A stretch of 37,717 nucleotides of DNA. Source: Candidatus Woesebacteria bacterium (GTDB lineage Bacteria; Patescibacteriota; Microgenomatia; UBA1400; UBA1396). The notes beneath the pieces were generated by a model. That model was given only the letters and a program-made list of their open reading frames with translations. It was not told the origin of the DNA and ran no database searches. This document shows positions 1 to 37,717 of this stretch, one piece after another. The stretch covers positions 1 through 37,717 of the forward strand of contig JAJOJK010000019.1 of NCBI GenBank assembly GCA_021208605.1. Reading direction: 5' to 3'. Every line of letters starts with the position of its first letter. Within the stretch, counting starts at the first letter, position 1. The position numbers and the translations under genes were made by a program.

Positions 1-10
1 TTTTCTGCAT
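1..10 (-). CDS. 5' end of a leftward gene, product unknown
   Basis: Only the first three codons (Met-Gln-Lys) are in the window. On the minus strand an AAGGAG Shine-Dalgarno sequence (18-23) stands 7 nt before an ATG at 10-8. This is one of the better ribosome-binding sites in the window, which is why I call a gene start here. It lies downstream of the leftward ATPase gene at 225-2393 on the same strand, about 215 nt away. Nothing can be said about function. Confidence 0.6.
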
Positions 11-186
11 GATCTTGCTCCTTAAATAGGAAAACGAAAACTATTCGCCCACAAACAGACAAAACCTTGCTTAAAATTTCTCTTCACCTGTTCACGAGCT
101 CGCCTTCCGCATAAAAAAGACCGTCGCAATGACAATCCTTACGCGGAAAACTGTGGCTATTGTAGCAAAAATTGCCTAAAATTCAA

Positions 187-198
187 GTTATAGGCCTA
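187..198 (-). repeat. Single TAGGCCTATAAC repeat arm
   Basis: Read leftwards this is TAGGCCTATAAC, the core of the repeat family seen complete at 12762-12877 and 23691-23806. It begins 27 nt after the stop codon of the ATPase gene and has the same orientation relative to that gene as the other copies have to theirs. The GC-rich outer half of the arm is missing and there is no partner arm nearby, so it is a decayed or solo copy. The rest of 11-224 shows no gene and no strong terminator. Confidence 0.6.
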
Positions 199-224
199 AA
201 TTCATGAGAAACATTTGGAGTAAC

Positions 225-2393
225 CTACTCTCGCTTCCGCGCATACCGCTCGCGCGACACTCGCAAAACCTTCTCGCGGTTCTGATTCCGGGAACTCGCA
301 AGATTCAATGTATGCGCCGGGAAAGGCTGGCTCACGTGGCCGTCAATCAGCAAACGCGTAATAATCTGGTAGCGACCCAAAGAAACTAAGTCTTCGGCCG
401 AGTATTTATTGCCGAACTCTTTCTGTAAGTGGTCAGCATCGCTGGCACCCAAAATGAAACTCACCATGTTGCCGGCGTTTCCAAAAATGGCGGTGCGGAC
501 TTCTTCGGGGATCTGGTCAATGTATTGGTTGGCCAGAATGAGGTTCAAACGATACTTGCGGGCCTCAGACAAAATCTTCACAAATGAAGTCGTGGCAAAA
601 TTCTGGAACTCATCAATATACAAATAGAAATCACGGCGTTTTTCTTCGTCTAAATACACACGGTTCATGGCCGCCAATTGAATCTTGGTAATAATCATTG
701 CGCCGAGAAGAGCAGCGTTGTCTTCACCCAAACGGCCTTGCGAAACATTTACCAACAAGATTTTGCCTTCATTCATGATTTGCTCAATATCGATCGAACT
801 CTTGCGCGTGTTGACCACGGCGCGGATCAGTGGCGAAGTCACGAACTGACCGACTTTATTCATAATTGGCGAGACGGCTTCGGTTCGTTGCTTTTCGTTC
901 AGGCGATTAAATTCGTAGAACCAAAAGTTGCGCAACACTTTATCGTCGGTTTTTTCGGCGATTTCGTCGCGGTATTTTTTGTCGTTGAGAATCCGCAAAA
1001 TATCTTCCAGTTTGGCCTCGTGGTGGAGCAAAGTCAGCAACGTATTGCGCAAAATATACTCTAAACGCGGACCCCAACTGTAGCCATACATTTTTTGGAA
1101 AATACCAATAATTCCCGAGGCCACCAGTTCGCGATGGACCGAAGAGCCAGCCTCAAACAAGTTAATCTGAACTACTGCTTCGGGATCGGCTGGGTCGAGA
1201 ACGATGACATCATTGATGCGAGACTTAGGAATGTAATTCAAAACCGTATCAATCAAATCGCCATGCGGATCGACCACCGCTAAACCTTCGCCATGCTTGA
1301 GGTCGTTGATAATCATATTAGCCAGCAGCGTAGATTTACCGGTACCACTTTTTCCAATGGCGTACATGTGGCGGCGGCGGTCTTCGCGTTTGATGCCAAA
1401 AATCTGGGCCTGGTTTTTGAACTCGGTTTTGCCAAAGAGATTGACATTATCGAGCTCCTCTTTACTGAAGTTTTCGTAAATCGGTAAATTCTCAGGCGGT
1501 TCACCGAGCAAGTTTTTCCCCCAGGCAATGTTGCGAATTGCGGCCAACTTTTTGTTGGGCAGATGAAACAAAGTCGCCAACTCCGAAGTAGAGAAGTACT
1601 GCTTCGGAATTTTGACCGAGCGGTTTTCAATTTGCTGAGGCCGTCCACCGCGACGAAAAACCCAGGGCTTAGCGGCTTTCAAAGAATTGGCCTCTGACTG
1701 CAAAACATTGAACGTATTGGACAGCGAGTCGAGCAGCGTCTTAGCCTGCTCTTTGGTTGGCGCTTGTGTCATGATGTGCAGTGACACCGCAAACCACGAT
1801 TCTTGCAACTTGCGGCTCATATGTTCTTTTTGCGGATGCGGCACACTGACTTCCTGCACCTCACTGCCTTCGCCTTTGGTCTGTTTGACGTTTTGCGCGG
1901 AGTAGCCAGCCGACTTCGCTGACTCATTCACTTTATGCACGCGCAGTTGAATCAGCGCTAACTCTTCGTCTTTCAACTTGGAAAGCGCCGATAACACTGT
2001 CGATAACGGATCCGTATCCGGGAAATCTTTGTACGTGCGGATCGGCAAATAAGAAGGAGCGTTAAAGGTGATTTCCGTCCAGGCTTTGGGGAGGTCTTTT
2101 TCAAACTCTTGCAACGGCTCGTGTTCCAATGGCTGCACTAAAGCTTCGGGGTACGCGGCCGTAATTTGGCTCGTGAGGTACTGCACCTGTTCCGCCGGCA
2201 CCGTAACAAAGGCATAAATCATCTGGCCCTGGTTAAGCCACTCAAACGTGAACTCGTCTGGCGACTGAAACCAGCCCTGCATCCCGCTTGGCGGAGTGGG
2301 CAACGCGGCAAAAATCTGTGCGGCCGCCTCAGGCCCCGCTTCGTTATCGCGGGCCGTACGAACTTCTAAAGTAACAAACGCTTTTTCGGACAC
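225..2393 (-). CDS. TraG/VirD4-like conjugative-type ATPase (DUF87/TraM-recognition family)
   Basis: A 722-residue P-loop ATPase related to type IV coupling proteins, which bind DNA or protein substrates and energise their transfer at the membrane. Walker A is GKSGTGKST at about residues 347-355, followed by a VVDPHGD strand. Walker B is YIDEF with D594/E595, followed by the LANQY segment typical of the TraG/VirD4 C-terminal domain. No clear membrane helix is present, unlike classical VirD4. I start it at GTG 2393 because an extended -10 box (TGCTATACT, minus strand) ends 6 nt upstream. The open frame runs on to 2552, but that extension looks non-coding. No relaxase or other secretion genes are near. 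Solitary ATPases of this family are common in Patescibacteria, and their role (pilus, DNA uptake or conjugation remnant) is not settled here. Confidence 0.85.
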   Translation of the reverse strand: MSEKAFVTLEVRTARDNEAGPEAAAQIFAALPTPPSGMQGWFQSPDEFTFEWLNQGQMIYAFVTVPAEQVQYLTSQITAAYPEALVQPLEHEPLQEFEKDLPKAWTEITFNAPSYLPIRTYKDFPDTDPLSTVLSALSKLKDEELALIQLRVHKVNESAKSAGYSAQNVKQTKGEGSEVQEVSVPHPQKEHMSRKLQESWFAVSLHIMTQAPTKEQAKTLLDSLSNTFNVLQSEANSLKAAKPWVFRRGGRPQQIENRSVKIPKQYFSTSELATLFHLPNKKLAAIRNIAWGKNLLGEPPENLPIYENFSKEELDNVNLFGKTEFKNQAQIFGIKREDRRRHMYAIGKSGTGKSTLLANMIINDLKHGEGLAVVDPHGDLIDTVLNYIPKSRINDVIVLDPADPEAVVQINLFEAGSSVHRELVASGIIGIFQKMYGYSWGPRLEYILRNTLLTLLHHEAKLEDILRILNDKKYRDEIAEKTDDKVLRNFWFYEFNRLNEKQRTEAVSPIMNKVGQFVTSPLIRAVVNTRKSSIDIEQIMNEGKILLVNVSQGRLGEDNAALLGAMIITKIQLAAMNRVYLDEEKRRDFYLYIDEFQNFATTSFVKILSEARKYRLNLILANQYIDQIPEEVRTAIFGNAGNMVSFILGASDADHLQKEFGNKYSAEDLVSLGRYQIITRLLIDGHVSQPFPAHTLNLASSRNQNREKVLRVSRERYARKRE

Positions 2394-2399
2394 AGGTTC

Positions 2400-2408
2400 A
2401 GTATAGCA
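2400..2408 (-). promoter_or_regulatory. Extended -10 promoter of the ATPase gene
   Basis: The minus strand reads TGCTATACT, then 6 nt, then GTG. It sets the start choice at 2393 and predicts a leaderless transcript. Confidence 0.65.
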
Positions 2409-2448
2409 GGCCCCGACCGTCCGCCTAGTTCCATCTTGAGGTACGAAA

Positions 2449-2457
2449 TGATATAAT
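2449..2457 (+). promoter_or_regulatory. Extended -10 promoter for the small gene at 2540
   Basis: TGATATAAT is an extended -10 with a perfect hexamer; no good -35 is visible. It would give an mRNA with a leader of about 75 nt before the SD-led start at 2540. It is back-to-back with the leftward ATPase promoter. Confidence 0.5.
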
Positions 2458-2539
2458 CCGTACTTCCTGATTCTATGGCATGGCGCTGTAGAGGAGGGAG
2501 ACTCGTGACCTGTACATAGTGAATTCCAAAGGAAAAAAA

Positions 2540-2788
2540 ATGACATTTTCACGAGATCGGCGTTTCACGCCCGTTTCAGGAACTCGCATTCCCATCTATG
2601 ATGGTATCAATGGCAATAGCCAGGATGGCTACCTACCATCATCGGCATGGCTGCGAATTGTTGAAACGAAACTGAAACCCGACAAAAAAATCGCCGGATA
2701 CTGGATGCTCATCAGTTGTCCATCGCATGTGAACCATGAAAAACATGTGTTCATAAAGGCAGATGATTTCGACAAACTGCTTTGCTGA
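2540..2788 (+). CDS. Hypothetical protein, 82 aa
   Basis: I do not recognise the family. The start is ATG 2540, because AAAGGA (2528-2533) sits 6 nt upstream; a GTG at 2519 in the same frame lacks such a site. The product is soluble-looking, with a basic N-terminus, a central GYWMLISCP stretch and an acidic end (KADDFDKLL). There is no signal peptide or membrane helix. It has its own complete unit: a -10 box at 2452-2457 and a strong terminator at 2802-2832. That argues for a real gene rather than a chance frame. Confidence 0.6.
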   Translation: MTFSRDRRFTPVSGTRIPIYDGINGNSQDGYLPSSAWLRIVETKLKPDKKIAGYWMLISCPSHVNHEKHVFIKADDFDKLLC

Positions 2789-2801
2789 AACCTGGGGATT
2801 T

Positions 2802-2832
2802 AAACCGCCCACGTAAAAGTGGGCGGTTTTTC
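2802..2832 (+). terminator. Rho-independent terminator after the 82-aa gene
   Basis: An 11-bp perfect stem (AAACCGCCCAC / GTGGGCGGTTT) with a 6-nt GTAAAA loop runs into a T-tract. It begins 13 nt after the stop codon at 2788. It is the clearest intrinsic terminator in the window. Confidence 0.9.
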
Positions 2833-2884
2833 TATTCCCAAAAAATCTCTCAAAAAAAACATCCTTTAAATATCATCACAAAAG

Positions 2885-2893
2885 TGCTACAAT
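2885..2893 (+). promoter_or_regulatory. Extended -10 promoter of the RND adaptor gene
   Basis: TG-C-TACAAT, then 9 nt, then ATG 2903. There is no Shine-Dalgarno sequence. It is probably also the promoter of the downstream RND pump. Confidence 0.6.
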
Positions 2894-2902
2894 AGGCAAC
2901 TT

Positions 2903-4366
2903 ATGAAATTCGTAACCTGGATACAAGAAAAATACGCCGCTACAAAGGAAACTTTGCAGCGTGGTTGGAAGCAAGGATCGACCTTTGCTGGCAAGCAGTT
3001 TTCTCGAGTAGAGAAGCCGTTGCGTCGGTACCCAATGGTCAGCTTTTTGGTCTTGTTGGCGCTTTTGTTTGCCATTATCGCCGCCGTTAACTTGATTCAT
3101 TCCCCCGCAGAAACCAGTGACGAAACGGTCGACCGCACTAAAACCGTGCAAACCGTCTCGATCGGCCAAGCCCCGCGTATTCGCGTAAATGGTCAGGTGG
3201 AGAAATCTGGCGTCATTACCATCGTTGCTCCGGCACCTGGTGTGGTGAACTCGGTGTTGGTTGAACCGGGTCAAGAAATCTACAAAGGCAAAACCGTGGT
3301 CAGCTTAGCCAGCAATTACTCTGGTGGCAGCATTCCTGGCCTCCAAGCCCAAATTGCCAAAGAGCAGTGGAAAAACCTTGAAGAAACCTATCCCGCTCAA
3401 AAAGACATTATTACGAAACAACGCGAACTCGCTCAAAAGCAAGAAACCCAAGCCGATGATCTGCGTGAAATTTCCCGCAACTCCCTCGGCACCAGCCGCG
3501 ACTTGCTCGATTTGAACGAAACCATGCTGGAAACCGTGGAGGACACGTTGTCGACCTCGACCAACAGCGCCGAAATCCAAGCCGCTCGCCAGATGAAGGC
3601 CCAATTGTTGCAAGGCATTATTCAGCTGCGCTCACAGATCGACCAAACCGAGTACCAGAGCAATGACGACAATCCTCCCGCTGAGCTGGCTCGCCTACAA
3701 CGCGACCTGACCCTCAAGCAACTGGAAGTCCAAGAAAAATCTCTGGAACTCAACAAAGAAGTGACTCAGCTGCAGCTGCGTGTGGCGCAAGTCCAGGCGG
3801 CCAGCATGTACCCGAGTGCACCATTCAATGCTCGTGTTGAGCGCGTACACGTGTCCAAGGGTCAGTTTGTCCAGGCCGGCACACCGCTGGTCACCATTGA
3901 CTGCGACACCGCTGTCACCCAAGTGATCGCCAAAATTCCTGGCGAAATTTCCCAGCAGGTCAGCTCCATGGAGCCGAGCGTATTGATGATTGGTTCCGAG
4001 AGCATCGAACTTATTCCAGACTACGTCTCACACGAAGCGACCGACGGTCAGCTCTATAGCGTGCAGTACACTTTGCCGCTGGAAGTCACCGAATGGCTGA
4101 CTGATAACAGTTTTGTCAGTGTCGAGCTTCCTCTGGGGTACGCCGACACGAGCGCTGTGGTGCCGTTTATTCCTATTGATGCCGTTCACCAGAATGAACT
4201 CCAAGCCACTGTCTATGTCATGGAAAATTTCCAGGCGACCGCCCGCGAAGTCAAACTCGGTGACGTGCAGGGCCGTTTTGTGATGATCGAATCTGGCCTG
4301 AACCCTGGTGACATTGTCATTGTTGATAGAAATGTAGTGGCAGGAGATGCCGTAAAAACGATATAG
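2903..4366 (+). CDS. HlyD/AcrA-type membrane fusion protein of an RND efflux system
   Basis: A 487-residue periplasmic-adaptor-type protein. It has a cytoplasmic N-terminus of about 43 residues, one membrane helix (about 44-65), a first half lipoyl-like domain (about 100-140, PGVVNSVLVEPGQEI), a long Gln/Glu/Leu-rich coiled-coil hairpin (about 145-300), the second lipoyl half (about 306-335, RVERVHVSKGQFVQAG), then beta-barrel and membrane-proximal regions ending in GDIVIVDRNVVAGD. It lies directly upstream of the RND pump gene, so the two should form one complex. No TolC-like outer-membrane protein is nearby. That would fit a cell envelope without a classical outer membrane, in which case the adaptor would work outside the single membrane (inference). 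Confidence 0.88.
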   Translation: MKFVTWIQEKYAATKETLQRGWKQGSTFAGKQFSRVEKPLRRYPMVSFLVLLALLFAIIAAVNLIHSPAETSDETVDRTKTVQTVSIGQAPRIRVNGQVEKSGVITIVAPAPGVVNSVLVEPGQEIYKGKTVVSLASNYSGGSIPGLQAQIAKEQWKNLEETYPAQKDIITKQRELAQKQETQADDLREISRNSLGTSRDLLDLNETMLETVEDTLSTSTNSAEIQAARQMKAQLLQGIIQLRSQIDQTEYQSNDDNPPAELARLQRDLTLKQLEVQEKSLELNKEVTQLQLRVAQVQAASMYPSAPFNARVERVHVSKGQFVQAGTPLVTIDCDTAVTQVIAKIPGEISQQVSSMEPSVLMIGSESIELIPDYVSHEATDGQLYSVQYTLPLEVTEWLTDNSFVSVELPLGYADTSAVVPFIPIDAVHQNELQATVYVMENFQATAREVKLGDVQGRFVMIESGLNPGDIVIVDRNVVAGDAVKTI

Positions 4367-4370
4367 GATA

Positions 4371-4426
4371 GAGGGACGGTCCTTTCAGAGGTGAGTCCAC
4401 GCTCACCTCTGAAAGGACCGTCCCTC
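4371..4426. repeat. Perfect 25-bp inverted repeat (hairpin) between the RND genes
   Basis: Arms 4371-4395 and 4402-4426 are exact reverse complements with a 6-nt loop (TCCACG). The arms begin GAGGGACGGTCC. No T-tract follows, so it is not a standard terminator. It starts 4 nt after the adaptor stop codon and ends 16 nt before the pump ATG. The GAGGGAC start recalls the GAGGGACCG at the solo repeat arm 7732-7755, but the remainder differs. Confidence 0.85.
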
Positions 4427-4442
4427 CACCGACCACAAAACT

Positions 4443-7400
4443 ATGAAATCATACCTCGACCAACTCCAGTTTGAAGACCGCTTGCGCAACTCCTTTATTG
4501 CCAAGTATCTGACCAATATCCGCCTCGTGGCGTTACTCATCATGAGTATTATTGTGTTGGGTGTGGCCAGCTATATCTGGTTGCCGCGTCGATTGAATCC
4601 AGAGGTCAACATTCCTATTGTGGTCGTTTCGACGGTTTTGCCGGGAGCAGGACCAGAAGATGTGGAATCATTGGTCACCATCCCGTTGGAAAACCAGATC
4701 AAAAATGCTGACGGCATCGACATCATGTCCTCGACCTCCAACGAAAATGTTTCCAACATCACGCTGCAGTTCAAATCTAGCGTCGACGTCGACGAAGCCC
4801 GCGACGAAGTCCAGCGCTTAGTCAACAACGCCAACGATTTGCCCGCCGACGCTACCACCCCAAGAGTGCAAAGCCTCGACTTTGAAGACGTACCAGTCTG
4901 GCAGTTCGCCCTCACCAGTTCCGCCGATCAAGCCACGCTCGAAACCATCGCCACGCAACTCGAACAAGAAATCGAAACCGTCAGCAACGTGGATCGCGTG
5001 GAAGTGAGTGGAGTAGAGGGAAAAGAAATCCAGATTACGGTTGATCCCACCACAATTGCCGAACTCGGTGTAAATCCGCAACAACTGGCTAGCGCCATCA
5101 CCGACGCCACCAGCGCTTTGCCAGCTGGCAACATTACCACGCAGCAAACTGACTTTGCGGTCAGCATCAATCCAGCGGTTGATACCCTCGACACACTTCG
5201 CAATACGCCAATTCAGGTCAACCAACAAGTAATGCAGTTGCAAGATATTGCCACCGTGCAGTACCGCAGCGCGCCATACCAGAGCCGCTCATACTTGGCT
5301 CGACCAGACGGAGAAATCGAAACTGCCGTCAGCTTTGCGGTGTACAAAACCAGCGGCAGCGACATCGAGTCCACTCAGCAAGCCGTGGAGGAGCGTGTCA
5401 CCACCTGGCTCACTCCGTATGACGAAACCATTCATTTAGTCACCCTGGAAAACGTGGCCAAAGAGATCTCCGATCAGTTTGCCGATCTCGGCAGCAACTT
5501 TGCCAGCACCATTGTGTTGGTGTTCTTAACCCTGCTTGTCTTCTTGGGTATCCGCCAGGCTACCATCGCTTCGTTGAGCATTCCGATGACCTTCTTAGTG
5601 TCGTTCTTCATTATGAATATCACTGGTCAGACACTGAACTTTTTGACCATGTTCTCGCTGTTACTCGCCCTTGGTCTGCTGGTCGACGACGCGATTGTGA
5701 TCGTTCAATCCATGACCGCCTACTCACGTACGGGTCGATTCTCGGCGGAAGAAACCGGCTTATTGGTTTGGCGCGACTTCATTGTTCCAATTTGGACCAC
5801 TACCATCACCACGGTGTGGGCCTTTGTGCCGCTCTTACTCGCCACCGGGATTATCGGTGAGTTTATTAAGTCGATTCCGATTGTGGTGTCTTCCACTTTG
5901 TTGACGTCTACCGCGGTCGCCGTGCTCATTACCTTGCCGATGATGATTATCTTGCTCGATGTGAAGGTGCCAAAAAGAGTGCGTACCCTCGGCTGGATTC
6001 TCTTGGCACTCGGCGCTGTCGGCAGTATCTTTGGCTTGACCCAAGCCTACGCCGCACCGGCTTTACCAGTGATTGCCGTGTTGACCATTCTTCTGCTGAT
6101 TATTGCCTGGCGCTGGCGCAGTGACTTACTGAACTCAGTGCACACTTCCGCCAAAACTGTCTCGGCTTCTCCTTGGTACACCCGCACCATGCAGACGCTC
6201 GATACCGGTCTGATCAACCTGCAACCAGCAGTCGACCGCTACCAAAACTTCATGAACTCCGTCCTGGAAAACAAAACCAGCAAGCGCCAAGTGATTGCCG
6301 CCGTGGTGATTTTCTCGATCTTTTCCTATCTATTGGTACCACTCGGATTTGTACAAAATGAGTTCTTCCCCGAGACCGATTCCGACATTATGTATGTCGC
6401 GGTTGAGCTGCCCAGCGGCTCCAATCGCGAACTCACCGAGACAAAAACCCTGAGTCTTTTCCCGACTTTGCAAGCTATTCCAGAGGTCGAAATAGTGCAA
6501 GCCAATATCGGGCAGGGTGGTTCACACGTAGCTGAGTTTACCGTGCGTTTGCAGCCCGATGCCGATCGACAACGTAGCGCCCAGCAAATTGCTGAGGAAC
6601 TGCGCGTCGAGTTTGCCAATGACCAAACCGCCGACATCACTGTCAGCATGCCCAGTGGTGGTCCGCCCGCTGGTGAAGATATTGCCCTCAAGATTATTGG
6701 TCCAGAACTTGGTGAACTCCAAGCGATTGCCAACGAAGTTGACAGCTACTTAGAACAACAACCCGGCGTCTTAAATATTGATCGCTCCATTAAGGGTGGC
6801 CCGAGTAAACTCGTTTTTGAGCCAAACCGCGAACAGATCGCCAGCCAAGGTTTGACCAATCAGCAAATTGGTTTCTGGCTCCGCACCGCCTTAAGTGGTT
6901 TTGAGCTCGACGAGATCACCTTGCCTGGTGATACCGAAGCCACCAGCATCCAGTTCCGCATGTTTGACCGCCTGCTGGAACCAGAAGAGCTCAGCCAAAT
7001 TTCGCTGCTCACACAAAATGGACCAGTGCCGATTACCCAGTTTGGCGAGTTCGTTTTGGAATCGAACCCCACCTCGATTGCCCGCGAAAACGGCCAACGC
7101 ACATTGACCGTTACGGCAGAAGTGACCGGTGATTACTCCGTGACCCAAGTGAACCAAGACATGTTAGCGTATGCCGACACGCTCGAATTGCCAACTGAGT
7201 ACTCATTCGATACCGGTGGTGTCAACGAAGAAAACGAAAAATCTGTCCAGTCCATCATGCAAGCCATGGTGATTGCCATCTTGCTCATTGTCGTGACCAT
7301 GGTGATCCAGCTCGGCTCATTCCGCCAGGCGATGCTCGTGGTTCTGGTGATTCCATTGGCTGTATCTGGCGTGTTTGTGCTATTTGCTCTGAGTGGAACG

Positions 7401-7727
7401 CCGCTGTCATTCCCGGCCTTGATTGGTGTGTTGGCGTTGTTCGGAATTGTGGTGAATAACTCGATTATGTTGGTCGACAAGATCAATCAGAATATGGCCA
7501 TCGGCATGAAGCAGCGCGATGCTATTAGCGACGCCGCCGCAAGTCGTCTGGAGCCAATTCTGTTTAGTTCACTGACGACCATTACTGGTCTGGTGCCGAT
7601 TACCATTACCGATCCCCTCTGGCGTGGTCTGGGTGGTGGAATTATTTCTGGCTTGTTCTTGTCGGGCGCGATTATGTTGCTGTTTATTCCGGTGTTGTAT
7701 GACATGTGGTATCCGGAGACGGAGTAG
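4443..7727 (+). CDS. RND-family efflux pump (HAE-1/AcrB-like)
   Basis: A 1094-residue proton-driven transporter of the AcrB superfamily, expected to export hydrophobic compounds with the adjacent adaptor. It shows the duplicated RND layout: TM1 at about 29-47, a porter domain, TM2-6, then TM7 from about 617 and a second half. The TM4 motif LLVDDAIV carries the paired aspartates D415/D416. The TM10 counterpart reads GIVVNNSIMLVD, with Asn where AcrB has the relay Lys. Between TM6 and TM7 there is an extra hydrophobic hairpin (about 515-535 and 540-558), which explains the length over the usual 1030-1050. The start at ATG 4443 has no SD and no close -10, so expression probably depends on the adaptor transcript across the 4371-4426 hairpin. 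Confidence 0.93.
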   Translation: MKSYLDQLQFEDRLRNSFIAKYLTNIRLVALLIMSIIVLGVASYIWLPRRLNPEVNIPIVVVSTVLPGAGPEDVESLVTIPLENQIKNADGIDIMSSTSNENVSNITLQFKSSVDVDEARDEVQRLVNNANDLPADATTPRVQSLDFEDVPVWQFALTSSADQATLETIATQLEQEIETVSNVDRVEVSGVEGKEIQITVDPTTIAELGVNPQQLASAITDATSALPAGNITTQQTDFAVSINPAVDTLDTLRNTPIQVNQQVMQLQDIATVQYRSAPYQSRSYLARPDGEIETAVSFAVYKTSGSDIESTQQAVEERVTTWLTPYDETIHLVTLENVAKEISDQFADLGSNFASTIVLVFLTLLVFLGIRQATIASLSIPMTFLVSFFIMNITGQTLNFLTMFSLLLALGLLVDDAIVIVQSMTAYSRTGRFSAEETGLLVWRDFIVPIWTTTITTVWAFVPLLLATGIIGEFIKSIPIVVSSTLLTSTAVAVLITLPMMIILLDVKVPKRVRTLGWILLALGAVGSIFGLTQAYAAPALPVIAVLTILLLIIAWRWRSDLLNSVHTSAKTVSASPWYTRTMQTLDTGLINLQPAVDRYQNFMNSVLENKTSKRQVIAAVVIFSIFSYLLVPLGFVQNEFFPETDSDIMYVAVELPSGSNRELTETKTLSLFPTLQAIPEVEIVQANIGQGGSHVAEFTVRLQPDADRQRSAQQIAEELRVEFANDQTADITVSMPSGGPPAGEDIALKIIGPELGELQAIANEVDSYLEQQPGVLNIDRSIKGGPSKLVFEPNREQIASQGLTNQQIGFWLRTALSGFELDEITLPGDTEATSIQFRMFDRLLEPEELSQISLLTQNGPVPITQFGEFVLESNPTSIARENGQRTLTVTAEVTGDYSVTQVNQDMLAYADTLELPTEYSFDTGGVNEENEKSVQSIMQAMVIAILLIVVTMVIQLGSFRQAMLVVLVIPLAVSGVFVLFALSGTPLSFPALIGVLALFGIVVNNSIMLVDKINQNMAIGMKQRDAISDAAASRLEPILFSSLTTITGLVPITITDPLWRGLGGGIISGLFLSGAIMLLFIPVLYDMWYPETE

Positions 7728-7731
7728 GAGA

Positions 7732-7755
7732 GGGACCGACCCTTAGGCCTATAAC
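7732..7755 (+). repeat. Solo arm of the TAGGCCTATAAC repeat family
   Basis: It begins 4 nt after the pump stop codon. It matches the 24-nt arm of the 116-bp elements at 20 of 24 positions; all four differences lie in the GC-rich outer half, and TAGGCCTATAAC (7744-7755) is exact. No second arm follows within 130 nt. Confidence 0.8.
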
Positions 7756-7776
7756 CCGCAGATTCTTACATTCCCT

Positions 7777-7804
7777 TTGACTCTCCTCAAAAAAGCGCTA
7801 TAGT
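7777..7804 (+). promoter_or_regulatory. Sigma70-type promoter of the giant surface protein gene
   Basis: TTGACT (7777-7782), a 16-nt spacer and TATAGT (7799-7804), 11 nt before ATG 7816. This is one of the best -35/-10 pairs in the window. The leader would be only about 4 nt. Confidence 0.7.
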
Positions 7805-7815
7805 ACAGCTTATAT

Positions 7816-8895
7816 ATGTGGCGAAATGGATCAAAGAATATACTTAAAGCAATCGCAGGTTTTATTGACCTCAGTTTCGTACTTCAGTACCTCGTCACTC
7901 CCATCCTCTTTTTGACCTCATTCCAAGCTGCCCAAGCTGCCGTCACTCCCGTAGTCGACGCCACCTACAGCGCAGAAAGCCACGAATTCACCATCACCGC
8001 TGAGCCAGTCGTCTCAGCTGAGTTCACTCTGGCATACACCACCACTGAAGGCGTCACCCAAGGCTTCACCGGTAACGGCCAAGCCGATGACAACAACGTT
8101 TTCCAAGGCACCGGTATCGCCGGAACCGAATCCAATGACGTCTACACCTATGACGAAGTCGCAAAAGGCACCCTCGACCTCACCGCCACCCTCGAAGGCG
8201 GAGAAGAGTACAAATACTCCAGCGCTTTCACCATCGAAAACGGCACTTTAGTTTTAGAAAGTGCTTCTGAAACCAACGAACCAACCTGGACCGACAACGG
8301 TGACGGCAGCTTCACCTGGGAAAAAGTCGAACTCAACCAAACCTTGGTCGCTCCGCAAAATGACAAAGTCACCGTAACCTTCACTTCGTTACCAGAGGAA
8401 AGCGGCAGCATCACCATCCGCGAGATCACCCTGACCGACGAGCAAGTCGCCGAACTCGGCGCCCTCACCACCACCGCCTACGACATCACTTCCACCATGG
8501 AAGACGGCAGCTTTACCTACGACCTCACCCTGCCAAACCCCGCTCCCGAAAAAGAAGTCGAAGTCAAATTCTCCGAAGACGGCAACACTTTTGAAGACGC
8601 CAGCGGGGAAGAAAAGCGTGATGATGTGGTGACTATTACGGGGTTGGATCATTTTACGGTTTTTGTGGTGACTAATGCAACGCCAGCAGATAGCAGTGCT
8701 TTCTGTGTCAGCAAAGCAACCAGCACAAGTAATTGTTTTAACAGTATCCAAGATGCTATTAATGCCGCCAGTAACGGAGATACCATCCGTATCGAAAATG
8801 GCACCTATACACTCAGCAGTACCATTCAAGTAAATAAGGAAGTAAAACTCATTGGAGAATCAAGAGGAAGTGTCATCATTGATGCTTCTGGCTAA
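7816..8895 (+). CDS. Giant surface protein, N-terminal part (frame broken at 8893)
   Basis: 359 residues. It starts with an export signal or membrane helix (about 17-42, ending FQAAQA), then a beta-rich region with many Thr/Glu residues. From about residue 295 the start of a right-handed parallel beta-helix is seen (SIQDAINAASNGDTIRIENG, then VKLIGES). The frame stops at TAA 8893-8895 immediately after IIDASG. Parallel beta-helix proteins normally continue there, and the next open frame does so, reading LTTSYAMRIS upstream of its first ATG. Restoring one base in GGCTAACT rejoins the frames into a protein of about 1647 residues. I treat this and 8910-12758 as one gene with a one-base loss (mutation or assembly error). 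Confidence 0.8.
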   Translation: MWRNGSKNILKAIAGFIDLSFVLQYLVTPILFLTSFQAAQAAVTPVVDATYSAESHEFTITAEPVVSAEFTLAYTTTEGVTQGFTGNGQADDNNVFQGTGIAGTESNDVYTYDEVAKGTLDLTATLEGGEEYKYSSAFTIENGTLVLESASETNEPTWTDNGDGSFTWEKVELNQTLVAPQNDKVTVTFTSLPEESGSITIREITLTDEQVAELGALTTTAYDITSTMEDGSFTYDLTLPNPAPEKEVEVKFSEDGNTFEDASGEEKRDDVVTITGLDHFTVFVVTNATPADSSAFCVSKATSTSNCFNSIQDAINAASNGDTIRIENGTYTLSSTIQVNKEVKLIGESRGSVIIDASG

Positions 8896-8909
8896 CTACT
8901 TCGTATGCT

Positions 8910-11900
8910 ATGCGTATTTCCGCTGATAACGTAGTAGTGCGAAAGGCTACTTTCCTCCCGCCAAGCAATGCCTATACTATTCATGTTTCTAACACTCCTG
9001 GTCTCGTTTCCAATCTCAAGTTAGAAAGTCTGACGGTCGAGAATGCTAAAAAGACTCCATTTGATGTTCATGGAGTTGATGGTGGAATTCTCACTGGTCT
9101 AAGTGCTAAAAACTCATCCGCTGGAAACGGCGTAAGCTTGAGTGGTTCAAGCAATATAACTCTCGAAAATATCACAACTGCTAATAATGCTTGGGGTGGA
9201 ATTGCACTCTATAACTCTTCCTACACCAGTCCCAACCGAGAAACCCACAATATTACGTTGCTCGGTCATACTTTTAATGTCTCAGAATCAAATCCACTCT
9301 ATGCTGAAAATGAACTCGGACTAACTATTCATGGAATTGATGCTCAAGGCTTTGAATACACCGTTACTAATGATCAATTCCGCAGCGGTGCAGAAAACTT
9401 CGTTTTCTACCAACGCACTTACCAAGATGCTATAAATTACGCTACCATACTTGAGTCTGTTCCTCCTGGAAATGAAGCATCCGAAATTCAAGAGATCACC
9501 CCAACAGCCCCACCTGTTCCATCCGAAATTACCATCTTTGATTCCCTGAATAATGATGTTGGCTGTTCTGCAGCTACGACAGAACGCAATATCCGAGTTG
9601 ATTGGTCAGATGAGGGCAGTACTGCACCTGACTTTAGTCATTACCAATACGACATCAAGGATAAAGATAATCACAAACAACCCACTGACTCCTTCTACAA
9701 CAATACTATTCGCGATCAAGACGGTGAGTACAAATTCAGAGTTCACTCAGTTGATGTCTTTGGTAACGTGAGTGAGGCAACCCCATGGTGTAACATCACA
9801 TTGGATCGGGAAGCTCCAACCATGTCGAACATCAAAATGTTCGTCAACGGAGCCGAAAAATCCATCGCCAAAGCTGGAGATACCATTCGTATCGAAGCAG
9901 ACGCTCAGGACAACCTCTCTGGAATTGACCGCGTACAAATCTGGGTACGAGACTGGCCATACACTGGTCAGCAAATCACGGCTGGGGAAATGACTCATAT
10001 CAGTGGTGACACCTACGCCTTTGAGTTCACCCTGCCTGCTACGTACTCGAATTCCGTAGCGCTCAACCAAACAAATCTCGGCAACTACTTTAACTTCCGC
10101 CCGTGGGATAACGCTGGAAACAGTGTCATCGGCTACCGAAACAACTTCACAGCTGACTTAACCGGTCCAACCATTACCGTCAAAGATAGCTCCATCGGTA
10201 ACGGTGGAAACGTATTTAAGAAGGTAGATTTCAAGCTGTATGACCTCAACAAAGTCGACAAGGTTGAGATCAATGGTGTCGTAAAAGATTTATCTAATAA
10301 CAAGTGGAGTGATGTAAATAATGTCAAAGCCGGTTCTCTGGGAGCGGTAGAAGGCAAAAACACTATCGTGGCTTACGATGTTGTCGGCAACACCACCACC
10401 TACGAGTTCTTCATCGACAATGCTGGTCCTACGATCACTGTCAAAGACAGCTCAATTGGGAACGGTGAAAATGTCTTCAAACAGGTGGACTTCAAACTCT
10501 ATGACAACGCTAAAGTCGATAAAGTAGAGATCAACGGCGTCCTGAAAGACTTGTCTGATAATAAATGGAGTGATGTAAACGGCGTTAAAGCCGGTAAGTT
10601 TGGTGCTGTCGAAGGTGAGAACACTATTGTTGCCTACGATGTACTCGGAAATACTTCTAGCTTCACCTTCACTATCGATAACACCGGCCCAACTATTACC
10701 GTCAAAGAGGAATCTATTGGCGACGGTGGCAATACCTTCCAAAACGTTAGCTTCAAGTTATTTGACGAATATAAGATTGATCGCGTCGAAATCAACGGCG
10801 TCGTCAAAGACCTCACCGACAACAAGTGGAGTGACGTCAACGCCGTCCGACCGGGCATCTTTGGAGCGGTCGAAGGCCTGAACACCATTGTCGCTTTTGA
10901 TACCGTGGGCAACTCCACCACGTATGAATTCTATCTGGACACCACTGGACCAGCTGTCCCAACTGGCTTCACACTGTTCCGTGGTTATAACACCGTTCCC
11001 GGAAACGAGATTGCATGTGGTGGATACACCAATACGAACAAGATCTCTTTCTCTTGGGATGCCAACAGCGAAAGTGATATCTTGGGCTACCAATTCGGAA
11101 CTCGAAATAACCCCACTCATCAGTTGATCAATCATCCGACAACCACTAAAAATGGCACGATGACTATCAATAGCAACCCATTCTACTTCTACACCTTGAT
11201 GGCGCAGGATATGGTGGGAAATCGTAGCGCCCTCACTGACCAATGTGAGCTGACGTACGATGACGAAGTTCCAGAAACTACCATAACCACCCCTGAAGAA
11301 GAATCGAGCGAAGTAACTGATTCTTTGGAAATCACCTTCAACGGTACCACCACAGATAACTTCACAATTGACTTCGTGACCTTGGCCTCAGCACCATACG
11401 ACGGTGAAGTATGTGGCGAATACACCGTTTTCGAAACCATCGATAACGCCAGCAACAATGACTCCTTCACTTGGAGCTCTTCTCCCTGGGCACCAGGCTC
11501 CCCAGGAAACTACTGTGTCAAAGCCTATGGGACCGACCTGGCAACCAATGAAGAGGGAAGTGCGATCGTCTACATTGATTACGATCCACAAGGTACCATC
11601 ACCGGCGCCAAGTTTAATGACCTCGATCAAGACGGCATCTGGGACGAAAACGAACCAGCTTTAGCCAACTGGGAAATCGTCATCAGCGCCATTGTTGAGA
11701 ACGAACAAGAAGAGGAGAGTGAATCGACCGAAAGCGGTGCGCTCACCCAAGAGTTCGCTACTGTTACTACTGACGAAAACGGTGAATACACCATCGATGT
11801 TCCAGTAGGCGAGTACTTGGTCAGCGAAATCCAGCAAGAGGGATGGGAACAAACTGCTCCTGAAGATCTCTTCTGTACGCTGACGGTCACACTCGACGAA

Positions 11901-12758
11901 ACAGCCGAATGTACTTTTGGTAACTACGAAATTCCTGAAGATCTTGGTTCTGGCGAAGAACCAGGAGAAGTCCTTGGCAGTACTGACTCCGGCTCCTCCA
12001 ATAACGGTGGATCAACCAGTCCAGCTTCTCCTCCAGTTTGTTCCGCAGCAACTCCAGGAGTTCCTTTGAATCTGCAAGTTGCCAACTCTGGCGCCAACAC
12101 CGTCACCTTAACCTGGCAAGCCGCCAGCGGTGATGTCTCGCACTATGCCTTAGAGTTCATCCGTATCAGCGATGGAGCTCGCTATGGCGCTAACAACATC
12201 GGAAACGTCACTTCCTACACAATTACCAACTTGTCTGGTCAGGCAGCATATCGTTTCGAACTGTTTGCTGTTAACGACTGTAAACCAGGTGACCGCGCTA
12301 TTGTGCAATCGGGAACTATTACCGGTGCAGTGATTGACGAAGCCACATCTGGCCGCCCAACGGGTGAGGACAATCAGGTCCTTGGTGTTACCACCGACGA
12401 AACCTCCGACTCCGACGAAAACGGCGAAATCGCCAGCGGCGTCAGCGAAGAAAACTCTTTCCTCGACAACGTGCTCGGTGCTTCGACCGAAAACTGTTCT
12501 GTTCCTGGCTGGTGGTGGAGCATTATCGCTATCTACTTGGTAGCTTTACTGCTGATCCACGCCATGTTTGAAGGTCGAGTCCGCTCTGGTGCCCACCTGG
12601 TGGCGGCTCTTGCTACTGCTGCGGCGCTCTACGGCGTACTCTGTATGCCTTGGTTCTGGATCGCGATGGTCCTGATTCTGGCTGTTATGTCTGAGGCGCT
12701 GCCTTGGCTCTTTAGCCCGAGTGATAAGGATCCGTTCGCGAAGTCTTTTAAGAAATAA
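8910..12758 (+). CDS. Giant surface protein, C-terminal part: beta-helix, Ig-like repeats, SdrD-like, FN3, membrane anchor
   Basis: 1282 residues counted from the first ATG, but the frame is open from about 8895 and ATG 8910 is probably internal. In order: remaining beta-helix coils (about 1-160, with SADNVVVRK and SGSSNITLENIT), Ig-like modules, three tandem 87-residue repeats (about 419-679), a further Ig-like module, an SdrD-B-like domain (GAKFNDLDQDGIWDENEPAL), a Ser/Gly/Pro linker, a fibronectin type III domain (PGVPLNLQV...TVTLTWQAASG), an acidic linker and three C-terminal hydrophobic helices (from about 1197). The likely role is a cell-surface adhesin or stalk held in the membrane by its C-terminus. 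Three VLG[ASV] tetrapeptides (V1021, V1157, V1188) sit in the linkers. Element 12762-12877 follows the stop. Confidence 0.85.
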   Translation: MRISADNVVVRKATFLPPSNAYTIHVSNTPGLVSNLKLESLTVENAKKTPFDVHGVDGGILTGLSAKNSSAGNGVSLSGSSNITLENITTANNAWGGIALYNSSYTSPNRETHNITLLGHTFNVSESNPLYAENELGLTIHGIDAQGFEYTVTNDQFRSGAENFVFYQRTYQDAINYATILESVPPGNEASEIQEITPTAPPVPSEITIFDSLNNDVGCSAATTERNIRVDWSDEGSTAPDFSHYQYDIKDKDNHKQPTDSFYNNTIRDQDGEYKFRVHSVDVFGNVSEATPWCNITLDREAPTMSNIKMFVNGAEKSIAKAGDTIRIEADAQDNLSGIDRVQIWVRDWPYTGQQITAGEMTHISGDTYAFEFTLPATYSNSVALNQTNLGNYFNFRPWDNAGNSVIGYRNNFTADLTGPTITVKDSSIGNGGNVFKKVDFKLYDLNKVDKVEINGVVKDLSNNKWSDVNNVKAGSLGAVEGKNTIVAYDVVGNTTTYEFFIDNAGPTITVKDSSIGNGENVFKQVDFKLYDNAKVDKVEINGVLKDLSDNKWSDVNGVKAGKFGAVEGENTIVAYDVLGNTSSFTFTIDNTGPTITVKEESIGDGGNTFQNVSFKLFDEYKIDRVEINGVVKDLTDNKWSDVNAVRPGIFGAVEGLNTIVAFDTVGNSTTYEFYLDTTGPAVPTGFTLFRGYNTVPGNEIACGGYTNTNKISFSWDANSESDILGYQFGTRNNPTHQLINHPTTTKNGTMTINSNPFYFYTLMAQDMVGNRSALTDQCELTYDDEVPETTITTPEEESSEVTDSLEITFNGTTTDNFTIDFVTLASAPYDGEVCGEYTVFETIDNASNNDSFTWSSSPWAPGSPGNYCVKAYGTDLATNEEGSAIVYIDYDPQGTITGAKFNDLDQDGIWDENEPALANWEIVISAIVENEQEEESESTESGALTQEFATVTTDENGEYTIDVPVGEYLVSEIQQEGWEQTAPEDLFCTLTVTLDETAECTFGNYEIPEDLGSGEEPGEVLGSTDSGSSNNGGSTSPASPPVCSAATPGVPLNLQVANSGANTVTLTWQAASGDVSHYALEFIRISDGARYGANNIGNVTSYTITNLSGQAAYRFELFAVNDCKPGDRAIVQSGTITGAVIDEATSGRPTGEDNQVLGVTTDETSDSDENGEIASGVSEENSFLDNVLGASTENCSVPGWWWSIIAIYLVALLLIHAMFEGRVRSGAHLVAALATAAALYGVLCMPWFWIAMVLILAVMSEALPWLFSPSDKDPFAKSFKK
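10164..10946 (+). repeat. Three tandem 261-bp coding repeats (87-aa Ig-like modules)
   Basis: The period is exactly 261 bp: repeats begin at the GP codons at 10164, 10425 and 10686, with the next GP at 10947. Each unit carries the pattern TITVK..SIG.G, then VEINGV.KDL, NKWSDVN, GAVEG.NTIVA and ends D..GP. Units differ by scattered synonymous and conservative changes, so the duplication is not very recent. Confidence 0.9.
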
Positions 12759-12761
12759 GTA

Positions 12762-12877
12762 GGGAGACACCCCTAGGCCTATAACAGTGTCTTTCACCGC
12801 TACGGCGGGAGTTATAGGCTTTTTCACCAAACTCATATCTGGAAACATACAGTGTTATAGGCCTAGGGGTGTCTCCC
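12762..12877. repeat. 116-bp inverted-repeat (REPIN-like) element, copy 1
   Basis: Arms 12762-12786 and 12853-12877 are perfect 25-nt reverse complements containing CCTAGGCCTATAAC. The spacer holds a third partial copy, GTTATAGGCT, at 12811-12820. It begins 3 nt after the surface-protein stop codon and ends 12 nt before the -10 region of the CAP gene. There is no target-site duplication and no coding capacity. Copy 2 is at 23691-23806. Confidence 0.9.
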
Positions 12878-12888
12878 GCATCTAAAAG

Positions 12889-12897
12889 TGCTATCAT
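12889..12897 (+). promoter_or_regulatory. Extended -10 promoter of the CAP-domain gene
   Basis: TG-C-TATCAT, then 6 nt, then ATG 12904; no Shine-Dalgarno sequence. The -35 position would fall at the right edge of the 116-bp element. Confidence 0.6.
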
Positions 12898-12903
12898 AAT
12901 TCC

Positions 12904-13815
12904 ATGCGACTTCGACGCCAGCGATCCCCCAAAAACAGGATCGCTCGCTGGCTCAGCCATACGTTTCTGCCGCACAAGCGAAACCACCATCGACCGTGGA
13001 TCCTCCATCCACACGGTTTAGCGATGGTCGCGATCGTAGTGGTCGCCATCCATATTAGCCTGGCACTCGTCTTACATTTCCCAATTTTCCCCAATGTCCT
13101 TGGCGAAAGTGACAACATCACGCCCACCGCAGTCCTCGAACAAATCAATATCGAACGCCAAGAAAACAATCTCGCCCCACTCCAGTGGAACGACCAACTC
13201 AGCCTGGCCGCCCAACAAAAAGGCCAAGATATGTTGCAACGCGGCTACTGGGCCCATACCAGTCCGAGTGGAGAAGAGCCGTGGGACTTCATTGCCGAGA
13301 GCGGCTACACCTACAGCGTCGCCGGCGAAAATTTAGCAAGAAACTTCCACAGTACAGAAATGATGCTTTCTGCCTGGATGGCGTCACCCACGCACCGCGC
13401 CAATATCGTCCACACCAAATATGCAGACACCGGCATCGCCGTCCTCAAAGGCACCATGAATGGCAAACCAACCACACTCGTCGTGCAGCTCTTCGGCACA
13501 CCAGAGGACTCCGCCGTTGCCAACGCTCCAGAACTGCCGCAACAAGCCTACGCTGCCACCCAAGTCATGGTAAACTCCGCCGCCAACAACGCCTCCAACG
13601 TCTTGGGAGCCCAGCTGGAACTCACGCCAGTGCATTTTTACCGCGCTGGCATCCTCACCGTCTTGGCCATTCTGCTTGGCGTCTTAACCTACGACATGCT
13701 CAACGCCCAAAACAAAAAGCTCAAGCGCAACGTCGGTAAAAACTTGGCGCACATCATCCTGTTAATTGCCGTCATCACCACCGTGCTGCTCGCGGAAAGT
13801 GGGAGCCTCCTCTAA
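12904..13815 (+). CDS. Membrane-anchored CAP (SCP/PR-1) domain protein
   Basis: 303 residues. A strongly basic N-terminus leads to TM1 (about 40-60), then a CAP domain (about 74-200) with VLEQINIERQENN, LAAQQKGQDML, WAHTSPSGE and GYTYSVAGENLA. The last holds the GEN motif typical of the family; the usual His/Glu residues are present. Two C-terminal helices (about 245-265 and 280-296) follow. The CAP domain should face outward. In bacteria this family is linked to envelope or secreted functions, and the exact activity is unknown. VLG tetrapeptides flank the domain: VLGE (V65) just after TM1 and VLGA (V233) just before TM2. The same motif occurs in the surface protein upstream. The gene appears to head a short unit with the 87-aa membrane gene downstream. 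Confidence 0.88.
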   Translation: MRLRRQRSPKNRIARWLSHTFLPHKRNHHRPWILHPHGLAMVAIVVVAIHISLALVLHFPIFPNVLGESDNITPTAVLEQINIERQENNLAPLQWNDQLSLAAQQKGQDMLQRGYWAHTSPSGEEPWDFIAESGYTYSVAGENLARNFHSTEMMLSAWMASPTHRANIVHTKYADTGIAVLKGTMNGKPTTLVVQLFGTPEDSAVANAPELPQQAYAATQVMVNSAANNASNVLGAQLELTPVHFYRAGILTVLAILLGVLTYDMLNAQNKKLKRNVGKNLAHIILLIAVITTVLLAESGSLL

Positions 13816-13834
13816 AAACATTGAAAAAGAAACT

Positions 13835-14098
13835 ATGATCTGGAAAGAAATCAAAAATCACCCCACCGACTACCTCATTTTAGTGAGTGGAGTAGTGGTA
13901 TCCATTGGGCTCTTCCTCTCGCCGTATATTACGCTGGCCACCAAGTATCTCCTGAGCCTCTTTTTAGGCTTCTTCTACGCCGCGTGGGGCATTTGGCATC
14001 ATCGGCAAAAAAAGAGCCTTTCGGTCCGTGTGGCGTTGGAATACGTACTGATGGGAATGCTGATGTCCCTCGTTATCTGGCTGACTTTGGAGTACTAA
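13835..14098 (+). CDS. Small membrane protein, 87 aa, unknown
   Basis: The frame opens at 13766 inside the CAP gene, but I use ATG 13835, 19 nt after the CAP stop. Met-Ile-Trp-Lys gives a typical cytoplasmic start and the upstream part is only an out-of-frame overlap. There are three hydrophobic helices (about 11-30, 34-50 and 62-84) with a basic loop HHRQKKS between the second and third. No SD is evident, so it is probably co-transcribed with the CAP gene. I do not recognise a family. Confidence 0.6.
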   Translation: MIWKEIKNHPTDYLILVSGVVVSIGLFLSPYITLATKYLLSLFLGFFYAAWGIWHHRQKKSLSVRVALEYVLMGMLMSLVIWLTLEY

Positions 14099-14124
14099 CC
14101 AGTTTCCTCACGAATTACGAAATG

Positions 14125-14781
14125 TCACCGCAAACGGAGCTGCTTCAGTGCGCGAGCATTGGCCACATCTTTCGCCTCCGCGCCACCGCGCCGTGCCATC
14201 CACACACCATATTTCATGAAGTCCAGATGTTTCTCGTGATGTGCATCGGTATTGATCACCAAGGGCACACCAGCCGTTACCACTTTCGGAATCAAATCAT
14301 CTGGCACATCGAGCCGTCGCGGCGAAGCATTGACCTCGATCCACATATCTTTCTGCTTCAAAACGGGCAGCAAAGTGTCCCAGTCATACTCCAAACCTGA
14401 ACGCTCCTGAATCATCCGGCCGGTGGGATGTCCCCATATTTTTACTTTGGGATGTTCGAGCGCGGACAGAATGCGCTGCGTAGCGGTCTCAATATCTTGG
14501 TGGAACTGCGAGTGCACAGAGATGATGGCGTAATCGAGCATGTCCAGAAGCTCGTCTTCCAGAGCCAAAGATCCATCGGGGCGAATGTCGATTTCGAGTC
14601 CAATGTACATTTTGGGCACAGAAACGCCTTCCCGGCGAGAAGCCTGCTTCTCAAAGGTTTCATATGCCTGGAGGAGCGTATCGCGTCTTTTGGAAAGAAT
14701 CTTTTTTTTGTCGGCTGTAGTAAGGTCTTTCAACTTTGGGTTATGGTCGGAAAAACCGATGTATCGGTAGTTTTTTTTCAC
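14125..14781 (-). CDS. polX: PHP-type DNA polymerase X, C-terminal PHP part (frameshifted from 14741-15922)
   Basis: This open frame carries most of the PHP phosphoesterase domain: YIGFSDHN, EIDIRPDG, ISVHSQFHQD, GHPTGR, EVNASP and NTDAHH are the metal-binding motifs of PHP 3'-5' exonuclease and AP-endonuclease domains in bacterial PolX. The first PHP motif, DFHVHTDLD, is in the other reading frame upstream. The frames cross at an A8 run (minus strand, 14778-14771). With seven A's the reading would be ASEKNYRYIGFSDHN, a normal PHP sequence. The nominal start (GTG 14781) lies in the overlap and is unlikely to be a true start. Joined, the protein would be about 598 residues, close to the family's usual 570-580. 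Confidence 0.85.
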   Translation of the reverse strand: MKKNYRYIGFSDHNPKLKDLTTADKKKILSKRRDTLLQAYETFEKQASRREGVSVPKMYIGLEIDIRPDGSLALEDELLDMLDYAIISVHSQFHQDIETATQRILSALEHPKVKIWGHPTGRMIQERSGLEYDWDTLLPVLKQKDMWIEVNASPRRLDVPDDLIPKVVTAGVPLVINTDAHHEKHLDFMKYGVWMARRGGAEAKDVANARALKQLRLR

Positions 14782-15922
14782 TTGCTCGCTCTAGCAGTCT
14801 CAAGGTTGGAGTGCTACCAATGTCATGGCTCGTGGCTACATCCAGATCAGTGTGCACATGGAAGTCACCTTGGATGTCCGACAGTTCTACCAGCTCTGGC
14901 ACAGCCTGTTTCGCCGCCAACTCCAACTCTTGGCGACCTTCTCGTAATTCTGGCGGAATGAACTCAAGTCCGAGCGCCCCATACACTTCGGCTTCCGTGG
15001 CTTTGGGGTGCACCACACCTGCAGGATCTTTGATCCCATGCTCCGAAATAGAGAGGCCTTGTTGTTTGGCCCGTACGCGCAAGGCAATGTTATGCGCCTT
15101 GGAACCAGTGTAGTGCTGCAACAAACTCCCCCAGCTCGCTGGTGGCTCAGTCTTGACGTCGACTTGGCGACCAGAAGTGTGCTTGAACATCGTAGTGGTA
15201 TCACCGGTAGACAAGATTTTTTGCATTCCTGGAAAAGCGCGCACGTGTTCCATTACCGCGTGCGGCTCTTCCGATTTGACAGCAATATCAATATCGCCAA
15301 TGGTGGGCGCGTGACGACGGAAACTCCCCAACGCTTCCGCTTCTAAAACGGCATCACTCTGGCGGAGATACTGCATGATCTCGTCGACCAAAGCCTCGGC
15401 TTCGGAAAGCAGCATCCGTTTCGGCTGATTGGCTTGTTCAGCAAAGCGATCCAGCGCTTCAATAATTTTTTGTTCGGAGCCTTCGCCAAAGCGATCGAGT
15501 TTGCGAATTTCACCGGCTTCGGCTAACTTCCGCAAATCATCACGGGCTGTTTTCGGATTGGTCAGCTGGAATTCCTGCGCCAAGGTAAAGGCCCGTTTCG
15601 CACCGATCCACTCGAGCGGCAACAGCGCAGCAAACCCAGCCGGAAAATCCTGTAAGACATGCTCAAAATGGGCAATTTTCCCGGTGGTAAACAACTCATC
15701 AATGTACTCTTCAAACTTCTCTCCGAGTCCTGCCACAGCATCGAGCTCATCCTGCTTCCACAAATCAAAGAGAGCAGTGGTGGTGTGCTCGATGTTGGCA
15801 GCGGCGGTTTCGTAGGCTCGCCGTCGAAAAAACGACACGCCCTGTACTTCATAGGCAGCGGCGACCGCGGCAAACATCTCGGCTATTTCTTGGTTACTAA
15901 AGAAATGCGGTGCAGAACTCAT
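14741..15922 (-). CDS. polX: PHP-type DNA polymerase X, N-terminal polymerase part
   Basis: 393 residues up to the shifted stop. It has an N-terminal helix-hairpin-helix region (about 1-150), then the pol beta-type nucleotidyltransferase with GSFRRHAPTIGDIDIAV (GS...RR and the D-x-D catalytic pair), a thumb region (GLEFIPPELREGRQE) and the first PHP motif DFHVHTDLD. PolX acts in gap-filling base excision repair. The start is ATG 15922, not the earlier in-frame codon at 15946, because TATCAT lies exactly 6 nt upstream. After the A8 run the frame continues for 9 unrelated residues and stops, so if the sequence is right this alone would be a polymerase without a working PHP nuclease. Confidence 0.87.
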   Translation of the reverse strand: MSSAPHFFSNQEIAEMFAAVAAAYEVQGVSFFRRRAYETAAANIEHTTTALFDLWKQDELDAVAGLGEKFEEYIDELFTTGKIAHFEHVLQDFPAGFAALLPLEWIGAKRAFTLAQEFQLTNPKTARDDLRKLAEAGEIRKLDRFGEGSEQKIIEALDRFAEQANQPKRMLLSEAEALVDEIMQYLRQSDAVLEAEALGSFRRHAPTIGDIDIAVKSEEPHAVMEHVRAFPGMQKILSTGDTTTMFKHTSGRQVDVKTEPPASWGSLLQHYTGSKAHNIALRVRAKQQGLSISEHGIKDPAGVVHPKATEAEVYGALGLEFIPPELREGRQELELAAKQAVPELVELSDIQGDFHVHTDLDVATSHDIGSTPTLRLLERASEKKLPIHRFFRP

Positions 15923-15928
15923 ACTTCC

Positions 15929-15938
15929 ATGATATCCT
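15929..15938. promoter_or_regulatory. Overlapping divergent -10 boxes of polX and the exchanger
   Basis: Minus strand: TATCAT at 15934-15929, 6 nt before polX ATG 15922. Plus strand: TATCCT at 15933-15938, 9 nt before ATG 15948. The two hexamers share 2 bp in a 25-bp intergenic space, so the two promoters can hardly be occupied together. Confidence 0.55.
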
Positions 15939-15947
15939 ACGAGCACA

Positions 15948-17006
15948 ATGTTCGTAGCCCTCGGCCTCGTCGCATTATTAGTGATTACATTTTATTTGCT
16001 CGCAGTCATCTGCGACGAGTTTTTTGTTGAGTCGCTTGATCACATTTCTAATCGATTGAAACTTTCTTCTGATGTAGCCGGCGCCACGTTTATGGCTATG
16101 GGATCGAGTGCACCGGAACTCTTTACTTCTTTGATTGCTGTTTTCCGCGCTGGCGGCGGACACGCTGATGTCGGTGCGGGAACAATTGTGGGCTCAGCTA
16201 TTTTTAATATCTTGGTTATTATTGGTGCTTCCGCGGCTTTCAAAACGGCGAAACTGCGATGGCAGCCAGTCGTGCGCGATACATTGTTCTATTCCCTGAG
16301 TATCCTCTTGCTACTCTGGGCCTTCTGGGATGCACGCATTGTCCTGACAGAAGCCGTCTTATTTATTGCCTTGTATGTGGCGTACTTGATTGCGGTCGTC
16401 AAATGGAAGAAGATTTTTCCGTACAAAGACGTTGACCCGATCGATATCGTCGAGAAAGAAAGCAAGAAATCTGAGTTGGCTCGCGTTTCCAAACGACTGC
16501 TCAGATGGACCATTCCTGACAGCCAAAAGTATCCAGATCGCTACCTGATAACGTTTGTCATGTCGATTGTCTGGATTGCGGTCTTGAGTTTTGTGTTGGT
16601 GGAGTCAGCCGTCCACTTGGGTGAAATTCTGCATATCAATCCAACCATTATTGCCTTAACGGTTTTAGCCGCCGGAACTTCTATTCCAGACTTGCTTTCA
16701 TCTGTCATCGTGGCCAAGCGCGGTCGTGGGGACATGGCAGTCAGCAATGCTGTGGGTTCAAACGTGTTCGACATCTTATTTGGCCTCGGTGTGCCATGGA
16801 CTCTCGTCCTAGTATTCCAAGGCGGTTATGTGCCCGTTGCCAACGAAAACTTGATTGGCAGCGTGTTCTTGCTGTTTGCCACCGTGGTTGCCGTTTTCTT
16901 CTTACTGGTTCTGCGTCGCTGGCGAATTGGCCCCCGCGCCGGATGGCTTTTGATTGGACTGTACCTCATGTATTTAGCATATAAGATTGTGCCGCTTCTC
17001 CTCTAA
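15948..17006 (+). CDS. Na+/Ca2+ exchanger family protein (CaCA, YrbG-like)
   Basis: A 352-residue polytopic membrane protein with the two inverted alpha repeats of the cation/Ca2+ exchanger superfamily. Alpha-1 is GATFMAMGSSAPELFTSL (about 44-61) and alpha-2 is LAAGTSIPDLLSSVIVAK (about 240-257), followed by AVGSNVFDILFGLG. The acidic residues of GSSAPEL and GTSIPDL are the expected ion ligands. A hydrophilic loop (about 150-190) separates the halves. It should exchange Ca2+ against Na+ or another cation across the cell membrane. It is divergent from polX. Confidence 0.92.
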   Translation: MFVALGLVALLVITFYLLAVICDEFFVESLDHISNRLKLSSDVAGATFMAMGSSAPELFTSLIAVFRAGGGHADVGAGTIVGSAIFNILVIIGASAAFKTAKLRWQPVVRDTLFYSLSILLLLWAFWDARIVLTEAVLFIALYVAYLIAVVKWKKIFPYKDVDPIDIVEKESKKSELARVSKRLLRWTIPDSQKYPDRYLITFVMSIVWIAVLSFVLVESAVHLGEILHINPTIIALTVLAAGTSIPDLLSSVIVAKRGRGDMAVSNAVGSNVFDILFGLGVPWTLVLVFQGGYVPVANENLIGSVFLLFATVVAVFFLLVLRRWRIGPRAGWLLIGLYLMYLAYKIVPLLL

Positions 17007-17035
17007 AGAAGCCGATCACGAAAGGGGGAAACTCC

Positions 17036-18922
17036 ATGTCCAACTTTGATAGTAGTGAAACTCTCGTTCCTGCTCCCGATACTATCTCACAGCCCCATAT
17101 TTCGGCGCAGGAGTACACCTCGCTCTACGAAGCATCGCTCCAAGATCCAGCGGCTTTCTGGGCGCAGCACGCCCAGAATGAATTAGAATGGTTCACTCCG
17201 TGGACCGAAACCTTTACACGCACCGACGAAAAACACTTTCAGTGGTTTAGCGAAGGCAAACTCAACATTACGCACAACTGTCTTGACCGCCATGTAGCAG
17301 CCGGTCGAGGAGAGAAGACCGCCTACATTGCGCTCGACGAAAACAACGTTGCCACCACCGTCACGTATGCCGAGCTGCTGGAACAAGTCAACCAATTTGC
17401 CAACGTCCTTACTGCAATGGGTGTCGAAAAAGGCGACCGCGTTATCTTGTACATGCCGCTCGTGATTGAGCAAGTCGTAGCCATGCTGGCGTGTGCCCGC
17501 ATTGGCGCTATTCACTCGGTGGTGTTTGCCGGTTTTAGTGCGCCAGCGTTGCAACTCCGTTTTGAAGATACAGAAGCCAAACTCTTGATTTGTGGAACAT
17601 GGACGCAACGCCGCGGCAAAAGGATAGACCTTCTTTCTATAGGCCGCGAATTATCCGTGCCGACTTTGGTGGTGCCGCGCCGCGAAGCAGATGGTGAATA
17701 CGAAGCCGTCGATCTTCAAGAAAACGAAACCAACTTTGCCGAAATGGTTGCACAAGCACCAACCGAGTTCACTCCCGCCATCATGGACAGCGAAGACCCA
17801 CTCTTTATCTTGTACACCTCTGGCACCACCGGCAAACCAAAAGGCATTGTCCACACCACCGCTGGCTACAACCTCTACACCCACATGACCACGAAATTCA
17901 CGTTTGACCTCCATGACGACGACGTCTACTGGTGCACCGCTGACCCCGGCTGGATCACCGGTCACAGCTACATGGTGTATGGTCCCTTATCAGTCGGAGC
18001 TACCAGCATTATTGCCGAAGGCGCCCCAGACTATCCCGAGCCAGATCGCTGGTGGAAGATTGTGGAGCAGTATGGCGTCACCGTTTTGTATACGGCGCCT
18101 ACGGCCATCCGTCTCCTCATGAAATATGGCGAGCAGTACCCAAATCAATACGATCTGAGTTCTTTGCGCGTGTTAGGAAGCGTGGGCGAACCGATCAACC
18201 CAGCCGCCTGGCACTGGTTTTCGGAACACGTCGGTCAGAGCGCCGCGGCTTTGGTCGACACCTGGTGGCAAACCGAAACCGGCGGACACCTTTTAGTGAC
18301 CATGCCATCCATGCCGCAAAAACCTGGCTGGGCTGGACGACCGTTCCTCGGCATCGAACCCATGGTCGTCGACGACCACGGCAACCCACGCGAACCTGGC
18401 CAAAAAGGCTACTTGGTCATCAAACAACCCTGGCCATCCGCCTTCCGCACCTGCTGGCGCAACGACGAGCGCTACGAACAATACTGGACCGAGTTCGCTC
18501 CGTACTACTTCACCGGTGACTTCGCCATCTACGACGAAAACGGCTACATCCAAGTCCTCGGCCGCAGCGACGACGTTTTGAATATTGCAGGACACCGTTT
18601 GGGCACCGCCGAAGTAGAAAGTGCCTTGGTCGCCCACGAAAGTGTTGCCGAAGCCGCTGTGGTTGCTATCCCCGATGAAACCAAAGGTGAGTCATTAGTA
18701 GCCTTCGTTACGCTCCAGCCTGAGGAGGGCAGCAGTAATGAGTCCTTAGAAAATATCTTGCGCGAGCATGTTAAAAATACCATTGGTCGCTTTGCGCATA
18801 TCCAAAAGTTCAACTTCACTCAGAAGCTCCCCAAGACGCGTAGCGGAAAAATCATGCGTCGCTTGCTGCGGGCGCAAGAACTGGGCGAAGAAGTGGGTGA
18901 TACCTCGACGCTCGAAGACTAG
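17036..18922 (+). CDS. acs: Acetyl-CoA synthetase (AMP-forming)
   Basis: 628 residues; makes acetyl-CoA from acetate, ATP and CoA. Motifs: P-loop YTSGTTGKPKGIVHT (from about 259), WWQTETGGH (about 408), the YFTGDFA region, and the C-terminal PKTRSGKIMRR with K605 matching the catalytic lysine that is acetylated in other Acs proteins. VVFAGFSAPAL (CoA/adenylate region) also fits Acs. The start is ATG 17036 with a clear AAGGGGG SD 8 nt upstream. It lies 29 nt after the exchanger stop, so it may be read from that promoter. The serine hydrolase follows 9 nt later. An Acs gives a route for using external acetate, notable in a lineage with few central pathways. Confidence 0.94.
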   Translation: MSNFDSSETLVPAPDTISQPHISAQEYTSLYEASLQDPAAFWAQHAQNELEWFTPWTETFTRTDEKHFQWFSEGKLNITHNCLDRHVAAGRGEKTAYIALDENNVATTVTYAELLEQVNQFANVLTAMGVEKGDRVILYMPLVIEQVVAMLACARIGAIHSVVFAGFSAPALQLRFEDTEAKLLICGTWTQRRGKRIDLLSIGRELSVPTLVVPRREADGEYEAVDLQENETNFAEMVAQAPTEFTPAIMDSEDPLFILYTSGTTGKPKGIVHTTAGYNLYTHMTTKFTFDLHDDDVYWCTADPGWITGHSYMVYGPLSVGATSIIAEGAPDYPEPDRWWKIVEQYGVTVLYTAPTAIRLLMKYGEQYPNQYDLSSLRVLGSVGEPINPAAWHWFSEHVGQSAAALVDTWWQTETGGHLLVTMPSMPQKPGWAGRPFLGIEPMVVDDHGNPREPGQKGYLVIKQPWPSAFRTCWRNDERYEQYWTEFAPYYFTGDFAIYDENGYIQVLGRSDDVLNIAGHRLGTAEVESALVAHESVAEAAVVAIPDETKGESLVAFVTLQPEEGSSNESLENILREHVKNTIGRFAHIQKFNFTQKLPKTRSGKIMRRLLRAQELGEEVGDTSTLED

Positions 18923-18931
18923 GTTGCTACG

Positions 18932-19996
18932 ATGTCGGAATTTTCTGCTGCTGACAACCTGGACGTATCGCAAAAACTGCGAAAACTTCTCGAGGACGCC
19001 AGAGCGCAAAAGATGTTCCCTGGCGCCAGTTTAGCCTGGATCTCTGATCCGCATGCTCCTGCACACTCAATGAGTGTTGGATCACTGACATATGACGACG
19101 TCCCTATACGTGAGGGTCCAACCCTCTACGATTGTGCTTCCATTACCAAATCAATTCCCACCAGTTGTTTAGCCATAAAACTGGCCAAAGAGAAGCTTTT
19201 TACGCTTGATACCTTAGTTACCGACATTCTTCCGGAGTATACAGGAGATTGCAAAAAAACACTGAAAATAGAAGATTTAGTCGCTTTTCGCGTTCCGTTT
19301 CAACTCCAAATGTCCGCTCTCAAAGATTTGTCGGCTGAAGAAATACTTGATCGAGTCCTTACGGCGCCAATAGAACACAATTGGAAGGATAGACCTTCAA
19401 GAGAACCTGCGAAGGAATACATCAACGCCACCAGCATCCTCCTCACAAAAATTCTCGAACGCGCCACCAGCGAAACACTCCCCAACCTAGCCGAACAATA
19501 CTTCTTCAAACCACTCAAAATGCACCACACCACTTTTTTTCCAACAAAACTCGATCACGTAAACATCGCGCCCACTGAGATCGACCCCTGGCGAAATCGC
19601 GTTATCCAAGGCGAAGTCCATGATGAAAGCGCCTGGAAACTCCAGCAGCTCTTCACACCAGGTTCAGCCGGCTTGTTTTCTACCGCCACTGACCTTATCG
19701 AGTTTGCGCGCATGCTGCTCCTGGCCAGCAGTGGAGAAGAGGAAAACATATTTTCAGCCACTGACGTGCGAGAGATGTCAGAAGGCCTTGGCTGGGAAAC
19801 ACAATCGGATTGGCTCAAGGGAACGCCGCCTGGCACCTTTGGGAAAACAGGGTTCACGGGGTGTCATATTGCCATCTCGCCCCAAACGCGAAAAGCGGTC
19901 ATCCTGCTCAGCAACTCCACCTGGCCCCACCGTAGTCACCGTAATCCAGCACTCCTCAAACAACTCCGCCAGAGCATCAATGTAAGCATTTTGTAA
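18932..19996 (+). CDS. Serine hydrolase, class C beta-lactamase/PBP-like family
   Basis: 354 residues with the three motifs of the serine beta-lactamase superfamily: SITK (S70 nucleophile, K73), YIN (Y163-N165) and KTG (K305-G307, in GKTGFTG). No signal peptide or membrane helix is visible, so it is probably cytoplasmic or exported by an unusual route. Cellular substrates of such esterase or peptidase relatives vary and cannot be read from sequence. It starts 9 nt after the acs stop with no SD, probably coupled to acs translation or transcript. Confidence 0.85.
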   Translation: MSEFSAADNLDVSQKLRKLLEDARAQKMFPGASLAWISDPHAPAHSMSVGSLTYDDVPIREGPTLYDCASITKSIPTSCLAIKLAKEKLFTLDTLVTDILPEYTGDCKKTLKIEDLVAFRVPFQLQMSALKDLSAEEILDRVLTAPIEHNWKDRPSREPAKEYINATSILLTKILERATSETLPNLAEQYFFKPLKMHHTTFFPTKLDHVNIAPTEIDPWRNRVIQGEVHDESAWKLQQLFTPGSAGLFSTATDLIEFARMLLLASSGEEENIFSATDVREMSEGLGWETQSDWLKGTPPGTFGKTGFTGCHIAISPQTRKAVILLSNSTWPHRSHRNPALLKQLRQSINVSIL

Positions 19997-20013
19997 GAGT
20001 TACCCGTTTTTTC

Positions 20014-20042
20014 TTGCTTTCGTTTTCTCGGATTCTTATACT
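20014..20042 (+). promoter_or_regulatory. Sigma70-type promoter of the holin-like gene
   Basis: TTGCTT (20014-20019), a 17-nt spacer and TATACT (20037-20042), 8 nt before ATG 20051. Confidence 0.65.
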
Positions 20043-20050
20043 ACACACAT

Positions 20051-20383
20051 ATGATGTTACTAGTAAGCCTTTTATTAAGCGCGTTGGCAGTTTTTGTGAC
20101 CGCCTATATTTTGCCCGGTGTCCGGGTCGACAGTTTTGTGTCGGCACTGGTTATGGCCGTAGTGCTGGGACTCGTCAATACTTTCCTGAAACCAATCTTG
20201 GTACTCTTAACGCTGCCGATAAATATTCTGACCTTAGGTCTGTTCTTACTCGTCATCAACGCCGTCGTCGTGATGATCGCCGCCGCGCTCACGCCTGGCT
20301 TTACCATTGATAACTTACTCTGGGCACTCGTCTTCAGTGTCGTAGTATCCATTGTGGGAACGTTCCTCGGACAGCTGACGTAA
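20051..20383 (+). CDS. Phage holin family 4 (PF04020, YvlD-like) membrane protein
   Basis: 110 residues, almost wholly hydrophobic, with four predicted helices. It has the family's typical central pattern: VLGLVNTFLKPILVLLTLPINILTLG is split by a Lys-Pro pair, then INAVVVMIAAALTPGF. Chromosomal members are widespread and not tied to phage; their function is poorly known, probably envelope-related. A second ATG lies at 20054. It has its own -35/-10 promoter. Confidence 0.9.
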   Translation: MMLLVSLLLSALAVFVTAYILPGVRVDSFVSALVMAVVLGLVNTFLKPILVLLTLPINILTLGLFLLVINAVVVMIAAALTPGFTIDNLLWALVFSVVVSIVGTFLGQLT

Positions 20384-20419
20384 GCGCGCTCCGCGCGCCC
20401 CAGGTCATCACAAGGCTGG

Positions 20420-20447
20420 CTGACAGAACGCCAAACTTCAGTATAAT
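20420..20447 (+). promoter_or_regulatory. Sigma70-type promoter of trpS
   Basis: CTGACA (20420-20425), a 16-nt spacer and TATAAT (20442-20447), 9 nt before ATG 20457. No SD. Confidence 0.7.
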
Positions 20448-20456
20448 AGCCCCAAG

Positions 20457-21461
20457 ATGACACACACTGATTCCCATCCGAAATCCACCTCCAAACGCGT
20501 CCTTTCCGGCATTCGCGCCACTGGTCGGCTGCACCTTGGTAACTATCTTGGCGCCGTCAAAGGCATGCTCGAACTCCAAGACAGCGCCGAGTACGACACG
20601 CTCTACATGGTGGCCGATGTCCACACCCTCACCACGCCGTACGAAGTCGAACAGCTCCGAACGAACCGTCGCGAAGTCATCGTCGACTACCTGGCTGCAG
20701 GTCTCGACCCCCAAAAAAGCATTCTCTTCCAACAGGCCGACGTGAACGAACACATCGAGTTGGCGTTCTATTTTTCGTCGGTAGTGAGCATTGCGCGCAT
20801 GCAGCATCTGCCCACTTTTAAGGACAAGGTGAAGCAACATCCTGACCACGCCACGCTCGCGCTGCTCAACTACCCAACGCTCATGGCCTCAGACATTTTG
20901 ATTTACAACGCGGAGCTCGTTCCGGTCGGTAAAGACCAAGAGCCACACTTAGAAGTCGCCCGCGAAGTCGCTCGCAAAATGAACGACCAATACGGCACCA
21001 CCTTCCCCGAACCACAGAGTTTTGCCACCCCTGGCGCCTACGTGCCATCCCTCACCGGCGAGGGCAAAATGAGTAAATCGGTAGAAGGCAGCTTTATCAA
21101 TCTCCATGACACTATTGACGACATCCGCAAGAAAGTCCGCTCCGTGCCTACAGCCACCGAGGTCGGTGGCGAAATGGCTCCCGGAGTTTCCGCGTTGTTT
21201 AGCTTCGTGGAACTCCTGATTCCAGAGGAAAAATCCCGCTTTATGGACGCCTACAAAGACGGTTCCCTGCGCTATGTTGAACTGAAAGACACCGTAGCCG
21301 AAGCCATTGCTGCTGAGCTCAAACCACTCCAAGAGCGTCGCGCTGAACTCGCGGCCGATCCAGCATACGTTGACCAAGTCATCCGCGACGGCGCCGAAAA
21401 GGCCCGTGCATTGGCCCAAACCACTGTAGCCGACGTGAAACAAAAACTTGGTTTAGCGTAA
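20457..21461 (+). CDS. trpS: Tryptophanyl-tRNA synthetase
   Basis: 334 residues, the usual length for bacterial TrpRS. It charges tRNA-Trp. The class I signatures are GRLHLGNYLG (HIGH-like, about residues 22-31) and KMSKS (204-208). Other TrpRS landmarks are SGIRATG at the N-terminus, VADVHTLTTP, and LVPVGKDQEPHLE before the KMSKS loop. It has its own promoter and no SD. The convergent MscS gene ends 20 nt downstream with no clear terminator between. Confidence 0.96.
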   Translation: MTHTDSHPKSTSKRVLSGIRATGRLHLGNYLGAVKGMLELQDSAEYDTLYMVADVHTLTTPYEVEQLRTNRREVIVDYLAAGLDPQKSILFQQADVNEHIELAFYFSSVVSIARMQHLPTFKDKVKQHPDHATLALLNYPTLMASDILIYNAELVPVGKDQEPHLEVAREVARKMNDQYGTTFPEPQSFATPGAYVPSLTGEGKMSKSVEGSFINLHDTIDDIRKKVRSVPTATEVGGEMAPGVSALFSFVELLIPEEKSRFMDAYKDGSLRYVELKDTVAEAIAAELKPLQERRAELAADPAYVDQVIRDGAEKARALAQTTVADVKQKLGLA

Positions 21462-21481
21462 ATAGCGTCAATTCAGAAAAA

Positions 21482-22549
21482 TTACTTTTTCACCCATACC
21501 GTCTGCGTTGGGTAGGCGAGGGCAATCTTTTGCTTAGCAAACTCGTTGAGGAGATCCAAGTAAAATTGTTGCTGGAAATTCATGTGCACGGTGTAGTCTG
21601 GGTCTTCCACGAAATACACCACTTCATATATAAGAGCGGACTCGCCCAAATTCGAGAGATGAGCGCGACCAAAACGAACACCAGCAATCTTGGTAAGCAC
21701 TGCTTCCACAATCTCTGGCACTGCTTCGCGCTGCTTGGCTGTGGCTTCATACGTAATACCAAAGTGGATTTCGACTCGTCGCTCTTCGAGCTTTTTGAAG
21801 TTTTGGATCTGTGCCGTGGTCAACTCGCGGTTGGAAAAAACAATCTGCTCACCCTGCAAAGCGCGAATGCGCGTGGTTTTAATGCCGACGCGTTCCACGG
21901 TTCCAGATTTGTCGCCGACCACCACAAAATCACCAATCTCAAAGGGACGATCAAAGTAAATCGCAAACGAACTAAACAAGTCCTCCAAAATATTCTGAAG
22001 TGCAAAGGCGACAGCCACACCACCAACGCCGAGTCCAGCAATGAGCGAAGTGACGTTCATGCCTAAATTCGACGCGATTAACAAAAAGCCAAGAACCCAC
22101 AGTGCATAATTCACCACCACGAGCAATCCATGGACCGCTGAGCGCGAACCAGAAATCGAGACATCATCCAGACGATCATAGAAAAGATATTTTAGTAATT
22201 CTTGGATGGCCATGATGGCGTAGGCCACAATCGCCACCAAAAATACGGCCCAAATCGCACGGCTCACCAACACCGGTAACACGAGCGCTTGCGCAGCAAT
22301 ATACACCCCAATCACAAAGAAAAACGGCCAGGTGATGCGCTCGTTGATGCGTATCAACGTGTCGTCAAACTTGGTGGGGGAGAGCTTCGCCCAGCCTTTG
22401 AAACGTTGACGAAGAAGCCAACGTAAGACCTCGCCGGCAGCGAGCGTAAACACAACAATGAGTAACGCAATACCATACACCTGCAGCGTATTTCCAGCGT
22501 AGGTCTGATTCAAAACGGGAGTGAGAGGAGTGAAAACAGTCATATCCAT
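21482..22549 (-). CDS. MscS-family mechanosensitive channel
   Basis: 355 residues from ATG 22549, chosen because an extended -10 box (TACTAT) lies 8 nt upstream; the frame opens at 22567. It has about four hydrophobic helices in the first 180 residues. The pore-lining helix and beta domain follow: LIAGLGVGGVAVAFALQ, then NILEDLFSSFAIYFDRPFEIGDFV and GTVERVGIKTTRIR, the classical MscS signature. It should release solutes on hypo-osmotic shock. Confidence 0.94.
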   Translation of the reverse strand: MDMTVFTPLTPVLNQTYAGNTLQVYGIALLIVVFTLAAGEVLRWLLRQRFKGWAKLSPTKFDDTLIRINERITWPFFFVIGVYIAAQALVLPVLVSRAIWAVFLVAIVAYAIMAIQELLKYLFYDRLDDVSISGSRSAVHGLLVVVNYALWVLGFLLIASNLGMNVTSLIAGLGVGGVAVAFALQNILEDLFSSFAIYFDRPFEIGDFVVVGDKSGTVERVGIKTTRIRALQGEQIVFSNRELTTAQIQNFKKLEERRVEIHFGITYEATAKQREAVPEIVEAVLTKIAGVRFGRAHLSNLGESALIYEVVYFVEDPDYTVHMNFQQQFYLDLLNEFAKQKIALAYPTQTVWVKK

Positions 22550-22557
22550 GTTTTTAT

Positions 22558-22586
22558 ATAGTATCAAAGAGTATCACAGGCTCCAA
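22558..22586 (-). promoter_or_regulatory. Promoter of the mscS-like gene
   Basis: Minus strand: TTGGAG (22586-22581), a 17-nt spacer and TG-A-TACTAT (-10 at 22563-22558), 8 nt before ATG 22549. Confidence 0.65.
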
Positions 22587-22792
22587 ATGACATTCCTCGC
22601 GAGACTTCTGCCACCAGATACTCGAGGAAAACCGTAACCAAATCTTGACATTGTCGAGCTTTTTCGAGAATATGTACTTTCCCATGGAAATCTCAGTTTT
22701 TCACAAAAAATATGTTTGTATTTTTTACGGGCTTATAAACAAAAAATATGTACCACCTGTTATGGCAATCAACAATATAGATTGCTAATTTT
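22587..22792. other. AT-rich intergenic region between divergent mscS-like and mutM genes
   Basis: No gene seen. It holds TTGACA at 22645-22650 without a convincing -10, three AATATGT words (22669, 22700 and 22743 areas; the last two within a repeated ACAAAAAATATGT), and a small hairpin GCAATC/GATTGC (22765-22785) followed by TAATTTTTT, which looks like a weak rightward terminator. It may carry a short untranslated RNA or operators; nothing decisive. Confidence 0.35.
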
Positions 22793-22821
22793 TTGTACTT
22801 CCAGGCAAAGCACAGTACAAT
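22793..22821 (+). promoter_or_regulatory. Promoter of mutM
   Basis: TTGTAC (22793-22798), a 17-nt spacer and TACAAT (22816-22821), exactly 6 nt before ATG 22828. Confidence 0.65.
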
Positions 22822-22827
22822 ACTGCT

Positions 22828-23691
22828 ATGCCAGAACTTCCTGAAGTTGAAACTATTCGCCGCGGCCTCGCCGATCGTATCGTTGGCAAAACAATTAGTC
22901 AGGTAGAAGTCCGCTTGCCAAAAATGGTGAAGTCATCATCGCCAGATTTTGTTCGTGAACTTGAGGGAAACGCTTTCCATTCTGTCGATCGACAAGGGAA
23001 ACTCCTTATTTTCAACTTGGCACACTCGGCCGATCTGTCCATGCTCTTGCACCTCAAGATGACCGGCCAGCTTATTTATCGTCATGGCGATGAACAGATC
23101 GCTGGCGGACATCCGTGGCCTTCCTATAACGAAGAGCTGCCCAATTCATACTCGCACATTATCTTTACGTTTGAGTCGGGAGCACGGTTGTTTTTTAATG
23201 ACCAACGCCAGTTTGGCTATGTGAAACTAGTTGACCAAACGGCAGTCGAGAAAGAGAAATCTCGCTACGGAATTGAACCACTCACGCCGGCATTTACTCG
23301 CGCGGCATTCTTTGCGGTTCTGGATAACCGCCGTACTGCTCTCAAAGCCTTGCTTCTGAACCAACAGTTACTCAGCGGCATCGGCAATATTTACGCCGAT
23401 GAGATTTGCTTTTACGCCGGTGTCCGACCAGACAGAAAAGTAGATTCACTCTCCATCCTGGAAAAAAACGTACTCTTTGATGCTTGTCAGGTCATCATTG
23501 CCACGGCTGTTCGCCACCGTGGGACCACCATCTCCGACTACGCCGACAGCAGCGGGCGCCGTGGGAACTATTCTGATTTCCTGAAAGTCTACGGGAGAGC
23601 AGGGCAAACGTGTCTGCGCTGCGGGGGAACTATTGTGAAAACCAAAGTTGCTGGCCGAGGGACACACTTTTGCGAGAGTTGCCAAGGATAG
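22828..23691 (+). CDS. mutM: Formamidopyrimidine-DNA glycosylase
   Basis: 287 residues. It excises 8-oxoguanine and other oxidised purines and nicks the AP site. The N-terminus MPELPEVETIRRGL holds the catalytic Pro2 and Glu3. A helix-two-turn-helix (LLNQQLLSGIGNIYADE) and the C-terminal zinc finger C-x2-C ... C-x2-C (CLRCGG and CESCQG) are intact. It is leaderless by promoter position. The stop codon's last base is the first base of the 116-bp repeat element copy 2. Confidence 0.96.
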   Translation: MPELPEVETIRRGLADRIVGKTISQVEVRLPKMVKSSSPDFVRELEGNAFHSVDRQGKLLIFNLAHSADLSMLLHLKMTGQLIYRHGDEQIAGGHPWPSYNEELPNSYSHIIFTFESGARLFFNDQRQFGYVKLVDQTAVEKEKSRYGIEPLTPAFTRAAFFAVLDNRRTALKALLLNQQLLSGIGNIYADEICFYAGVRPDRKVDSLSILEKNVLFDACQVIIATAVRHRGTTISDYADSSGRRGNYSDFLKVYGRAGQTCLRCGGTIVKTKVAGRGTHFCESCQG

Positions 23692-23806
23692 GGAGACACC
23701 CCTAGGCCTATAACACACTCATTTCTTGAATAACAATCAATTTTGCAACCTATAGCCTTATTAAACACCGCCGAAACCCTGTGTTATAGGCCTAGGGGTG
23801 TCTCCC
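23691..23806. repeat. 116-bp inverted-repeat (REPIN-like) element, copy 2
   Basis: Arms 23691-23716 and 23781-23806 are perfect 26-nt reverse complements, identical to copy 1 over the first 25 nt. The pairing extends 5 nt outward (GGATA/TATCC), which includes the end of mutM. The total length is the same as copy 1, yet the 64-nt spacer is nearly unrelated except for a central CCTATAG. It starts on the last base of the mutM stop and ends 14 nt before the next -10 box. Confidence 0.9.
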
Positions 23807-23817
23807 TATCCAACTCT

Positions 23818-23826
23818 TGCTACAAT
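23818..23826 (+). promoter_or_regulatory. Extended -10 promoter of the FMN reductase gene
   Basis: TG-C-TACAAT, then 6 nt, then ATG 23833. It fixes the start against the longer frame that opens at 23743 within the repeat. Confidence 0.65.
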
Positions 23827-23832
23827 ACAGCT

Positions 23833-24402
23833 ATGTTTTCACTCGTCATCTTCAACGGATCCCTCCGCAAAGGACAATATACCCAACATGTTACGGCCTT
23901 GGTCACTGGCGTTGCCGAAGCGCATCCTGAGTTTTCTGTCACAGTGCTCGATCCGCGTTCTCTCTCACTCACATGGGACAACGAGGGTACTGCCGCGAGA
24001 CCAGCTGGCCTCAAGGAAACAATTGCCAACGCCGATGCCTTCGTCATCGTCACTCCAGAGTATAACCACGGCTATCCTGGGAGTCTGAAGTATATGCTCG
24101 ATCTCAGTCTCAAAGAGTATATTCACAAACCGGTGGCATTTGTTGGCGTGTCCAAAGGACCGTTTGGAGGCACGCGCGTTATTGAAAGTTTAGTACCGGT
24201 GGTCAGAGAACTCGGTCTTGTGGCAACTTTCCAAGACGTGAATGTGAGTAATGTGCAGGAAGAGGTCAATGAACACGGCGAGTGGCAAGACGCCAGTAAG
24301 TGGGAACGCCGCATAGAAAAACTGCTCAGCGAACTGCTGTGGATGACCAAAGCACTCTCTACGGCCCGCCAACAAGATGAGCACACTGCGGAACAATCAT
24401 AA
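23833..24402 (+). CDS. NADPH-dependent FMN reductase family protein
   Basis: 189 residues with the flavodoxin-like fold of the PF03358 family: NGSLRKGQYTQ (phosphate-binding loop for FMN), FVIVTPEYNHGYPGSLKYMLD (the PEYN motif) and FVGVSKGPFGGTR. It should reduce flavin, quinones or similar acceptors with NAD(P)H. The longer frame from 23743 would translate the repeat element and is rejected. Confidence 0.9.
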   Translation: MFSLVIFNGSLRKGQYTQHVTALVTGVAEAHPEFSVTVLDPRSLSLTWDNEGTAARPAGLKETIANADAFVIVTPEYNHGYPGSLKYMLDLSLKEYIHKPVAFVGVSKGPFGGTRVIESLVPVVRELGLVATFQDVNVSNVQEEVNEHGEWQDASKWERRIEKLLSELLWMTKALSTARQQDEHTAEQS

Positions 24403-24440
24403 CGTGCTGTAATTCAATCTATTCTTGGGCTCAATGCGTA

Positions 24441-24449
24441 TGCTATTCT
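24441..24449 (+). promoter_or_regulatory. Extended -10 promoter of the Nramp-related gene
   Basis: TG-C-TATTCT, then 9 nt (containing AGGAA), then ATG 24459. The -35 is weak. Confidence 0.5.
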
Positions 24450-24458
24450 GAATAGGAA

Positions 24459-25889
24459 ATGCCTGCCCGCAAATCAGCCAAAAAAACAGTAAAGAGTGGT
24501 CGCTCAGCGCGCTCCCCAAAAAACAATCTTCCCACGCCGCCTTCGTTGTGGCGAACTATCGGTCCGTCCTTTATTCTTCTTGGTCTCGCCCTGGGTAGTG
24601 GTGAACTCATCCTCTGGCCATACCTTACCGCCAACTGGGGTCTCGGACTGCTCTGGGGTGGTCTGTTGGGAATCTCTTTACAATATGTGCTCAACACCGA
24701 AGCGATGCGTTACAGCTTAGCCCGCGGCGAAAGTGTGTTTGTTGGGTTTCGCAAACTGAGTTGGATTTGGCCGTGGTGGTTTATTCTGTCCACGTTTATT
24801 CCGTGGTCACTGCCAGGGTTTTCTTCCGCTTCGTCGCAAATTTTTAGTCGGTTTCTCGGTTTGCCTAGTGATCTGTGGGTCGCCATTGGACTGCTACTCT
24901 TGACAGGAGTGATTGTCTCTTCTGGGAAAACACTCGTCAAAACCATGCAACTGTTTCAACAACCACTCGTACTGATCTACGTCCCGGTAATTGTAGGACT
25001 CGCCCTCTTTCTTTCCACGCAAGCTGATTGGGTAAGCCTCTTTCGCGGGCTGGTCGGTCAGGGCGATGGCTACTGGTTCTTCCCGCAAGGAATTGCCATT
25101 GCTTCCTTCTTGGGAGCCTTTGCGTATTCTGGCGCGGGCGGAAACCTGAATCTTGCCCAGTCCTACTATATTAAGGAGAAGGGCTTTGGCATGGGCGTGC
25201 ACTTCGAAAAAATCAGCACCCTCATGAGTGGACAAACAAAAGCCGTCGAGCTTGAGGGCCGTAACTTTGCCGACACGCCCGCCAATCGCAAAAAATGGAC
25301 TCAGTGGTGGTGGCTTATCTTGCGGGAACACTTTATTGTGTTCTGGTTTCTGGGATTTGCGAGCATTGCTTCGCTCGCCCTGTTAGCCAAAGTGCTAGCT
25401 TACGGAGTAGAGCATGGCAATGATCTGCAGTTCCTGTACTACGAAGCAGAACAGATCTCGGCACTGGTGCATCCGTTTATTGGTACACTCTTCTTACTCT
25501 TGGCGGCAATTATGTTGTTCTCAACACAAGTAGGCGTTCTCGAATCTTCGAGCCGCATTATTTCGGAAAATGTCTTGTTGGTGTTTTTCCGCAAAGGCAT
25601 GAAATTTAACACCTCAATGGCATTTTATGTGGCGCTGTGGGCACAAATTATCTTGGGAATTGTGATCTTACTGGCCGGTTTCCAACAACCACGTTTCTTG
25701 CTGACGCTCGGTGCGGTTCTCAACGGCGCGGCCATGATGGTGGCGTTTGCGCTGTTGTTCTTCCTCAACCGAAGCCAACTGCCCGAGTTTGTGCGACCAG
25801 GTAAACTGCGCCAAATTCTTACGCTCGTTGGATTCGGCTTCTTTGCGACCTTCTTCACCATTCTCTTGCGCGATATGTTTCTGGGGTAA
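24459..25889 (+). CDS. Nramp-related divalent metal transporter
   Basis: A 476-residue membrane protein of about 11 helices with a basic 25-residue N-terminus. The overall pattern resembles Nramp/SLC11 and Nramp-related transporters: GPSFILLGLALGSGELILWPYLT (TM1), then SSGKTLVKTMQ, and the TM6 region GAGGNLNLAQSYYIKEKGFGMG. The canonical metal-binding DPGN of TM1 and MPH of TM6 are both absent, so the substrate may not be Mn2+/Fe2+. A hydrophilic stretch (about 255-285) lies in mid-protein. The gene is followed by sodA, which has its own promoter. Confidence 0.75.
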   Translation: MPARKSAKKTVKSGRSARSPKNNLPTPPSLWRTIGPSFILLGLALGSGELILWPYLTANWGLGLLWGGLLGISLQYVLNTEAMRYSLARGESVFVGFRKLSWIWPWWFILSTFIPWSLPGFSSASSQIFSRFLGLPSDLWVAIGLLLLTGVIVSSGKTLVKTMQLFQQPLVLIYVPVIVGLALFLSTQADWVSLFRGLVGQGDGYWFFPQGIAIASFLGAFAYSGAGGNLNLAQSYYIKEKGFGMGVHFEKISTLMSGQTKAVELEGRNFADTPANRKKWTQWWWLILREHFIVFWFLGFASIASLALLAKVLAYGVEHGNDLQFLYYEAEQISALVHPFIGTLFLLLAAIMLFSTQVGVLESSSRIISENVLLVFFRKGMKFNTSMAFYVALWAQIILGIVILLAGFQQPRFLLTLGAVLNGAAMMVAFALLFFLNRSQLPEFVRPGKLRQILTLVGFGFFATFFTILLRDMFLG

Positions 25890-25921
25890 GTAAGCGTTGC
25901 GTAAGAGTTGATGTCAGATCT

Positions 25922-25950
25922 TTGCGATTTGCCGGCATTTCCCCTACAAT
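25922..25950 (+). promoter_or_regulatory. Promoter of sodA
   Basis: TTGCGA (25922-25927), a 17-nt spacer and TACAAT (25945-25950). Unlike many genes here it gives a leader of about 40 nt, with AGAAAGG before ATG 25995. Confidence 0.65.
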
Positions 25951-25994
25951 GGACCAACACCTGAACAGACAAATTGCTTTCAGAAAGGGCACCC

Positions 25995-26603
<609 letters not shown>

Positions 26604-26627
26604 GGCTCTCGAATTCTTATCAAAAAT

Positions 26628-26984
26628 TTATCGTGTAGACGGCAAACGGATTGATCCTAAGACTTCATCTGCTGCTTCCGCATGTCGGAGTACTATATCA
26701 AGCATGTGGTTAGATTCATTGGGAACAATGTCTAAATCAGGCCGAAGATAATCGCCTATAGATGAGTCAATTACCTTAGCTAAAAACTTTTCTCCAGAAA
26801 AATTTCCCCAATCAGTATGCAAGAGAGTTGCTTCTATTACAGCGATCAAATGAGCTATAAAAAATTCTTTCGGTTGATCTCGATGCTTTTCGAAATCTGA
26901 CCAGTGGAGTGGTGTGATCAACTCAACTCCATTAATTGCTGAATGAATTTGTGGTTTGGGAGTAAAAATTTCAGTATTCTTCAT
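26628..26984 (-). CDS. Hypothetical protein, 118 aa
   Basis: I do not recognise this protein. It is soluble, rich in His, Asp and Glu, and mostly helical in appearance; there is no signal or membrane helix. Features are TPLHWSDFEKHRDQ in the first third and DIVLRHAEAADEVLG near the end. The start ATG 26984 has only a weak purine stretch (AGAAAG) upstream. Its base composition is more AT-rich than its neighbours. It is convergent with sodA (24-nt gap). Confidence 0.55.
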   Translation of the reverse strand: MKNTEIFTPKPQIHSAINGVELITPLHWSDFEKHRDQPKEFFIAHLIAVIEATLLHTDWGNFSGEKFLAKVIDSSIGDYLRPDLDIVPNESNHMLDIVLRHAEAADEVLGSIRLPSTR

Positions 26985-27241
26985 ATATCTTTCTCATCTT
27001 TGCAAAAATGTATTTTAGAGGACATTTCGTCATTTAACTATATAGAAGCCCAGGATAATGCAGGCATCTTACATGTCTAACTACCCGTGCGAGATGCAAT
27101 CCTAACAATATTCGCTCTTTGGTGCTTAATATTCTATCTCGTGGTCGTTCCATTACCATCTAATTCTAGCTTAATGGCGTTTATAGATAAACAGAAACAT
27201 GTCTACAGATGAAAAATCCGCAAATCACAGAAGGTTTTTTA
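26985..27241. other. Intergenic region, no gene recognised
   Basis: 257 nt, AT-rich, between two leftward genes. No open frame of note, tRNA or clear hairpin terminator. A TAAAAT on the minus strand at 27017-27012 could be the -10 box of the 118-aa gene. Otherwise I see nothing. Confidence 0.4.
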
Positions 27242-27784
27242 TCAGCTTTTCCGGCGCGCCTTCACCATATACTGCGCCTCAAACCAAGGTCGAATTCTGT
27301 TTCCGCTAAGGGCATTGAGCAGACCCTTCCATCCCGGCAGATAGCCGCCGTTGGCTACAACAGTTTCCACTTCAAAACCAGCCGCTTCGATCATTTCGAT
27401 GATGGTGGCTTTGGTAAAAAAGTGGACGTGCGTGCGGTCCATGATGCCCGCGTCTTCGTAGTCCCACCGACCGCGCAGCAGCATCTGCAAAACAGAGAAG
27501 TGACGAATATTGGGCACACTCACCACAATGAATCCATGCGGTTTGAGCCACGTGTGGGCACGTGCAAGAATAGCTTCCGGTTGGCGCAGATGCTCGAGGA
27601 TGTCAGGCATGAGAATAACGTCGAATTTTTGGCCTTCTTTTTCGAATTTTTCAATTTCTTTTTCGTTTTCAATATCGAAATTATAGGCTTTATTGAGCAC
27701 TTTTCTTGCTCTTTGAAAAGCGGGTGCAAAATACTCGATTCCAACGACTGTTTTAGCAAGTTTTTTTTTCTTGCAAAGCGACAA
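27242..27784 (-). CDS. SAM-dependent methyltransferase, C-terminal part (frameshifted)
   Basis: This open frame carries the main part of a class I methyltransferase (Methyltransf_11/23-like): VGIEYFAPA (acidic ribose-binding motif), FDVILMPDILEHLRQPE (motif with LEHL), LKPHGFIVVSVPN, then FFTKATIIEMIEAAGFEVE. Motif I (ELGCGAGA) is in the other frame upstream. The frames cross in an A9 run (minus strand, 27769-27761); with eight A's the reading is QEKKLAKTVVGIE. The joined protein would be about 221 residues, normal for the family. Such enzymes are often found in cell-surface sugar pathways, but the substrate is unknown here. Confidence 0.8.
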   Translation of the reverse strand: MSLCKKKKLAKTVVGIEYFAPAFQRARKVLNKAYNFDIENEKEIEKFEKEGQKFDVILMPDILEHLRQPEAILARAHTWLKPHGFIVVSVPNIRHFSVLQMLLRGRWDYEDAGIMDRTHVHFFTKATIIEMIEAAGFEVETVVANGGYLPGWKGLLNALSGNRIRPWFEAQYMVKARRKS

Positions 27785-27908
27785 GTGTAGCGCCTGCTCC
27801 GCAGCCTAATTCGAGGACGGAATCGACCGGTTTGTCGAAAAACTGAAAGAGTTCTGTGCGAATCAAATCGTAATATGAGGGAGGGGTGGAGGTGGTTTGG
27901 GTAGACAT
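27753..27908 (-). CDS. SAM-dependent methyltransferase, N-terminal part (frameshifted)
   Basis: 51 codons from ATG 27908. It begins MSTQTTSTPPSYYDLIR and contains VLELGCGAGATLVAL, the glycine-rich SAM-binding motif I. After the A9 run it reads two wrong residues and stops at TAA (27755-27753). It has little meaning alone and is the missing first quarter of the methyltransferase at 27242-27784. A GATAAT on the minus strand lies 12 nt upstream of the ATG. Confidence 0.75.
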   Translation of the reverse strand: MSTQTTSTPPSYYDLIRTELFQFFDKPVDSVLELGCGAGATLVALQEKKTC

Positions 27909-27967
27909 AGCTCTCTGCCGATTATCACCGAATTCGCTCCAAAAGCCAAGCCAACAATCACCAAGAG

Positions 27968-27976
27968 TGCTATGAT
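27968..27976 (+). promoter_or_regulatory. Extended -10 promoter of epmA
   Basis: TG-C-TATGAT, then exactly 6 nt, then ATG 27983; no SD. Confidence 0.6.
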
Positions 27977-27982
27977 ACCGTC

Positions 27983-29026
27983 ATGAAAACTTGGGAACAA
28001 CTTCGAGATCAACCATCACTGCGCGACCACTACGCTACCCGCTCGCACGTGGTCAAAGCCATCCGCGACTTCTTCTGGCAAAAAGGATTCCTCGAGGTCG
28101 AGACTCCCCAACTCGTCAATCTTCCCAGCATGGAACCCAATCTGGAAGTCTTTGAAACCGACCTCCGCGACAACTACAAGCATTCTTACCGCGCTTTTCT
28201 GACCAGCAGCCCAGAATTCGCCATGAAAAAACTCCTCGCCGGCGGCTACAAAAACATCTTCCAAATCTGCAAAAGCTACCGCAACGAAGAGGGGTGGAGC
28301 AGCCGTCACAATCCAGAATTTACTATTTTGGAATGGTATCGCACGGACTCGGATTACACCGCCATCATGCAAGACTGCGAACAGATGTTCCGCTTCATTG
28401 GCAAAGCGCTTGGAAAAACCAAGGTTCTCTTCCACGGAGTGGAGTATGACCTCACGCAAAAATGGGAACGAATTTCTGTTGCCGAAGCGTTTCAACTCTA
28501 CAGCGAAATTGATACCGACACACTTTTATCGCACGATCTCCTCAAAAAAGCTGCTGAACAAAAAGGATACTCATTAGATGATGAAAACACTTGGGAAGAA
28601 GCATTTAATCAAATATTTTTGAACGAAATCGAGCCGCATTTAGGCCGAACAAAACCCACAATTCTCTATGACTATCCGGTCGCAATGGCTTCGCTCTCGC
28701 GCCGCAAAAAAGACGATCCGCGCTTTGCCGAACGCTTTGAGTTCTACATTGCCGGACTCGAATTGGGCAACGCCTTTAGCGAACTCACCGACTGGCAAGA
28801 ACAGCTGGCACGCCTCGAAGCCGATCGTGCTGAAAAAGAAATACTCGGTCGCACGCTCTACGATGTTGACCGCGACTTCATCGACGCCCTCGAAAGTGGA
28901 GTAGAAGACTGCGCCGGCATCGCCGTGGGAGTCGACCGCGTAGCCATGTTCTTTATGAATGCCGACACCATTCAAGACACGCTCTTTTTCCCCGCAATTG
29001 AGATGTGGAAACCAAAAGAGGAGTGA
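27983..29026 (+). CDS. epmA: EF-P lysine ligase (EpmA/GenX/PoxA), LysRS paralogue
   Basis: 347 residues: a class II LysRS catalytic core without the N-terminal anticodon-binding domain, which is the hallmark of EpmA. Motif 1 region: FFWQKGFLEVETPQL. Motif 2: FQICKSYRNEE followed by HNPEFTILEWYR. Motif 3: GIAVGVDRVAMFF. Known EpmA enzymes attach (R)-beta-lysine to a lysine of EF-P. The next gene is EF-P itself, 69 nt downstream, a strong functional link. The aminomutase EpmB, which makes beta-lysine, is not in the window. Confidence 0.93.
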   Translation: MKTWEQLRDQPSLRDHYATRSHVVKAIRDFFWQKGFLEVETPQLVNLPSMEPNLEVFETDLRDNYKHSYRAFLTSSPEFAMKKLLAGGYKNIFQICKSYRNEEGWSSRHNPEFTILEWYRTDSDYTAIMQDCEQMFRFIGKALGKTKVLFHGVEYDLTQKWERISVAEAFQLYSEIDTDTLLSHDLLKKAAEQKGYSLDDENTWEEAFNQIFLNEIEPHLGRTKPTILYDYPVAMASLSRRKKDDPRFAERFEFYIAGLELGNAFSELTDWQEQLARLEADRAEKEILGRTLYDVDRDFIDALESGVEDCAGIAVGVDRVAMFFMNADTIQDTLFFPAIEMWKPKEE

Positions 29027-29032
29027 TACAAT
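29024..29032 (+). promoter_or_regulatory. Extended -10 promoter of efp
   Basis: TGATACAAT overlaps the epmA stop codon (its TGA is the first three bases). It gives a leader of about 57 nt ending in GAAAGGA before ATG 29096. Confidence 0.55.
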
Positions 29033-29095
29033 CAGGAGGCAGCAAACTGGCTGCACTCCAAACGAACACCCCTTCCAAGAGAGAAGAAAGGAATC

Positions 29096-29662
29096 ATGGC
29101 ATACGTCAACGGCGGAAACGTTAAAAAAGGTCAATTCATTATTCATAACGGTGCACCTAACGCGGTCATTAAATCTGACTTTGTCAGCCCGGGAAAAGGC
29201 TCGGCCTTCACTCGCGCCAAACTGCGTAACCTGCAAACCGGCAGCGTCATTGACTTCACTTTCAAAACTACCGAAAAGGTAGAACTCGCCGACGTCGAAT
29301 CCGTGGAGATGCAGTTCATTTACTCCACCGGCGCCGAGTACGTCTTCATGAATCCCCGCAGCTACGAACAGTTTGAAATCCCCGCTGACGTGGTGGGCGA
29401 GGACAACAAGTTCCTCAAAGAGGAAATGACTGTTTACGTGCAGCTCTACAACGGCCAACCGATTGGCATCTTCATGCCGCAAAAAGTGGTTTTGGAAGTC
29501 ACCGAAGCCGAAGACGCCGTGGCCGGCGACCGCGCTAATGCGCCCAAAAAGCCAGTCATCGTGGAAACCGGAGCCGAAGTCATGGCGCCACTGTTTGTCA
29601 AAAAGGGTGACAAGCTGTTGATCGATACCGCCACTGGCGAGTATGTGAGCCGGGCAAACTAG
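29096..29662 (+). CDS. efp: Translation elongation factor P
   Basis: 188 residues, the full three-domain length. It rescues ribosomes stalled at polyproline. The domain I loop is SPGKGSAF with K34 at the same number as the modified lysine of E. coli EF-P. Domain III ends ATGEYVSRAN. SD GAAAGGA lies 6 nt before ATG 29096. It pairs with epmA upstream, which should modify K34. Polyproline targets exist next door: the 123-aa protein at 30005 contains a PPPPP run and further proline runs. Confidence 0.96.
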   Translation: MAYVNGGNVKKGQFIIHNGAPNAVIKSDFVSPGKGSAFTRAKLRNLQTGSVIDFTFKTTEKVELADVESVEMQFIYSTGAEYVFMNPRSYEQFEIPADVVGEDNKFLKEEMTVYVQLYNGQPIGIFMPQKVVLEVTEAEDAVAGDRANAPKKPVIVETGAEVMAPLFVKKGDKLLIDTATGEYVSRAN

Positions 29663-29690
29663 ATACACTCCGCTGTATTGCAGCATTCAT

Positions 29691-29719
29691 TTGAGTCCAT
29701 TTTTCTACTGCGGTATAAT
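29691..29719 (+). promoter_or_regulatory. Sigma70-type promoter of the small membrane gene pair
   Basis: TTGAGT (29691-29696), a 17-nt spacer and TATAAT (29714-29719). The leader is about 26 nt with AAAGGA before GTG 29752. Confidence 0.75.
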
Positions 29720-29751
29720 ACAGATAGAAACCTTTGTAGGGAAAGGACACC

Positions 29752-29991
29752 GTGTCACACCGCCGTCCATCACGGCTCGAACAAGAAAAGAATTTCCATG
29801 ACTGGAATCTCTTTCTTTCAACACTGGTGTTCTTGATTTTCAGCGCTGAAGGAATTTTTGACTTTGGCATGATACCACTTGACTCCCCCGATGCCATTTT
29901 GGCCATTCTAGTTGCGATCAGCGCCTGGTGGAGCTCCCAGCGATCGCTGTCACTCGGGAAACGAATCGAAGAAAAACATCGGCATCGATAG
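29752..29991 (+). CDS. Small two-helix membrane protein, 79 aa, unknown
   Basis: It starts at GTG with SD GGGAAAGGA 5 nt upstream. A basic N-terminus is followed by two hydrophobic segments (about 20-42 and 49-61), then a highly charged, His/Arg-rich tail (GKRIEEKHRHR). I do not recognise the family. It is followed after 13 nt by another small membrane gene and further on by a third, all with good ribosome-binding sites, unlike most genes here. Confidence 0.65.
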   Translation: MSHRRPSRLEQEKNFHDWNLFLSTLVFLIFSAEGIFDFGMIPLDSPDAILAILVAISAWWSSQRSLSLGKRIEEKHRHR

Positions 29992-30004
29992 GAGTGATCG
30001 ATAA

Positions 30005-30376
30005 ATGAGAGAACGCTCCTACGAAGATCAAAAAGCTCGCCATATGTGGTGGGTAGGACTGTATTACTTTCTGCAATACATTGGATGGGCTTCACTTGTA
30101 CCAGCTGGCTACCAGCAGCTTCTGCTTCCGGACCTCCTGTCTCCACCGGCTGATTATGCTTTAGGACTTATGTGCATTGGCACTATTGTTTTTGCCAAAA
30201 GGAGAGCTCAACACATCTTGCGGAAAATAGACATAATCAATGTAAAAAAAAGTGAGGCAAGAGAAAAACTCACCCCACCGCCACCACCCACACTGGATAT
30301 CTTTCCGGAAATTCCACAGCCGAACTCGCCACCGCCACCAGCGCCGCCAGGCTACGATGCACTGACTAATCGCTAA
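30005..30376 (+). CDS. Small membrane protein with proline-rich tail, 123 aa, unknown
   Basis: Two hydrophobic segments (about 15-36 and 51-65) and a basic stretch (KRRAQHILRKID) lead into a proline-rich cytoplasmic tail (about 89-117) with PPPPP and PPPPAPP runs. SD AGGAG lies 10 nt before ATG 30005. It is co-transcribed with the 79-aa gene. The proline runs make it a likely EF-P client, and efp lies 340 nt upstream. Family unknown. Confidence 0.65.
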   Translation: MRERSYEDQKARHMWWVGLYYFLQYIGWASLVPAGYQQLLLPDLLSPPADYALGLMCIGTIVFAKRRAQHILRKIDIINVKKSEAREKLTPPPPPTLDIFPEIPQPNSPPPPAPPGYDALTNR

Positions 30377-30412
30377 TTTCTCATAAATGTTTGTTGATAT
30401 AGAGACAATTAT

Positions 30413-30440
30413 TTGCTTTTTTTGTAGATTGGGGTATACT
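30413..30440 (+). promoter_or_regulatory. Promoter of the 77-aa membrane gene
   Basis: TTGCTT (30413-30418), a 16-nt spacer and TATACT (30435-30440). The leader is about 20 nt with AGAAAGGA before ATG 30467. Confidence 0.65.
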
Positions 30441-30466
30441 TCGGGAAAGTCATTCAGAAAGGAAAT

Positions 30467-30700
30467 ATGGCAAAACGACCCTCAGAATCTGACTATGAAG
30501 CTCCAATCAGAAACCTCGGTGCTGTTGGAAACACGTTACTTGGGATTGCTTTTTTCGGAACTGTAGCGAGTATCGGCATACAAGAAGCCAATGTACTTCC
30601 ACCCAATGTTGACCAAGCAATGTTTTTCCTTTCACTTGGTATTGGCGGTTTGGGTATTGCTGCTAAAACAGGGAAAAGAATCACTGAAGAAAATAGATAA
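30467..30700 (+). CDS. Small two-helix membrane protein, 77 aa, unknown
   Basis: It has an acidic N-terminus (SESDYEAP), two glycine-rich hydrophobic segments (about 17-38 and 51-66) and a charged end (KTGKRITEENR). SD AGAAAGGA is close to ATG 30467. It has its own promoter. Topology resembles the 79-aa protein (two helices and a charged KR-I-E-E tail), which hints at a related role. I do not recognise a family. Confidence 0.65.
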   Translation: MAKRPSESDYEAPIRNLGAVGNTLLGIAFFGTVASIGIQEANVLPPNVDQAMFFLSLGIGGLGIAAKTGKRITEENR

Positions 30701-30731
30701 ATTCTTTTCTCCTCAAAGTCAATAACGATAT

Positions 30732-32222
30732 TTACACCTTTTCCGTCACCCGGTACTCAATATACTTTCCGAGCATGAGGCGCGTGTGTGCGTCGATTCC
30801 GGGCAGGGCAGAGAAAAAGAATCCAATCACGGGTAAAAGTACGAACTCGATAGGCTGCAGAATGCGGTGCAGAATATTGTGGTGTTTCGGGCGTGGCGGG
30901 CGTGACTGCGAGTCAATAAAGTAAATCACCACTAACGAAATCAGTGACAACGTCAAAATTGCCGACGTTATCTGCGGCAGCGTTTTTCCTAATACACTCC
31001 GACCAAAATCTTCATTGAGTAATGGGGGCAGTAGGGCACCAATCGTAATAGCAAACCAGTTCACGGGCCACAAGAAATGGTCTTCAATGGTTTTCAAAAT
31101 ACGGATCGTGCGGTCTACAAGAGGAATATCATCGGCCAAAATGTACTGGCGAATGATGAACGCGTCATCCGAAACTCCCCAGGCCCAGCGCTTAATTTGC
31201 TCATACTGGTTCACCATTGTGGCCCACCAGCCATGAGATTCAGCCGCATCGGCATCGATGGGCAGGAAAATTGGATCGACTTCCAAATCTCCTTTGAGCG
31301 CAAAATACGCCTTAAAGAACAAGCGATAATCTTCTGGAATAACATCGGTATCCCAGTAACCAATTTCGTGAATCATTTTCAGCGATGCTGAGTAGGACGA
31401 AAAGTTCACCAAACGATCGCGGCGCATCAAAATAAACATCTGCGTGACCGAAAAAGTAGAAGCCAAAACCCGCACCGGCGCCGGCACACGCCAGATATTG
31501 TTGTAAAAACGAATCCAGCCTTGCCAGATGCGATTGTAGCGCTTTTCGCTTTGTAAAAAGTGGAAGGCCAACGACGCAAAATACTGGCGGTCAAAAATAA
31601 CATCGGCGTCTTCAGAAGTGATGGTGACATAGTTAATATCGACACCTTGTTGGTCAACTAACGAATGCTTTGCTTGCTTGGCACCCCAAGAAGTATTAGA
31701 AGATTTTCCTTTGACTTCACCTTCAATATCGGGGTGGTGGGTGTCCCAGAGATCACCAAAAAGTTCGCCATATTTTGCCTGTAAAGCTTTGGCTTTGTCC
31801 TTTGCCTCTTGGCCTTCGCGCTCCTCAAAAGACAACATGATGTGAATTCGCTTGAGGGGGAAAGTTTGCTTGGACAAGCCTTCGAGCGTGCGCTCCAGCG
31901 TGGCCAGTGGCTCTTTGTATGTGGGAATAATAATGATGTGATGCATTTTTTCGAAATCAGGATGGGACTCTACATCGGCGAGCCAGTTGTGTTTCTGCGA
32001 GGCTTTAATCCGGAAATGCGCAAACAGCGATAACACCGCCATCGTTATCGAACGGTACAACCAATACACCGAAAACATCAGCACGTAATACGACACAAAC
32101 ACCGGCACCACCAGCGATCCCCAAAACGGGAACAAAATCAGCGACCACGAAAATAATCCGGGGAGAATTTCCAGAGCGCGTTGTGTTCGGACGGGATGCC
32201 GTCGCACCCAACGTTTTACCAT
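30732..32222 (-). CDS. Membrane glycosyltransferase family 2 (cellulose-synthase-like)
   Basis: 496 residues. Two N-terminal helices (about 20-70) precede a GT2 catalytic domain: IIIIPTYKEP (about 97), a TSEDAD acidic motif (about 204-209), IPEDYRLFFKAY (catalytic ED, about 297) and QIKRWAWG (the Q-x-x-RW motif, about 341-346), then several C-terminal helices. This order is that of processive polysaccharide synthases. Product unknown; probably a surface glycan. Start ATG 32222 has TAAAAT exactly 6 nt upstream. Confidence 0.88.
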   Translation of the reverse strand: MVKRWVRRHPVRTQRALEILPGLFSWSLILFPFWGSLVVPVFVSYYVLMFSVYWLYRSITMAVLSLFAHFRIKASQKHNWLADVESHPDFEKMHHIIIIPTYKEPLATLERTLEGLSKQTFPLKRIHIMLSFEEREGQEAKDKAKALQAKYGELFGDLWDTHHPDIEGEVKGKSSNTSWGAKQAKHSLVDQQGVDINYVTITSEDADVIFDRQYFASLAFHFLQSEKRYNRIWQGWIRFYNNIWRVPAPVRVLASTFSVTQMFILMRRDRLVNFSSYSASLKMIHEIGYWDTDVIPEDYRLFFKAYFALKGDLEVDPIFLPIDADAAESHGWWATMVNQYEQIKRWAWGVSDDAFIIRQYILADDIPLVDRTIRILKTIEDHFLWPVNWFAITIGALLPPLLNEDFGRSVLGKTLPQITSAILTLSLISLVVIYFIDSQSRPPRPKHHNILHRILQPIEFVLLPVIGFFFSALPGIDAHTRLMLGKYIEYRVTEKV

Positions 32223-32228
32223 GGGTGT

Positions 32229-32234
32229 ATTTTA
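32229..32234 (-). promoter_or_regulatory. -10 box of the glycosyltransferase gene
   Basis: The minus strand reads TAAAAT, then 6 nt, then ATG 32222. No SD. Confidence 0.5.
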
Positions 32235-32340
32235 CCGCAGATTCGCCTGAGGGGCTAGGGAGGAGCGATGAGAAAAAATTTGGAAGTTCAAATGCCATGA
32301 CGCCCGCACCTCAGGAACTGTAATCGCGGTTTGGGACTTT

Positions 32341-32349
32341 TGATATACT
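32341..32349 (+). promoter_or_regulatory. Extended -10 promoter of the NUDIX gene
   Basis: TG-A-TATACT, then exactly 6 nt, then ATG 32356; no SD. Confidence 0.65.
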
Positions 32350-32355
32350 CCAAGT

Positions 32356-32808
32356 ATGAAAACAATTCACCGAGACATCGTTTCCGCTGTCATTTTTTCC
32401 AAAGACAATAAAATACTCATGGGTAAAAAAGATTCCTCTAAAGGAGGAGTCTACAATGATTGCTGGCATATTCCCGGCGGTGGAATTGATAATGGAGAAG
32501 ATATGATTACTGCTTTAGGCAGAGAAGTCCTGGAAGAAGTTGGGATTGATATTTCTTCCTATAAAGCAGAATTACTTGATGATCTTGGCCGTGGTGAATC
32601 AGTAAAAACTGTGAACGGTGAAGACGTTAATTGCGAAATGACTTTTAATGTTTTCCGAGTTGATATCTCAGATAAAAATGCCAATGAGATTAAAGTAATG
32701 CTGAACGACGATCTTGTCGAATACACTTGGATTCCTTCTTCTGAATTATCAGAATTCAAACTAACACCTCCGTCTATAACTTTGTTTACTCGATTAGGAA
32801 TGTTGTAA
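32356..32808 (+). CDS. NUDIX hydrolase
   Basis: 150 residues. The Nudix box is complete: GGGIDNGEDMITALGREVLE followed by EVGI, with the REVLEE metal-binding core. The family hydrolyses nucleoside diphosphates linked to another group; the substrate cannot be told. The gene is AT-richer than its neighbours. The repeat GTTCCAACATCATCCC and a terminator follow the stop directly. Confidence 0.92.
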   Translation: MKTIHRDIVSAVIFSKDNKILMGKKDSSKGGVYNDCWHIPGGGIDNGEDMITALGREVLEEVGIDISSYKAELLDDLGRGESVKTVNGEDVNCEMTFNVFRVDISDKNANEIKVMLNDDLVEYTWIPSSELSEFKLTPPSITLFTRLGML

Positions 32809-32828
32809 AAAAGTTCCAACATCATCCC
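32807..32828 (+). repeat. GTTCCAACATCATCCC repeat, copy 1
   Basis: AAAAAA then GTTCCAACATCATCCC, overlapping the NUDIX stop codon and followed by ATGACACCCGCC. Copy 2 is at 33457-33479, also just after a stop codon. A decayed third copy may be at 32283-32307 (GAAGTTCAAATGCCATGACGCCCGC in two halves). Confidence 0.75.
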
Positions 32829-32839
32829 ATGACACCCGC

Positions 32840-32877
32840 CCATTAAAAAAGACTCCTACTGAAGTCTTTTTTAATGG
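32840..32877 (+). terminator. Rho-independent terminator after the NUDIX gene
   Basis: A perfect 15-bp stem (CCATTAAAAAAGACT with its complement) and an 8-nt loop. The A- and T-tracts are within the stem, so it could work in both directions. Confidence 0.75.
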
Positions 32878-32904
32878 ACTGGGTGGCGCAGATGAAAACC
32901 CAAG

Positions 32905-32983
32905 GGTTCCGCCGGGGCGAGCAAAGCGAGCAACCCTAGTACCCGGAGGGTGGAATCCCGAGGGAACGGTACATTTCGGAACC
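32905..32983. other. GC-rich structured non-coding segment
   Basis: Much richer in GC than the genes on either side. Nested complementary words: GGTTCCG (32905-32911) with CGGAACC (32977-32983), ACCCT with AGGGT, GTACC with GGTAC, and CCC-GA-GGG. It has no tRNA features and no open frame. It could be a repeat element or a structured RNA leader ahead of the HIT-like gene, but that gene has its own -10 after it. Confidence 0.45.
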
Positions 32984-32997
32984 ACGATACACTCATT

Positions 32998-33006
32998 TGC
33001 TATAAT
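32998..33006 (+). promoter_or_regulatory. Extended -10 promoter of the HIT-like gene
   Basis: TG-C-TATAAT (perfect hexamer), then exactly 6 nt, then ATG 33013. Confidence 0.7.
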
Positions 33007-33012
33007 CCTCTC

Positions 33013-33453
33013 ATGGCAGAAATATACCGAACAACCAACTTTATTTTAGAGTCTCACGAACGTCCAGAAGTCGATAGGAATGATGGAGGACACATCAAAA
33101 TTTCTCCTATAGAAGATGTTTCCGATCGTACTCAACTATCACCAGCTCTGGCAATAGAACTCATGCGCTTCACTATGGTTGCCGGACTAGCTTTTACTAC
33201 TGCCATGGCGCAACAAGGTATTACACTCGGTCGTATCAACTACCAAGAAAACGGTAACTGGAAGCCACATCTCCATATTCACCTTTATGGTCGCGCGATA
33301 AATGCTCAATATCAGAAATTTGGTGATCCAATCAAGCCTGGTCATAGAGAAGAGTACCAACCTTTAACAATAGAAGATTGTCAGCTTATTGCTACTGAAC
33401 TCGAAAAACTTTTTGGAGAAGAAAAATTCTCAGATCAGCAATGGGGACTGTGA
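33013..33453 (+). CDS. HIT-like (histidine triad) family protein
   Basis: 146 residues from ATG 33013, set by the -10 box. The motif HLHIHLYGR (H-x-H-x-H, about 93-97) after a GRINYQENGNWKP strand fits histidine-triad nucleotide hydrolases and transferases. The rest (SPALAIELMRFTMVAG helix, EDCQLIATELEKLF at the end) also fits a HIT-like fold. The substrate is unknown. It is AT-rich like the NUDIX gene upstream, and both are followed by the same GTTCCAACATCATCCC repeat, so the two may have arrived together. Confidence 0.75.
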   Translation: MAEIYRTTNFILESHERPEVDRNDGGHIKISPIEDVSDRTQLSPALAIELMRFTMVAGLAFTTAMAQQGITLGRINYQENGNWKPHLHIHLYGRAINAQYQKFGDPIKPGHREEYQPLTIEDCQLIATELEKLFGEEKFSDQQWGL

Positions 33454-33456
33454 GCT

Positions 33457-33479
33457 AAAAAAAGTTCCAACATCATCCC
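33457..33479 (+). repeat. GTTCCAACATCATCCC repeat, copy 2
   Basis: AAAAAAA then GTTCCAACATCATCCC, 3 nt after the HIT-like stop codon, followed by TTGACGCCAGC. It is identical to copy 1 over the A-tract and 16-nt core. Confidence 0.75.
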
Positions 33480-33537
33480 TTGACGCCAGCGATATCTTTG
33501 CCTCTTGAATGAAACAAACTGACATTTGCAGGTTATC

Positions 33538-34377
33538 TCACAAACTCAAATTTTCTCGAATCCACTCCGCCGTCTCGCGAATCATCCATGGTTCGCAGAC
33601 CTGCCCGCGGTAGGGTTGCGGTGGGAGAAATGGGGCGTCGGTTTCGAGGAGGCGCCGGTCGGCCGGAACTTTTCGCCAGATTTCTCGAATGCGGTGCGCG
33701 TTGGGGTAGGTAATATTGCCGTCGAAGCCGGCGTAGGCGCCGAGCGAGAGCATCTTGTCTACGTAGGCTAGCGGGCCAGAGACACAGTGCATGGTGAAAT
33801 CAGCGTGAATACCAACTTCCTGCACAATTTTGTAGGTGTCCCAGTACGCGTTATCTGGTGTGGGTTCTTCGGGAGTTTCTTGGTCGCGGACGTGCAAAAT
33901 CACCGGGAGCTCCCATTCGTTGGCTACTTCAAGAAAGGCGCGCAGCCACAAGCGTTGCTGTTGGCGAGTAAACTGATCGTCTTTCTTCAAGCGGAAATAA
34001 TCGAGTCCAACTTCACCGACACCACCCACCGTGACACCGGCGTCATCGGCTTTCTGCTTGAGGCGCTTGAGTTGGGAAAGCGTCATGTCGAGATCGAACT
34101 CGCTTTCCACCACGTCGGTTGGATGGACGCCCAAGAAGGGGGTAAAGGCAGACTCCGCCTGGGACAACTCTACAGCGCGGCGCGAAGTGTCGACAGTAGT
34201 TCCCGGAATCCAGGCAAACTGAACACCATTCTCTTTGGCTTTTTGCCACTGTTCTTGCCAAGCCTCGTAGTGCGGCTCCATGTTGTAATGACAATGCGTA
34301 TCGATAATCGAGCGAAAACCGAAGTGATGCACAGCACGCGAAAAATCAGTCGTTTTGGCAGTTGGGTTTGCAGACAT
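33538..34377 (-). CDS. tatD: TatD family metal-dependent hydrolase (DNase)
   Basis: 279 residues, TIM-barrel amidohydrolase type. Motifs: IIDTHCHYNM (H28, H30), GVGEVGLDYF, ILHVRD, TMHCVSG and RLLETDAPFLPP. They supply the metal ligands of TatD deoxyribonucleases. The start ATG 34377 has GGAGG 5 nt upstream and lies 10 nt after the metG stop, so the two form an operon, an arrangement common in many bacteria. Confidence 0.93.
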   Translation of the reverse strand: MSANPTAKTTDFSRAVHHFGFRSIIDTHCHYNMEPHYEAWQEQWQKAKENGVQFAWIPGTTVDTSRRAVELSQAESAFTPFLGVHPTDVVESEFDLDMTLSQLKRLKQKADDAGVTVGGVGEVGLDYFRLKKDDQFTRQQQRLWLRAFLEVANEWELPVILHVRDQETPEEPTPDNAYWDTYKIVQEVGIHADFTMHCVSGPLAYVDKMLSLGAYAGFDGNITYPNAHRIREIWRKVPADRRLLETDAPFLPPQPYRGQVCEPWMIRETAEWIRENLSL

Positions 34378-34387
34378 AGTCCTCCAA

Positions 34388-35809
34388 TTACTCCTGCGGC
34401 AAACGCGGGAACAATGGTTCCAGAGCGGTAATCTGTTCAGCCTGGAAATGATTCCACATTTTCTCGGCGACTTCTGGCATAAATGGTCGTAAGTGATGCG
34501 CGATGGTCAAAATGTAGGTCGTGGCCGTCAACAAAACTTCTTTTTGTTCGTCGCCCTCGAGCTTCCAGGGTTTTTGCTCGGCCAGGTAGGTGTCCATCTC
34601 AGAAACGTGATCCATGACCCAGTTGAGAGCGCCGGTTAAATCGTAGGAATCCATGAGTTGAGCAAAAGACTCATCGGTAGTAATATCAGCTTCGCCAAAA
34701 GCAAAGCCCGATTTTTCGCTCATTTTGGCGACGCGCGAACACAGGTTTCCCAGTCCGTTCGACAAGAACGCGGTGTAGGTGGTGTCGAGCTTTTCCCAGG
34801 TCACATCTTGATCGCCAGAGAAACAGCCCATGTTGATGAGGAGATAGCGAGCCGCATCGGTGCCGTAGCGTGCCACCATGTCGGTCGGCGCAATCACGTT
34901 GCCCAAACTCTTACTCATCTTTTGTCCGCCAATACTAATGAATCCGTTAATTAAGATTTTTTCGGAGGCCGGCAAGCCAGCGGAGAAGAGCATCGCTTGC
35001 CACATAGCGGATTGCTGTCGCAAATTATCCTTGCCCGCTAACTGCACACCAGGCCAAAAGGCTTGGAAATTCTCTTCATTTTCTGGCCAGCCGAGCGTGG
35101 AAATATAGTTGACCAGCGCATCAAACCACACGTACATCACGTGGTCTTCGTCATCTGGGACCGGCACGCCCCACGGCATCTTTTCTTTGAGGCGAGAAAC
35201 GCTAAAGTCCTGCAACCCACGTTCCACAAAACTGCGGATTTCATTCATTTTTTCGGCCGGTTGGACAAATTCTGGATTTTCGGCGTAGAGCTGGAGAAGC
35301 TGATCCTGATACTTACTGAACCGGAAGAAGTAATTTTCTTCTTCGCGAACTTCTAACTCGCGATTGGGGTGAAGCGGACAGCGGCCGTCTTCGTCCAGTT
35401 CGGAGTCCGTCTTTTCCAATTCACAGCCAATACAGTATTTGGTGGCATACAGTTTCTTATAGATATCACCGTTGGCGAGACTACGGCGCCAAAATTCTTG
35501 CGCAGCCGCTACGTGGTGATCATCTGTGGTGCGAATAAAGTTGGTGTAGCTTAGGTTGAGCAAGTCGCGCAAATCTGAAAACGCAGCCGCATAGCGATCG
35601 ACATAGGACTGCGGGTCCTCATTATTATCGAGGGCCTTTTGGTAAATTTTTTGGCCATGCTCGTCGGTGCCGGTATTAAAAACAACTTCGTCACCCATCA
35701 TACGACGATAGCGCGCAATGGTATCGGCTTCGGTGATTTCCCAACCAAAACCAATGTGCGGCTCCGCGTTCACGTAGGGGAGAGTGGTGGTGATATAAAA
35801 ACGGCTCAT
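34388..35809 (-). CDS. metG: Methionyl-tRNA synthetase
   Basis: 473 residues from ATG 35809 (MSRFYITTTLPYVN), chosen over 35827 because TATACT lies 8 nt upstream. Class I motifs: PYVNAEPHIGFG (HIGH-like) and KMSKSLGN. The CP domain keeps the first zinc-knuckle pair as CIGC, with only one further Cys (RCPLHPN). The C-terminal tRNA-binding domain of longer MetRS forms is absent. It heads the metG-tatD unit. Confidence 0.96.
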   Translation of the reverse strand: MSRFYITTTLPYVNAEPHIGFGWEITEADTIARYRRMMGDEVVFNTGTDEHGQKIYQKALDNNEDPQSYVDRYAAAFSDLRDLLNLSYTNFIRTTDDHHVAAAQEFWRRSLANGDIYKKLYATKYCIGCELEKTDSELDEDGRCPLHPNRELEVREEENYFFRFSKYQDQLLQLYAENPEFVQPAEKMNEIRSFVERGLQDFSVSRLKEKMPWGVPVPDDEDHVMYVWFDALVNYISTLGWPENEENFQAFWPGVQLAGKDNLRQQSAMWQAMLFSAGLPASEKILINGFISIGGQKMSKSLGNVIAPTDMVARYGTDAARYLLINMGCFSGDQDVTWEKLDTTYTAFLSNGLGNLCSRVAKMSEKSGFAFGEADITTDESFAQLMDSYDLTGALNWVMDHVSEMDTYLAEQKPWKLEGDEQKEVLLTATTYILTIAHHLRPFMPEVAEKMWNHFQAEQITALEPLFPRLPQE

Positions 35810-35817
35810 ACCAGGCA

Positions 35818-35826
35818 AGTATAACA
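35818..35826 (-). promoter_or_regulatory. Extended -10 promoter of metG
   Basis: The minus strand reads TG-T-TATACT, then 8 nt, then ATG 35809. Confidence 0.6.
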
Positions 35827-35851
35827 TGAGGAATAAAACGATCAGAGAACG

Positions 35852-36169
35852 TTACCGCTTGCGAAACCATCGGAATCGGGCCATTTCTTTTTCCACAACG
35901 GCAACTAATTTTTTGAACGCCTCATCAGTACTCATTTGTTCAGACACACTGGCCACCGTGGCTGCCGAAACTTTGAGTTCTTTTTGGATCTGGGTATAGG
36001 AAAACTCGTTTTCGAGCATGCGGGCAATCCGCAAACGCTTTTCCACGTATTCAAGTTCTTTTTCAGTCAAAATTGTGGCGAGTAAAGCGTAGGCACCTTT
36101 CCCGTTCTGCCGCGAAAGAACGGCTGCCAATGCTTTGGTCATCGAGTTGTCTTGAGGTGTACTGCCCAT
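35852..36169 (-). CDS. YerC/TrpR-like DNA-binding protein
   Basis: 105 residues. It resembles the YerC/YecD group of the Trp-repressor superfamily: LTEKELEYVEKRLRIARML followed by the helix-turn-helix FSYTQIQKELKVSAATVASV, then a charged tail. These are small dimeric regulators of unknown target. The gene lies 42 nt upstream of metG on the same strand. No trp genes are near, apart from trpS 15 kb away. Confidence 0.85.
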   Translation of the reverse strand: MGSTPQDNSMTKALAAVLSRQNGKGAYALLATILTEKELEYVEKRLRIARMLENEFSYTQIQKELKVSAATVASVSEQMSTDEAFKKLVAVVEKEMARFRWFRKR

Positions 36170-36175
36170 GCCGCC

Positions 36176-36184
36176 AGTATAGCA
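36176..36184 (-). promoter_or_regulatory. Extended -10 promoter of the YerC-like gene
   Basis: The minus strand reads TG-C-TATACT, then exactly 6 nt, then ATG 36169. Confidence 0.65.
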
Positions 36185-36194
36185 TGCAAATATC

Positions 36195-36222
36195 TTGACT
36201 TTCCCCAGGAGAGGAGGACAAT
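36195..36222 (+). promoter_or_regulatory. Putative promoter of the 73-aa gene
   Basis: TTGACT (36195-36200), a 16-nt spacer and GACAAT (36217-36222). It is divergent from the YerC-like promoter. Confidence 0.4.
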
Positions 36223-36247
36223 ATGGGACAAAGAGAAAGAGGGTTGT

Positions 36248-36469
36248 ATGGCAGAAGTGCTTTCACCAGAAAACATGGGTCAACAAGATTCATCATTCTG
36301 GAGCTTTTGGCAAAGAATCTTCAGGACCCTGACTTTCCAGCAAACAAGCCAAGAATTGTTCCCAGATGGACATCTAGACCGCGGCACACGTCATCATGAA
36401 ATCTTGAATGAAGCAATGCCAGACGGCCGAATTCCATCTTCAGCCTCATCCCGCCGCTCCCTTCGCTAA
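36248..36469 (+). CDS. Hypothetical protein, 73 aa
   Basis: Start ATG 36248 (MAEVLSPENMGQQ) has AAAGAGGG 6 nt upstream; the frame is open from 36152, but that part covers the YerC start. The product is small and soluble-looking, with an aromatic patch FWSFWQRIF and an Arg/Ser-rich end. Family unknown. The nearby promoter and SD support it, but it could still be a chance frame. Confidence 0.45.
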   Translation: MAEVLSPENMGQQDSSFWSFWQRIFRTLTFQQTSQELFPDGHLDRGTRHHEILNEAMPDGRIPSSASSRRSLR

Positions 36470-36480
36470 CCCTCACAGCC

Positions 36481-36489
36481 TGCTATACT
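36481..36489 (+). promoter_or_regulatory. Extended -10 promoter of rmuC
   Basis: TG-C-TATACT, then 10 nt, then ATG 36500; no SD. Confidence 0.55.
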
Positions 36490-36499
36490 GATCTCCATC

Positions 36500-37639
36500 A
36501 TGTCTAGCGAACTGCTCATTCTCGTCCTCATTAATATTATTGGTCTGGCTGCTGTTGGATTTTTCTTGGCCTCGCGCCTCAAGCCGCAGGCACCCAACGA
36601 AGAACAGGAACGCCTCAAGCTCAAAGGCCTCGTAAACGAAGTCTTTGGTGAAGTCAGCACTCACGTGACCGAACAGAGCAAACAGGTTTTCCGCGGTGAA
36701 CAGGAAATGATTGCTAAGGAGCTGCAATCAAAACACAGTGAAATAGAAAAAGTTGTCAGCGAGTTGCGTCGCGAACTCAAAGATCGCCAACGCGATATTC
36801 AGGAGCTCGAACAAGAACGAAACAAACAGTTCTCTGAGGTCGCCACACACATTCGCGAACACCAAAAAATCACGGAAAAACTGAGCGAAGACACGCAAAA
36901 ACTGCGCAACATTCTCTCCAACAACCAGCAACGCGGCCAATGGGGCGAGTATATTCTGGACGATATTTTGCGCTCGGCCGGTTTAGTCGAAAACGTCCAC
37001 TACAGCAAACAAACCACCTTCGCCACGAGCAACGTTAAGCCCGACGTTACTTTGCTTTTGCCAAACAATCGCAGCGTGGCCATTGATGTCAAATTTCCAT
37101 ACAGCGCCGTCTACAAAATGGCGGATGCTGAGACTACACAACAAAAAGTCGCGGCCAAAAAAGAGTTCGTCCAAGACGTCAAAGCCAAAGTCAAACAAAT
37201 CGTCGATCGCGGCTACATCAGCCCAGAAGAAGGCACGCTGGACTACGCTATTCTTTTTGTGCCCAACGAGATGCTCTTTTCCTTTATTAACCAGCAAGCT
37301 CCAGAAGTTATTGATTTAGCCTTGCAACAAAAGGTGATGATCGTTTCGCCGTTTACTTTCTTAATTGTGGCGCGGACCGTTATTGAGAGCTACCGCAACT
37401 TTATGATCGAAAATAATTTGCGCGATATTATCCGCTTTATTGGTGATTTTGTCGACGAATGGGGACGCTTCGAAAAAGAGTTTACCAAATTTGATGATCA
37501 GATAAGTCGCATGCGCAAAGCGTATGATCAGATTGCTTCGACCCGCTACAACCGCATGCAGTTACGAATCAACCGGATTGAAGAATATCGTCACGGGATG
37601 TTGGAAGAAGGGGAGAGCCCCAAGGCACTCAAGGAGTGA
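36500..37639 (+). CDS. rmuC: DNA recombination protein RmuC
   Basis: 379 residues. An N-terminal membrane helix (about 4-24) and a long charged coiled coil (about 30-140) precede the RmuC nuclease-like domain: QRGQWGEYILDDILRSAGL, then KPDVTLLLPN, VAIDVKFPYSAY-type strand (DVK core), and LFVPNEMLFSFI. RmuC limits DNA inversions at short repeats in E. coli and belongs to the PD-(D/E)XK-like group. The stop is followed directly by a third copy of the repeat element. Confidence 0.94.
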   Translation: MSSELLILVLINIIGLAAVGFFLASRLKPQAPNEEQERLKLKGLVNEVFGEVSTHVTEQSKQVFRGEQEMIAKELQSKHSEIEKVVSELRRELKDRQRDIQELEQERNKQFSEVATHIREHQKITEKLSEDTQKLRNILSNNQQRGQWGEYILDDILRSAGLVENVHYSKQTTFATSNVKPDVTLLLPNNRSVAIDVKFPYSAVYKMADAETTQQKVAAKKEFVQDVKAKVKQIVDRGYISPEEGTLDYAILFVPNEMLFSFINQQAPEVIDLALQQKVMIVSPFTFLIVARTVIESYRNFMIENNLRDIIRFIGDFVDEWGRFEKEFTKFDDQISRMRKAYDQIASTRYNRMQLRINRIEEYRHGMLEEGESPKALKE

Positions 37640-37717
37640 GGAGACACCCCTAGGCCTATAACAATAATATTTCCTGGGAATTTAGTTTTTCTATAGGATT
37701 ATTCAAACAAATGAAGT
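37640..37717. repeat. 116-bp-type repeat element, copy 3 (cut by window end)
   Basis: The left arm (37640-37663) matches the arms of copies 1 and 2 from their second base, starting on the base after the rmuC stop. A central CTATAGG sits at 37691-37697. The right arm is expected about 15-40 nt beyond the window if the length is conserved. Confidence 0.8.

Follow-up and report, generated by a model that had tools for sequence, protein, structure and literature searches.

The window, the whole stretch of 37,717 nucleotides analysed here, carries on its forward strand two small neighboring genes that are each followed by a copy of the same repeat. Both gene identities, a NUDIX hydrolase of 150 aa (32356..32808) and a HIT-domain protein of 146 aa (33013..33453), were confirmed by Pfam (PF00293, E=1.6e-15, and PF01230, E=4.7e-05); their GC contents of 0.369 and 0.415 against 0.494 for the window agree with the earlier note, which had described both as richer in AT than their surroundings. 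The identical A-tract plus 16-nt sequence that it had reported behind the two stop codons is present as exact 16-mers at 32813-32828 and 33464-33479; the repeat is longer than first reported, extending over 33 nt (32807..32839, AAAAAAGTTCCAACATCATCCCATGACACCCGC, and 33458..33490, AAAAAAGTTCCAACATCATCCCTTGACGCCAGC; 91% identity, three differences), and reads AAAAAAGTTCCAACATCATCCC[A/T]TGAC[A/G]CC[C/A]GC. Copy 1 starts inside the NUDIX stop codon, and copy 2 starts 4 nt past the HIT stop. An exact 16-mer repeat is unremarkable alone in a window of 37.7 kb (chance expectation ~0.66); for a 33-mer repeat with at most three mismatches the expectation is ~6e-6.

A decayed copy had also been suspected before the NUDIX gene, and it was recovered there as the third-best repeat alignment of the window (score 33, the next at 26); this 35-nt sequence (32273..32307) reaches position 32307, ends in CATGACGCCCGC and forms the 5' junction of the NUDIX unit. 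Exactly 22 nt later follows an inverted right arm, TTTGGGACTTT (32330..32340), and then TATACT; the arm is one mismatch away from the arm at other cassette starts and is the best arm match in the window. A possible degenerate right arm before the HIT gene (TTCGGAACCAC, 32975..32985), read from the sequence, is a weak match with three mismatches. A terminator-like inverted repeat lies directly behind copy 1 (32835..32882), and tRNA-type terminators follow sites at other loci. Behind the terminators after tRNA genes or sites, a GC-rich stretch (CGCCGGGGCGAGCAAAGCGAGCAACCC; CTGGGTTCGCGACGGGATCGAGCATAC) recurs at window positions 32883-32965 and at two other loci (L037, ~2750-2800; L090, ~3330-3380); Rfam gave no family above threshold for the window copy.

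The genome search for more copies that the earlier note had proposed found diverged sites in the window's own genome, in addition to those of the window (contig C1): three in tandem on C8, two on C14 and one on C18. A first search at the level of the order yielded a diverged set of sites, whose flanks gave a consensus of ~30 nt, AAAGTTCCAAYWTCRTCCCAYGCTSYCCGC; the corrected pattern of the site family reads GTTCCAANNTCRTYCCANNNNNNCNGC. Among 374 genomes of the host class (Patescibacteria), a refined pattern matched 41 times in 26 genomes, and the reversed pattern, used as a control on the same genomes, matched nowhere. In a named collection, all 13 stretches with the site came from metagenome-assembled genomes (MAGs) labelled Pacebacteria, Gottesmanbacteria, Microgenomates (Patescibacteria-type) or just "bacterium"; the exact pattern in the window's own letters had no match in 85k genomes, and the viral contigs that were searched contained no site. 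Genomes with the site carry few copies (1-8 each), and occurrence is scattered (in one family, 4 of 50 genomes); with such a distribution the sites are unlike a DNA uptake sequence. Many of the sites come from fragmented MAG contigs; inspection by eye found no hairpin common to all of them.

The sites are linked to tRNA genes. Most sites, according to ARAGORN, have a tRNA-Ser gene upstream that is oriented like the site, and 48 sites could be assigned to 29 tRNA loci (Ser 20, Asp 4, Gln 3, Pro 2). The site end varies with the neighboring tRNA: it is CTCTCCGC-like behind tRNA-Ser, CCCGC or CCTCGC behind tRNA-Asp, CCGAC behind tRNA-Pro and CAGC behind tRNA-Gln. Compared with the end of their own tRNA, site ends matched on average at 5.98 of 8 positions (4.98 when permuted), a value reached in none of 5000 permutations; because the pattern that retrieved many of the sites was itself Ser-shaped, it is the nine non-Ser loci that carry the information in this test. 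At three places (C8, G059, G367) the stretch downstream of the tRNA is repeated behind the site, and three of the four tRNA-Ser genes of the own genome (CGA, GGA, TGA) have sites downstream, with a chance probability of ~7e-5 for a reach of 14 kb that was chosen after the data were seen. The far end thus repeats the tRNA 3' end, as in tRNA-targeted integrative elements; judged from the sequences, such features are typical of integration into tRNA 3' ends, with the tRNA end kept on one side and a copy left at the other.

In elements with ~4-6 kb between tRNA and site, a gene next to the tRNA encodes a protein of ~500 aa with Resolvase, Recombinase and zinc-ribbon domains (PF00239+PF07508+PF13408), that is, a large serine recombinase; this domain set is found at the integration end in relatives and is absent from the window. 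Its neighbor is a rolling-circle Rep of the ORF2/G2P type (PF23343, PHROG), one of which weakly matches RepSA. In most of the 30 best loci, where the tRNAs are Ser, Gln, Asp, Glu and Trp, the C-terminal end of the recombinase gene overlaps the convergent tRNA by 5-68 nt, and the antisense strand of the tRNA end supplies the final codons of the gene (..RRRWDSNPR); excision would therefore change the end of the protein (as at L093, 2743-4263, and comparable loci). When four of these recombinases were used to search the whole class (A1), 13 loci scored above 430 bits, and the next one 382. The site motif also stands, on the expected strand, at loci fetched for the recombinase alone: beside six of nine loci of the site-linked recombinase subfamily and beside none of five other recombinase loci (p=0.03). 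At the genome level, the co-occurrence of subfamily and sites is suggestive only (p=0.001 with the loci from which the alignment was built, p=0.12 without them). Elements do pile up, as a decayed, truncated second recombinase copy beside a site in one genome (G160) shows. The Rep genes were also considered in the light of inoviruses, which have been reported in the Candidate Phyla Radiation (PMC6813254); no morphogenesis gene stood out in the Rep-bearing elements, which were looked through without a dedicated search for pI, and this identification was not adopted. The serine recombinases that the own genome carries at tRNA-Ser(TGA) and tRNA-Pro share no more than 26-37% identity with the site-linked subfamily. 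The former, a 438-aa protein on C14, is encoded downstream of the tRNA in a prophage-like element with small and large terminase subunits and phage-like genes (L174, 6068-12200); the latter gene lies directly behind tRNA-Pro(TGG) on C5 (L175, 7065-8799).

Many sites also mark gene ends. An open reading frame of at least 80 aa ends within 45 nt upstream of 33 of the 63 distinct sites (random positions, 4.5%), and within 12 nt at 35% of the 63 (random positions, 1.5%). Ten sites have a neighbor gene on the opposite strand that starts just upstream of the site; the remaining 20 have neither a gene end nor a reverse gene, and are counted against the explanation favored here. Arrays of three to six sites, mostly made of single-gene units, were found in G206, in G238 and on C8 of the own genome (three sites). 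In G206, a tRNA-Gln gene, the recombinase and Rep are followed by six sites with one gene in most intervals; GTTCCAACGTCGTCCCA occurs four times at spacings of 421-707 bp, in near-identical sites with one complete gene each, and the junction sequence is GTTCCAACGTCGTCCCAGACACCCAGC. The G238 array has the same layout of tRNA-Gln, recombinase and Rep, followed by four sites with several genes in one interval. The idea of cassette-like units of one gene plus a 3' repeat, raised in the earlier note, finds good support in these counts and in the arrays of single-gene units.

The cargo of the units is variable. In three congeneric genomes (G055, G056, G057) the site lies upstream of the same conserved genes, encoding a protein of 280-285 aa (34-60% identity) and, in two of them, a protein of 395-411 aa (71% identity) that reads like a malic enzyme; on the cassette side the genes are unrelated and encode a signal-peptidase-like protein, a 191-aa protein and a 141-aa protein. 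Cargo also recurs in distant genomes: an 8xMP protein is shared by G233 and G246 (68% identity), a cargo pair of 52% identity is divided between a tRNA-Pro element and a tRNA-Asp element, and NUDIX cargo was found in the window and in G238 (Pfam), on C14 (by similarity to the window NUDIX), and in G055 and G057 (by eye).

A second arm of the site was recognized at few junctions, and most lack it. The inverted arm TTTGGAACTTT (0-2 mismatches) lies exactly 22 nt past the tRNA-like end at five junctions, four of them in the own genome: C8 sites 2 and 3, C14, the tRNA-Ser junction of G031 and the decayed junction of the window. At the internal C8 junctions the inverted arms AAAGTTCCAA and TTGGAACTTT are ~63 bp apart, with an inner pair GTTCTC/GAGAAC; AAAGTTCCAA and TTTGGAACTTT together would form a quasi-palindrome of ~63 nt, as expected for the attP of a serine recombinase. 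Several complete elements start with CA instead, restoring CCA.

The features observed directly are the sites, their linkage to tRNA genes, ends that match these tRNAs, the recombinase and Rep genes, the arrays, and the differing content at one conserved locus. On this basis the repeat is most likely the scar of small, often single-gene DNA that inserts behind tRNA ends in tiny Patescibacteria; more specifically, it is probably an attR-type junction, either of tRNA-targeting serine-recombinase elements or of the small, dependent cassettes that have piled up behind these. The mobile elements would form a family that integrates into the 3' ends of tRNA genes, mainly Ser, also Gln, Asp and Pro and probably Glu, by means of the ~500-aa large serine recombinase that is carried together with a rolling-circle Rep and read convergently into the tRNA end. 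Crossover would take place at the last nucleotides of the tRNA, and each integration would leave, at the far end, the element's half-site (A-tract, GTTCCAANNTCRTCCCA) joined to the last 4-6 nt of the tRNA (CCGC, CAGC or CCGAC). Complete elements would use their own recombinase, acting on these sites, to leave and enter tRNA ends; small units with the same end, often one gene and without a recombinase, are presumably inserted in trans and stacked, such that the newest unit would lie nearest to the tRNA. Neither an excised circle nor a matched empty site was seen in this analysis.

The window array is assigned to the site family because it has the family motif and the arm at the same 22-nt spacing. 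It is best read as a decayed orphan, with two units (the NUDIX and HIT genes as cargo) between three sites; the window has no tRNA gene and no recombinase gene, and the array would formerly have stood behind a tRNA. None of the tRNAs identified in the own genome fits the window site ends (CACCCGC, CGCCAGC), and a tRNA-Asn with the acceptor stem implied by these ends was found in none of 88 genomes of the order. Among the 45 tRNAs of the own genome, which is rated 99.75% complete, tRNA-Asn is the sole standard species that went undetected.

The strongest competitor accepts integration at tRNA ends by a serine recombinase and takes the small units to be larger elements eroded by deletion. The decayed second recombinase copy in G160, the junctions without a right arm and the decayed state of the window array without a tRNA would all fit erosion; against it, genes end with their stop codons right at the sites, units of the own genome show the arm again at precisely 22 nt, and the intact G206 array combines near-identical sites with complete genes, which leaves erosion an appreciable but unlikely account. 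A local duplication without relation to the site family is hardly credible as the origin of the window pair, even though the two copies are closer to each other than to the rest and no tRNA is nearby: both fit the family pattern with two to three mismatches, and at the first junction the arm follows with the same 22-nt spacing. A regulatory element in the 3'-UTR or associated with a terminator, conserved behind certain genes, would explain why the repeat lies between a stop codon and a terminator-like hairpin at several loci including the window; it is highly improbable, as ten sites have an opposite-strand neighbor gene starting near them, the 3' end follows the identity of the upstream tRNA, and Rfam gave no family above threshold.

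The earlier note had named integrons or other gene-capture arrays, and it is the second half of this guess that holds. Units of a single gene followed by a 3' site, together with the inverted arms at the internal C8 junctions, do resemble a tyrosine-integrase integron or integron-like array in which the repeat is an attC after each gene, and tyrosine recombinases were considered first; they were dropped because the same two genes occur nearly everywhere in the order. The own genome has only two PF00589 genes (contigs C3 and C7, none in the window), as do nearly all 88 genomes of the order, in which the two Phage_integrase-family genes are presumably Xer. The sites are located downstream of tRNA genes whose ends they mirror, the enzyme found with them is a large serine recombinase, no R''/R' pair of RYYYAAC/GTTRRRY boxes was found in the sites, and the second arm is missing at most of them. 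The system is not an integron, with neither the integrase nor the attC found, and an integron-like array of this type is very unlikely. Somewhat short of an even prospect, by contrast, is the idea of a serine-recombinase counterpart of the integron, in which single-gene cassettes would be moved in trans by a tRNA-targeting recombinase, captured serially at tRNA-Ser, -Gln, -Asp and -Pro genes and exchanged between species.

Integron cassettes consist of one gene plus a 3' site and form arrays with small, varied cargo including NUDIX genes; the system described here is similar in all these respects, yet has no IntI and no standard attC, would have no attI platform with no integrase to place it, and its target is a tRNA end. 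Staphylococcal cassette chromosome (SCC) composite islands use large serine recombinases and the 3' end of a gene (rlmH) as target, and contain tandem repeated att sites and recombinase-less members; these properties and the tandem stacking are shared, whereas SCC has larger cargo blocks, occurs in a different phylum and targets rlmH, not the tRNA genes targeted here. AICEs of the pSAM2 type integrate at tRNA 3' ends and combine a rolling-circle Rep with tyrosine integrases and a transfer protein; tRNA 3'-end integration and Rep are shared, and the tyrosine integrases set AICEs apart. Among additive flexible islands at tRNA genes, fGI-2 of 'Ca. Methylopumilus' has cargo units marked by a recurring 20 bp of the tRNA-Lys 3' end (PMC10872708). 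Copies of a tRNA 3' end likewise mark the cargo units here; the differences are that each unit end brings a conserved 17-nt half-site of its own, that the part copying the tRNA is limited to 4-6 nt, that several tRNAs serve as targets, and that the system is associated with a large serine recombinase. Tycheposons, described in the same source as tRNA-linked islands with a tyrosine recombinase (PMC10872708), are also tRNA-anchored cargo islands in streamlined genomes; here, the tRNA is accompanied by a serine instead of a tyrosine recombinase, and single-gene units and a rolling-circle Rep are present. By analogy, the system would work like an SCC composite or like tRNA-anchored additive islands (PMC10872708), with units of integron-like size; the best reading is tRNA-targeted serine-recombinase islands with cassette arrays, in Patescibacteria. 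A literature search that reached few subscription papers found no paper that links Patescibacteria to integrons, to serine recombinases or to tRNA islands as understood here.

Little has been documented on how Patescibacteria, with their very small genomes, acquire and retain variable genes; if true, the reading proposed here would show how streamlined bacteria collect and stack new genes. With a 27-nt site tied to tRNA ends, such islands can be listed in any assembly together with a candidate enzyme for each, and the question whether serine recombinases build cassette arrays becomes directly testable. The cargo at three loci (L095, L040, L039) includes matches to defence models, namely a type IV restriction enzyme, Fic and an OLD-like ATPase, and a HEPN gene near an oligonucleotide-cyclase-like gene.
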